From Ascidia mentula (taxonomy: Eukaryota; Chordata; Ascidiacea; Phlebobranchia; Ascidiidae): DNA of 64,000 nt. The notes under the pieces are model-generated. The model ran no database searches. It saw only the letters and a list, made by a program, of their open reading frames with translations, and had not been told where the DNA came from. Location of the stretch: assembly GCA_947561715.1 (NCBI GenBank), contig OX387202.1, forward strand, positions 9,623,001 to 9,687,000. Direction: 5' to 3'. Positions 1 through 64,000 of this stretch are shown one piece after another; within the stretch, counting starts at the first letter, position 1, and each line of letters starts with the position of its first letter. Both the position numbers and the translations under genes were made by a program.

Positions 1-53
1 CACATACATCAATTGATTGCAGAACATTATTTTTGTAATGTACAATTTAACAG

Positions 54-1460
54 CTTGGTCCAATCAGCAAGTTATCAGATGGTCAAAAGTGTCGGGTGGT
101 CTTTGCATGGCTTTCCTCTCAATTTCCCAACATGTTACTGCTTGACGAACCCACAAACCATCTCGATATTGAAACCATAGACTCACTGGCTGATGCAATC
201 AATGAATTCAATGGCGGAATGATTTTAGTTTCCCACGACTTCAGGCTCATCAACCAGGTAAATTTGTCTTGTTTCAGTTTGTAGTTTACTCTACACAGTT
301 TTGGATGTTTTTTAAACAATCTGTCTATTTGGGCCAATGGAAGGTGCAAGTATTTCTATTACAGCAGTACAGTATCATGTTACCATTGCTGCCAGGCATA
401 TTGTGTTTCATGTAATCTGTTCTTCTGGCATAAATACATGTGATTTTACTGACGTTTCACCTCCTATTCAACCAGGCCTCTTTAGGGAAAAGACATTGAA
501 ATGTTTAATTGTGCCAGAAGAACAGAGAATTGCAGTAATGGTTGTGATTTTTCAGGTTTAGGTCTGAGTTTAGGTTTTTGAAACATTGCACGCCTACTGT
601 TGCCACTGAACTTATAGTGAAACTTATTGCCTTGTTGCAGGTTGCAAAAGATATCTGGGTTTGTGAAAATGAGACAGTAACTCCCTGGAAAGGTGGGATT
701 CAAGCTTACAAAGAATCTCTGAAGAAGAAAGTTATAAATGCTGAAAAGAAAATACTTAAGTAAGTAACTTTCGGATGTGTATATGTCATTTCATTTTTCC
801 CTAGTACATTGTTTCGTAGTAATCGCTGGATGTATTTGTGTAAAACTTGCAAAAGGATGTTGCTCTGTTCTTATTACAATAGTTGAAGAATTTATATGTA
901 ACTAATTTAATTTTATTCACATTGTCCCAACTTTGTCATTTCAGAGGAAGAAGTGCTGATCACAATTTGACGTGAGTTAATTTTATTAATATTCGGATTC
1001 ATTTTGTGTGCGGCTATGATTTTCTTAAATTCTACGATTTTGGCCTATCACATCAATGAAGCCAATAGATCTATTGATACTTTGATCGCAAAAACCTTTC
1101 CGGTGGAGTTTGTCATAGACGTAAAATTTAATTTAAAGTGTAATTTTATAAAAATTGGAGGAATTCTGCTAAAGGAAAATTGTAGGAATAATCACTTTGT
1201 AAAAATTTTTAAAAAATAATTAATTTCACTGTTTGGCGAATTAAGTGATTACAAAAGGTCCAATCATTCCATTTTTTGTTTTCATTTTACTTAGAAATGG
1301 AAAAAAGGTTTTAAAACCTGCACCAAATGCTGTGAGTAAACCCAAGAGCAGCAGCATTGTTGGGTTTGTGATGCCCAAGGCCAAACAAGAATCTGTTCCT
1401 GTCACTAAAACGGGAAGTAGTGGGAATGCAAAATCTGATTTATGGGATTTTGAAAACTAG
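54..1460 (+). CDS. ABCF2: ABCF2, 3' end (ATP-binding cassette F protein)
   Basis: Partial gene; the 5' part lies outside the window. Exons read as 54-257, 641-759, 945-971 and 1295-1460, with consistent phases and stop TAG at 1458-1460. The first visible exon holds the second nucleotide-binding domain: signature LSDGQ, Walker B LLLDEP followed by TNHLDIE, and the H-loop SHDFRL. The next exon gives the ABCF2-type segment [12 protein letters not shown] and then [13 protein letters not shown] proteins are soluble ATPases without membrane domains that act on ribosomes and translation. The tail after AYKE is about 70 residues, Lys/Ser-rich and ends in DLWDFEN. That is clearly longer than I recall for human ABCF2, so the tail may be lineage-specific. 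The family call is secure; ABCF2 rather than ABCF1 or ABCF3 rests on the [19 protein letters not shown] wording. Confidence 0.93.
411..534 (-). repeat. Foldback repeat with hammerhead-like core, old copy
   Basis: Lies in the first visible ABCF2 intron. The arms TCTGTTCTTCTGGCA (about 415-430) and TGCCAGAAGAACAGA (about 512-526) are inverted. Read on the minus strand the centre is CTAAAGA, then GCCT, G, GTT, GAAT, AGG, AGGT, then GAAACGTC. This has the same 4+1+3+4+3+4 layout as the copy at 46478-46624, with weaker pairing. The copy is decayed. Confidence 0.6.
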
Positions 1461-4154
1461 TTATTGTTTATTTATTTATTAGCTAGGATAATTTTGACAT
1501 TTTCTGTGATTTATTTTATAAACCAGTTCAACGTTTCTTTTCAAAAGCATTGTCTGAATGCGCCAATACTGTTTGCCCAGAGTATCTTAGTCATCCAAAA
1601 TTTTGAAATTGTAAAGTTTTGTACAGTTTTTGGTGGACATGAGAAATTTGTTTTCTTAGAAAAAGATTGTTGTTAAATTTTTGCGAACGTTGTAAGTGTT
1701 GGCATTTTTTAGCATATTTTGTTTCCTTTTAGGTCAATTCCTTTTTCAACCTTTTGTCTCTTTGCCTGTATATTTATTACATTGTTACTTGCACAATGTT
1801 GCAAATAATTTCTCTGCTGTTGAATTTCGGGTTAGACATAAAACTTTATTTTTAAACTATTCCTGAAACTGCAAACAAATTGCTGGATGTATAAACATGC
1901 ATCTTGTTTTCTTCTTCTTCCTTGCTAAGAAAACGACATGTGCTGCTGCTTACAACTTTCGATGTTGTTTCTATCATGCCTCAGAAAAGGCGGTAGACAA
2001 TATGCCTGATTACTTTGTACTTGTAACACTGGTATTTACGCACATACAGTTTTTTCGTCTGTCCTGCTACATTTGACTGTTGTAGTGCCTGTGTGTGTTA
2101 AACAAACTGATTTCTTTTACTTTGCGGGTTGAAGCAAATTAGTCCCAGGCCTTCAAAATATAGCTTTTGGTTTTGTTTGTTGGTGTTGTATATTTGGTTA
2201 AAAATCAAACCACGCACACATGTCAATAAAGCATTATTTTGTTAAGTTTGGACTAAGCTACTGGCGTTTTTTTGCGTCGTCTTTTACATTGTAGGCAATT
2301 TGCTTTCGAGCGCCCTGAGCAAACGGAAATACACAGTTTGATAATGGTGTGCTTGTTTCAAATTCTGTTCTAAAAGTCGGATTTTCTATTCCTGTCAGGT
2401 TTTTTCAACGAAGTTACCTCAAAATTAAATCCTGAAAACTGAGTTTTGAAAGTCATTTACCTTTATGCACCTGGTGACCTGGTCTATTGTTTCTCAAAAT
2501 GCCCATGCTGGAGCGGGTCGGCTGTCTCCCAAATAATTTTCACCTAAGTCCAGATAAGTGGTAAGACTAACACAAAATCACCAATTGGAAAATCGACATG
2601 TAAGATTACGTCACCACAAAGGTGAGGTCAAGGTTATGACATCAATAAAGACAAGTGATGTCTTTTAGTTACCGAACGAACAAACACCCACCCGTTTGTT
2701 CAAGAAGAGAAAAATTACTTGCTGCTGTACCGTCTGTTTTGCCGTTAATCTGAAACGTATAAGCCTTAAGCTCATGACGTCACAATGAAGTATTTTTGTC
2801 AAAGCTTGTCCTGGCCTTTGTGGTAACGTAATTTTGGGGATATGAAACTTATTGGTATACCTTTGCAAACAGAGCCTATTTCTATTGCGAATCCCTTGTA
2901 TGACGTTAAATTTGCTACACAACAAAAAGGTCTTCCATTATTGTTTGCCGCTACTTTTATTGTAGTTTTCTACTTTATTAAGTTGTTGTAGAACCAAAAC
3001 ACTTTGGAAATATGTTTGTTGGGGATGTACCTATAATTTTACCATGATCGTGTCATGTGCACTTTATACGATTAATGTATACTATCCTGTAAATAACACA
3101 GTACAAACTATCTCCTGTATATTCTTTTATAAATAACACAGCAAAACTATCTACACCTCTCGCACAACCGCAAAAACCAGTTAAAACACACCTGCCCTCA
3201 GTTTTGAAACGATCACGACAATTTCGACGCGTACCACCTAGTTGAGTGTTACAAAGTAACCTAGGGGATGAAGTAACAAACATTTTGAGATCACCTACGA
3301 TTTTTTTAATTTGAACTTTATCCGCAAATTATGGGAAAGGGCTCGCTTACCACCTGGAAAGCCGTCACGTACTCCCGGGGTTTGTCACAAATCGATTAGT
3401 GATGTGGAATTTTACGGTTGAATGAACACGGATGCATGGACAGTTGCTGCTAAATTGATCAATTTAGTTTTTGGAGTTTTCAGTTCGATAATCCATGTGT
3501 GCTAATGAACTATAATTAGGGTTCCGTTTAAAGGCTAGTTAAATTGGCATCAAAACCTCAGTTTATCCATAAAATTCGATTCATAATTGTGCACATTTAA
3601 TTATCAGAACAATTGCTTTAGCAGCAGTTTTCCTCGGGGACGTCGGACATTTTATGAGGTAATGAAATTCTAACTCAGTTCATAGAAAGATGTCATTAAC
3701 TTGTAAAATTAAATAACTGGTAAATTGCGTATGTAGCAATGTAGGATTCAGGCTAACGTTGTGTATAATTCTTGATGGCCAAACATTAAAATACAGGTAG
3801 CACATTTTTCCTTTCACGTTACCAACACTTGATTGTAAACGATTGCAAAAAATCAATTCATACAGCGACAAGAACATGCACTAATCCAAGGGTTGTTCTT
3901 TGTTTCAAGCTTTACACAACGCATAAGATTACACGTTATGTTGCTTATAATCCGCATTGTCTTCCACTGTGCCTTAACAAAGGTCTTGTTTGTGCCAAAG
4001 AGTTTCAGGGTATGCAGGTCAAAATAAATATATTTTTACGGATAATCCTAGAGGTTATTATATTTTGAGCCAGGTTGGGAGCTTCTCCGTCATTTTTTCA
4101 AAATGCCTGTGCCAATAAAAACAAATATAGGAATTGTTGCGATGTCGTTTTTAT
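1461..4154. other. Intergenic, no gene seen
   Basis: Contains the ABCF2 3' UTR; an AATAAA-like signal occurs near 2225 (TCAATAAAGC). Six-frame ORFs are short and have no family signature. Part of 2755-3070 is similar to sequence at 58370-58640 and is listed separately as a dispersed repeat. Confidence 0.6.
2755..3070. repeat. Dispersed repeat, also at 58370-58640
   Basis: The segments GCCGCTAC....GTAGTTTTCTAC, TTGTTGTAGAACCAAAA and ATATGTTTGTTGG.GATGTACCT recur in the same order and spacing at 58510-58600. A shorter related stretch occurs at about 55115-55205 and 61335-61430. The family is unidentified and the copies are diverged. Confidence 0.5.
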
Positions 4155-4556
4155 TAGGGATGTACCGAAAGTTCGGATTGCCGAATTTATTTGGCCGAAA
4201 CTAAGGCTTTCGCAATTATTTTTTACTGCATATAACGCTGATACGCAAAGTTTAGAAAAGGTTAAAATCATTGTTTAAACTGTACGAATATGTTCATTTC
4301 ATTAGTTGACTTTCACAGAAATGATAAAAATCAACTTTAGGCATTTGGTACAAAAGACGAGGTTATTCTTCAAGCGCCAAAAAAGGCTGTATGATAGGAT
4401 AAGATCTAATCCAGTATATGTTTTGTTAAAATTTTTTGCGCTTAAAGAGATGGATACCAAAATTAGTTTCGGTTTATTCGGCCGAATTTATTCGGCAACT
4501 TTTTCGAATATTCCGTTTCGGCCGAATATAAAAATAGCTATTTCGGTGCATCACTA
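4155..4556. mobile_element. hAT-type MITE, complete, 402 bp
   Basis: Terminal inverted repeats are TAGGGATGTACCGAAA at the left and TTTCGGTGCATCACTA at the right. An exact 8-base target duplication GTTTTTAT lies at 4147-4154 and 4557-4564. There is no transposase ORF; the interior is rich in TTCGGCCGAA-like sub-palindromes. An 8-base duplication with this terminus is typical of non-autonomous hAT elements. A diverged copy lies at 16838-17100 in the other orientation. Confidence 0.88.
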
Positions 4557-4564
4557 GTTTTTAT

Positions 4565-4893
4565 TACTATACTCAATACTGACAACTATGCCAGCGAGAA
4601 ATGAATAATGATTACCTGCAAATGCGAAAGAAAAATACCAAGTAGCAAAATTATTTTGGTTTGAAATAATGCCCGTGGCTTGTTTGCTAAAGAGGATCGC
4701 ACCCAACTTTGACAATTTATAATTAGCTTGACAATAAAAAGTAAATTTATTCGCATTAAAACCTTTTCTTAATGTGTGGTTTATCAGTTTACAGTCACCG
4801 ATGTTAGAGATTCAATATGTCCACTAGACAAGGTAACTATTACACATGTTTTTTTTATCCTTTGCATTCGATCATGGGCTGCAAAACGCAATA
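4565..4893. other. Intergenic, presumed 5' flank of the receptor gene
   Basis: No coding feature or clear core promoter was recognised between the MITE and the signal-peptide exon at 4894. Confidence 0.4.
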
Positions 4894-7800
4894 ATGCAAC
4901 AGACGAGCCTTTCGCCTGTCTTTTTTCTCTTGCTCATTGTTATCTCAGTGATTGGTAGACCACAGGCTTGCCGTAGGTTTACTATTTGGTTCGGTTGTGA
5001 CTTACGATATACGACAAGCGTCTTTTGCCTTTATAGTGTGGCCAGCAGTACAACAGTCTGATAGGGAAGCAAACTCAAATTCACGAAATGTTTATTGCGT
5101 TAGTTGAGGGTTGAGGATGAGTGTTCACATCGGGTTTGTTGGATCAATAATGACAAGAACCATTTGATATTAGGAAATAAATCGTTCCTTCTGTTTTATT
5201 TAAAGATTATATACCCCTACGCTGGTCGTCAGTTACTCTTTTATAATTTTGCAGCAGTCGTTCCTTTCTGATGTTTTCGTAACAGTTGTCCGTGACGTGT
5301 AGCCTGGCAAAATAAAACACCTGAAGCAGTTTTTTTTTATAATTTCACGTTCAGTCTCTAGGGATCGAGAAAAATGCATCAGAGAGTACTATAGCGCACG
5401 TGACGTCAATTTAGTTTTGGCTTGTTCTGCGTTTTAAAAGCAATTTTGTCAGAAGCCATGAATCACTTCAGATACTTATTGAGAGAGGCACAATTTCGTT
5501 GCTTCCAAGTGGACCAAAATATTTCAGGTAAGTTTGTAAACCTATGTATTATATTCAAATAACTGACCCCACAAAAAGCTGACAAATATATTACAAAAGG
5601 AGACAGGACATTGACAAATTACTGCTTCAAAATTGGAATAAATTTCTAATGCGGGCCTCTTGTCAGTTTCGTCGTTGGATATCCGTTTGACATATTAGCT
5701 GCCTATAACTAGAGACGTATATCAGATTTTATCTGTCTCTGGAAAGGTCATACTAATGAGTTTAAAGATTTGGGATTCATACTAGATCGATAGTTTTGTG
5801 AGCATAAAGTGTGTTGGCCATTATGGGCATGCCTTTTCTTGTATTACGCCCCCATGAGCCAATTTTAGTTTATATGCTCCATATGCTGGTGTTATACCAC
5901 TGAACGATTATCTTATTCTAATATTTTGACGCTTGTTGGTGTTTGCGTAGATTCTTCCTATGGTTGCCCAAAAATCTGGGACGGTTTGATGTGTTGGCAT
6001 TCACAAGCAACGGACACAGCGCTAGTAAAAGCTTGTCCAAGTTACGTATCCGACTTCACATCGTCAGGTCAGGCATTGCGTTTGTTTGCTTTAATGAACA
6101 CAACGTTTGTTGTATTCTCATTGATATGTGTACAAACTGTTGTATTCTCATCAATAATAAATACGTATGTGTCAATGCTCAATTGAAATTTGTGTTAGTA
6201 CATTCAGATGCCCATGCTGGGATCAGTTCAATCGATGCTGTATGCTTCTTGCACTCAATATGTCCCTCAGGGGGTCATTACGAGGCGGTCTTACATCGGG
6301 TTAACGCACCAGCGACTTAATTACAACACATAAATTTGTGTAATGTTTGTATCCTATGCACAGCAGCACCAAGCAATCCTCTACAGCTGCAATGTCTTCC
6401 TATATTGTTTAGGTTTAGCCGCAAAAAAATGTGACGCTTCCGGAAATTGGTTCCGCCACCCGTTAAGTAATTGGACTTGGACAAACTATACAACTTGCAA
6501 AAGTCAAGTCGACACAGCGGTAAAGCATTTAGACAAACTGCGTGTTGACTTTATTATCTTTTTTTTGCATTTTAGACACCGTTTATTCAGTTTTACTTGA
6601 CTGTGTGTGGATATACCATATCTATTGTCTTCCTAGTGATCGCCTTGATCATATTCACCACATTTAGGTGAGACTATAACGCCATATAAGTGTTCTTAAC
6701 GTTGTTGAAAACTGGAATAATGGAGTTATCTGAAGATACAGTTACACGCACGCCTACTAGATCACGAACAGACTAAATATTTCATAAAACTCAATTCAAA
6801 TGCATTTTGCTGCTCCATTGATTTGTATTGCGTGCAAAGTTGACCAAGCATTTCAAAATATAGTTGTTGGTTTCTGGTTAACATAGTTTATTAGGTTTAT
6901 TGTTGGTTGTTTAACAACGGTGACGTAGAAATAATGTTTTCTAAAAACGAAGTGCCCAAAATGGTTTTAGGTCTCTTAAATGCCAACGCGTCACAATACA
7001 CAAAAACTTGTTTGTGACGTACATCGTAAGCGCTGTGACGTCAATCGCATGGTTGATTTCAACCCAGCAGACTGCAGGTTTGAGCCAGGTAAACATGTTA
7101 CATTAATAATTTATGCAATCAAAGCCAAACGCTTAAGATTGATGCTAGGATTTTAAGAGTAGCATTTTGTGTAAAGGCAAGAAATTACAGACGCTTATTG
7201 AAACACGATCGAAGATTGCTTAATTTTATTCGATCGATACCATTGCAATCTAACTTTTACTTGCTGTCAATTGAAAGTATACTTATCTATTGTTTTTAAT
7301 GTTCAGTTTTGGTGCAAGGGGTTGAATGCCATACATCAATACACCATGCTTTGCAACTATTACTGGATGCTTTGTGAAGGGATTTATCTGCATTGTTACG
7401 CTGTAGCAGCTGTCTTTCGCGCCAGACAAAATATGTTTTTCTTCCTAATTCTTGGTTGGGGTAAGGTTTTCTACAGGAATTGTTTAATGGCTTGAGCCCA
7501 ACATAGCATAGGAGATTCATTGGAAATTTTAGAATAACAAATTTCAACCACAAAAATGCACAATGAGTGCACATTAGCTTTAATTTCTGGATTCGGAAAT
7601 TTTGTTTTGCAAAAATTTCGAATATTTTGTTTCGCCGAAATAATCTTGTGCCAGAGGGTGTCATATTGCTAAAAAGGACATCGGGTTTACGACTATGATG
7701 ATCTGAATATTTTGTTTTATCCAATATTGATTGCAGGTGTGCCTCTACTTCCAACGTTAATCTACGTGCTGGACAGAGTGTTTGTTGACGATTTGGGGTA

Positions 7801-10080
7801 AGTTGACTTATTTTATTTGAGGCAAAAATCAAACCCATCAACAAATATAAAAAAATTAGTAGACAATTGCGTGAAATTTGTTTTTTGTGTGAAAAAAGAA
7901 AATTGTTGTGTATATAGGTGCTGGACTTTCGTGCAAAATTCGTTTACGCACTACATTGTTCATGGACCAGTTTTGACTGTACTTTTGGTAAGTAGGCTAT
8001 ATAAGTCCTCTTTTCTATGATAACAATTATACCAAAAAAAACAACAATACCCGAAAATAGAAATCAAGTTATTTGAATTCTCAAATATACAAGAATTTAG
8101 TGATGTTCCGAGTTCCAATTTACCTGACCCGGCCGGATCAAGATAGTTAATTATCAATCAATAATTTGGATCCGGCGCGGTTTGTTACAAATAAACGTGG
8201 ACATTTATTAATATGGTATAACACGTCACGAAAAACTTTGATAACAAACAACAGAAAAATCGGAAGTCGGCGAGTATCACAGACTGGGTCCCAAAAACGA
8301 GTAATTTGCGAAATGTTTGTCCGTTTTTAGGACAAAAATGCCTTCCCAACTACCCGATAAAATTAAGTGTATTATCCGGCCGGGTCCGGGTATTGAAAAT
8401 TGGTCAATATCCGGCCGGATTTTTGGAACTTTTTCTTCAATGGAAATTATTGACAGAACCAATTTTTAGATCAACACAGGAATTTTACTAAATGTTCTTC
8501 GAGTTTTGTCAAATAAACTGAGAACATCTTCAGCTTCAAGTCGAAACGATTACAGAGGACTTTTGTAAGTTTACAACAAAACAATTACGCCGTAATGGTT
8601 TAAATCTTTATTTGCACAACGCAATTTGCAGAATACGATTATAGGCTATATGTAAATAGCTTCGTAACCTACACGTCCCAATTAGCATAGTCTATTTCCT
8701 TCCTATCAGGTTTTGAAGGGTTTTTTTCAACAAGTTTAGCTGTAGTCTAAGTCTGTGTAGAATTTGTACCAAAATTGTGTAAAAACCATCGGGGGGGTGA
8801 CATGGTCCAACTTTCAGGCACTTGCACTATTTGAAACAAAGCTGGTAACGAAAAACAAACAGAAACGTTTAAGTACAATACTGCTTTACCATGCAAAGCA
8901 CCAAAAATTAATTAACGAAGTATAGCTCCCTGGGCTTTTCGTAAAAATGCGAGCACGCCAGGACTCGAACCTGGAATCTTCTGATCCGTAGTCAGACGCG
9001 TTATCCATTGCGCCACGCGCCCGCCGGGTATACAGTGGACCAGAAGCCGTATAAAAAGAAAATTTAACTTTGATCGTAAATAAACTTTTGTTGATTGTCT
9101 TTGTTTGAATGTTTTCACATAGCCTATCTTCATTGTGTCATGCTAAACATACATTATTTAAATAACAAGTACTTTTCATTGATCGACACATTTCTATTTT
9201 CAAATGAAGACTTAAAATGAAGGCAGTACGATCGACCTTAATCCTAATTCCACTTCTTGGAGTGCACCACGTGCTACTTTCTCTGGTGGCTTTCACAGAC
9301 AACCCAGTTGCAAGCACAGTGGTCGATTACGTACAGGTGGTGCTCAACAGCCTTCAAGGGTTTAGTGTGGCCGTTATATTCTGCTTCTGTCACGAAGAGG
9401 CAAGTACTTATATAGCCTACAACAGGGGTCACCAACGGCTCGCAAGACTGGTTTTTTCGAACTTGATGGCCCCAAAACAGTAAAAATGGTTTACATCGCA
9501 ATGGCATAAAAACACGTTTGTCACCACATTTTGGGCACCTTGTCATAGTTTTATAATATCCTGCTTTTTGACACTGAACATAGAAATCACTGCTATTAAA
9601 TCCGCTTTATATTCAGTCCATTTTGGTAAAAATTTTGTTGTGTTAAACGGTTATCCGGCCCCAATCATTACTGTTTAGATTTATACGAGCCTATGTGAAA
9701 AAAGTTTGGTGACCCCTGGGTGCAATATAACTTAATTACCTGTTGATGAAGGTCCGTATTTTATCTTACAGGAAACTTGCGTTTTTTTCTGAGCGTTTTC
9801 ACATTTGGTGCCAATAACCTCACAATTTATAGTTTTCCGCAAGGTTTCCTTTTATTTCTGGTTTGATTTTTTATGTCGCACACTCTTTACTATTACAACT
9901 AGAAGTTTTGTGAATTATTACTTTCAGGTCGTAGCTAAAGTTCGGCGGTGGATGAATGTTCACGTATTTTTTGAAGTACGTCATCGAACGAGGAACAGCG
10001 CGAATATAGAGATGACTGTTAGCAAACAGGGCTCCATGTATGTTCATACGACGCAAACTGAAGGAATCTCTCAAGGTTAG
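4894..10080 (+). CDS. CALCR: Calcitonin-type receptor (class B1 GPCR)
   Basis: Twelve exons join in phase to 430 residues: 4894-4954, 5453-5527, 5951-6067, 6413-6519, 6576-6667, 6971-7088, 7307-7460, 7737-7797, 7918-7987, 8470-8564, 9210-9399 and 9928-10080. Exon 1 encodes a signal peptide ([20 protein letters not shown]). Exons 2-4 give the hormone-binding domain with six Cys and [20 protein letters not shown] and NYTTC. Exons 5-11 give seven membrane segments, including [20 protein letters not shown] in TM3, the TM3/ECL2 Cys pair (FWCKG, GCWTF), HGPV and LIPLLGVHH, and [15 protein letters not shown] in TM7. The wording matches vertebrate CALCR/CALCRL more closely than the secretin, PTH or CRH receptors. 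It should be a plasma-membrane, Gs-coupled receptor for calcitonin-like peptides; the ligand is inferred. The intron after exon 11 begins GCAAGT, a GC-AG intron. Intron 10 carries an antisense tRNA gene and intron 11 a MITE. Confidence 0.92.
8098..8435. repeat. Possible hAT-like repeat relic in receptor intron 9
   Basis: The left edge TAGTGATGTTCCGAGTTCC resembles hAT MITE ends. CCGGCCGGAT boxes recur in inverted orientation at about 8131, 8376 and 8410. I did not find a matching right terminus or target duplication. Confidence 0.35.
8950..9022 (-). tRNA. tRNA-Arg(ACG)
   Basis: The reverse strand reads as a 73-nt cloverleaf: acceptor GGGCGCG against CGTGCTC (two G-T pairs), D arm TGGCGCAATGGATAACGC, anticodon loop in GTCTGACTACGGATCAGA with anticodon ACG, T arm CCAGGTTCGAGTCCTGG and discriminator G. 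Both internal promoter boxes are intact. A TTTTT run follows at 8943-8947 on the transcribed strand, a normal Pol III terminator. There is no intron. It is antisense inside intron 10 of the receptor gene. Confidence 0.95.
9423..9718. mobile_element. hAT-type MITE in receptor intron 11
   Basis: Termini CAGGGGTCACCAAC and GTTTGGTGACCCCTG are inverted repeats of the common hAT MITE form. The 8-base flanks (GCCTACAA, GGTGCAAT) do not match well, so the target duplication is eroded. It starts 24 bases after the unusual GC donor of exon 11. Confidence 0.7.
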
Positions 10081-10849
10081 TTGTTTGGGGCCCTTTGAAT
10101 TATTGGGCAGATGGCAAAATACAAAGCTTCCTAATTTATGTTGGCGCAATGATATGGCTTACTATTTTAGCGTTTTTATTTCAAAGCAATAATTACAGTG
10201 CGCTAGATAAAACGTATCACTAAATCAGCGACATAGACAGTAAAACAAAACACTTTCTTCTTGGCGTTTGCCGAACAACGAGATAATTGTAGTTTGTTCA
10301 ACTTGATAAATTGATTAACGTCTGGTACATACGCCGTATATGAGACAGTTGGATTTGCCTTACATCTTACATAGGTTTTGCAATAACGACATTTGTCGGT
10401 GGACGCAGAATTAACAGGTGTAGAGGTTTAATACAATGGACATCATATACACTGTAGGATGGTTAAAGTAATAACACTTCTACTGCAAACACTAAACGAC
10501 AAAAAATCAGCAGACTGATGGTTTGTTAATGTCCTTTTTCACTTGTAAATTCAGTGTTGCATTATTTTGCAGTTGCTGAACAAGCATCGTTCGTTGTTGG
10601 TGAGGATTTTTCTGCAATGCAATTGTGAATTATATGGTCCTGAAACTCATTATTTTGTACATTCTGGTTGATCAAAGGTCATCAGAAGTCTGGTGCTGTT
10701 TTGTTTTTCGTCGAAGGATAACTGTACAGCAAAAACAATAAGCAGTATTTAACATGGCATCACAATATGAAGAAACCGTGCAAACAGAAGAAATAAAAAA
10801 AGAAAGTTTTTGCCAATATAGGAAAAGAAATCCCACTGTGTATACAATG
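10081..10849. other. Convergent 3' ends of the receptor and UNC93A genes
   Basis: No gene seen. The stretch should hold the 3' UTRs of the receptor (+) and the UNC93A-like gene (-). Confidence 0.5.
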
Positions 10850-13800
10850 TTAGCACTTGTACCCACCAACACACGCTGTTCCTAAAAGTAAGATTGGAAT
10901 TTGGACCAGAAGCTTTGTTTTCACACACAAGGCTGTGCTCCATCCAAACTGTATGGCGAAACCAATCCCGTAGATGCAACACCACATAGTGAAACATAAT
11001 TCCTTCTTATCTGCGAACGATTCAGCATACACGTCTGCATTTAAAATTGCCGCGTAATAAAATGTTGTAATGGATATTAGTTTGATGAGGTAAATTACGT
11101 CACAGATAAAACGTTGTAGCCTTTTCTGTTGGAAGTTTGTGTTATTCTGCAAACTTAGACGAATGAAATCAAAAACGAAAATAAAATTTTCTGCAAAGAA
11201 AATCGTACAACTCGGCTCATATATACATCGTAAGTAATTAATATGATGTGGTATAAATTCAGTGGCTGTAAGCAATTTTGCTGATGTTACAAGCCTCTCT
11301 ATCTGCGTATGGAATCACGTGCCTGACCATATGCAAATTCGAGCAAAAAAATAAATACGGCTCAAACGTGGCAAACGAGTGTTAATTTTGACCTTCAACT
11401 TTGCCTACAAGTTATTAGCTATATGTTGATTTTGTGGAAAAAAATAAAATAAAAATTTCATGTTACGTATGGTGTTGTTTGACTTACTCGTTACTATCAG
11501 ATTCCACAATCCATGATCAAGACCCAACCACGTAAAAATGACGTAGACTAACCACGAGGTTGATTCTGTTGGCATCCAAAAAATACAGGCCAAGTGCATT
11601 ACAAGATCAATTAAAGTTATACATCCCATGACACGTGTCACTCCAAATTTTCCAAGTGCCTTCCCGCCAAAATAGCTTCCAACACAGCTACTGACGGCGG
11701 AAAACATGGAACAGATTCCCACCTACAGTATACAGACTTTTCACCTGAATTTGCTTTCTTTATATATAGGGTTACATTGCCAAAAAATGTACATTATTCA
11801 TTCATACACACAGCCTATAATCATAACAGAGGCAAAATAGTCAAAAGTAAAAAAAAATTTTTTTACCTGGCTGACTCCCTTTATGCAAGAAGCGTATGCC
11901 CTCGTTGCTTCGGAAAAAAGAAAACCGACACTAAAAGCTGTGTAGAAATTTGCAGGATATATCAGAATTTGTCGCCAGTCAATGACCTGTCTAAACACAT
12001 CTTTCAACGTAATCCACATCTCGGCTAGAACCTTCAATACAACAAAGAAAATGTATCTGTTTTTACGCAGAACAGGAAAAAGGATTATTTTACTGGTTGT
12101 ACAAATAACCTTGCAACTGAATGGCAAGTTACTGCAGCGTATAAAAGGTTAACAATGCTGCCTTCCTACGAAGTAACAAAAACGAATGCAAACTAATTGA
12201 ATTGTCAAAAAACAACTTTCCGGCTATGGCACATTTATAATTGTTGCAGATGTTAATGAATATATACCGTATTTTCAGTAATGGATGGGGAAGTCAACTC
12301 ATTTCGTGCGTCATTTCCGCCATCACATTGCAACTTTTCTTCATCCCCTCGCTGTTTTTTCTGTGGTTCCACGTTAGCCGGAAAGTCAGGCATAAAGAAA
12401 ATGTGAATCATCATTCCTACGTACAATATTCGATGCTATTGAAAACGAAACCAAAAAAAATTGTTGGCAATTCTCGTTGATTCTTACGTGACAGACAATC
12501 ATTTTCAGATTCTTTGAATCAAAACAAATTTTTGTTATAACTGAATTATTTAGTTCATGTAAAACGTATTTTGGGCGGCAAATTACATGTATATATACTG
12601 TATATTAAATAATTATTCTTATAAAGCAGTTTAAATATTCGAAACTATACGCAGATTCGCCTCAGTTTTCAATATAATTTGCCTCATATTCAAGTTGCCT
12701 TTACCTGATAACATGATAACGACGAAGGTGGACAACAAGGCATAAACCGCAACTCTGTTAGGAGGAACGTATTGGTCGATATTCTGCATTGTTGTGTTAA
12801 TATCCTGGCAGTCGTTCGCTCCACATAAAGCGTAAGGATTCGTCCACGATGCGCTCGTGGTGACATACGGTGTTGTCTGGTTAACGTAAGATGCGTTTTT
12901 CAGACTTGGAGGCGGTGAAGAGGTGTTGGTTGATTCTTGTGCTGATGTGATGTAGTTCAATAATGTGAAGACAAAAATGTTCCCCACGATCTAAAATTGG
13001 TCGGAATTAATTGGCTTGTCTAAGTATCAAATATAGGAAACTATTTTATGGTTTTACTGCTGTTTCTGTGCTGTTCTTTGGGGGTTGTTTCGTTCAGATT
13101 ATCTTGTTTGGTAAACATTTACTCCTTATTTTGCACCATAGCAAGTTAGCATATATTAGGCATATATAGTTCCTAAGGACGCTGCAGACCGGACGCGGCC
13201 TGTGGGATAAAAGTTTCGGATCCCTAATCTACATTTTTTCGTTTTTCCAAATTAACTGCAGGTATGAGTTGAATCTTATATAAATTATATTATTGGCTCC
13301 ATTGTCTCATATACATAGCTAGTTTTTGGACAACAGCTTATGATTAGATGTTAATTACTCGAATGTTTTCATCGAATTACCACGAGGCGTGTTATATTAA
13401 TGTTCGGCCGAACTGTGTCACCATGGTATACTCTATATCAGTGGTTCTCAACCAGGAGGGAATTCCCCCTAGGGGAGAATTTTGTAATTTGTGGGGAGGG
13501 GATTTGTGTCACAAAATTAATCTCTTACACTGGTTTTCTGTGCTATGTGTTATTGCTGTAAACGATATTTTAGCAAACTAAATTTGTAGGGGGGAATTAG
13601 ATTTGAATATCGACTGAAATGGTGCACAGGACAAAAAAGGTTGGGAACCACTGCTCTATCTATACTATGGTGTCACCGCATAACGTGAAGTTTAACACAA
13701 TATACGTAACAATGCCCGTTGCGGTCGCACACCAGCGGTAAACATAATAATAATTTGTTTCTAAATCAAACACAATACCCATTTATTTACGCGAAAATTT

Positions 13801-14752
13801 TTTACTTGTACTGCAAAAATTTTCACCTGGTTAAGTTGGTTCATTCCCAAAAGTATTCCGCTGAATTCTCTAACGCACACTTCTTCGCTCTTGTTCGAGT
13901 GCTGGTGGTACAGCTTGCCGTAGTAAACAAAAAGGAGAGCAACTGGAACCCAAAATGTTGCCTCTGCCCATCCAGCGACCACACCGGCTATCATTAAAGT
14001 CCATTCTTCTGCGGGGAATAGTTTACAACTATTAACACTTAACTTTTAAATCTACATAGTGATTAGAAATTTAGCACAGCATCTTGCACGCACAGTTAAT
14101 GAAGCGTGTCTTTTCCGACAGAAATAACGAACTATAGATTCCAAGAGACTGCAAACAGCTTAACCAAACAAAGCGCTACTCGCTAATCTCTTCAACAAAG
14201 CAACTGCTGAAATCGTTCACACAAAAAAGCTATAGCAAGCCAATCCCAAATATGGTTGTTGCGGTTGTGGCAGAGCACCCATTCAATGCGCTTCAAGTAA
14301 AACTAAACGTACTTGGATAAAAATTTGCAATTACGTAGAAGATGTAAGCTGCTTCACTTGCCAGAAACGACTTTTTCGGTCCCGCAATCCTAATGCATAT
14401 TGGGACCACCAATAAACTGAATAGTATGGATGATGCATAACTGACTGCTGTGATTTTAGTACCTGCAAAGCAAAAATGAATGCACAAAAGGCCCTGGAAT
14501 AGCAGCGTTACACAGTCGCATAAAACCAAGTTGCAGTTTTTTGTTAAACTGTATTTCTTTTCAACTGCTACTAAAAACCTACTTACCCAATCCATCAACG
14601 ATATTCAAACTTGATTGAAGAAGCAGCATACAGATGTAACCACTTGAAACAAGAACAACTCCAACAATCAAAATTAAGAACCTTTTTGTTATGTCTCGCT
14701 TGGTTTTTCTGCCACGTTTTTGTGCCGAATCGGCGCTACCACCCTTGGTCAT
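10850..14752 (-). CDS. UNC93A: UNC93A-like multi-pass membrane protein (MFS fold)
   Basis: Eight minus-strand exons join in phase: 14587-14752, 14313-14462, 13827-14008, 12705-12990, 12268-12416, 11867-12031, 11488-11722 and 10850-11010, giving 497 residues (human UNC93A is about 457). Diagnostic segments in order are LLQSSLNIVDGLG in TM1, the long first extracellular/lumenal part with CGANDCQDINTT before a TM, SVGFLFSEATRAYASC, GSYFGGKALGKFG, and the final YGIGFAIQFGWSTALCV followed by ACVGGYKC. These parallel the human protein block by block. UNC93 proteins are major-facilitator-like; UNC93A's substrate or partner is unsettled, with proposed links to K+ channels. The start is the ATG at 14752. 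The frame stays open for 27 further codons to a GTG at 14833, so an upstream exon is possible. A MITE lies in the intron between exons 3 and 4. Confidence 0.88.
13439..13653. mobile_element. hAT-type MITE in UNC93A-like intron
   Basis: Termini CAGTGGTTCTCAACC and GGTTGGGAACCACTG are near-perfect inverted repeats. The flanking target duplication is CTCTATAT (13431-13438) and CTCTATCT (13654-13661), 7 of 8 bases. It is 215 bp with no ORF. Confidence 0.85.
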
Positions 14753-14833
14753 GGTGCAAGTAACTGGGGGAATGTCTTGCTCGTTGGACTTGCAAGGAAC
14801 TTGCTTAGAATGCTGACCTAACGTTTTTTTCAC

Positions 14834-16565
14834 TCGAATTAGCTGAATTTACAAATTTTTTTTTTGGACTATTCTGGGGTTTATTGTCATAAAAGGAAAA
14901 ATACTGATTACAGTTCTCCAAACGTGAAAATTTGGACTTTTAAATAAATAAAATTTTAAATAAAATCAAAAATTTTTTTTCCCGTTTCGCATGAATGAAT
15001 ATGTAATATGTTTTGCATTTTTTTATGATTTGCCAAAGGGGCTGCAACGTTACGGCTTTCTTGTCATCCAACATCAGTTGTCTGGACAAAATCGGTTGAC
15101 TAAATGCATGACTGCCGTGGCATTCGGGAAGAGGACATATTTTTATCCACAGTAGGGTTAATTTAAATTGCATTCAAATTTTGTCATACATTGCACTGCC
15201 TTGACACTAGGTTTATATCCACGATAGGTTGTTAAACGAGTAATTTCGCTATGTCGTGCACTTTGACCACAATGGTTTGCTTTGTCAAACGACAGAGCAG
15301 ATACGCTATACCATGCACTGTGTTCTGTGTCGGCAACAATGGATGTATAAGTGGCGCTTTTAACTTGATTTGGCATAAAGTTCTTTACTTTATTGTCTTG
15401 ATCCTCAAAGGCCTGATCCCCGGGGGCTGAAATCTAATAATCTCTTTTCTTCTGATTTTTAAATAACTGTTTTTTTATTTTTTATTTTTACATAAGGCAC
15501 GCCGTTAACCTCAATCCTTTTCACATAAGCAGTTTACGTGACAACCAAAAGAAAATAGAATTAGACTAGAATGACCAAAACAGACTGCAAAACAGGCAGC
15601 CTTAAGCACAGGAAACAATTTTTACGCTTTTATGGGTGGTACTTGACAGTTCACAAGGTTAACAGGATTTGCTTACACACATGCATTGAACATATTGCAC
15701 AACATATTGCAGTTGCCTTTATGGTGACGACGCAGCAATATTTCAGCTTGTTAATTATAAATTCGTCCACCACAGACTTTTTGTTTAACTCTAGAGTAGA
15801 TCCGCTATATCTTGCTCTGTGTCATTGTCGGTTGATTTGTTAAACGATACGTTGTACCTTGTCCTGCACACAGGGTAAGGAATAGCAAAAAGGAAAATGA
15901 TTTCAATTTAAATAAACCATTCCGTAGATAAAAATATGTCCCCTTCCTAAATGTCTCGACAATCACGTGTTTAGGCAAGCGATTTCGTCCAGAAAACTGA
16001 TTTGAATTTATTTTGAATTTTTATTGTTAATATTTAAGACAGCGTTAAATCACGTTTTTTGTTCAAAAAAAGGTCTAACTTTAAAACATGTTACCGATAT
16101 CCTTGGACTCACATGCACGTTCTTGACACCCTCCAGCGGAAGTTTGTTAGCAAATTTCCATGACAACAATTGCTCAAATAAAGTTCATTGTTTTTTTTTC
16201 AACCTTTTTGACAATTTGTATGTTCTTTCTTATTGTTGCGTTGCTGAACAGAAGTCAGGCAACGATTTTATTTATAAAGAAGAGATTTTGTGTGACCAAT
16301 TCACAAAACGATGAGTCTCAAAATAGTTTTTTAATCCGCAGAAAATTTTCTTTTATATTCTGAGTAGGCCTAATGTAAAATACAAATAATTTGTTTTTTG
16401 TTCAAAACGTGTTTCAAGTTGTTGTCAGTTTTATGGCAAACGCATTTTGGGAATATTTTCATGTTGTGTGTATAACTCTATGATTTCATATGCAGCAAAC
16501 TTTTAGGATATACTGCTTGAAACTGTTATTATTTATTGAATTTTTGTCTTCGTTGAAGAAACAAA
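14834..16565. other. Shared upstream region between divergent UNC93A and GAS8
   Basis: A 1.7-kb stretch between two divergent starts. Short ORFs on both strands lack any family signal. It probably holds both promoters; no TATA or CCAAT arrangement stood out. Confidence 0.4.
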
Positions 16566-19500
16566 ATGGTGAGTTATTTGAATCAGTATATGGTGTACAT
16601 CTGATTGTACTTATCACATAATTTGTCTTGCAGCCACCTAAAAAAGGAAAGGGTAAGAAGGGGAAAAAGGGCAAGAAGAAGTCGGCAAAACCGAAAACCC
16701 CAACTGTTATTGATGGAATGTCTACTGAAGAAATGAGCAAAGAACAGGTTTATTAAAAATTTATTTAGAAAGGAAAAAATTGCTTTTAAATGTTTTAGAA
16801 AAAAAATGTGTATGTACATATTTATTTGTAGTTATATTAATATGCACGGAAACAGCATTTTTTATTTAGCCGAAACCGAATGTTCAGCGAAAGTTGCTGA
16901 ATAAATTCACCTCAAAAGAATTTTTGTATCCATCTCTTTAAATGCGTTAAATTTAACTAAAAGATGTACTGAGTGGGATCCACTCCTATCATCCAGCCTT
17001 TTATTGACACTAAAGAACAACTACTGCCCAACTGCATAACACTGACTTTTATTATTTCGGCTAATTAAACATGGCAAACTGAAGTTTTGGTGTATCCCTA
17101 GTTATTAGTTTAGAGGCATTTGCTACCTTAGTTGTAACCTATGTTCTGTTCTAGTTGGAGGAACATATTGGGAGACTTCGAGAGGAACTTGATCGTGAGA
17201 GAGAAGAAAGAAACTATTTCCAGCTAGAAAGGGACAAGGTTGTTTTGTCATTCTGGATTATTAAGTATTATTGTTAAACAGTATTGTGCCATTTAACTGC
17301 CAGAACACAGGATTAATGTTTATTTTTTTTAAATTAGCAGCTAAGGCAGAACGTTTTAAATGATACAATACTGCAAGTTTAAATGACTTTACTTTCCATG
17401 CTGTTTTTGGGTGGGTGATGTGCTATTATAAAAAGTAATCGGTTTTTAAGGAGACTTCATCATTGTCTTGACTAATTTAACGAAAGTTAGCAAATGAAAT
17501 CAAAAAAAAATTACTTGTGTGACATTTATTTGTTATGAAACATAACTTAGTACAATGATTCTTTTAAACTGTTCTCATTGGTGACACCTTGTGAATTCAC
17601 TAGCCAGTCATTGCACCACTTTTTGATATAGTTGGAATGAAGTGTTTGATAATAAACCATCATGGTTTAGTCTTCATTCTCCCCAAGGGAGTATGACTAC
17701 CACTACCTCAGGTGAAAAACCCTTTGATGGTACTACAGCATTTGTATGTGCTATTTGAGCCTTTCCTACCCTTACCAATTTGTAAATACATAACAGTTCT
17801 AACATTGTATCAGGTGAACACATTTTGGGAGATTACAAAACGACAGCTTGATGAGAAAAAAGCTGAATTGCGCAATAAAGATCGGGAGATGGAGGATGCT
17901 GAGGAAAGACATCAAATTGAAATAAAGGTGCTCTTTTGGGAATTCTTTATATATGTCCTGTATAATTTCGTTGTCATTATGCCCATTGGCAGACTGCGAC
18001 TTGTGTTTAAACACAGCTTTTTTATTGTGTATATACATTGAATGGTCACATCAGGTTTCTGTGCCACAGTGGATTTTACACAAAATGTTGCCTTCTGATT
18101 GCTTTACCTTTTTCACTAAAAATGTACATATATTTTACTCTGTATTATTCCATCTAATACAATTTTCACAACATAAGAAACGTCAATCTGACATTAAGAA
18201 TCAAGGTCATCAATATATTGTAACTTAGAGTTGTTTATTGTTCATAAAAATGGATCATTACGACTTTACTAGTTATAACTTTATGTTGGTGATATTTTAT
18301 AATAGATCTATGTAAGTACCGGCAATCAACAATTTTGTGTTTAAAATTACCTTATTTCGAGCCATGTTAACCTACATCACCTCTGCATACTTTTTATAGC
18401 ACACAACACTTTAGAATGCTTTTCACTAATGCTATTCATATATCTTTAAGGTTTACAAGCAAAAAGTGAAGCATCTATTATATGAACACCAAAACAACAT
18501 CTCCGAGCTAAAGACAGAGAGCTCAATCGCCCTCAAGAGGGCACAGGAAGAACACAGACTGCAGGAGTCGGAGTTAAGAAAAGATAAACGATCACTAAAA
18601 GTTGCAAATAAAGAACAGGAACTTGCACATGAGGATGCTGATAAAGATTTAATAACGGTATATTTGTGTACCTTGATTTAATGCTAAATGTATGGTAAAA
18701 AATAAGAATAATTCAGCTGTAGGTTTTCACTGTTATGTATAGATTTTGAGGCTTTGAATACCATCATCAATGGCAATGGTCTTATTATTATGGCCAATGT
18801 AATGCGAACTTATCATTGCAAAGATCAAAGATACCATTTATAAAGTGATAATTTATTTGCATAGTGCAACCAGTGTTTATTGTTAATGTTTAATTATTTT
18901 CTAGAAACAAGACCAGCATATCACTGAATTAAGAGAAAACTTTGAGCGACAAGCCAGAGGTAATCTGATAATTGATCCATTTATGTGTGGATACTATATA
19001 TTATCTATTCTTATTAAAATGTTATTTATAATGACCCTACTGTATATATGATATACTTGTGGTAGTGCTTACTACTTGCTGCTAGTTACATTAACCACAA
19101 CATCTCTGAAACAATCATTAATTTTTGCCCAAAAGCAGAAGGTTTATAAAATAAATTAGATAAAATAAATTGTAAAGTCATAATCCGAAACATACAAAAC
19201 TAAACTTTTTTGTGTCAGTAAACAAATCAATTCGAATTATTTGTTTTTTGCCAATATATGTGCTCTCTAATGAACAATTAACACGAGGATTAAAATGGCA
19301 TGGGCACCAATTAAAACATTAGGATTATCGACACAGGCACCCATGTAAAATTGATAAAAGCCACATGAAACATTCCACTCTGCTGTAAGTTTGCAGCCAA
19401 TGAAACAAAACTCTGAAATAAACTTTAGTAACTTTTAAAAGAATGAAATCTGCTGAAATGCAGAAATCACATGCATTTTTTTTATAAAGCTATGTGAATA

Positions 19501-22500
19501 AGTTACAAAAAAAATTTTGTATTTAACTTATTCATCTTAATTCAAACAGAGATTGAAGCCAAGTATGAAAAGAAAATGCGAGTCTTGCGAGATGAACTAG
19601 AACTTCGTCGAAAGACAGAAATCCATGAGATTGAAGAACGAAAGAACGGACAAATCAACGCTTTAATGAAAAATCATGAAAAGGCGTTCTCCGATATAAA
19701 GAATTATTACAATGACATCACTCTCAACAACTTGGCTCTAATTAATTCACTTAAGGTGTGAAAAGTTTCCTGTACATAGCTTGATGGTTTGTGTATCCTT
19801 GTGCTTGATTTTTTATATATTGATGCAACTTGTTAGGAAAAAGTTGCTGATCCAGCTGGCCGGCAATGCCTTGGCTGCAAAACCAACAAACCTATTGAAT
19901 AAGTTGTAATTTTTGTTTTCCTGACAAGAAAACCCATTTTTCTTTTTTATTACATTCAATGTAGATTTCATGCCAAACATATTATCTCTTTCCATTTCCA
20001 AATGAAGTAATGGTTTTAATGTAAATAGGCATACATAGGTTTAAGCTTTTATCCAGGATAATTTGTTTTACAACATAACAATTACATTTGGTTGTCAACA
20101 AATGCACTCAATAATTACATATTTCCTGCATTTATTTAGGCCGGTTTTATGTCAATTTCATACAATGTCAATTATTTTGCTCCAGGAACAAATTGAGGAG
20201 ATGAAGAAGAAGGAAGAGAGGATGGAGAAGGAGATGGGAGAGATCCAACAACAGAACAGGAAGTTGATTGAACCTCTCCAGAAAGCGAAGGAAGAAGTGG
20301 AAGACCTGAGGAAGCAACTCACAAATTACCACAAGGATAAAGCTTCCCTTGCAGTAAGTCACCTTTGGTTCTGACAGTGTAAAATTCAGCTCATAAACAC
20401 CATAAATCAGTATTGTGTGCTTTTAGTAATGTTGCCATTGTAAATCTGTAAATTTAAAGTGCCAAAAACAGGAACACTGCAACTTATTAGAAATGTGTAG
20501 GACTGGAGTCCTATCTTTTGGCATTGTACCCTGGATTTTTTCACCAATCTTTTGATTGGAATTTGTTTCACAAAGTATCCCAACATTTTGCGAGAAAATG
20601 TTGCAGTGATCATTCACTAAAATTCGAATATTCGATAGAGCGCCAAAGCCCGACTGAAGGTGATGGACAAGGAGATGAAAGGCTTACAATGGGAGCACGA
20701 AGTTTTGGAACAAAGATTCGAGAAGGTGTGTTACACATATGTACATTGGTTAAAAAATCCATAACCGATTTATAGTTCGAACTTATTCCTAAACTTTTGG
20801 CCTAAAATATCGCGAGTTTTTAAAAGTTTTTTTTATTTTAACAAAAGCTTCTAAAACCACTCAAAAAGGTGTCAGTGCGATTTTTTATTAACAAAAACGA
20901 CGAGTTCTGAAAGACATCAAACAACTCCAAACCACGTAATGACGGGAAAAGAGATGACGTAATGGTCTTCAACAGTCTGCTGGTTTCACGCCAATCACGG
21001 TTTTCAGGGTAGCTCTCTGTGCAGTGTACCTCATAATTGTACCAGTGAAAGTGTTACAACGTGCCAGATTTAATTTGCAGAGTATTTTTATGCACACTTA
21101 AGTCTTACTTACGTTAATGACGCATCACATTCACTCAAAAAATGTGACAGTGACGTTTTCGTGACGCAGACGCAAGCGGAACGCGACGAGTTGTACAAAA
21201 AGTTCGTTAAAGCGATTCACGAAGTTCAACAGAAGAGCAACTTCAAGAATCTCCTCCTGGAAAAGAAGCTTTCTGCTCTCGCGGACTCTCTTGAGAAGAA
21301 AGAAGCTCAGCTGAACGAAGTCCTCTCAGCGTCAAACCTCGACCCCACGGCTCTCACTGTTGTCACAAGGAAATTAGAGGTTGGTGTTCGCGGCGACATC
21401 GCGCGGTTAAAGGGTCAGAAAATTTTGTGACGCTTGGTGCTGATAAAGAGCTTTCGCAGAAAAAATTTACCACTTGAAATTAGAAGCAAAATTGATATTT
21501 CCGTTACATGGAAGATTTCGTTACATGAAATTCTCCGATGTTTTATTTGTTAAGTGGGCATATACGAGCTTTAATTAATTGAATTTGACGCGTTTGCTTA
21601 TCCTTCTCTGCAATGCCATGTCGCTTTTAAAAAGCAATCCTTCTCACCAGTTTCCAGAAAACAATGTCCCTTAATTAAAAAAACACATAGTAACCGTGTA
21701 CACGATCAAGGCCAAAACCATAGGCCTTCGTGTTTGCTTGTTCCCCAACAAATTAAGTTCCTGCATATCATGTTTTCTTGGGTTTTTGTATTTAAAAATT
21801 GAATTACCTTCTGGCATAGCAGGGTTTAAGCTAAGTGGGAAAATAGTTTTGAAAGATATTTTTACCACACCGCGTAAAAAACGTTCGAACCTTTGTCTGC
21901 GACAATAGCATCGATGGAGGTGTTATTGTTATGCGCCGCATTGTTTGGTATTGTCACAAAGCATTACGAAATAGCTTTTCGCGGTGAATCACAACAGAAC
22001 GGTTTTCTGTCAATTGATTTGGTTTGCGAAGGACGCTTAAGAGGTGAAACGTCACAAAGGCTTGTCATGTGACAGGTTATTCTTACAAGTTATGTTAAAA
22101 CTTTACTTTAAACTTCACCGTGGTGTAATTTGTAAGAATAGACGGAAACACCCACGTATTTTTAAACCTTTTTTGCTTTCTTGGGTGTTTAAATTTAACG
22201 CATACTGGTTGCAGAATAAACGTCCAATTCATTTAACTGGGACACAAAGAAGAAATATTTAATTCCTGTTCATCTGAAGCACGTAATACAATTACCGTAT
22301 AATTGAACATAAATCAACCACAGTCCTCCTATGAGCCAGCCGGCAAATCAACAACAAAAAGCTGACGGGGCCAATATCGATTAGAATTATTGATTTGGGC
22401 AGACCAGCAAACGTACATCAGTTTTGTCTGGTAATGCACCTTATATGTTATATTAGCTTCGTTGCGATTTTGTTTGCCAATGTTGTACTGCATATCGATT

Positions 22501-25500
22501 AACGTAAATGCAAGCACTGCATATTTATATGGGTTATGTGGGTTTTGTTTTGTGGTTCGTTTCAGATCTATTTTTTAATTGAATTTTCAATTGTCGAACA
22601 GAGGTTTATCAAGCGTAAGTTGATATTCAGCCATTTCAAACCATCATTTTGCATCACTTTGGCTACCGCAGCTTTAAAGTGTTTACGCTTTATCGCAATT
22701 AAAATAGAACTTAAAACTTGGTTTTAGTAAACAACAACAAAATGTGCCAACAAAATTCGTACTTGAAAACGTCTATCTCACCGTGACGTAGGCAGAATTG
22801 CGACAAATTCCTCGTTAAGCATGAATGGTTTACGAAGGCGGTGGTTTGTTCCGTCATAGAGGCAAGTTCGGACTTGTCATAATTATCTATCCTGTGTGTT
22901 ACAGGAGAAACAAACAAATTAAATATCATGTCGTTGTTCTGTCGTATGTGTAAAAATCAGTTGCTTTGAGCGTGCAGCTAATTCTTGGAACGTGCAGTTC
23001 AATATGATTTAATGTCTGATGCTGGAAATCGTGGCAGTGGTCTGTTTGACGTGACTGCACAAAGACAAAAAAATGTTTACGCGTGTAACCATGTACGTTA
23101 CATCATCCCAACTGTTTTCAAACAAAATAGATTTTGGTACTCATTGTGACGGTTTTCGAAAACGTAACACAATAACTGTCTTACAACACATGATGGTAGG
23201 GAATCGAAAGAGTAAATACGCAGCCTACATGCAAAACAAATGTTTCTGTTTTGGTTTCACTGACGTAATGTGGTGTTTGCCACCCCATGGAATTGGCAAC
23301 GGAACCATAGCAGCGCAACGTTCGGTTGCATCACTAAGCCACAATGAACACAGCAAAATTTTGCAGCCACCACGTTTAAACCGAACTTATTCTCCCACTA
23401 ACGTGCTATAACCTCCACGTTATCATAGGTGCCGAACTCCAAACTAACTTTACGGCTTGATTAAACACGCCCGCTATAATACGAATACTCAACCAGTATT
23501 TAACATGTGTGTAAATTTACTCAAGTGCACACGGCGCAGGCCGCGGACTGGAACGCTTGTTGTTGCCAGTCTGGGAGTGAGGTTACTCAGGGTTTTCGAC
23601 CTAACGTAACCCGCCTGTGCGATTAAATCAAGCCACGGCATTTGGTTATTAAATTTCGGTCTGTAGCTTTTAAGTCTAGTTCCGTTGTATATAATCTTTT
23701 ACTGATGCACGTTATAGCTATACATGCAAAATATGGAAATTTATAAAACGGTGAAGTTCAATTTAGTTTTAATGTCCTCAAAAATATGGCATTTGCCACA
23801 TGCAGGCGCCTTGTGCCAGACAACCTTTAAATCCGCCACTAAGTTATATGGTATTAACAAGAATACTTAATAACACATTGGATCGAGTATGTGTTTTGAC
23901 ATTTCATCAAGATGGATATATGACAATACATGTATTATGCTAATCCATCCTCTAAGTTCATGAAGGCTCCACTGGATTGTTGTCGGGTAGTTGATGATAC
24001 AGAAAAATAACCGTTTGGGTTTAGGAGGCAAGTTATATATAATTCGAATTAAAATATAGTGTGCCCAAAATACACATTGCAATTTTTCTGTGACTCACAA
24101 ACGCTTGTTTGCTGAGGATCATGTGCGTTTCGTTGGGTTTAAAAGTTGATGTTGAACCTACATGCGTTTAAATATTTGCTGTTCCGGGTGGCGGTGAGTG
24201 CTACAAACACACGACTCGCCTCCGGTTGACCGCCTTTGTTTGAACATAAACCAAATTGTTACGTGTGGTCATGTGATCCGGCGGTTTGGTCACGTACACA
24301 AATGCCACGAGACTAAGTACCGGTTTACCAGGTTTCCAATTTTATTTCATTACAACATGGTTTCGGCAAAACATGTAACACTTTTTCGATCAATTGATTT
24401 GCTATGTATATGATTGACCATAGAAACAGATTTTGTAAAATATTCCTTCACGAAGTAACATGCGCCATGTTGTTGATATATGGTAAAAACTTGGTGTTTT
24501 GTTTGAGAGGTTTTACATCCGTTTTAGGGCAAATATTGTGCATTTGTGGTATATTCAGTTTAAGTAGTTAAATTGGCACTCACATTACAGCAAACACATC
24601 GAAGAACGTGAAATTCAAAATTATTTTATTATATATTTCACTCGCATTTAAACTTTGACCGACTTAAGAAGTGATAGATTTGCTTTTGTGACAAAAGCGC
24701 GGTTTCCCCCCCTGTTATCTGGCATGACTATATATTTTTGTGGGCGAAAGCTTGTTGCCTTTTTCAACATCAACTGAGCGTGTACGTATTAATAGAAGCG
24801 AGTTTCTACCGTATGGAATTTGTCATGGCCAGTCGTAACCTCTAGGTTACACTAGGTCATTAACCGAAAGTAACTCCTAGCAGTTTTCCTGTAATTACTA
24901 AGGAGGGAATTTCAAACCAGTCGTAAAAATTGCGCAACTAAGATCGATAGTTACGAAACAAGCAAACATTTATGACGTCACAAGGTATCACATTGAGTAA
25001 GATTTTGCAGATTATTAAACACGCTTGTATTATTTTCAGGATGTTCTTGATTCGAAAAACAGTGCCATTAAAGACCTACAGTATGAGTTGGCCCGAGTTT
25101 GCAAAGTAAGTACTCTGTATACAAGTGTTGCATTTTTTTCAGTAGTTTTAGCAATAAATTGTATCTTTCGTTGTAAGTAAAATTGGAGCATAACAGTATG
25201 ATAAAGGCTGCTGCATAGCACCAGGATCGTTGATATTTATTAATATTAATGTCAGAGCCTTTTTAGAGCCGTTTTGTATTGATAATATGCCATGACAGCA
25301 TCAGTAATGAATAACAGTATGATGCTTAAACTCGAGAAATTGCCGTATTTTTAATGTATAAGCAATTAATGCCTTCATTGAATAAACGCAGGCGCACAAC
25401 GATTTGTTGCGAACTTACGAATCAAAACTTCTCGCCTTCGGGGTTCCGGTTGAGGAATTAGGATTCAAACCACTGGAAAGCACCATTGGGGGTCAAGAGT

Positions 25501-25541
25501 TGGGTAAAGGACCAGCAGGGCTTGTGGCGGCACCCACGTAA
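16566..25541 (+). CDS. GAS8: GAS8 / DRC4, nexin-dynein regulatory complex subunit 4
   Basis: Twelve exons join in phase to 487 residues (human 478): 16566-16568 (start codon only), 16634-16747, 17155-17238, 17814-17927, 18451-18657, 18905-18959, 19550-19755, 20186-20353, 20639-20725, 21170-21379, 25040-25105 and 25392-25541. It begins with a Lys/Gly-rich stretch ([17 protein letters not shown]). A nearly continuous coiled coil follows with wording very close to human GAS8: [65 protein letters not shown] and [12 protein letters not shown]. It ends [10 protein letters not shown]. The protein anchors the dynein regulatory complex to outer doublets and is needed for ciliary beating. AATAAA at 25611 is a likely poly(A) signal. 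Intron 10 (21380-25039, 3.66 kb) is far longer than the others. Intron 2 holds a decayed MITE. Confidence 0.97.
16838..17100. mobile_element. Decayed hAT MITE, second copy of the 4155-4556 family
   Basis: In GAS8 intron 2, in the reverse orientation to the 4155 copy. Shared blocks include TTGTATCCATCTCTTTAA and CCTATCATCCAGCCTTTT (TACAG in the other copy). Ends TAATATGCACGGAAA and GGTGTATCCCTA are eroded versions of the same termini. Flanks share only GTTAT. It is shorter (263 bp) by internal loss. Confidence 0.75.
21380..25039 (+). other. GAS8 intron 10, 3.66 kb, no internal gene seen
   Basis: The intron has a clean GT donor and a TATTTTCAG acceptor. Six-frame ORFs inside are under 115 codons and none carries a recognisable domain. 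I saw no tRNA, terminal inverted repeat or tandem array in it. Confidence 0.5.
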
Positions 25542-25616
25542 ATGTGCCCGGTGGCTCATGGGGAAAATGTAACTGGAATGCTCTGTGAATGAAAAACTTC
25601 TATTTTGACAAATAAA

Positions 25617-27848
25617 CCTATTTAGACATGAGTGTTTGTTTCAATCTTTATGAAGATTGTACAGTATGAGTTCAAGCATTCCAAATGTGGCAAAACCGTC
25701 AGCTGGCTTAATATTGAGGTCTGTTCCTTAATTTAGGAAGTTTACCGACTAATCTAGGTCAGAAAAAATGCATTCAGTTATCTAGGCTTCAACAAGCTTT
25801 ATGACTGTTACCGTGATTAATACAAATGATGCAACGTACATACAGTCAACGTTCATTAAACCGGCTTACTTCTGTTTCTGACATTAAACTTTTGAAGTTG
25901 CGCATGTTCTCCTACTTGTAAACACCTTGTGGTAAATACCGACAGCAATCCACATGCCACGTTGCCGATACAAACCGACCAAAGGGGCGTTTTATTTGCA
26001 TGGTAGGTTTCCATAACATGGCCATAAAAGCAATAAAATTCTTTTACAATCTTTCAGGAGAATTTGCTGCAAATTTTCCACACATATTTCTATACAGGGT
26101 TGATATAAGCATAGAGCTAAAAATATTACTTTTTACAAGTCGTCACTGTGAGTTAAAAATACTCGCAGCGAAACCGTTTAAACTTTCCATTGACGCTGCT
26201 GCGAAGGTTGTTGCCAAAAAGAGGAACCACTGAACAAAGCCAAACTTTCCGCACTCCGGTCGATAAAAACGCCTGCGGCAAGCAACATTCTGTGTGTTGG
26301 TACTGCGGTTCAAAAATTCTTGCTGACTTGAACCACATGTGGACAAAACATCCGGTATTGACCAATGAAAACAATGTGGTGAGCTTTGTGGTTAAAACCA
26401 TTGGCCTAAAGCCAAGTTGTCAAGCCGTGCTTCTTTGTAAGATTTCTGTTTGTGGACATTCTCTCAGAATATGCAAATTTGCATATTTCTAAGAAATGTG
26501 CGTACGTTGTTCTTGCGTGATTAGTTTTCTTATGCAAACGTGCTTATCTTTTTATTAAATGGAGATTATGTGGTGACATTGTATGATTGGACCAGTCGGG
26601 TTGAAAAAACACCGTTGCAAAAATTAACGGTGTTCGCCTTCAACAAAAGTCCTCATCTAACAGACACCACACGATGTCACAAAAATCGGGAAAACAAAAT
26701 AATTCCAATTTCGGCTTCAAAATGCAGCAGAGTGCTTGTATTTTGGTGCTGTGTGGGGAGATACCGATTACGCTATAATGTTAAGAAAATAGTTTCGCGA
26801 CTGAGGCGTTTATTTCGTGCCATCGACGATTTTGGAGGCATTTTTGGTTTCAAGTCTTTGTTACGCTGAATACATGTGGATGAGAACGTTTCATATGTCG
26901 GAAACCGGAATCAGTCAAGCGTGAGAGCATTTCGACTGTGCGTATGCGTAAGTCCCATTAAAGATATGTTCACTTATGTAATGTTACAAATAATAATAAC
27001 GAAGTTACGGAATATAAATGGGATTAACGCAATGTGAAAGTTTTTTGTTGCTTTTACTGTTTTCTGATTTGCCAAGATTTAAGAGTGCTTTTTATTCGCG
27101 ACTTACAAGAGCAACGTCAAATCAAATTTATAGACAAAAATCTAATTTATTGCACAATTTATTCGTATAGTAAATCACAGAACTTTAAACACAATAATTT
27201 TGTAACCCAATTAGCCTTCGTCGCAACATTGTATTAAATTCTTTTTTCTGTGCTAGTTTTAGTGCATATATTGGTACATAGACACACGCTAAACAGTGTG
27301 CAATATGAATCACATATGACTTGGTACTATTGACTAAATTGTCCGCCGATCTCGTAATAACTTTTTTCAATACTGGGTTTAGTTGGGTAAATACATTTGC
27401 ATTCGGCTTAACATTTGTTCCAATTTGTTTCTGTGTTTTCCATAAAATTTCCCATTCAGGTTAAAAGTTTGTGTTTTACTTATACCAGTTTTTTGGAGTT
27501 ATACTAATTCCAAGAATAATGTTATTCCCAACAGGCGGTTCAGTTAGAAGTTTAGTTAAAACTGGTAAATAATAAGTTTAGTGAGAACATTTGGCACAGG
27601 GAAACTGTGATTTGCTAATGTCGAATTGCTAAGTTGCAATCAATTGTGTTTAATTGCCTGCATATTGAACTAAATTCCGTTTCGGAACCTAGCGAACAGA
27701 AATTGCCCTTCCTTGGTCAACGCGCGCACTGCAAAGCAACCTTTGATCGCTCCGGGGTTACTTCGCACAATGAACTATATTAACCCGCTGTGCGTTAGGT
27801 TACTACCGTTCACATCGAAGGTAACTGTCGGACAAACCGGCTTTTTTT
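25617..27848. other. Intergenic between GAS8 and MYLIP, no gene supported
   Basis: Several ORFs of 60-110 codons overlap on both strands around 26000-26870, but none has splice signals or family wording that I could support. Confidence 0.45.
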
Positions 27849-27945
27849 CACGTGGATTGCTTGCCCACGTGCCCATCTAAGCCAATCAGAAGCAAGGGAT
27901 TGTTACGTCACATTGGGTCTGGCAGGCAAGCGAGTATAAGAACCA
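27849..27945 (+). promoter_or_regulatory. Probable MYLIP promoter
   Basis: Two CACGTG E-boxes (about 27849 and 27866), CCAATCAG at 27882, a CRE-like TACGTCAC at 27904, an inverted CCAAT (ATTGG) at 27912 and a TATA-like GTATAAG at 27934 are packed within 100 bases. This lies about 350 bases upstream of the MYLIP start codon. Function is inferred from composition and position. Confidence 0.45.
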
Positions 27946-28295
27946 GGTTGCGACAAAAGAAGTCAACACATGAAATTCGTGCTGAAGGTCGGAGGTTGGT
28001 GTTTTGTGCTGTGTTTGTAAAGCAATGTTGTTTATCTCGCTTCGAAGGGAAGGTACATGGTACTTTTTAGTATATGATTATGTATTTGAAGTTTGTGACA
28101 GACGTCTGATTATTTTTTAATATTGTTGTTAAAATTCTTTGCTGTAGTTCACAATAATTGTTCAATGGACTGCCATGAAGACTGAATTAATATTGTAAAT
28201 ATAAACATAAAGCTTTTTTTCGTAGGAAGTGAAACTAAGTATGAACTGTTTATGACTGACTTGTGTAAAAACATTTTCTGGATTACACAAACACA

Positions 28296-31152
28296 ATGAG
28301 CTTACAACTGGATTTAACGAACTGGCAATCAAGCACAATCCTATGTCTTGTCTCAAGGCCAGATTCTGTGGTTATTGAGGTTGAAGTGGATAGAAATGCT
28401 ATTGGACAAGAGATTTTGGACAAGGTATGTTGGTTGTATATGTCCTGTTAATCATGCGAAAACTTCGGTTACTTAATAAAAAAATTAGGCTACTAATTAT
28501 TTGTAAAACACTTTGCATAATTTGTCTGTAAAAATAAAATTTAGTCAAAATTATTTTTTTGTCGTTGCAATTCAGGTATGCCATTCTATTGGAACTGTTG
28601 AAAATGATTATTTTGGACTTCAATATTATGGACCAAGGAGAGAACCTTTGTGGTTAAATTTGCGAAATAGAGTTATTGGAAAAGTATCTGGGCAGTCTCC
28701 TTTCAGATTGAAATTAAGGGTGAAGTACTTCGTTGAGACACATCTTATTCTACAAGAATCCACGAGGTGCATAATTTATATTCTTCACTTTCATTTTTCA
28801 TAGACAGCAGTTAAATCTATTGAAATTTTAAAGTAATTATACTTGCTTGAGTCTTTATGTTAAATAGATTATCCGAAACTGTTCTGCCAATTTTACAGCA
28901 TTGATGATGTTTTAGTAGTTACCACTTACTGTGTGTAGCTCAAATTGCCATACAACTAGCAGCGATTACAAATATAATTATTTTGCAGGAGAATTTTTTA
29001 CCTCCAACTGAAGCAGGACTTCATGGATGGTAAATTGGAGATCGGCCAAGAAATGCTGCCAGCCATATTGGCATTAATTGCCCAAGTTGAAAGAGGTGAC
29101 ATTACTTCAAATGAAAGAAGGGCTGAATTGTTGGAAGGATACACAACACTTTGCCCACAGGGTGAATGTTCTTTATCAGCCATTGATTTCAATAGGTATG
29201 TGTGATTTTTATGATGAAAAATAAGTATCAATTCTAATTGATTCTATTTGAATAAGTTTTGGTTAATGGAGAAACTGATGATGCCGTTTTGGGCGAAATA
29301 TATATTTCTCTTAATAAATCCATCTGAGCGTCTAAAGATCGCTTTGTTGGGATTTTAATATATAATTATTGATACGGTGTGCGATCGACAGCCTGCCATG
29401 GGCCTTTGGTTTTTTGATCCAGTTTTTATTTATTAATCACATAGCAAACACAGAAATCTTAGATAACAAGGAATATGCCTTGTAGACAAAAAAACTTGCT
29501 TTATTTCATATGTGTGTTGAATTTGTTCAAACCGTAGTGTTTTTTTTTAGAATACATGAACAACATATGAAACTTAAAGGCACCTCAAAAGCAAATGCCA
29601 TATCCACGTTTTTGTCGACTGTTGCAACTTTACCTGCATACGGCACCGACACTTACCAGATGAAGCAAGAAATATCTCCTCCCAGTGGAGGAGCAAGGGG
29701 GACTAACAGTCCTGTAATAACACGCTCACATCTTGTCAACGTAACATTTCGGATCGGTCCTCAAGGCATTGAAGTAACGAATGAAGGGGACACTGTAGCA
29801 AAACGGTAATTTATAAGTACCTGTACGCATTTTTTTTATTTTTAACCCTTCATCCTCATTCAATATCAATTATTAGAATTATCATAATCATAAAGAACAT
29901 GACAATTGACAACTAGTCTAAATAAGTGTTTTAATTGTTTTAGCATTCCATTTCAAGCTGTGCAACTTGCAACTCATTCCGGAAAAGTGATAGATATTCA
30001 TGTTTACCAAGACAATGGTTCCATAAAGACACTTGTCTTTCGAGCTTGCTCAGAGAGCCAGGGCAATGCCCTATACAGGTAATTTCTGCCTGTAAATGTG
30101 ATATTTGCTTGTCAAACTTAACTTCTGGTCAAACTTATAACAAGCTTTGTAATCACTGGACAATGTTGTTGTGAATTTTTAGAATGATCACTGAAATGTT
30201 GGCATTCTACACTTGGGATACTGTACATTCCTCTGTAATACATCAACACAGCTTGGACTTTAAGGGTCATTTTCTGGCACTCTTTCGACCAAACGTTTCA
30301 GATATGGGTATGTAAAGTATAGTTTGCTTTCCTTTTTTCAGTCACTCTACGTAATTCAGCAAATCTGCGAAAACCTTACCACAGTTTTTCATTCACAACA
30401 AACTTTAAAAATATTTTTTATTTGATTCTCAGATAAGCAATACATCTTTGATGTACAGCGGACATCTCGTGAAGCTTTTGACCATGCCCGCCGTATTTTG
30501 TACCATCGTCAAATGAAAGTTGCATCTGTGTCGCCACAGCAATCCAAGACGGTGACAGAAACATCGGAACATTCATCCCAAGATACAAACAATTCTGCAG
30601 AACTTGAACTTCTTCAAGAAAGATTACAGACAATAAGTGACGCTTTATCGTGTCGGATATGTCTTGATTCAGAGATTGAAAGTGTGTTTGTTCCATGTGG
30701 TCATCAAGTTTGCTGCAGCCAATGTGCAGAAAGATGCCAGGTGGGTTCAGTTCTATTATTGTACATGTGATTGTAAAATGTCATGGACAACATGGTTGTA
30801 AGGTTCAGTCTGCATGAAATAAGTACTGCAGGTATTTAAATGTTAAGACCTTGATTTTTTTGCCAAATACTATCTTGATTTATATTCAGAACTATGTCAT
30901 CTTTTGCACATGTCAATACAAACAACAGACTTATTTCATGACAATTTTTTTTTGCAGAACTGCCCTATTTGCCGAAAGCCCATATCCAAATCCTTGTTAG
31001 TGTTTCTTCCAATCACAAAAGATTTTGTCGACTCTGGTTTGTCATCACCTGTGGATGTAAATATGTCTTCTATCGAAGAAGACTCGAACACTGAACTGAC
31101 AACGAGTCCAAACATTACAGCAACTATTCCTGCTGTTGTTGAAGCTTTGTAG
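28296..31152 (+). CDS. MYLIP: MYLIP / IDOL, FERM-domain RING E3 ubiquitin ligase
   Basis: Eight exons join in phase to 514 residues: 28296-28424, 28576-28766, 28989-29195, 29551-29805, 29944-30078, 30183-30307, 30433-30740 and 30958-31152 (stop TAG). The N-terminal FERM domain shows [33 protein letters not shown] and [16 protein letters not shown]. The F3 part shows [17 protein letters not shown]3HC4 RING lies at about residues 421-458 (CRIC, CGHQVCC..C, CPIC). Known MYLIP ubiquitinates lipoprotein receptors (LDLR, VLDLR, APOER2) and myosin regulatory light chain. Human MYLIP is 445 residues. The extra length here comes from about 10 residues before the FERM start, a Ser/Thr/Gln-rich insert before the RING, and an acidic tail of about 50 residues after it. 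It is tandem with GAS8; no shared regulation is evident. Confidence 0.95.
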
Positions 31153-33350
31153 GAAAGCTATGTACTCTTTTGTTGCCACTGCAATGCACACAATGTTCAT
31201 TTTTACAAGACAATCAAATGACGACAATAGCCAATCTGGCATTGGCGAGTTGTTTTTTGTCAGTTGAATCCAGAGCAAATTCGCAAATTACAATTTCATC
31301 ATCCAAACTCACAAGCCTTGTATTTGAAACAACAAAATGGCTAAATAAGCAATACTACCAAGTGTCCACTGTATCAAGGTTTAGGAATATGATGTTTGTG
31401 TTCTGGTCGGTGAAAAGGTGATGGTGTAAACATGTTATTGCTTGCCCCCATACCTCAAATGTGTATAGAACTTGTAGGTTTCACTGGCACCCAGAAATTC
31501 ACTGGCACCTAGAAATTCCACCAGCAAAATAATAAAAACTTTTAAAATATGTAACTTTTTGTTTTGTGTTTCATGGTCACTGGTAACTTTCGTAAGACGC
31601 TGGTGTTTTTGTGGTTGTCTGGTAGGCATGACATGGAACTGATCAAGCAGGCTGTTGATCAGCATTCTGCTGTTATTGGTGTTTAATTCTGCGATCTTCG
31701 CAACCTTTCTTTTGTGTGAAAGTAAATCTTCGATGCAATGCAACAGCAATACAATTGTAAATAGTTGTTTTCTCTTGGTTTGGTTTCACTACACAATTGA
31801 TGTGTATGTTTCTTTTGCGTTTTCAACACTAGTGGCGCCCATCACTGGGTCATGTGCAAACCATTTCGGGCACCTTTTTTCACCAACTTTTTCGCCTGTT
31901 TTTCTTGTCCTTTAGTTGTAATAAAATTTTCAACACAATTGCATTGTTGTTGGTCACTTTGACCCCAGCATGTCTCCTTATAATGTGTCAAATATATAGA
32001 CAGGAAGAACTAAGGGTTATATTAATGCTCACATGTAACCAAAACTTTCGGAGATTTTAGATGGTCCTACAGTCACTAAAGCCATTCAAGAGTTGTTCTC
32101 TGTTGTTCTTTGTCACTACTGAACCAGTCGCAGGTCGACAAATCTTCAACACAACATATTCCGCAAGACTTTGCTGTTTACATACGGAGATTTTTTTGAC
32201 TGAATGACAGTGAAATTGCCGAACGCAGGCACATGAACGACGTTCGCAGGTTGTCACAATTGTTAGGTGATAAGTTGCTGTGGTTTCAAACCATTGTCCT
32301 CGCTTACCCATAAACCACAACACAGAAGTAAGCAAGGTACAAAGAGGTCAGAACAGGTGGACAACCCACTCATAATTGGAATGACGTAACAGAGAACGTT
32401 GTTACTTTAACTTCTATATCAACACATGTGGGTAGATCTTTGTGTTTGTCATTGACAAACTCATACATGGCAGGCCTACATTGTCAAAATGTCAATGACA
32501 ATTTGTCACCCATTTTAAGAAGGATGGTTACTGCAAGTTATGCGTTTAAACAATATTAATATGCTCTGATTTGACATTATTTCTCAAATTGAAACTTAAA
32601 TACGTGCACGGAGTAACAGGCGGTACTTGCAGCGAGACATATACGTCAACAAAGTATTTCTGTTATGTGATGATTTTCCCATATTGGCAACAAAATTCCT
32701 CTATAATCTCTCATGCACGTGTGCTTGCATCCGGATGTTAGGATATGCGTAAAGATAAGTATCATTGCAGCTGTTAGGATAAGTATCAGTGCAGCTTCGT
32801 ACAATCCTTGACTGATGCTGGTGCCAATAAGCGCTCGCCCAGACAACGTTTAATGGTGTCAAGGCGCCGTCTAGCGGCCAAGTTTATTTTACCCTAGAAG
32901 TTTGTATTTCTTAGTTTTTAGCTTTCATGACTGGAACTTTTTACTTTACATCACTTACTTTTGTTTGCATGACTAATTTTGATAATTAAAGTTGCTAGTT
33001 TATTTCCGTTGGAATTTGTCATGCACAATCCGTTCTCATAAGCAATACCTATCTACATACTAATACATGCTGCATATCGTTCTGACATTATTACGTTGTA
33101 ATAATATTAGGAAGTACATTACCTCTTGAAGTAGTTTACATTTGTTTTTAATGTGAGAGTTTATCTTAACTATCAAAGAATAAAAACATAAATATATACA
33201 CGGAAGATTGTGATCTCGTTATCAGGTAAGTTGTAAATTTTTTACCACGCTTTCAGAATCAACGTTGCACAAATTCATTACAAAGCGTTATCGATCGATT
33301 AAATTGAAACTATGTACACTAAGTTCCACCAACACGTCCAGGTGCTAACT
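31153..33350. other. MYLIP 3' region and intergenic DNA
   Basis: No gene seen. A TAATAAAA at about 31919 could end the MYLIP mRNA. Two small tandem duplications are visible: about 18 bases at 31479-31516, and about 20 bases at 32755-32797. Confidence 0.4.
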
Positions 33351-34432
33351 TTATTTTCCTCCCCAGTGTCTGTTGCTGTAAAGGGAATAATGTGGTTTGT
33401 AGGCACGAGAGTAGCAAGTGTGGCAAGATCTTTTTCTGCAGGCATAGTTGTAGCCTTCACGACAAGCAGTCACGTAGTCGACATCCCCGCAAGTACTCTT
33501 GTAATTAGGACTGAAAAGAATGTTTTTCGTTATTGTGCGTTGTGTTTCACTTAGGATGTCCATAGGGTGAAATAAATATTCTGTATTTTTACCAGACTGA
33601 TCCTGGTTTTAGCAAGTGTTCTTTGTGTGTATATTATTATAGAAGGGAAAGTGTTTGCCAGGTTGTCTTTCGCAGTTTTGGTTTAAAAACGCGCAATATT
33701 ACTTGGTTAAAGTTTTCTATTACTTGGCAATTTAAAAAGTTTTACAAAAATTAAGAAGAAACAAGTTAATTAAATTTAATCAGATTAAATGGTGTTTGCA
33801 TCAATTGGAAATGTTCAAATCCTATCACCTGTACCGCTGGGGTTTGTTCTACTTGCGGTCGCAATCATAGGCGTCGATTTTTTTAACGTTTAGTAAAATA
33901 TTAAGGGTGACATTTCCAGGTTTTACAAACACGCAAAAAAAATTTCGTCATTCGTATCGCCCTAAACATCGGTAAACGACGCAAATTCCGTTTCGTGTAA
34001 CTTTGTTGCGTAACAATCCACGAGACACTTGTGTTAGTCCTGATTGTGACGGTGATAGTAAAGGTCGTTTGAAACTAGCTTAACGCATAGTATAATGTAT
34101 GTGGTTTTTCTGACAATAATTTTTCATTTAAACGAAATCCAGGGGTGACAATGCATGCTTTGTCACCCCTGTTTGTTTGTGAGGGGTGACATGTCACCCC
34201 AGTCACCCCTAAATCGACGCCTATGGTCGCAATACCACTTTTCTAAGAAGGTTTCTAAGAACTCAAATGATAAACAAACTTTTTACTGACTCCATTGAGA
34301 TGAGTTGTCTTCTTGCTGCTACACAGCCATACCAGCGCGCAGATCCAGCATGATACCGACAAGCTGTTTTATGAGCAGCTATGTACGCCGACCAATAAAG
34401 ATTCTGGCAGTGAAAAGTTTGCTTCATCTTGA
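33351..34432 (-). CDS. Two Cys-rich exons, possible C-terminal tail of the CLCA gene
   Basis: The exons read as 34287-34432 and 33351-33497 on the minus strand, with stop TAA at 33351-33353 overlapping an AATAAA. The first encodes FHCQNLYWSAYIAAHKTACR and then WYGCVAARR. The second encodes STCGDVDYVTACREGYNYAC and then RSCHTCYSR. Both contain a TACR turn followed by a spaced Cys, so they look like two related modules. Phases fit: CLCA exon 19 ends with one base (C) at a strong GTAAGT donor, the first of these exons supplies two bases after TTTTTCAG, and it ends in phase 0, matching an acceptor before 33497. I do not recognise the module, and the link to CLCA is inferred. It could instead be a separate small secreted protein. 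The intron between the two exons holds a MITE. Confidence 0.35.
33866..34225. mobile_element. hAT-type MITE, complete, 360 bp
   Basis: Termini CATAGGCGTCGATTT and AAATCGACGCCTATG are perfect inverted repeats. An exact 8-base target duplication GTCGCAAT lies at 33858-33865 and 34226-34233. No ORF of note. It contains further GGGGTGACA/TGTCACCCC palindromes near its right end. Confidence 0.9.
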
Positions 34433-35134
34433 CTGAAAAACAAGAGGAATTTTTTTATTGACGTTTGTAAAACATATTGTTGATAATTATGTTTGTAGAA
34501 TAAGAAACTAATTTGGACCAGTTCGAGCCAAGATCTCCTGGCAGGCCGTGGATCACGCACCGAGTCACGATATGTATTTTTATGTTGAGTTTAACACTAC
34601 TTATCTGGCAGACAGCTCAGTCGGTTGATGTTTGGAAACATGTATTTCGCGCAAAGCTATCATCAGTTTCTTCAACTTATATAAATGGATTTTATTCTGA
34701 GCTGTCTGCAAAATCGCAGTGTTGGACTTAACATAGAAATACATAGTTTATAATTTTGAAGTATTTTTGGGAAAGTTGCGTGAGTACCAAAAATCAACGG
34801 CTAAATTTTAACAAAATTTTAACAATGAGTACTGAGGGTAAATAACCCCAACATATTTGTGGTTGTTCGACCAATATTTGCTTCTTCGTCTTAAAAAAAA
34901 TATTTTGAATTACTTTTAAAACTATTGGGTAGAGTCGTTTAAAGGACAAATATACGGAAAAGTAAGGAATATTGCAAGGCTGTGTCTTTCACTATCAAGG
35001 GTCTGAAGTGTTTGTTTATAATATATTCCTTTCACAATAAGATGCAAATAGTTGTGCACATTGTTTCGACGTGTCCATCTGTCAGGAACCAAACTAGGTA
35101 CGAACTACCGGGGACGAATCACAATTGAACACAC

Positions 35135-35404
35135 TAGACCTGTTTATATGATCGGGACTTTCAGTAAACGGCTTTTGCTCGTTGTTTTGTTATAAACGCA
35201 CGACAACTTTTGTTATATCTCTTGCTGTATCAATCAAATATGGCTAACGTCTTGCTTTGTCCAATCTTCAATATAAATTAGTGATAAACCCTAATAGGAC
35301 CTGCTGATAGCCAGTCAGCATACATCGCACTTTATTTGAAGTCCCGATCAAGTAAACGGAGATAGTCTTAGGAATTAATAGTCCTGATCATGTAAACAGA
35401 TCTA
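35135..35404. mobile_element. TA-flanked MITE (Tc1/mariner-like form)
   Basis: Terminal repeats GACCTGTTTATATGATCGGGAC and GTCCTGATCATGTAAACAGATC are inverted with three mismatches. TA lies on both sides. There is no coding potential. It would lie in the intron between CLCA exon 19 and the possible tail exons. Confidence 0.6.
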
Positions 35405-35629
35405 CTATGGCCAAGCAAATGCCTGGGAACCAATCGTGCTGTCCGACAAACCGTGTTCAAAACTGTCTCCAGCAAACTGATTATTGTTGGCATATTGCTT
35501 CTACCTTTTTCACAATGCTTTTGAAATAGATAATAAACTTGGTAATATAGGACACTGACTTAAATGACAAAGCAAGCTTCTTACGCGATTTTTCAAATGC
35601 TAAGTATTATGTGGAGTGTAGGGACTTAC

Positions 35630-38600
35630 GAACTGGAACCGGCATTGCACGTGTGCTTGTAGTTAATCGAGAGGTGGTTGGTGGGCTTGTAGGGGAAGGG
35701 GTAGTTCGAGGCGGTGGAAGTTTAACAATAGGCGGAAGAGTGGGAACGGGTGGCGGTGCTGTGAGTAAATTGAGGATTGCGATGTTGGACGGTGCTCCTT
35801 CATTTCCCCTTTCGTCTACCGCTCTTATCATAAAACCAATCCTAATGGCAAAAAAGTTGTATTTTTTCTTGCAATAATAAAATTTAAAGTTCATACAATG
35901 AATTAGGAAACTTTTTTTCTGAGAAAACTTCTTACTTTGTCGGTTCCTGTGATGCGGAAACATCGGAAACACGAACAAGAAAAGTTTCCTCATTTCCTGC
36001 CTCTTGTGGACTTCCAAGGTCACCCTCAATTATGTCCAGGTCTCCAATTAAGTTTCCTTCCCCCATTGACAAAAGCCTGGCCACTCCGTCATTGATAGCG
36101 TAGCGAATGACGTAAGAGGAAGCTAAAATGTATGAAGTTTAGTGTAAGCTAGCCTGATAAAATTTGTAACGCAAAGATGAATGTGAATTTTTTATGAATC
36201 AATTCTCACCATTCCCAGAGTCATAATCATCTCCTGGAGCCAAAAATTTTAGGTAGATTCCCGCCTCTGGATCTGTCAAGTTTTTCTGTTCCGCTTTCAA
36301 ATCTGTTACAGCACTTGGAGGCAGATCGTCCAAGTCAGGATCGACCGTGATTCTATATAAAATTAGCAAATGGTGTACTACAAGATACAGGGTTTACTCA
36401 AAGTTAAACTTTTTAAATCAAGAAATTTCAAGCAGTTCTACTTCCGTGCACGTGGGGAGACAGTTCAAATATGAATTTTAGTTGTTATGGCAACGTGATA
36501 CCCTTCCGCTGAAAATCCTTCACTGGCCGAAACTCTGGAGAAACTGCCAATATAGGATGAGTCGACTGTGCTCTCCTCCTCTGTAGGTGGACGTGGTTTG
36601 TTTTCTTCGCCATTTATGTTCAGGACGACAGTGCCTGAAATGTAGCAACAAATGCATTGCACTTAGATGTCATTTACTGTCAGACACATGTGCACATAGA
36701 TGATATTAACAGAACATACAATTAACATAGCAAAAATTATCGACTTGCCATTTCTTTTTATGTAGCCCGGAATAAAATTAGCTAAAGAATCGAAAGACTC
36801 GTTGTTTTCTTCAACATTTTTTCCAGTAACTTCGATCTGAAAGTTTTAATACATGTAATCGGGATGTAGAGATGGACTTTACGATTGTGGTGATTAAACT
36901 TGCCCTCATGCTGTATCTCCCTCTAACGTTCGCCCCGTTAAAACATCTGGTGTACACACCATCGTTTGCCTTTGTATCAGGAGCTGAAAAACAAAAGGAT
37001 TTTGTACAGCAGGGATTCGGCCTCTTTTTAGTCAATCAATTGCAATGTAGTCCAGACAGGCTATAAATAACTTTGCAAACATGACCAAATCCTGCACCTT
37101 AAAATTCGAAAAATATTATGCCAACTCTAATTAGTACAAAAATGTCAACAAACTAAAATTAATAAATGTTAAAAAATATTCAAATTTTTGCAGCAATTTT
37201 TTGGGTCAGCTTTCACCTGCTCCTTTGTCGTGGAGATCGAGTTTCACTTCACTGGCGTCTGGTTTTGCAATTTTCGCTAATACATTAAGCCCAGTCAGTG
37301 GCACTCCGCCTACTGTAACCTGCAACATCGGGCAACTTAGAATCATGTCAAGACGCAACAGAGTCAATGAAGATATTACACGTATGTTGAACTTAGAGGT
37401 CTTTGTTAGCAATGTTAAATTTACAGGTCTTTTTCACTGCAATGAGATGTTTGTCAAGAGTTTTAAAGAACTTCAAAAAGTTTTTTTAACCACGGGTTTT
37501 TACTCGTCATGCAAAAAAGGCACATTCGCGTATAATAACTCAATTTATTGGCAGAAATATGACTGCTTGAAACCAGCATGACGTCACTCACCCTAGCGTA
37601 AACAACAGTACATCCGGGAATGTTTGGGTCCTTCTTCGACCCACTTTTCACAACGATTGGATTATTGTTCTTGCCGCTGAGTTTTGATGAAACAGTTATG
37701 GTTATAGTTTGAGTGGTTGTAGGTGAAACATTGTAATGCCAAGTGCCGGGCTGAAAACCGAAGTGAATTTATTTCATATTTTGATAAATTTAAAACAAAC
37801 ATATTTAAATGAAAGCAATTGTATTAAATATCGTAAATAATAATCCGAATAGAATTTCTGTTCACATAACTGCTTCTTATAGTTTGTTGCAATGACAATA
37901 TTCTTTTCACTGAACTACATCATAAATTGCAGGGTGTGCTTGAAACAGTTGATTTCATTTCTCAGTTTGATCACATGTTAATAAATGTTTAAAATAAAAG
38001 CACACGATTTTACCTTTGCAGTTCCTGGTATTGCAAATGAAATTATTTTGATTCGATCATTGACGTCATGTATGGGATTATCATCACACGTTTTGCCGTT
38101 AAAATTTTCCACCGTTGTGTAGGAACATCGGTGTGGTGACGTCAAGGTCACGTCTGTTTTTCATATCACATATTTACGTCATTGAACTCATAAAACTACA
38201 TAATAAATACGAAAAGCAAAGACTCGGACACGGGAAAAATCGCAGGACGTTTGTTTTCATTTACTGTGTCTTTTATATTCCCAGAAACTAAAGATGCCTA
38301 CACTACGTAAGCGAAATTTATTTTTCTAGTATCAAATCAGCTGACATCTTGTTTCTTCATTAAATTATACAGCACTTACAGTGTTCTGATATTGCCGATT
38401 TAAAGACAGTAACCGAGGGCCGCATTCGGCCAACATGCTGATTCGTCTAACAACTATAATGCAACTAAATAATATATAGATCAGCACACGCAACTTACCA
38501 GGAGCGTCACCCTGTGACCACGAAAACGCGAACTTAGTGTAGTTTCCAATGGTTCTGTCGATTATGACGTCATTACTAAATGCCGCTCCAGCTTCGACTA

Positions 38601-41600
38601 TCTTTGAAGAGCTATGAACCTTTAATACATTTGTGGATGTCAAATACTAATTTTGGTAATTTTGTCTATGTAATTTTAAATCGAGGAACGTTAGCACCAC
38701 ACATGAGTGTTTTTCTATTTATGATACTAAAAAGTGAATTATCGTTTTCTTCTTTAAATTGGTTACCATTAAATCGACTTCGATAACTCCAGACAAAACT
38801 TCAAAAAAAGCAGCCAGTAAAGCATAAATTTAACGCTGTGAATAATTATGCATAGGAGTAAGAACTCTCGTCCAACCTCTGCAGTTTGTTTCTTAACATC
38901 TCCGTCGTCATTGGACGCAAGTTCTCCAAATGCACCAATCAGATTGCTCAGATCTGCCGCATTGGCAAAGAACCATCGACCTCTAGTTTGTTTTACCAAA
39001 CTTTCTAATGCTGCATTTCCATGGTTGGCGAAAAAGATGGCGTTTAATCGGCATTTCTGTTCATAAATTTCGTCAGTCATTTTTAACCATTACCCGTTTG
39101 AGAATTATAAGTGGTTGGCAATGCATGCTTTTCAAAATATCGTTTAACCAAATGATATTATACGGTGACGTGGTTTCGGTTTAGCATTAGACCAGAATCT
39201 GATTTATTTTTAATGCAAACTTGCACTAAGTTGACTTTTATTTTTGTCGTGTGGGCTTAATCGTTGAACGAGGATGACCTCAAGTTAACTGTCAATGTTA
39301 TTTAACGGTGCACTGTTGTATTATTGCAAAATTAGTATGTACTACAGTATGTTTGTGTAGTTACTAAAATACATCATAATAGAATAATTGTGCGCTTCAC
39401 CAAACACCAATTTTGTTCTCAAATTGGAATATTTAAACCAGCACCTTGTTTATAACTTTGTCTATAACGTCAGCTACATGGGGTGCTTGAGTCTCCTCTC
39501 CATCCGTAAACACGATAATGTCGCCGCACGCGTCGGGCGATGACTTCTCCATTACCTGCAAAAACATTTCCACATATATGCCTTGAGAGTCTAACGCCTT
39601 GTTGTTAGCATATATTGATATTTCCAGGCTTGTTTTATTTTGAATGAAAAAGACATTTTCCTGGTTAACACATCATTACGCCCCTTAAACCAGAACATAT
39701 ATGAACATATCGAATATATTCGATTAAACTGTTTCGAGTAATTTGTCACATGTTTATCGGCAAGTGTAAGTGGGTCACATATATAAGTGTTAGCATGCTA
39801 CTGTTGTCTACATGGCAGGCCAGCTTATTCATAGTTAGATTCGGAGCCAAAAGGTTCCTAAATCATTACCGACAACGCAGCGTTGATTCCGCATCCAATA
39901 CATGTTGCCCCTCGTGCTCTCTTCGGAATATGATTCGACATATCCTCTCGATCCTTGTCTGTTTCTATTGCTTTCAGCTGCGACCGTTGTCTCGCGAAAG
40001 AGGAGAAAGATACAATCCCAAGATGGTCTCCAGCTTCCATGAAGATGTTAATAAAATGACTCACAGCAAGTCTCATGCTTGACATTCTATCCTGTCGTGT
40101 AGTGTTAACCAAAGTAAGTATAAGTTTACTGAAGAGTTCACAAAAAAAAACTTGCACATTGATTTCACGCATTTCAAATAAGACGATCTTACTCCTCTCA
40201 TGCTCCCCGAAGTGTCCAAAACAATCACGTATCTTCTGAATGGAAACGGTTTAACCAAGCGAAATATGGGCCTGACGTTAGTAATGTTCGGATTTGGAGG
40301 GTTGTTGTCTCCCGCGAAATCCGGAGAATCCATCATGACGTCCCAGACACTGCGTCTGTTGCAAAGTCTGTTTTGCTCGTTCGGTGCATCTGAGTTGTGG
40401 AGATTCACTGGGTCGTTAGTGTCGTTGTGGCAAAAAAATTCCACCTGTGGAAAAAACAAAACTTTTGTTGAACTGATGTGGGAACTATTTTGATAATTCA
40501 ACCCTTGTGTTTAGGTTGTACATACATTAAAGTAAAAAACTGATATGAATGAATGCTTTTTGTAGAAATTAGCTTCGCAACGTGTGATCTGGAGTTATTG
40601 TGGCTTCGAACCGGAACAAGGACAAGATATTGGAAAAATTACAAGATATATGTAGTGAAAATTTATGTAAACAAAGTGAAAGAGAAAGGCAAGAAAATAA
40701 CTTACATTTTCCGGTGAATAGTGAGACATTAAAGAAACATCCAATCCCGATTGTTGATCTTCATATAGAAAAAACTGACAACTTGCATTGGGTAATGACG
40801 TCACCGGGTCATACACGCACTCTAAAACTTCTCCGGTGTCATAATTAGGTTGAAGATATTCTCCCTCGAGTGACTGGGGACATCTGCCAAACGTTTGCTC
40901 TTAAGAATATGTTGCATATTTGTTCCAAAAAAGAAAACTACACGGAACACGACATGACATCAGAGTTAAAATAAATTAAAACCATATCACTTTTCATTCC
41001 AAGGTTTTCTTTTTCCAAGATTGGTTATTGCTAAATATGTAATTATTTCCATCTGACTTAATTTATTCTTATGAAAATTATTACTTTTACAACTTCAAGG
41101 GGCATTGTGCATCACTTTGGAGTATCATGCAAGGGTGAGTGGATTAGATTACAGCTTAAGCAATTTCTTTATACCTGGTAAACTCAACTCCTCCTGCACT
41201 TAAATAAAAGGGTTGATCCTCGGAAACCTCATCAAACACACCCCATCGTAGATGAGCCCATTCGTGTACTATCGTTTTGCCTGAATTCCGAAGTTATAGT
41301 GATGTATCTTAACGCTCACAAACATATGTCAAACGTTTATCTTTACTTGTCCGTCACTTACATTAGATGCCACAGATATACTGGAATATTAACACGTACA
41401 ACAAATAAAAAGCATCGAAAAATTTTTAACATTTAAAAAAACGCTCACTTTTTGGTCCAAAGTCTTCCACATATTTTTCACCCACTAAATATTCAGGTGT
41501 TAGATGTATGTGAGTCCCTGGCACTCCACAACCACCTGTTTGAACCGTGTAAGGTCGATTTCGATGGACACGATTAGGTGGGGCAATGATTACGTCAGCC

Positions 41601-42768
41601 TAAGAGACAATGAAGTATTCGCTACGTACATTATGAAAAAACCTAACAACATTTATTTCCTCTCGTTTTATCAGACAAAATTGCTACTCCCGCTATTGTC
41701 CGTGTGTAAAATGTTAATTAAATGTAAGTTTTATTCTAGCACTATACGTTGTATACCCCAAGTTCATTTGGGATAAATTTGCGGCTGTTACGGTCCATTC
41801 GCATTAATTTTTGACGTAATTTATACTTAATTGTTGGAACTGCATGGGCATTCTCATAATTGCTGCGAGCATTCATATGTATTTAGTAACCGTTGCTTGG
41901 TGCAACGTGAATATGTATTTGCAGGTTTGCATTTGTGATGCGAGACAGAAAAAGTTTGCCAGTGGTGTGCAAATACTGTTGGGATATTTGGGACGTGTAC
42001 GAGATCACGTACACAAGTTGTCATTGAACAAATACATTTCGGCGATCGAAGGCAAGCAATTGAAATCTATCTCCACAATTTCAAATTTAACAATATAATG
42101 TGTTTAAAGACTCTTTCCAAATCAATTTAGTCCTTGCTTTTGTTGTAGCATTATTTAGTTTAATCTCAATACCACGAACAATGCCAAAAATAGTTTCACT
42201 AAGACAAGCCAGTTGCACCGCGACTACGACAACAGAGTCCATTAGATTTAAAAACCTACCTTGCCGTATGTTTCGAAAACAGCACGATCGTAAGTGGAAG
42301 AGTTCCAACTTTTCGGCACCAGAATTGTGATTTCACCAAAGTAAGCTCGCTTTCTTGTTGCTTTGTACAAAACTTGCGAAGTTTCGCCCCAAACACTCTG
42401 TGATTAAAAACTTCTTTGAAAAAATGTTTCTTGATTAAATGAAGCTTGGACTGCAATATTTACCAACGTCCAAACAATACAATTACGCTTTAAATTAGTT
42501 ACAGATTTGGGATGTTTTTAATGACATTGTTTTACTTGGAACAGAATTTATGTGAGTTAAAACACATCACACGAAATCTAATAAACTTTACCATAATTTG
42601 TGCAAGTATGCTCATATTTTCCGGAATTTCCGGATTAATGGCAATCACTATTCCGCTGTACGAGTTGTTTTTCAACTTTACATTTTCAGCTTCCGCCTTG
42701 GCGCCGCAGATGACGTGGGCTAATACATACGTCATCACCAACAACAGAGATAAACCAAAACGCAGCAT
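35630..42768 (-). CDS. CLCA: CLCA-family protein (calcium-activated chloride channel regulator, VWA metalloprotease)
   Basis: Nineteen minus-strand exons join in phase to about 960 residues: 42592-42768, 42260-42397, 41449-41599, 41175-41280, 40706-40883, 40193-40444, 39870-40091, 39445-39555, 38877-39056, 38499-38619, 38014-38153, 37592-37750, 37217-37319, 36904-36983, 36749-36836, 36502-36634, 36210-36352, 35936-36122 and 35630-35841. A signal peptide starts at 42768 ([19 protein letters not shown]). The metalloprotease motif HEWAH (about 161-165) is in [15 protein letters not shown]. The VWA MIDAS is DTSGS (about 327-331), with FTDGEE further on. The central part keeps CLCA wording ([49 protein letters not shown]). 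A Pro/Thr-rich linker ends the last exon at a GTAAGT donor, so at least one more exon is expected. CLCAs are secreted or shed, self-cleave and modulate epithelial chloride conductance and mucus. Two introns begin GCAAGT (after 36904 and after 36749). Confidence 0.93.
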
Positions 42769-43497
42769 ATCACTTTTTTATTTTTTCTGTTTTGTTTCAT
42801 AAAATGTTTGAAACCTAAAATCCGTTTAAACATCAAAAGTGTCAAATAAAAGATCTAAACTGTTTTTTTATTTTTATTTTGTTTTTAAGAATTATTTGCG
42901 ATTTATTGTGAATTAAACTTTACTTGCTTATATGCCCGTAAAACCATTTCAAATCCAATTTAATAAAAAAGCTCTAAATCAGCATCTTAATTAAGTAAAC
43001 CTAAACATATCCCCACTTCAATTACATTCTCATTTCCAAAAGCTGGAAAAATTCTGTGCAATTGTCCAAGCCTGGTTAGATAACTTGCACAACGCTCAAA
43101 CGTTTTAAATTTCTGCAAAAGCAATAAACCTTGCAGCATTGTATCTTAAACATCGTATGTTAACGATGTCTAGCTTTTAGTCTGGTGCTCAACATGGAAT
43201 CGTATCAGGAGTCTACGTGAGATGTCAGCAAACAAACATTCTCGATACGACTCGTGTATCCGGTGTTTACGACAAACTCATACAAACCAAGCAAAACAAA
43301 AGACGCCTTGTAAATTTTTCAGTCAATCAAATGTCGGCGAAAAGGTTTCCAAGGAATAATCTTCTTGTGTGCTGCAGGATTCTTGACTTAAAGACACTAA
43401 ACTTAATGTTTAAAATTCAAAAAAATTGTTTTGCATAAGTTTTGTAGGCAGACGTACGAAGACTTATTGCAGACTGATAAACTACAAAATAATACTT
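42769..43497. other. Upstream flank of CLCA, no gene seen
   Basis: AT-rich; it should contain the CLCA promoter on the minus strand. No motif or repeat stood out. Confidence 0.4.
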
Positions 43498-43971
43498 TCA
43501 AAAATGCTTATTTCTGCAGGCGCTGCAACTTGGGCCACTTGAATTGGTATGACAAATTCCTGTACTGAAAATAAAGTGGCCAAATAATTTAAACATGGCT
43601 GTTGTCAACATTACTGCTCGGACTGAATCACTTTCGATTGTCAATACATTGGGTCGCAAATCGATGCCATCGTGGGATAGGAAGTGATTGTGAATTGGAA
43701 CGTCCTGAAGTGGAACATGACAAAATTTGAACGTGGAGCTGCCCACGCTACTATTAAAATGGTTTGAAATGACATACTTGGCTTTACTGCACAATGGGTC
43801 ATTTTGTCGTTGATCGCTGATGTTCAGTCCTTTTACATAAATTGACAAAACTTTTTCCTGTATATGGAAATAATTCATGTTGAACTGTAAGCGTTTTACA
43901 GACAAAGCAAAATACAGTTTCAAACAAATATGCAAAAAATGCACAGTAAAAAGCAAATAGAACGACAGCAT
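43498..43971 (-). CDS. Hypothetical ORF, 157 residues
   Basis: One uninterrupted frame with a hydrophobic start (MLSFYLLFTVHFLHICLKLYF) and a C-terminal part with several Cys ending SCSACRNKHF. Potential N-glycosylation sites NISD, NSSV and NSSG are present. Length and composition are compatible with a small membrane-anchored or secreted protein. I recognise no family, and there is no second copy in the window to test conservation. It may be a chance frame or a piece of a spliced gene. Confidence 0.3.
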   Translation of the reverse strand: MLSFYLLFTVHFLHICLKLYFALSVKRLQFNMNYFHIQEKVLSIYVKGLNISDQRQNDPLCSKAKYVISNHFNSSVGSSTFKFCHVPLQDVPIHNHFLSHDGIDLRPNVLTIESDSVRAVMLTTAMFKLFGHFIFSTGICHTNSSGPSCSACRNKHF

Positions 43972-44112
43972 GAAATATAGCCTAGGAATTCTGTTGTACG
44001 CGACAATTCATACACACTGTGCATACAAAGCAATAACTTAATATCAAGGCATGGATAAGTTAAATTGCAATGCTTTTTTATCATTTAGCATTGTTGTCAT
44101 GTCAAAGCCACT

Positions 44113-45213
44113 TTAAACCTTCCCGGTTGCCATGGTGATGCGTGACGTAAGCTCTGTTCTGTCGACGCTGTTCACCGTGTCATTCTGCTTGCTTCGGCGG
44201 CCCATGCCTGGTTTTGTCCATGGAAACAGGCGAATGGGCCAATCTTTAAACGAACAAACTAGGGCCACTGTGTTCAAGGTCATGTTGAGGTTATACACCA
44301 ACCATGAAATCACCGACCGATCGTGTACCATTGAGTCATAGATGGACACCCCCAACCCCAGTATGATATCAGAAAACACACAAACAGCAGTGCAAACGGA
44401 CAAACGGACGACGACCGCCTGAAATAAATTTGTTTCTTTTAAACCTTGCGATAAAATACGTTTAACAAAGTAAAACAAAAAGTGTGTGCACCAACTGACA
44501 CCTACCCTGATTCTTCCACGTCTTTCCTTCCTTCCCTGGCAGTTCCACCCCAGACCGTAGTGACGTACAAGTGGGTAGAGCACCAGCACCAGCATACAGA
44601 TCTGTATGACTACAGTTGTAACAAACGACATTATCATGATGGCTATACGTATAGTTTCATCCATAGCAACATACACGCAACCAATTGGTGACGACACGAG
44701 TCCAAGACCCACGTACACCAGTGACGTCACAACTACCATGGCAACAAGGAAAGTTAATATCACGCAAGCATTGAATAGTCGTAGCGAAGTAGTGAAGAGA
44801 TACTGAAGAGCTATGTTGTTGTATAGAGATCGCTGACGAGTCCACAGGGTGATATAAACGGCAAGAATGTTCAGGTTGTTCAATGCCGTGTTTAACACGT
44901 GAAATGCTGTACAGGCTGTGTTGCTTTTCGCGCCCAAACTTAACTCAATTTGCAAAATAGCGCAACGCAAAAGAGAAAAGATTGCGGCTGCCAAACACAT
45001 GGGATTTTCGCCGAATATATAAATCCACATCTTCTGCTTTTGCTGCTTTTTGTTGATCTCCTTATGCGACCTCTTGACGCGGCGAAATTCAAAGTTCGCC
45101 AGAACTACGACCAGATATGACGACATCAAAGTCAAAATCCACCAGCTGGCTTGCTCTCCAGACTTCAGGAGAGGGCCGGTGCGATTGGTTGCCGTCAAAT
45201 TGTGAGTTACCAT
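44113..45213 (-). CDS. Seven-pass membrane protein, family not recognised
   Basis: The frame runs 366 codons without a stop. The centre contains a clean mini-intron: donor after AGG at 44506 (GTAGGTG) and acceptor TTTATTTCAG ending at 44419. That intron is 87 bases (29 codons), in frame and free of stops. The spliced product (45213-44506 plus 44418-44113) is 337 residues. Hydrophobic segments lie at about residues 23-39, 72-92, 104-124, 146-170, 186-214, then (unspliced numbering) 268-292 and 302-322. Two N-glycosylation sites (NLT, NRT) lie before the first. The C-terminal signature is CSFKDWPIRLFPW. The layout suggests a receptor-like 7TM protein with an extracellular N terminus, but no class A/B/C motif (DRY, NPxxY) is visible. 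It may be a tunicate-specific family. Confidence 0.7.
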   Translation of the reverse strand: MVTHNLTATNRTGPLLKSGEQASWWILTLMSSYLVVVLANFEFRRVKRSHKEINKKQQKQKMWIYIFGENPMCLAAAIFSLLRCAILQIELSLGAKSNTACTAFHVLNTALNNLNILAVYITLWTRQRSLYNNIALQYLFTTSLRLFNACVILTFLVAMVVVTSLVYVGLGLVSSPIGCVYVAMDETIRIAIMIMSFVTTVVIQICMLVLVLYPLVRHYGLGWNCQGRKERRGRIRVGVSWCTHFLFYFVKRILSQGLKETNLFQAVVVRLSVCTAVCVFSDIILGLGVSIYDSMVHDRSVISWLVYNLNMTLNTVALVCSFKDWPIRLFPWTKPGMGRRSKQNDTVNSVDRTELTSRITMATGKV

Positions 45214-46477
45214 AACTTATTTTGTTCCTACCTTCTTCTGTTAGAACAGATGTTAAAACACAGTTATGTACATTTTTATTGTTAACAGTTTTGAAAAGTA
45301 AGTGATCGGCTGATATGTATTTCATCACGTTGTACTAGATTATAGACGCTCTATAGAGCGTAATGCGGCTTCTGACCTGACGGTCTACCAACAAATTATT
45401 TCTGCCATCCTTACTGTCATTGTTTTGAAAATCAAACCAAGACAAATCACTTGAAATGACGTCACAACAATTCTCCATTTGTTATGCTAGGAAGTAAATG
45501 GTACCAAAACATTACGACGACAAAATGCCTTCAGAAATTGGCCAGAAAAGTTCCAGTTGTGAAAAAGTACTCCATTAAGTGTGCCGGATACAACTTGTAG
45601 CACTGACATGAGTAAATTAGGGCTTTTGTTTCCTGATTTATCGACAATAACTCAATTAGAAGAAACATCATTGATGTCACGTGATCTGCGTGAAAGTTAA
45701 CTACCAGCTATCGCGACCTCGACAAAATCGTCCACTTGAAAAGTTTCATGTCATGGCGACGGCAAACGCGGTTTACTTCTGTTTTGGGTTTTGATTCCTT
45801 TCCACTTGTTATTGCTTGTCAACAAATGATAGTTTAGGAAAGGTGTCAATGACAGTTACCACAACTTAATCTGCTCGGGCTTGCTTGTGTTTTACCTTCT
45901 GCTGTAAACGGCGGTGTACCGAGAATTATTCTGCAACTGATAACAACACGTTATCGGTAATTCTATGTTATTTTCTGATCATCTGTTTTTACTTAAATTT
46001 TAATTGTTTGCTGGTTGCAAGGTCCTTCAATGTTTTTGCTTAGTTGCCACCTTATACGCATCTAACAATCCTTAGCTGTAAGTCGAGTTTCACTAGGATT
46101 GTGAAAAGGAAACTGACTCTCGTGTCAATTTGAAAGGAAACAGCTGTTAACTGCAAAGCGAATCTCCAGCGACAATTCAGTCAAACCATGAATTCATATG
46201 TTTGAATAAAACAATTTTAATATCTCGTATAAAAAAGCTTGTTCTTCAAATACTTCGCCTTATTTTAAAAAAAAATTCTGAGCAGTGAATGTTATTACAG
46301 GCACAAAAAAAGCTAAGTTATACTGATATACATTCTACAATGAAACACATCATATTATTTGAAAGATTTACTTGAAAGTTTAATTTGTTTAATTATTGTA
46401 AGTAATACTTGCTACTCTTTGTTACTCATTCATATATCAGCATATGTGACAAAACTCAATATCGTAAAAGTATTTTG
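45214..46477. other. Intergenic, no gene seen
   Basis: A 14-base palindrome CGCTCTATAGAGCG lies near 45348. The upstream flank of the seven-pass gene is included. No other structure was recognised. Confidence 0.4.
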
Positions 46478-46624
46478 TATTGTAACTTAATAATCTGTTC
46501 TTCTGGCATATATAAAAACGTAACTTTATTCCGACTGAGGAAGCCTTGTTGTGTAACAGGCGAAACGTCGGAATAAAGTTACGTTTTTATGTATGCCAGA
46601 AGAACAGATTATTAAGTTACAATA
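46478..46624 (+). repeat. 147-bp foldback element with hammerhead-like tip
   Basis: Arms 46478-46535 and 46567-46624 are inverted repeats matching at 57 of 58 bases. The tip reads CTGAGGA (46535-46541), then GCCT, T, GTT, loop GTGT, AAC, AGGC, then GAAAC and GTC (46562-46569). The arms contain TCTGTTCTTCTGGCA, shared with the copy at 411-534. No ORF. Confidence 0.85.
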
Positions 46625-47323
46625 TACCTGGCAGCAACAAAAACATTATATTTGTATTTTGTATTGTTGCTAATCTAATGCCGCTTCGAAACAATTTTAA
46701 CCCAATTCTTGGCTTTGCTGTCCTGTATCTAGCTAATCCTGACAACTAGGACGGCAACATATTTTGTATAAACGTGTGCACTCAAATATGACCCTCTGTA
46801 TGATGTGCTTGGTTTGAAAAGGAAACACATGATCGCATTTACAGCGAAGTTGCACAACTGTCCGTTAATTGCTTGTTATGTTGAAAGTATAGGGGACTGA
46901 AATGAAAGTGGGGAAAACACAGTTAATCACCTGCACAATGATGACTCACTGAAACAATCCGCTCATTGTTCAAACAGAAAACAATTGTAAGTGACAACCG
47001 CCCGACTGTCACTCATCCAGCGCCTGATGACATATGCCTTGTTGTTGTTTATCATAATTACAATCGAGTGAGCAGAAAAATAAGTCCATGCCAATGTCCT
47101 GGGGAATGACAGCAGTTTCTTTCAATATAACCTGGACAAACGTGGTATTTTTCACACATAAACTTGGCATGATATTGTTTTCCATCAATTGGTTGCGTCA
47201 CAATTCGTCATCACTGTGACGTGTCGGTTAACAAGCAAGAGCATCCTGGTTGTCACGTCCTTGTGCTGGAAACGAAGTCCACCAACACTAATTTATCTGC
47301 TAAGTGGCGCCGAACCACCAGAA
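46625..47323. other. Intergenic, no gene seen
   Basis: Unannotated AT-rich DNA with no ORF or repeat structure that I could support. Confidence 0.4.
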
Positions 47324-47572
47324 CAGTAGTGCCTAACCTGGGGTCGGTGGACCCTCTGGGGATTCGTGAGATGGTTTAAGGGTGTCAGTGATTTAGAACA
47401 AACAATCTTCACATTAAAATTTACAGATATATTCTGTGATTTCGTTTTTCGTGACTTTTATTTTGTAGTTTGGTTCTCACGTGCATGTCACGCCACTCAC
47501 ATTTGATTGAATAAAGAATTATTCAAATTAGTATGTCACAAGAGCGTACTGCAGAAAGGTTGGGAACCATTT
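47324..47572. mobile_element. Probable eroded hAT MITE
   Basis: The left end CAGTAGTGCCTAACCTGGGG and the right end GGTTGGGAACCATT resemble the CAGTGGTTCCCAACC hAT terminus also seen at 13439-13653. No matching target duplication was found. Confidence 0.5.
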
Positions 47573-47705
47573 CAGTAGGCTTCCTGTTATTGGAATTACC
47601 GGGCTTGCAACTGTGCAGTGAAACAAAATCTTTGAAGCAAAACGAAAAAAAGAAAAAAGGAGCACGTCACCAAATGGAGGAAAAGGAAAATCGTGCTACA
47701 GACGA

Positions 47706-47821
47706 CCAGAGGGATGTTAGTTGACAAAAAAATCGCCAGTTAACAAAACTTTGAACGCGGGTTACTCGGCCACCTTACGAGGTAGCAGCATGATTTTTTT
47801 TGTCAACTAACTTCCCTCTGG
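47706..47821. repeat. Short foldback repeat
   Basis: CCAGAGGGATGTTAGTTGAC followed by an A run is inverted at the other end as a T run then GTCAACTAACTTCCCTCTGG. Arms are about 30 bases with one internal difference plus a length change in the A/T run. The core is about 55 bases. Class unknown. Confidence 0.65.
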
Positions 47822-48252
47822 TCCACAGACGTGTGGAGTTCTGGTCCTTCAGTGCAATTACACCTGTCTGTCGGTTTAATTAACGTGAGTGATTGTTTGT
47901 GTAAGAACAACTTCTGCATTTACTAAAGCCAACCATATGGATTCATTGTTGCCAATATACATTTGTCGTGTATTGCAGCATGAACAATACAACGCACACA
48001 GTGGCACCAAAATTCCTTATGCACCAGCAACCAATTGCATTTTCGTTTTCTTTTTCAGTTACCAACGAATAAAACCAATATCCAGCTATTTAATGTATAT
48101 ATTTCTGCCAAATAAAATATCACTTACTGCGCAAACATACAAACAAGCGGATACAATTTACAGTGGAAAACTTTATTAAATGTTTTCTGTAGAAACATCT
48201 GATTATATAGCTGATACATTTTGTACAAAGGTATTTTGCAACTGTTGCATTT

Positions 48253-48963
48253 CTAAGCGTTATTTTGATGTATGTTGTCAGAATCATTGGCTATGTCGTG
48301 ACGTATATCTTGATGACGTGGTTGGTCGTGGCATTTAGCTGTTGGCGATTCCTTTGTCTTCTGGACCAACGACTGATTTAAGTTTTTTGCTGGAGGCGAA
48401 TAGGGTTTTAATCTTTTGTAGATAAAATATGCAACTGCGGCCAGAATCAAAACTACCAACGCCGTCACAAGAACAGCAATTGCAACGTATGGCGGATCAG
48501 GGCAGAGACTTGAATTCGGATCGTCTGCAGTTGCAATGAAACTCGAATCCTTTTGTTTGAAGCAAATGAATGGTTTGCTTTGGTTTCCATTACGTAGCCA
48601 GATATTAATACTTCCCAGTTTAATTTCGCCAAAATCTTTTTTAGACTTTCTTGACTCGTAATCGACAACAGTTTGTGAATCGAAAGCCTTTTCAAAAGCC
48701 TCTCCAGTAATCCAATTTAAAGCTTCCCCACTGCAGTTTTCAGTTAAGCCAATACGATAGTAATCAATCTCACAATTCTTTGTATGCGGCATGTAGTTTA
48801 TCGCATCGAAAAACTTTTCCTTCGAGTTCAAAACAGCTAACCTTGCGCCGTGAGCATCTACGCAATATTGATCAGCATCGCCCGCGTCAAGCCTCAAATT
48901 GTCATAAAAGAAAAATCCGGTAGAACCTTCTTTCTTAATAAGGCGACACTCCGAGTCAACCAT
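48253..48963 (-). CDS. Transmembrane C-type-lectin-like protein
   Basis: A single open frame of 236 residues. Residues 6-135 look like a C-type lectin-like domain: FFFYDNLRLDAGDADQYC, then ARLAVLNSKEKFFDAI, YRIGLTENCSGEALNWITGE and a closing IWLRNGNQSKPFIC. A membrane helix lies at about 159-182, then a basic stop-transfer (KRLKPYSPP) and a 50-residue polar cytoplasmic tail rich in Gln/His. The order is like layilin/chondrolectin-type single-pass lectins. The Ca2+-binding EPN/WND set is not evident, so sugar binding is doubtful. No signal peptide is encoded after the ATG at 48963. The bases just upstream end in ACTAAG, so an upstream signal-peptide exon is possible but was not located. Likely a cell-surface recognition protein; ligand unknown. 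Confidence 0.75.
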   Translation of the reverse strand: MVDSECRLIKKEGSTGFFFYDNLRLDAGDADQYCVDAHGARLAVLNSKEKFFDAINYMPHTKNCEIDYYRIGLTENCSGEALNWITGEAFEKAFDSQTVVDYESRKSKKDFGEIKLGSINIWLRNGNQSKPFICFKQKDSSFIATADDPNSSLCPDPPYVAIAVLVTALVVLILAAVAYFIYKRLKPYSPPAKNLNQSLVQKTKESPTAKCHDQPRHQDIRHDIANDSDNIHQNNA

Positions 48964-50322
48964 CTTAGTTGTTTTGACAATTAATGTGATATTCCCAAGT
49001 TTTTATACAAGAATTTATTCAAATATTCTCAGCTTTTGGAGCACCCATATGATCTTAAATTTACATCGCGCTTTAAGAAAGTTATTTTAAATTTTCCGTC
49101 ACATCCTGTATGCAAAGTGAATTATATTTTCCAATCATTTTGTCTTTGTTGTTATATCTATATCAGTCTAGATATAAATGTGTTTTCAGAAAATGGTAAG
49201 TCCTTATGCTGAAAGCAGCACGACACTAAAACCTTCTTTAAAACTTTTTACATCACTGTATGCTTCAGACAGAGGAATTCCAGGGTTATAATTTCCGTAT
49301 GAATTCTTATGCTAATACCGCACAACTTTAATGAATGCCATGTATGTGACGAAAGCATCCCTAAAAATCTTTTGTTACCATACGACACAAATCAATAGAC
49401 TATGACAAAAACGCGCCAATTTAATTAACCTGACAATAACAAACAATCAAAACAGGTTTTTGCTCTCCTCGTATCCCTTTGGTTTCTTTCATGTTATAAC
49501 AATTATTATAAGTTCTTTTCGGTAAGTGTAGTCAAAACAAGAAAAGCTTGTACAATGTGTTTGAAATATTACCACATCCCAGTATAAGTTCAAAACCTAA
49601 TGTGGTTTTAAGCAGTCCCCTTGTCGCAGCCCGATTTAGGCATATATAGCCCACATATCACTGTTTTATTTATATCGCGTATTTTGTGGATAGTGACTAC
49701 AATACATTGAATTTAGAACATGAACAAACAGAACGAATTACTAAGCTTGTCTAACAAAAAAAACCCTAATATTTTAATTCTTTAGAACATATTGTGGCTT
49801 ATCTCCCACAAAATCCAAGATTTTTATTGTTTATACTCCCATTATAATATTAAAAGTCGATTTCGTGGGATCAATGAATTATTTGAGAGAAAACCAATAC
49901 CTTTATAGATGTTAAAGTAAGACCACAGTCGGCACTTAAGCAATGTCGCCTATAACGAAACGACAGTTTCACCATACGTTCTCAATTTAACGAACACGCT
50001 GTAGGGACTTAAGTGATTACTTCGAGTTTATTCGGTAATATATAAGGATGCCGCATAGGCGAAATATATATATTAAAAAAAACCCATCTTGGTTGGGTGA
50101 TTAAGTAGCAATCTAGGCCAGTCCTAGTCATCCCTTTTTGAAAGAATTTTAACGCTTTAATCCCAAACCGATCCAAGTCGTCAGTGGGAAATCTACGATT
50201 TTTTATAAACATTTTTATTCGGTAATATAGAAACTTTCGAAGCATAATTTCCCATCCGAATAAAACCAGTGTAACCAAAATCTGAATGAACAAAAGTGTA
50301 AATGTTTGCATTGACAGTGACT
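48964..50322. other. Intergenic, no gene supported
   Basis: Flank upstream of the lectin gene. A hydrophobic ORF start at 50215-50311 (-) was considered as its missing signal exon but has no good donor. Confidence 0.35.
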
Positions 50323-50338
50323 TTTAATACCCATAATT

Positions 50339-50461
50339 TTTTTTTTTTTTTTTTGACCGCACCGGGATTTGAACTCAGGATATCCTGGGCACGAATCCCG
50401 ATCAGGTTTTTTTCTTGGTATATGGGTCGGGGGCTTGACCAATGCTGCCAATCACCCGCCC
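50339..50461 (-). mobile_element. tRNA-derived SINE with target duplication
   Basis: Read on the minus strand: GGGCGGGTGATTGGCAGCATTGGTC (start, A-box-like), then B-box-like GAGTTCAAATCCCGG, then a poly(A) tail seen as the T run 50339-50355. A 16-base target duplication TTTAATACCCATAATT flanks it at 50323-50338 and 50462-50477. The SINE is very short (123 bp) and looks recent because the duplication is exact. Confidence 0.85.
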
Positions 50462-50498
50462 TTTAATACCCATAATTCAAAATTTCAAATGAAAAATA

Positions 50499-50827
50499 GT
50501 ACTCTAGCTCCACCACACGGATGCTTTTAATATAGTCCTCTAGCTCCATCACACGAATGCTATTTAATCTAGTCCTCTAGCTCCACCAGACGGATGCTTT
50601 TAATATAGTCCTCTAGCTCCATCACACGAATGTTATTTAATCTAGTCCTCTAGCTCCACCAGGCGGATGCTATTTAAACTAGTCCTCTAGCTCCACCAAG
50701 TGCATGCAATTTAATCTAGTCCTCTAGCTCCACCAGACGGATGCTATTTAAAATAGTCCTCTAGCTCCACCACACGGACGCTATTTAAACTAGTCCTCTA
50801 GCTCACCAAACGCATGCTATTTAATCT
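50499..50827. repeat. Minisatellite, about nine 36-38-base units
   Basis: The unit is close to TAGTCCTCTAGCTCCACCA followed by CACGGATGCTATTTAATC. The first four units alternate between a CACACGGATGCTTTTAATA form and a TCACACGAATG.TATTTAATC form, showing a higher-order dimer. Later units are more mixed. A lone partial unit ATAGTCCTCTAG recurs at about 50890 after an unrelated insertion. Confidence 0.9.
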
Positions 50828-50830
50828 CAC

Positions 50831-50879
50831 ACGACCAGATATGACGACATCAAAGTCAAAATCCACCAGCTGGCTGGCT
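50831..50879. repeat. Copied fragment of the seven-pass gene
   Basis: 50831-50875 is identical over 45 bases to 45107-45151, inside the first membrane segment of the seven-pass protein gene. With one mismatch the match runs to 50879. It sits between the minisatellite and its lone partial unit, in the same orientation as the source. Confidence 0.92.
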
Positions 50880-51773
50880 GACTATAGAAAATAGTCCTCT
50901 AGTATCGTTATCATTCTGAGCGAGAAAGCTTTGCAATAAAATTTTTACATGTCCAATTGAAAGAAAGTTATTTTCCGATATATTCTTGGAAGTAAAAGTA
51001 ATCGTCATCCAGTGTTCGCTATGAGTTTCAAGTACAAAATTTTTCGCATGTGTAAAAACCTTGTGTATTTCTACTTCTCTTTATTCTTGGTTTAAAATTG
51101 TTTTAACACTATCCAAATCTTCAAAACCGGACATGACAATTCTCTATCCTATACACTCACAATTACTGCACGCCGCTTGCTGGCAATTGCCAGTTACTGC
51201 GCGTATGGAGCTGCGCCTTCAACTACGTCACATATTTTTTGTCGCTTTGCTTTGATTTCGTTAACAACGGTCAAAACACAACTTCATCTCCAGTATGTCA
51301 AAACACCGCCACCTTTTTATGCTACTTTTTCACCATTTTTTTTTAAATTATGGTAAGTTTACTGTGCAATTATTTTTGATTTCAAAGAGAGAAAAATGCT
51401 ATGCCTGCGTTGTGTATTATGAAAAGAAATAAAAATTAACTCCACTTTGCTCCGAAATGCTTTTATCGAAAAAATCCTGTTTCCAACACTCTTTAAACAA
51501 CTTTTCACATTTTTTTGTATTTATTTTTCTTCAATTTATATTTTTCTCCGTAATTCATCGCATGATCAATATCCGATGCATTTGAGTCACTTTTCTGAAA
51601 ATTAATGATAATTGAGAAAGATAAAAAACTAATCGGTTGTTATTCATAAGAAGCTTAACCCTGTGTGTTTAATCATTTCCAAAGAAAGAAAAAAGGTGAA
51701 TTTTTAATCACATTTCCAAAATATGTTCATGTTCTTCCATCGCTAAATGAAAATAACCAAAACTTACGTCATT
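50880..51773. other. Intergenic, no gene seen
   Basis: AT-rich flank 3' of the small peptide gene; no repeat or coding signal recognised beyond the partial minisatellite unit near 50890. Confidence 0.4.
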
Positions 51774-52026
51774 TTACTCAAATTCGTCGGTAAATTCTTC
51801 AAAGATGTCGTTGGATTCAAGTTCTGCAAAATTATTGCAAAAGTTAATCGGAATAAATTATCAGCCAACAGACCAACCAACCTTGGTCACCAACCCGACG
51901 CCAAAATGTGATTTGTCTGCGGATGCGACGATACCAAGTCAAGGGATTGATGCGAAAAGACTCCGCTATTTCAGACGACATAAGGACGAGTCCAAGAAGT
52001 AGAGCGACTAGCAAGAGCTTGTTCAT
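51774..52026 (-). CDS. Small secreted cationic peptide precursor, candidate antimicrobial peptide
   Basis: Two exons, 51882-52026 and 51774-51823, separated by a 58-base intron (AAG|GTTGGT donor, TTTTGCAG acceptor). They join in phase to 64 residues. Residues 1-22 are a signal peptide (MNKLLLVALLLGLVLMSS, then EIAES). Residues 23-45 are strongly cationic and aromatic (SFRINPLTWYRRIRRQITFW, then RRVG) with eight Arg and no acidic residue. The last part is acidic (ELESNDIFEEFTDEFE). Signal, cationic core and anionic C-terminal extension is the known layout of ascidian haemocyte antimicrobial precursors such as clavanins and the Ciona Ci-MAM/Ci-PAP peptides. Sequence identity to any of them was not established. 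The core has no Cys. Expected to be stored or secreted by haemocytes; activity is inferred. Confidence 0.72.
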
Positions 52027-52437
52027 CTTAAAATGACGACAAATGAAACAAAAAATAGTTTACATTTTTACTTGTGACATAAACACTCTTACCTTGTTTT
52101 ATCTTAGCACGCAAAGCAACTGATGGCTTGGGAACAAGAATAACTTACTGTTTAATAGCGGAGTTAACATATGGTTGGAAGTAATCGTGCTTTCCTTTTC
52201 GCAGGGAAAGGTTGAGTCACTTTTTTCACAAAAAATCTCATGGGATGAATAGTTTGTTCAGGTCTTTGGTGAAAACATTTGCACACAAACAATCGGCTTT
52301 TTCACAACAATATATTCGTTGGCGCATGTATCTAGGTTGGGATGAAATTGTCTTGCACTTATTTCCATACGCATGTTTCGTGTTTAATGACACAATATAC
52401 TAAACAGGACAAGAAAAAATTTCTTTTTTACCCTCGG
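52027..52437. other. Upstream flank of the small peptide gene
   Basis: Unique sequence between the peptide gene and the left edge of the segmental duplication. No core promoter element was recognised. Confidence 0.35.
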
Positions 52438-52599
52438 ATAAATAATAAAAAAATAGTTGATATAGAAATGAATATAAAAAATTTGTGTATTCTGCAATGT
52501 TTGGTGCCTCTGCCTCTAGCACGTTAGTTGACAAACGGTGTCAACGTTCCCCCTTTTTTTCTTTTTCTTACGTGCCCCTGCGTGTTTCAGTGTGATTCA

Positions 52600-52695
52600 C
52601 TTGTTGCGTTATACCTGATGAAGTCTCGCCGCATGGCAGACGAAACGTCGTAAAAATACAGTAGGTTTATGCCAAAAGATCAGTACATTTTTAAG
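52600..52695 (+). repeat. Hammerhead-ribozyme-like motif (copy in duplication 1)
   Basis: CTGATGA at 52615-52621, stem II GTCT-C-GCC, loop GCAT, GGC-AGAC (52623-52641), GAAA at 52642-52645, then CGTC. Stem I can form between ATAC before the first box and GTA after GTC. The 3' flank TTATGCCAAAAGATCAG is related to the arms of the 46478 element. Confidence 0.6.
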
Positions 52696-54019
52696 CTAAA
52701 AAATATTTGTTGGCTCCCAAATGCTTGTATGCGCGTTGCCGTTTAAGATACGACCTCACTCAAAACACAAGGTGTACATTTTCTGGTGCCGAACGTATGT
52801 ATGATGTGTGTATGGTAGTGAGCCCTACTTTGTAATGGTATTTCCTTTTCTTATTCCAGAAGTTGGATTAATTTGTTTGGACTAATATCGAACCAAACAA
52901 TGGAAATAAGCATTATGTCATACAATTAAATATTTAACAATTTAACCATGCTCGTCACGGACCCATAGGCAATCTCATTTAGGAAAAAACTGTATTTCAA
53001 ATTAACACCACAAACATTAAAACGTTGAACTCCGAGTTGAAATATGTCCTTATATTTCCCCTTGAAAAGCATCATCGTACTATAAGACATTGATAATGTA
53101 TTCTAAAGCGAAATATATTTGTCGTAGGAAACTATTCTTTGTTTTCTATTTAAATAAAGATAATTTTAGTGCCAATTGTTGAGCTTCTGCTGCAAATGTT
53201 TCTGCGGTAAAATTGTATGTTTTATTGTGTGCAGTGTAATTGGTATAAAAACTGATGATTGAAAAGGCGAGTTTTTGTGCCTCTGTGGTCCCACAATAGT
53301 ACGGTGAGGACCGTTGTATTTTTGATTTTTCTAAATTTTCGTGTTTGCTAATTCTACGCCTGCTTATGTAGACAAACAGCCTGTTTACATAAGTGACACC
53401 CTCCACTAGCCCGCTCCTGACTGTTTTTGCTTGTTAGAATAATGTTTCCGTTCGCCCAGAGTCCTAAGCGTTTTAGAACCGTTGTTGACTGCTATAATTC
53501 CCCACCTCATCCAAAGAATCACACCCACACGACTGTCAAAAAGACAGCGCAACAGAATAGTAAATGTACCGAATAAAGTTAGTTTGTGTATTGTGTGTGA
53601 GAGGTATAGTTTGCATGCAGTTATCCATTACGAACAGATGTGTGCTCATCGTTAAACAGGAAATTCGTCAATACAGGAAGAAGTAATTGATCACGTTTTG
53701 CGATCTTACCGAACTCACGGATATTATGTTAACATATGGATCCGTGACTCGATAACCGTTATGGTTTTATAGGTCGTTGTGCTGAGTGAACGGAGATATT
53801 GAAGATTGCTTTGATCAATGAAAGAGATTGTAACAATTTGTAGAATAAAGAGCATTTAACAAAGCTCCCAATAAATTATTTCCTTTCTAAAAAATTACGC
53901 TTTAAAGCAACAAAATGTTCCCATTTAAAAGTTGTTTCTAAACTGTTCTTGGCACAACAAACGATTTTAGAGATATTCCACAGCATTATAAACAGCAAAT
54001 AATGCTGCAGAGTTTTGTG

Positions 54020-55530
54020 ATCAGAAAACAGAAAATGAAATACGGCCATAAATATCATTGAAATAAAGAAAACCACGTTTGTTTACAATATCAGTAAAAC
54101 GGCGTTTTTTTAACTCAGCATTTGTTTGCATGATGGGATCCATCCTCATATGTTCAATCTCACCTTGCACGCCAAGACTTATTAGGCTACGCGATGCAAG
54201 AAGTATCAGAGCCAGGCGAGACGTACGGCCATATTTGTTTTTCATGTCAACAACCTAACAACCATTTTTTTCAACAGACTCTCGGGATTTGATATCAACT
54301 ACGCTGGTAATGGTAGTGTTTTACCAGCGCCATCGATCGCCCTGTTTGAAATCTGAGAAATTTTCTGTTCGCCATGCGGAACGGTGTGCATTCCACCTCG
54401 TGCTAATTTTTCTTTTTTATGTTTGCAGAATTTTAACAACACATAAACAGTAATTTATTTTGTTGACATTTTAGTTTCATTGCTGTAACATGGAATACCA
54501 GCAGGATCGTTTTTATCGAAGAAAGGCTAAATTCGGTAAATTTTGTACTTTTGTCACATATTTTTATCGTGGTCTTCTTACCGCCTTTAGCGTCAGGTAA
54601 TATGATATCTATGACCGCTTCAAGGTGTAGAGACATGAGACTATGTATGTGTGGCAGCAACGCGAAGCACTTGTTTGAACACTCCCTGTTGGTGGTTTTT
54701 CCGGTTTTAATAAAGGCATATATACCCTATTGGTATAAGCAGGTCCTATGAGCCTCGAGGAAGATAAACGTTGCACTATGGGTGTGTTTAAACCTGACCA
54801 ACCGCAATAAATATATCACTACCCGCCATCTTTCTCGGTTGACGTTTACTATTTCTGCTTATTTAAAAGTTTATTTGCATTTTATCACTGAGCAAAGAAA
54901 CGCACCATCGTCGTATATACAGAGTAATGCCGGTGCTGCTGTACCTTTTGATTTGCCGATAATGATGTACAAATATGCGAGTAACTTTGGTTTGCGACGT
55001 TACGATAAAGTAATTTTTTGCCTAATGACACAGTTTGCCTACACCCTCTTTTTTATTTGATCCATTCGGTATCTTCAATATGAGGAAAGCTTCCTTTAAA
55101 AATAAATTCGTTTTCTGATGCGACTTCCTTGCATGACGTAACAGTGATCGCCGGCACTTTTATTGCATTTTTTTACGTTATAAGTTGTCGCAGAACCGAA
55201 AAACAACCAATGAACTCTAAAGCTTTTATTGAATGAAATATTGAAAACCGCCTTATCGCTCCTAGTTTTGTTGACAGTGATTTGATTTCATGTTGATCTA
55301 AACTATGCCCAAGAAAATCCATAGTGGTTTTGCCGAATTGATATTTCCGTAGATTAAGAACCAAAGAGTTTTCTGAAATGATGCACAGGTGAATTGGACT
55401 CGCATTGAGGTCTTGAAATGTTCCAGGTTTTATTATGAGCGTCCTAAAAGAGTTTGAAAACGCATGCAATGCGACGAGAAACAGGCGAGAAAAGGCACAC
55501 TGCACGCTTCGGTGCACGTTATTCAAGGCA
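54020..55530 (-). mobile_element. Ty3/Gypsy retrotransposon fossil, pol part (copy 1)
   Basis: Broken fragment on the minus strand, in element order. Reverse transcriptase lies at about 55173-55526 (DFLGHSLD preceded by a LNLRKYQFGK block). An integrase-like block is at about 54433-54660 (VIDIILPDAKGG then KICDKSTKFTEF), and a more distal integrase-like piece at about 54021-54245. Several breaks; no LTR pair was recognised. It pre-dates the segmental duplication because the same relic is in copy 2. Confidence 0.6.
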
Positions 55531-55578
55531 CATTCAACGTGGTCGCCATAACAGTTTGATTTTTATCACGTGATATTC

Positions 55579-56289
55579 TTAATCACGCCTAACTAATAAA
55601 TAATTACAGATATACACTTCACTAACTCCTTTAGAACGAAAATAAGATGACGTATGATCACGTTTTTCAAGTAATTTAATTTTAAATTTGGAGCCAAACA
55701 TTTCATTCAAGATATCATTTTCAATAGGGTGAGGTACTCCATCATATTTTTCACCGTCGTAGAAGAAAACGTTCAACAGAATTTTACCTTCTGTTTTTAC
55801 CAAACTGCTCAGAACTTCGGCATGCTTGATTCTGCTTCCTACACTGATTGAACCAAATGCGGCCCTGTCCCAAACTGCATCAAACGATCCAAACATATCC
55901 TTTTGTGCTTCATTCATATCTCCTTGGTACAAAGTGATTGCAAGCTCGTTTGCTTGGAAAATAGTAAATGGAATACCAGGATCTGTTCGTTTCAAGAATG
56001 TAAGGGAATTTTCTTCAAAAAAATCCACACAAGCTTTTTCTGAACAATCCAAACCAACAACTTCATGACCCTTTTCAGCCAAATATTTCATATCAACTGA
56101 TTTTCCGCATAAAGGAACAAACACTCTCCCCTTGGATGGCAAAAGTTTGTCTTCGTGCTGGAGCAGGTCGCGATTTACGGACGATTCGTGCCACACTGTG
56201 TCTTTGGTTTGATAGTAGTTGTCCCATTTTTCATTACTCCAGTTTCTTCTTTGCGAAGTCATTTTACTACAACTGATTAACAGAGGCAC
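55579..56289 (-). CDS. TPMT: Thiopurine S-methyltransferase-like protein, copy 1
   Basis: A single uninterrupted frame of 236 residues (human TPMT 245). The second Met (residue 10, MTSQRRNW) is an equally plausible start. The class I SAM-binding motif is RVFVPLCGKSVDMKYLAEKG, followed by HEVVGLDCSEKA. The post-motif FDAVWDRAAFGSI corresponds to the TPMT block that reads WDRGAL in human. The C-terminal part has NVFFYDGEKYDGVPHPI. TPMT-family enzymes transfer a methyl group from S-adenosylmethionine to thiols or related small molecules in the cytosol; the substrate here is unknown. The vertebrate gene is multi-exon, so the absence of introns suggests a retrocopy or lineage-specific loss. The frame is fully open in both duplicates with only ten residue differences, which argues that both are functional. 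Confidence 0.87.
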   Translation of the reverse strand: MPLLISCSKMTSQRRNWSNEKWDNYYQTKDTVWHESSVNRDLLQHEDKLLPSKGRVFVPLCGKSVDMKYLAEKGHEVVGLDCSEKACVDFFEENSLTFLKRTDPGIPFTIFQANELAITLYQGDMNEAQKDMFGSFDAVWDRAAFGSISVGSRIKHAEVLSSLVKTEGKILLNVFFYDGEKYDGVPHPIENDILNEMFGSKFKIKLLEKRDHTSSYFRSKGVSEVYICNYLLVRRD

Positions 56290-57811
56290 AGAATGCAGTT
56301 TAATATTAACGTACTGATTTGCAGCTCACTATAAAAAAACAACATTATCAGCTGTTGATCAATCTTTGTTGGTAATTTATCAATTCCCTACATGTAAGCG
56401 TGACACTTCCTCCCACTACACGATGCTCTAAGTATTGGCTGTGGAGAGGTTTCAGTTGCCAACGTGACTGATTTCGAAATAACGTCTTTATAAATGTTGG
56501 CTGGAAGTGCTTCTAATTTATATTCGGTTATTAGGTCATATTTCATTTACGTGATTACGCAGTAATGTGACATTGTGTCGCACTCTTGGATCTACTTTCA
56601 TTGTTGATATATGGTCAGGCGTTGATGTAACTCGAGTTTGGTCGTTTGGTTGCTAAGAATGTCCCACATGTTCGTGACATAATGGGAGGAAGTTGTACTA
56701 GTACGCAACGTGGTTTGATCGATGACGACTTGGCTTGTTGTGGTAACAGTTCTGTAGAAGTTCTTTGTTGGATGTGCATTTCACGCTTATTTCAACTGTT
56801 GAGAGTAACTTTCGTTGCGAGCATTGCTTGCAAGCCCTGTAGGCATGCATTTCAACAGATCTCTATTTACATGAACTTGTATTCCTAAAAAGTTAGCCCC
56901 CGATTTCCGTGCAATTTTATGTTGCAAAACAGAACAAATCCGTATTATAAGGTTCACAGGCTTCGCAGGTGAACCTTTTATATTGGCATTGCAGCCAAGC
57001 TGGATCAGCCATTTTTCTCGACAAGTCGGTGCGAGTGCGAGATCAAGCTCTCGGTGAAGTTTTAATTTCGATCCTGGGCTAAATAGCCTATTGCTCTATC
57101 AACTTCCGTGGTTTCACGGGGTATCCTGCTTGTTATGCGAAAACAAGGTATTACTTCTGCGTTATCCGTATAAGGTAAGTAGCATTATAGGATAACAAAC
57201 ATTCTTGTTTTAAACACAAACATCAATGAAAAGTTATGCCCGATTTTTGACAATATACATCTTAATATCCAGTCATTACCGTTGTGGGTGAATGTTGTAA
57301 TATATTCAATTAACATTTTTGAAACAATCCTGCCATTCGCGAAGTTAAGTCCGATTAAATTGTTGACCGTCTGAGGAGTTGCCTGGTTTATCATTGGCCG
57401 TTAAAAAGGCCCAATATAGTGTATAACACATCATCGGCCGTAGCTAACTCAGATGTTCTATTTTGTGGCACGCAAAATCATTTGCAAACTCCACATGTCT
57501 CTTCTGCCCAAATGTCAAAACGATAAGACGCTTCTCCAGTGATTAGAAATCGATTCTACAACAAACGCCTAAGTTACTGCAAGATAAGCAAAAGTTTGTT
57601 CTGTGCAGATACCAAAATTTTCCGTTAACTTATCACTTACCAAGACACAAACTAATAGATTATAGCAGAGCCACACAGTGCAATTCACTGAGAGAGGTTC
57701 ATTGCAGACAAAATCAACCTGATACTTTCTATGTGGCGGCTGGTCATTCTCTAAACGTGCATTGTTTGAAACGTCGTTTCCTGATGCTGTTCCGAACGTG
57801 ATTTCCGCTGT

Positions 57812-58659
57812 ATTTTGTTGCACGTCTTCCTGTTAGTGCGCTTCGTTATACGGTATGTTATTGGTTCTGTGGGCGGTTGAAATGACGGTGCTTTTTTGTC
57901 AGCTAATGTTATGGGCAGTTTTAACACACTTTTCTCAATAACGAAAGTCCTTGCAGTGATAAAAATGAAAAACTAAGTTTTTGTGTATGGGGTACATAAA
58001 ATCTGACCTCGTTTTTATGCTTCCATGTTTCCAACGAAACACCATTCAAAAAAATGCAGGGTAGTTTAATGTAGAACCAACACATATGTCAATGTTATGT
58101 TCAATGTCAACTTGTCTCCATTATTCTAATTGTTTCCAACCATGTTTATGGCGGTTCAAAGGTATATTTGGAGCAACTACAAAAAGTGAATGAATTTCGC
58201 TGTAAGGCAGGGCGAAACCAAGAAGGGACGATCTCCTCCTTCAAACATGTTATTACACTGAAAATATCACTGCAGAGTCAGATAACAGAGTTGTCATTAA
58301 ATTGATTTTTGTTGTTCAGTAGTGTGCTTTGTTTGTCACACGTCTGTATGTGACCGAAATCGTCATTAGCGCGTTACGACGTCACAGTGACATATTTTTG
58401 TGTGATGTGAAACTTTTTTACGACGTCGCGTTTCTTCTCCTATGTAAACAATGCAGTTTTTCGACATGAGCACCTTGCGTGATGTCAATTTCACCACAGC
58501 GAAAACAGTTTGGTCGCCGCTACGTTTTGTGCAGTTTTCTACATTTTTTTGTTGACGTAGAACCGAAAAACGTTTGATATATGTTTGTTGTAGATGTACC
58601 TTTAGTTTTACGCACAGTTACCATGACCGTTTCTAATGCACTTTTAGTGTAGTTCTTGT
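57812..58659. other. Spacer between the two duplication copies
   Basis: No gene. 58370-58640 contains the dispersed repeat also present at 2755-3070. Confidence 0.5.
58370..58640. repeat. Dispersed repeat, second copy
   Basis: Shares with 2755-3070 the ordered blocks CTTG.(T/G)TGA.GT.AATTT, GCCGCTACNTTT...GTTTTCTAC and ATATGTTTGTTGNNGATGTACCT. Diverged; class unknown. Confidence 0.5.
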
Positions 58660-58824
58660 ATAAATAATAAAAAAATATTTAATATAGAAATGAGTACAAA
58701 AAATTTGTGTCTTTTGCAATGTTTGGTGCCTCTGCCTCTAGCACGTTAGTTGACAAGCGGTGTCAACGTTCCCCCTTTTTTCTTTTTCTTTCATCCCCCT
58801 GCGTGTTTCAGTGTGATTCAATTG

Positions 58825-58925
58825 TTGCGTTATACCTGATGAAGTCTCGCCGCATGGCAGACGAAACATCGTAAAAATACAGTTCGTTTATGCCAGAAGA
58901 TCAGTACATTTTTAAGTTAAAAAAT
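58825..58925 (+). repeat. Hammerhead-ribozyme-like motif (copy in duplication 2)
   Basis: CTGATGA at 58836-58842, the same stem II as copy 1, and GAAA at 58863-58866 followed by CATC instead of CGTC. The 3' flank TTATGCCAGAAGATCAG is closer to the 46478 element than copy 1's is. Confidence 0.6.
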
Positions 58926-60239
58926 ATTTGTTGGCTCCCAAATGCTTGTATGGCGCGTTGTCGTTTAAGATACGACCTCACTCAAAACACAAGGTGTCCA
59001 TTTTCTGGTGCCGAACGTGTGTATGTGTGTGTGGTAGTGAGCCCTACTTTGTAATGGTATTTCCTTTTCTTTTTTCAGAAGTTGAAATTTTTGTTTGGAC
59101 AAAAAACGAACCAAATAATGAAAATAAGCAATTTGTCACACAATTAGATATTAAACAATATAACCATGCTCGTCACGGACCCATAGGCAATCTCATTTAG
59201 GAAAAAACTGTATTTCAAATTAACACCACAAACATTAAAATGTTGAACTCCGAGTTGAATATGTCTTTATATATATTTCCCTTTAAAAGGCATCTTCGTA
59301 CACAAGAATAAGACACTGATGATGTATTTTAAAGCGATATGTATTTGTCGTGGGAAACTATTGTTTGTTTTCTATTTAAATATTTTTTAGTAATTTTAGT
59401 GTCAATTGTTGGGTTTCTGCTGCAAATGTTTCTGCGGTAAAATTGTATGTTTTATTGTGTGCAGTGTAATTTGTTTAAAGTGATAAAAACTGATGATTGA
59501 AAAGGCCCGTTTTTGTGCCTCTGTGGTCCCACAATAGTACGGTGAGGACCGTTGTATTTTTGATTTTTCTAAATTTTCGTGTTTGCTAATTCTACGTCTG
59601 CTTATGTAGACAAACAGCCTGTTTACATAAGTGACACCCTCCACTAGCCCCCTTCTGACTGCTTTTGCTTGTTAGAATAATGTTTCCGTTCGCCCAGAGT
59701 CCTAAGCGTTTTAGAACCGTTGTTGACTACTAGAATTCCCCACCTCATGCAAAGAATCACGCCCACACGACTGTCAAAAAGACAGCGCAACAGTATCGTA
59801 AATGAACCGAATAAAATTAGTTCGTGTATTGTATGTGAGAGGCATAGTTTGCAAGCAGTTATCCATTACGAACAGATGTGTGCTCATCGTTAAACAGGAA
59901 ACTTGTCCATACAGGAAGAAGTAATTGATCACGTTTTGCGATCTTACCGAACTCACGGATATTATGTTAACATATGGGTCCGTGACTCGCTATAACTGTT
60001 ATCGTTTTATAGGTCGTTGTACGGAGTGAACGGAGATATTTAAGATTGCTTTGATCAATGAAAGAGATTGTTATAATTTGTTGAATAAAGAGCATTTTAC
60101 AAAAGTATCAGCACAATAGCTCCCAACAAAATAATTTCTTTCTAAAAAATTATGCTTTAAAGCACCAAAATGTTCCCATTCAAACAGATGTTTCTAAACT
60201 GTTCTTGGCACAACAAACAATTTTAGAGATATTCAAAAG

Positions 60240-61755
60240 CATTATGAAAAGCAAAAAATGCTGCAGAGTTTTTATGATCAGAAAACATTAAATGAAATAC
60301 GGCCATAAATATCATTGAAATAAAGAAAACCACTTTACTGTTTGTTTACAATATCAGTAAAACGGCTTATTTTTAACTCAGCATTTATCTGCATGATGGG
60401 ACCCATCCTTACATGTTCAATCTCACCTTGCAAGCCAAGACTTATTAGGCTACGCGATGCAAGAAGTATCAGAGCCAGGCGAGACGTACGGCCATATTTG
60501 TTTTTCATGTCAACAACCTAACAACCACTTTCTTCAAAAGACTCTCGGGATTTGATATCAATTACGCTGGTAATGGTAGTGTTTTACCGGCGCCATCGAT
60601 CGCCCTGTTTGAAATCTGAGAAATTTTCTGTTCTCCATACGGAACGGTGTGCATTCCACCTTGTGCTAATTTTTCTTTTTTATGTTTGCAGAATTTTAAC
60701 AACACATAAACAGTAATTTATTTTGTTGACATTTTAGTTTCATTGCTGTAACATGGAATACCAGCAGGATCGTTTTTATCGAAGAAAGGCTAAATTCGGT
60801 AGATTTTGTACTTTTGTTGCATATTTTTATCGTGGTCTTCTTACCGCCTTTAGCGTCCGCTAATATGATATCTATGACCGCTTCTGGGTGTGGAGACATG
60901 AGACTATGTGTGTGTGGCAGCAACGCGAAGCACTTGTTTGAACACTACCTGTTGGTGGTTTTTACGATTTTAATAAAGGCATATATACCTTATTGGTATA
61001 AGCAGGACCTAAGAGCCTCAAGGAAGATAAACGTTGCACTATGGGTGTGTTTAAACCTCAATAAATATATTTCCGCAATAAATATATCACTACCCGCCAT
61101 CTCTCTCGGTTGCACGTTTACTACTTCTGCTCATTCAAAAGTTAATTTGCATTTTATCACTGAGCAAAGAAACGCACCATCGTCGTATATACAGAGTAAT
61201 GCCGGTGCTGCTGTACCTTTTGATTTGCCGATAATGATGTACAAATATGCGTGTAACTTTGGTTTGCGACGTTACGATAAAGTATTTTTTTGCCTAATGA
61301 CACAGTTTACCTACACCATCTTAAATTCGTTTTCTGATGCGACTTCCTTGCATGACGTAACAGTGATCGCCGGCACTTTTGTTGCATTTTTCTACTTTAT
61401 AAGTTGTCGCAGAGCCGAAAAACAACCAATGAACTCTAAAGCTTTTAATGAATGAGACATTGAAAACCGCCTAATCGCTTCTACTTTTGTTGACAGTTAT
61501 TTGATTTTATGTTGATCTAGACTATGCCCAAGAAAATCCATAGTGGTTTTGCCGAATTGATGTTTCCGTAGATTAAGAGCCAAAGAGTTTTCAGAAATGA
61601 TGCACAGATGAATTGGACTCGCATTGAGATCCTGAAATGTTCCAGCTTTTATTATGAGCGCCTCTAAAAGAGTTTAACAACGCATGCAAAGCGACGAGAA
61701 ACACGCGAGAAAAGGCACACTGCACGCTTCGGTGCACATTATCATGGCACATTCA
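60240..61755 (-). mobile_element. Ty3/Gypsy retrotransposon fossil, pol part (copy 2)
   Basis: Counterpart of the relic at 54020-55530, duplicated with its surroundings. The integrase-like block lies at about 60696-60923 and the reverse-transcriptase part at about 61400-61755. Broken at several points. A long frame on the opposite strand here (60814-61455) is antisense to it. Confidence 0.55.
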
Positions 61756-61797
61756 ACGCGGTCGCCATAACAGTTTGATTTTCATCACGTAAGATTC

Positions 61798-62508
61798 TTA
61801 ATCACGTCTAACTAATAAATAATTACAGATATACACTTCACTAACTCCTTTAGAACGAAAATTAGATGACGTATAATCACGTTTTTCAAGTAATTTAATT
61901 TTAAATTCGGAGCCAAACATTTCATTCAAGATATCATTTTCAATAGGGTGAGGTACTCCATCATATTTTTCACCGTCGTAGAAGAAAACGTTCAACAGAA
62001 TTTTACCATCTGTTTTTACCAAACTGCTGAGAACTTCGGCATGCTTGATTCTGCTTCCTACACTGATTGAACCAAATCCGCCCCTGTCCCAAACTGCATC
62101 AAACGATCCAAACATATCCTTTTGTGCATCATTAATATCTCCTTGGTACAAAGTGATTGCAAGCTCGTTTGCTTGAAAAATAGTAAAAGGAATACCAGGA
62201 TCTGTTCGTTTCAAGAATGTAAGAGAATTTTCTTCAAAAAAATCCACACAAGCTTTTTCTGAACAATCCAAACCAACAACTTCATGTCCCTTTTCAGCCA
62301 AATATTTCATATCAACTGATTTTCCGCATAAAGGAACAAACACTCTCCCCTTGGATGGCAAAAGTTTGTCTTCGTGCTGGAGCAGGTCGCGATTTACGGA
62401 CGATTCGTGCCACACTGTGTCTTTGGTTTGATAGTAGTTGTCCCACTTTTCATTACTCCAGTCTCTTCTTTGCGAAGTCATTTTACTACAACTGATTAAC
62501 AGATGCAC
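61798..62508 (-). CDS. TPMT: Thiopurine S-methyltransferase-like protein, copy 2
   Basis: Single open frame of 236 residues, differing from copy 1 at ten positions by my reading. The SAM-binding block RVFVPLCGKSVDMKYLAEKG is unchanged. In the catalytic-pocket block it reads WDRGGFGSI where copy 1 has WDRAAFGSI. The Gly form is nearer to the human WDRGAL, so this copy may keep the ancestral state. Other changes are mostly conservative (N/D, M/I, E/D), plus K/E, H/Y and Y/N near the C terminus. Same orientation and the same position relative to the Gypsy fossil as copy 1. Confidence 0.87.
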   Translation of the reverse strand: MHLLISCSKMTSQRRDWSNEKWDNYYQTKDTVWHESSVNRDLLQHEDKLLPSKGRVFVPLCGKSVDMKYLAEKGHEVVGLDCSEKACVDFFEENSLTFLKRTDPGIPFTIFQANELAITLYQGDINDAQKDMFGSFDAVWDRGGFGSISVGSRIKHAEVLSSLVKTDGKILLNVFFYDGEKYDGVPHPIENDILNEMFGSEFKIKLLEKRDYTSSNFRSKGVSEVYICNYLLVRRD

Positions 62509-64000
62509 AGAATGCAGTTTAATATTAACGTACTGATTTGCAGCTCACTATAAAAAAAAAACGCATTATCGGCTCTATTGCTTCTGTTGATCAATCTTTG
62601 TTGGTAATCAATCAATTCCCTACATGTGGACCTGTTATTTCCTCCCACTACACGATGCTCCAAGTATTGGCTGTGGAGAGGTTTTAGTTGCCAGCGTGAT
62701 TTCCAAATAACGTTTCTATAAATTTTGGGTGGAAGTGCTCCTAATTTATATTCGGTTATTAGGTCGTATTTCATTTACGTGATTACGCAGTAATGTGACA
62801 CTCTTGGATCTGCTTTCATTGTTGATATATGGTCAGGCGTTGATGTAACTCGAGTTTGGTCGTTTGGTTGCTAAGAATGTCCCACATGTTCGTGACATAA
62901 TGGCAGGAAGTTGTACTACTACGCAACGTGGTTTGATCGATGACCACTTGGCTTGTTGTGGTAACAGTTCTGTAAAACTTCTTTGTTGGATGTGCATTTC
63001 ACGCTTATTTCAACTGTTGAGAGTAACTTTCGTTGCGAGCATTGCTTGCAAGCCCTGTAGGCATGCATTTTAACAGATCTAGATTTACATGAACTTGTAT
63101 TCCTAAAAAATTAGCCCCCGATTTCCATTCCATTTTATGTTGCAAAACAGAACAAATCCGTATTATAAGGTTCTCAGGCTTCGCAGGTAAGGCATTGCAG
63201 CCAAGCTGGATCAGCCATTTTTCCCAACAAGTCGGTGCGAGAGGTTTTAACTCACGATCTTGGGCTAAATAGCCCATTGCTCTATCAACTCCCGTGGTTT
63301 CACGGGGTATCCTGCTTTGCTATGCAAAAACAAGGTATTACTTCTGCGTTATCTGTATAAGGTAAGTAGCATTATAAGATAACAAACATTCTTGTTTGAA
63401 ACACAAACATCAATTAAAAGTTATGCCCGATTTTTGACAATACATCTTAATATCTACTCATTAACATTATGCGTAGATTTTGTAATATATTCAATTCCCA
63501 TTTTTTAAACAATCCTGCCATTCGCGAAGTTAAGTCCGTTTAAATTGTTGACCGTCTGAGGAGTTGCCTGGTTTATCATTGGCCGTTTAAAAGGACCAAA
63601 AGTTATAGTTTATAAGACATTGTGGGCCGTAGCTAACCTAGATGTTCTATTTTGTGGCACGCAAAATCATTTGCAAACTCCACGTTTCCCTTTGTCGAAA
63701 CGATAAGATGCTTCTCTAGTGATTAGAAATCGATTCTACAACAACCACCTAAGTTACTGCAAGATAAGCAAAAGTTTGTTCTGTGCAGATACCAAAATTT
63801 TTCGTTAACTTATCACGTAACAAGACACAAAGTAATAGATTATAGCAGAGCCACACAGTGCAATTCACTGAGAGAGGTTCATTGCAGACAAAATCAACCT
63901 GATACTTTCTATGTGGCGGCTGGTCATACTCTAAACGTGCAAAACTTGCATTGTTTGAAACGTCGTTTCCTGATGCTGTTTCGAACATGATTTCCGCTGT

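Follow-up and report, generated by a model that had tools for sequence, protein, structure and literature searches.

The window, a 64,000-nt stretch of DNA from the ascidian Ascidia mentula, contains at 46478-46624 a near-perfect hairpin with a hammerhead-like core at its tip, and the locus raises the question of what this structure is and how it was formed. Its arms (46478-46535 and 46567-46624) are 58 nt each, 98% complementary and spaced by 31 nt. RNA folding gave -95.5 kcal/mol with a z-score of -19.5, which was equalled by 0 of 200 shuffles. The hairpin and its core, first described in an earlier note made from the letters alone, are thus real. The core and its stem II are as follows.

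46535-46569, plus strand: minimal hammerhead core, CTGANGA-stem II-GAAAC-GTC, without stem III, which begins the direct pseudo-LTR (pLTR) piece (sequence, motif scans, stem II alignment)
46543-46561, plus strand: stem II, pairing 46543-46546 with 46558-46561 and 46548-46550 with 46555-46557, with a bulge at 46547 (alignment, predicted fold)

The core reads CTGAGGA-A-stem II-GAAAC-GTC, and its stem II is composed of GCCT/AGGC and GTT/AAC with a single bulged base. It has the CUGANGA ... stem II ... GAAA ... UH letters of a minimal type I hammerhead, a likeness that is partly given by construction, the copies having been found with the motif pattern. The Rfam hammerhead models, which the earlier note had proposed as a check, with a lack of hits for every copy as a refuting outcome, gave 0 matches at E <= 1 over 40000-64000 of the window, presumably because stem III is missing. 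In the predicted RNA fold GAC is base-paired with GTC, the cleavage triplet, as had been remarked before. This pairing makes the suspicion of an inactive copy plausible, and the window copy is probably an inactive remnant. A second inverted repeat is located at 47704-47823 (arms of 29 nt, 97% complementary, 62 nt apart); it has no relation to the hairpin at 46478-46624 as far as examined.

The sequence identifies the hairpin as a short Penelope-like retrotransposon insertion made up of two partial copies placed head-to-head. Around the core we identified the following features, in which sites A and B are the two end sites described below.

46470-46483, no strand: left target site duplication GTATTTTGTATTGT (exact 14-bp repeat)
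46484-46534, minus strand: left arm, an inverted partial pLTR with its outer end at site B and the tail absent (alignments, end typing)
46570-46653, plus strand: pLTR right arm, with its outer end at site A (alignment, end typing)
46654-46667, no strand: right target site duplication GTATTTTGTATTGT (exact 14-bp repeat)

The insertion spans 46484-46653 between the identical 14-bp duplications and is non-coding. Its right arm carries an ATG at 46593, site B after 46618 and the tail at 46619-46653. The earlier note had read the locus as an element of about 150 bp whose stem I is extraordinarily long; it is instead a single insertion whose arms are two partial pLTR copies in inverted orientation. 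Read by eye, some family copies have the core without a left arm, and the left arms of others vary in length and junction. The hairpin was not made by the hammerhead.

That the hairpin is itself a mobile unit, MITE-like or retrozyme-like, multiplying as a hairpin, seems to us highly improbable. It is short, with inverted arms and a flanking duplication, as such a unit would be, and several hairpins match most of the window copy at 84-96% identity. However, junctions and arm lengths vary from copy to copy, L011/L012 and L021/L025 being exceptions as segmental duplicates; one end carries a tail that the other lacks, and the same build is found in several families and in ~3 kb insertions. A MITE or DNA transposon was rejected because identical terminal inverted repeats were not found, the outer ends differing by the ~30-nt tail. 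A metazoan retrozyme was also considered. Such elements are described as non-coding circular-RNA elements with a classical type I hammerhead containing helix III (PMC7229834, PMC7761336), and this candidate was rejected because the motif here has no helix III (ACGU) and belongs to pLTRs of Penelope-like elements with an ORF.

The family assignment was examined genome-wide. The pattern CTGANGAAG-N(8-26)-GAAACRTCG gave 858 exact matches (438 + 420) in the 195.8-Mb genome, and a reversed control pattern gave 0 in the same genome. At locus L053 an ORF stops at 1953 and the core starts at 1961, 8 nt past the stop. The ORF scored 29.5 bits for GIY-YIG, above the cut-off of 22.6, and 20.1 bits for RVT_1 (E 5.7e-4), below the cut-off of 29.6. 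Used as a search query, it had 113 matches in the genome, several of which lie 203-318 nt from a core.

C1:21410158-21411246, C70:4143755-4144861 and C69:21787536-21788627: L053-matched ORFs near cores of the C3U family
C1:4086512-4087621: L053-matched ORF near a beta core
C1:7290259-7291377: L053-matched ORF near an epsilon core

The tandem pLTR-ORF-pLTR layout was observed in beta, in which an 841-aa frame lies between two direct cores, one at C1:4085247 and the other at C1:4087846. Inverted pLTRs, the tail and target site duplications, by which Penelope-like elements (PLEs) are recognized, were all found, the duplication of the window copy being 14 bp. By these characters the motif-bearing elements are PLEs, with pLTRs that carry a minimal hammerhead without stem III, in agreement with the earlier claim of a minimal stem III and its pointer to such elements. 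Minimal hammerheads without helix III have already been described in PLE pLTRs (PMC6155905, PMC7761336). L060 (C67:6133700-6140000) is an array of PLE copies in tandem whose open frames measure 869-886 aa; the frame scanned gave 40.5 bits for RVT_1 and 28.2 bits for GIY-YIG. L060 was rejected as the source of the window element, because RT and GIY-YIG are present but the hammerhead motif is absent from the array by regex. It seems that the genome contains both PLE lineages that have the motif and others that lack it. At L041, the first core is followed ~130 nt downstream, on its own strand, by a core of another family (CTGATGAAGGTTGCTG..).

Four copies of the core had been reported in the window, whereas two scans gave three, at 46535, 52615 and 58836. 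The latter two are as follows.

52615-52649, plus strand: hammerhead core of another PLE family (beta), with a long pLTR, no inverted arm in the stretch examined and end B by alignment
58836-58870, plus strand: second copy of the 52615 beta insertion, with ATC replacing GTC, carried by a segmental duplication (scans, spacing)

These cores are separated by 6221 bp and the adjoining near-identical ORFs by 6219 bp, so they look like one insertion duplicated together with host DNA. The region 52615-62508 contains a segment of ~6.2 kb that is duplicated in tandem, with the same PLE remnant in each unit. The duplicated ORFs, 236 aa each and near-identical, are on the minus strand at 55579-56289 and 61798-62508, and presumably resemble thiopurine methyltransferases.

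The covariation of stem II claimed for these copies was borne out. We aligned 37 of 46 distinct cores, leaving out nine (the six 34-nt cores and three 35-nt ones); 13 of 102 loci, which lack a strict core, had been dropped before the core set was compiled. Pairing was found in 95.4% of 259 cells (81.6% when shuffled), both-side changes in 54 cells (17.3 when shuffled), and the covariation score was 0.599 (0.309 when shuffled), each value being reached by 0 of 500 shuffles in a control that is inflated by the relatedness of the cores. Sliding the partner strand by 1 to 3 columns lowered the pairing to 30-53%. Across the 37 cores, neither the pairs with a both-side change (162/500) nor the pair types (411/500) were in excess over shuffles. 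The invariance of the core letters is due in part to the pattern used to find the copies.

In a C3U subfamily, TTGAGGA replaces CTGAGGA and G8 is kept (for example L010, L015, L019, L023, and L024). Exact 35-nt core copies genome-wide number 113 for the C3U form versus 66 for the C3 form, and L053-matched ORFs adjoin C3U cores. These copy numbers suggest that hammerhead cleavage may be dispensable for the spread of the PLEs, with residual C3U activity or help in trans as further possibilities, and the subfamily therefore bears on the role of PLE hammerheads. In the Anolis element PAc, C3G is reported to abolish cleavage, and hammerhead mutants still insert in vitro (PMC11167929). Another reading of the window hairpin is that of a self-cleaving ribozyme, functional and with a giant stem I, which selection has maintained as such. 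It would accommodate the covarying stem II and the very stable fold, and yet we regard it as very improbable: GTC is paired in the predicted fold, the pLTR motif accounts for the covariation, which lies between PLE families, the long arms are not common to all copies, and the C3U subfamily outnumbers the intact core by exact matches.

How the two copies came to stand head-to-head can be read from their outer ends. Going outward from the core, the pLTRs terminate at either of two sites, B upstream and A downstream, with a spacing of ~30 nt. Site B is near AAGTT (~core+85 in the alpha family) and site A is AC-rich (~core+110 to 125). Both fall in the start of the ORF, whose ATG is at core+53 in the beta copies L084 and L085; the L084 frame continues past site A. 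Both ends could be typed in 60 head-to-head insertions, and all 60 combine an A end with a B end; 14 of them (13 single loci and L121/L122) are typed by presence or absence of the tail, not by a strong target site duplication. The 60 consist of 36 anchored by target site duplication, 13 anchored by a one-sided tail, L109/L110, and ten predicted. In the 36, the two boundaries differ by 19-48 nt. Of the 52 loci that have an inverted left arm, 36 gave a target site duplication score of at least 9, versus 6 of 300 mismatched pairs; the commonest score was 12 (16/52). The 13 tail-typed loci are L024, L036, L046, L062, L069, L070, L073, L074, L080, L091, L094, L101 (with an arm of only ~12 nt), and L120. 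L109 and L110 are a single ~3.3 kb insertion with CTTGCTATTTGTTT in common and A/B ends. The A/B prediction was set down before the last pairs were fetched, and ten new typed pairs conform (nine of one set of 10 pairs, plus L141/L142). L121/L122 was typed by the tail alone, the duplication called by the script being a chance match to the tail.

Typing outside the target-site-anchored set was partly by eye, with the hypothesis known to the typist, and two script typings were overruled: the left A of L046 was read as B (it ends at 83), and the A of single-arm L071 was read as B. The segmental duplicates L012/L011 and L025/L021 were counted once each. Four head-to-head insertions are untyped. L021 (= L025) has its right arm cut short, L028 has its left end near B and is possibly B/B, and L119 is worn and possibly A/A. 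The fourth, L131/L132 (C70:1305683-1307487), is a C3U head-to-head pair with both ends B; it has no common target site duplication, and its outer flanks are the same other DNA in inverted orientation, so it is not a simple insertion.

About 110 of at least 858 motif places were examined, in a single genome. Loci L061-L120 are 60 of 100 listed motif places, all on C1, picked by core family and listing order and not by their arms. All 24 head-to-head insertions typed among them are A/B, and one more (L119) is untyped. Of the 34 loci in this set with a single arm, 20 end at A and 10 at B, with 4 untyped (script and by eye). At a single-arm base rate of 19/29 for A, with L084 left out as an internal copy, independence predicts A/B in 45% of insertions, and the probability is ~5e-9 for 24 of 24 and ~2e-21 for 60 of 60. 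The first locus set was found by likeness to the window copy with a query that stops six bases past B; A/A is therefore not disfavoured, and B/B may be slightly disfavoured. C3U neighbours within 5 kb (100 listed of 113 places) are head-to-head in 16 cases, tail-to-tail in 0 and on the same strand in 2.

We consider it likely that a head-to-head insertion is one PLE retrotransposition event with two cDNAs primed at A and B. The PLE RNA would carry the hammerhead near its 5' end, followed by the start codon and then by start sites B and A ~30 nt apart. Both target strands would be cut with a stagger of ~12 bp, and each target 3' end would prime its own cDNA, one at A and the other at B. Both cDNAs would extend toward the RNA 5' end and be joined head-to-head there, often after truncation, which would leave an inverted repeat tipped by the hammerhead and enclosed by the duplication. 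One RNA offers one A and one B, so exclusive A/B pairing would be explained. The PLE ORFs adjoining the hammerhead motifs, the duplications, the two end sites, the pairing of A with B and the alleles common to both arms are features of the sequences themselves. From them we infer two separately primed cDNAs, made on one RNA or on RNAs of one source, their end joining, and an RNA 5' end near the hammerhead.

The common alleles emerged from a comparison of arms, for which 6 of 29 hairpins were unusable. The arms of one hairpin are within an edit distance of 1 in 14 of 23 cases versus 63 of 506 cross pairs (0 of 2002 permutations), and the allele ATCTTTGCC is present in both arms of L015, L022, and L023. 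Both cDNAs therefore seem to derive from one RNA or from RNAs of one source. Common alleles also fit two RNAs of one source or later exchange between the arms.

Near-identical arms joined near the 5' end are also what self-priming predicts, a mechanism in which a lone cDNA (or antisense transcript) would fold onto its own end and use its own arm as the template, as has been proposed in print for rotifer Penelope (PMC3846280). A copied arm, however, is expected to end with its template or to run into target DNA. When the 49 single-locus cases are oriented so that the core points right, the outer end of the core-bearing arm is A in 26 of them and B in the other 23; six have a full core in both arms (L046, L065, L087, L096, L106, and L120), which leaves 22 A and 21 B. 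In 21 of these 43 single-full-core insertions the other arm has a tail that is absent from the core-bearing arm (right B/left A), so it is not a plain copy of that arm, and in the other 22 the core-less arm stops at B. This pattern argues against simple self-priming, which is already hard to hold for the right-B/left-A cases and which we regard as unlikely overall, and for two separately primed cDNAs, which accords with the cutting and extension of both strands by PAc. Snap-back copying had been our first reading and was dropped once A and B appeared on opposite ends.

As for the RNA 5' end, 28 of 44 alpha loci cease to match a longer copy at 0-6 nt before the core, a position measured against the reference L036, which itself differs from others at -7, and the true stop may be farther from the core by a few nt. 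The RNA would thus probably begin close to the core, with the cDNAs ending near it. In families other than alpha, a clustered stop upstream of the core is less clear. The TCATT at the alpha stop appears to resemble an initiator. With less assurance than for the two-cDNA origin, we favour a fuller reading, in which PLEs would integrate by two-sided target-primed reverse transcription, one RNA being used once per start site, one for each strand, and hammerhead self-cleavage being dispensable.

Minimal PLE hammerheads, inverted pLTRs, tails, and target site duplications are already known. Strict one-A/one-B pairing, with two-sided priming as its cause, was not found in the literature searched, by which we do not claim its absence from print; the optional tail on one inverted pLTR (PMC3846280) comes close. 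PLE integration is said to involve additional steps yet to be validated (PMC11167929), and experiments have been called for to tell self-priming from other models (PMC3846280). With many insertions in which both ends and the flanking target site duplications are preserved, this genome makes PLE integration testable. The one-A/one-B pairing speaks for two-sided priming, and the pairing of ends hints at how PLEs enter genomes.

The small PLE hammerhead variants (Cervera and de la Pena 2014; Lunse 2017) likewise have a type I core without helix III in pLTRs and are thought to cleave as dimers (PMC6155905, PMC7761336). Unlike them, the present elements include several families in one genome, with one C3-to-U subfamily still numerous. 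PAc of Anolis carolinensis, a member of the Penelope/Poseidon clade, is described as cutting and extending both target strands, with reverse transcription starting at two adjacent sites within an AC-rich stem loop, 111-118 bp from the start of the ORF, and its known tail is the sequence between the two start sites (PMC11167929). The elements studied here resemble PAc in having an RT and GIY-YIG ORF with the hammerhead at its start, and two adjacent internal AC-rich start sites that define the tail (PMC11167929). For PAc in vitro no difference in start site was observed from one strand to the other, which neither supports nor excludes A/B pairing, and we found in that account no matching of the start site on one strand with that on the other (PMC11167929). 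In contrast to that in vitro work, the evidence here is genomic, and each site is used once, on opposite ends. Penelope of the rotifer Adineta vaga shares the inverted head-to-head pLTRs, with target site duplications of 8-10 bp in several copies and a 31-bp tail that is optional on one inverted pLTR (PMC3846280); the word hammerhead has 0 occurrences in that paper. Self-priming was inferred for Adineta vaga (PMC3846280), whereas the A/B pairing in Ascidia mentula points to two-sided priming.
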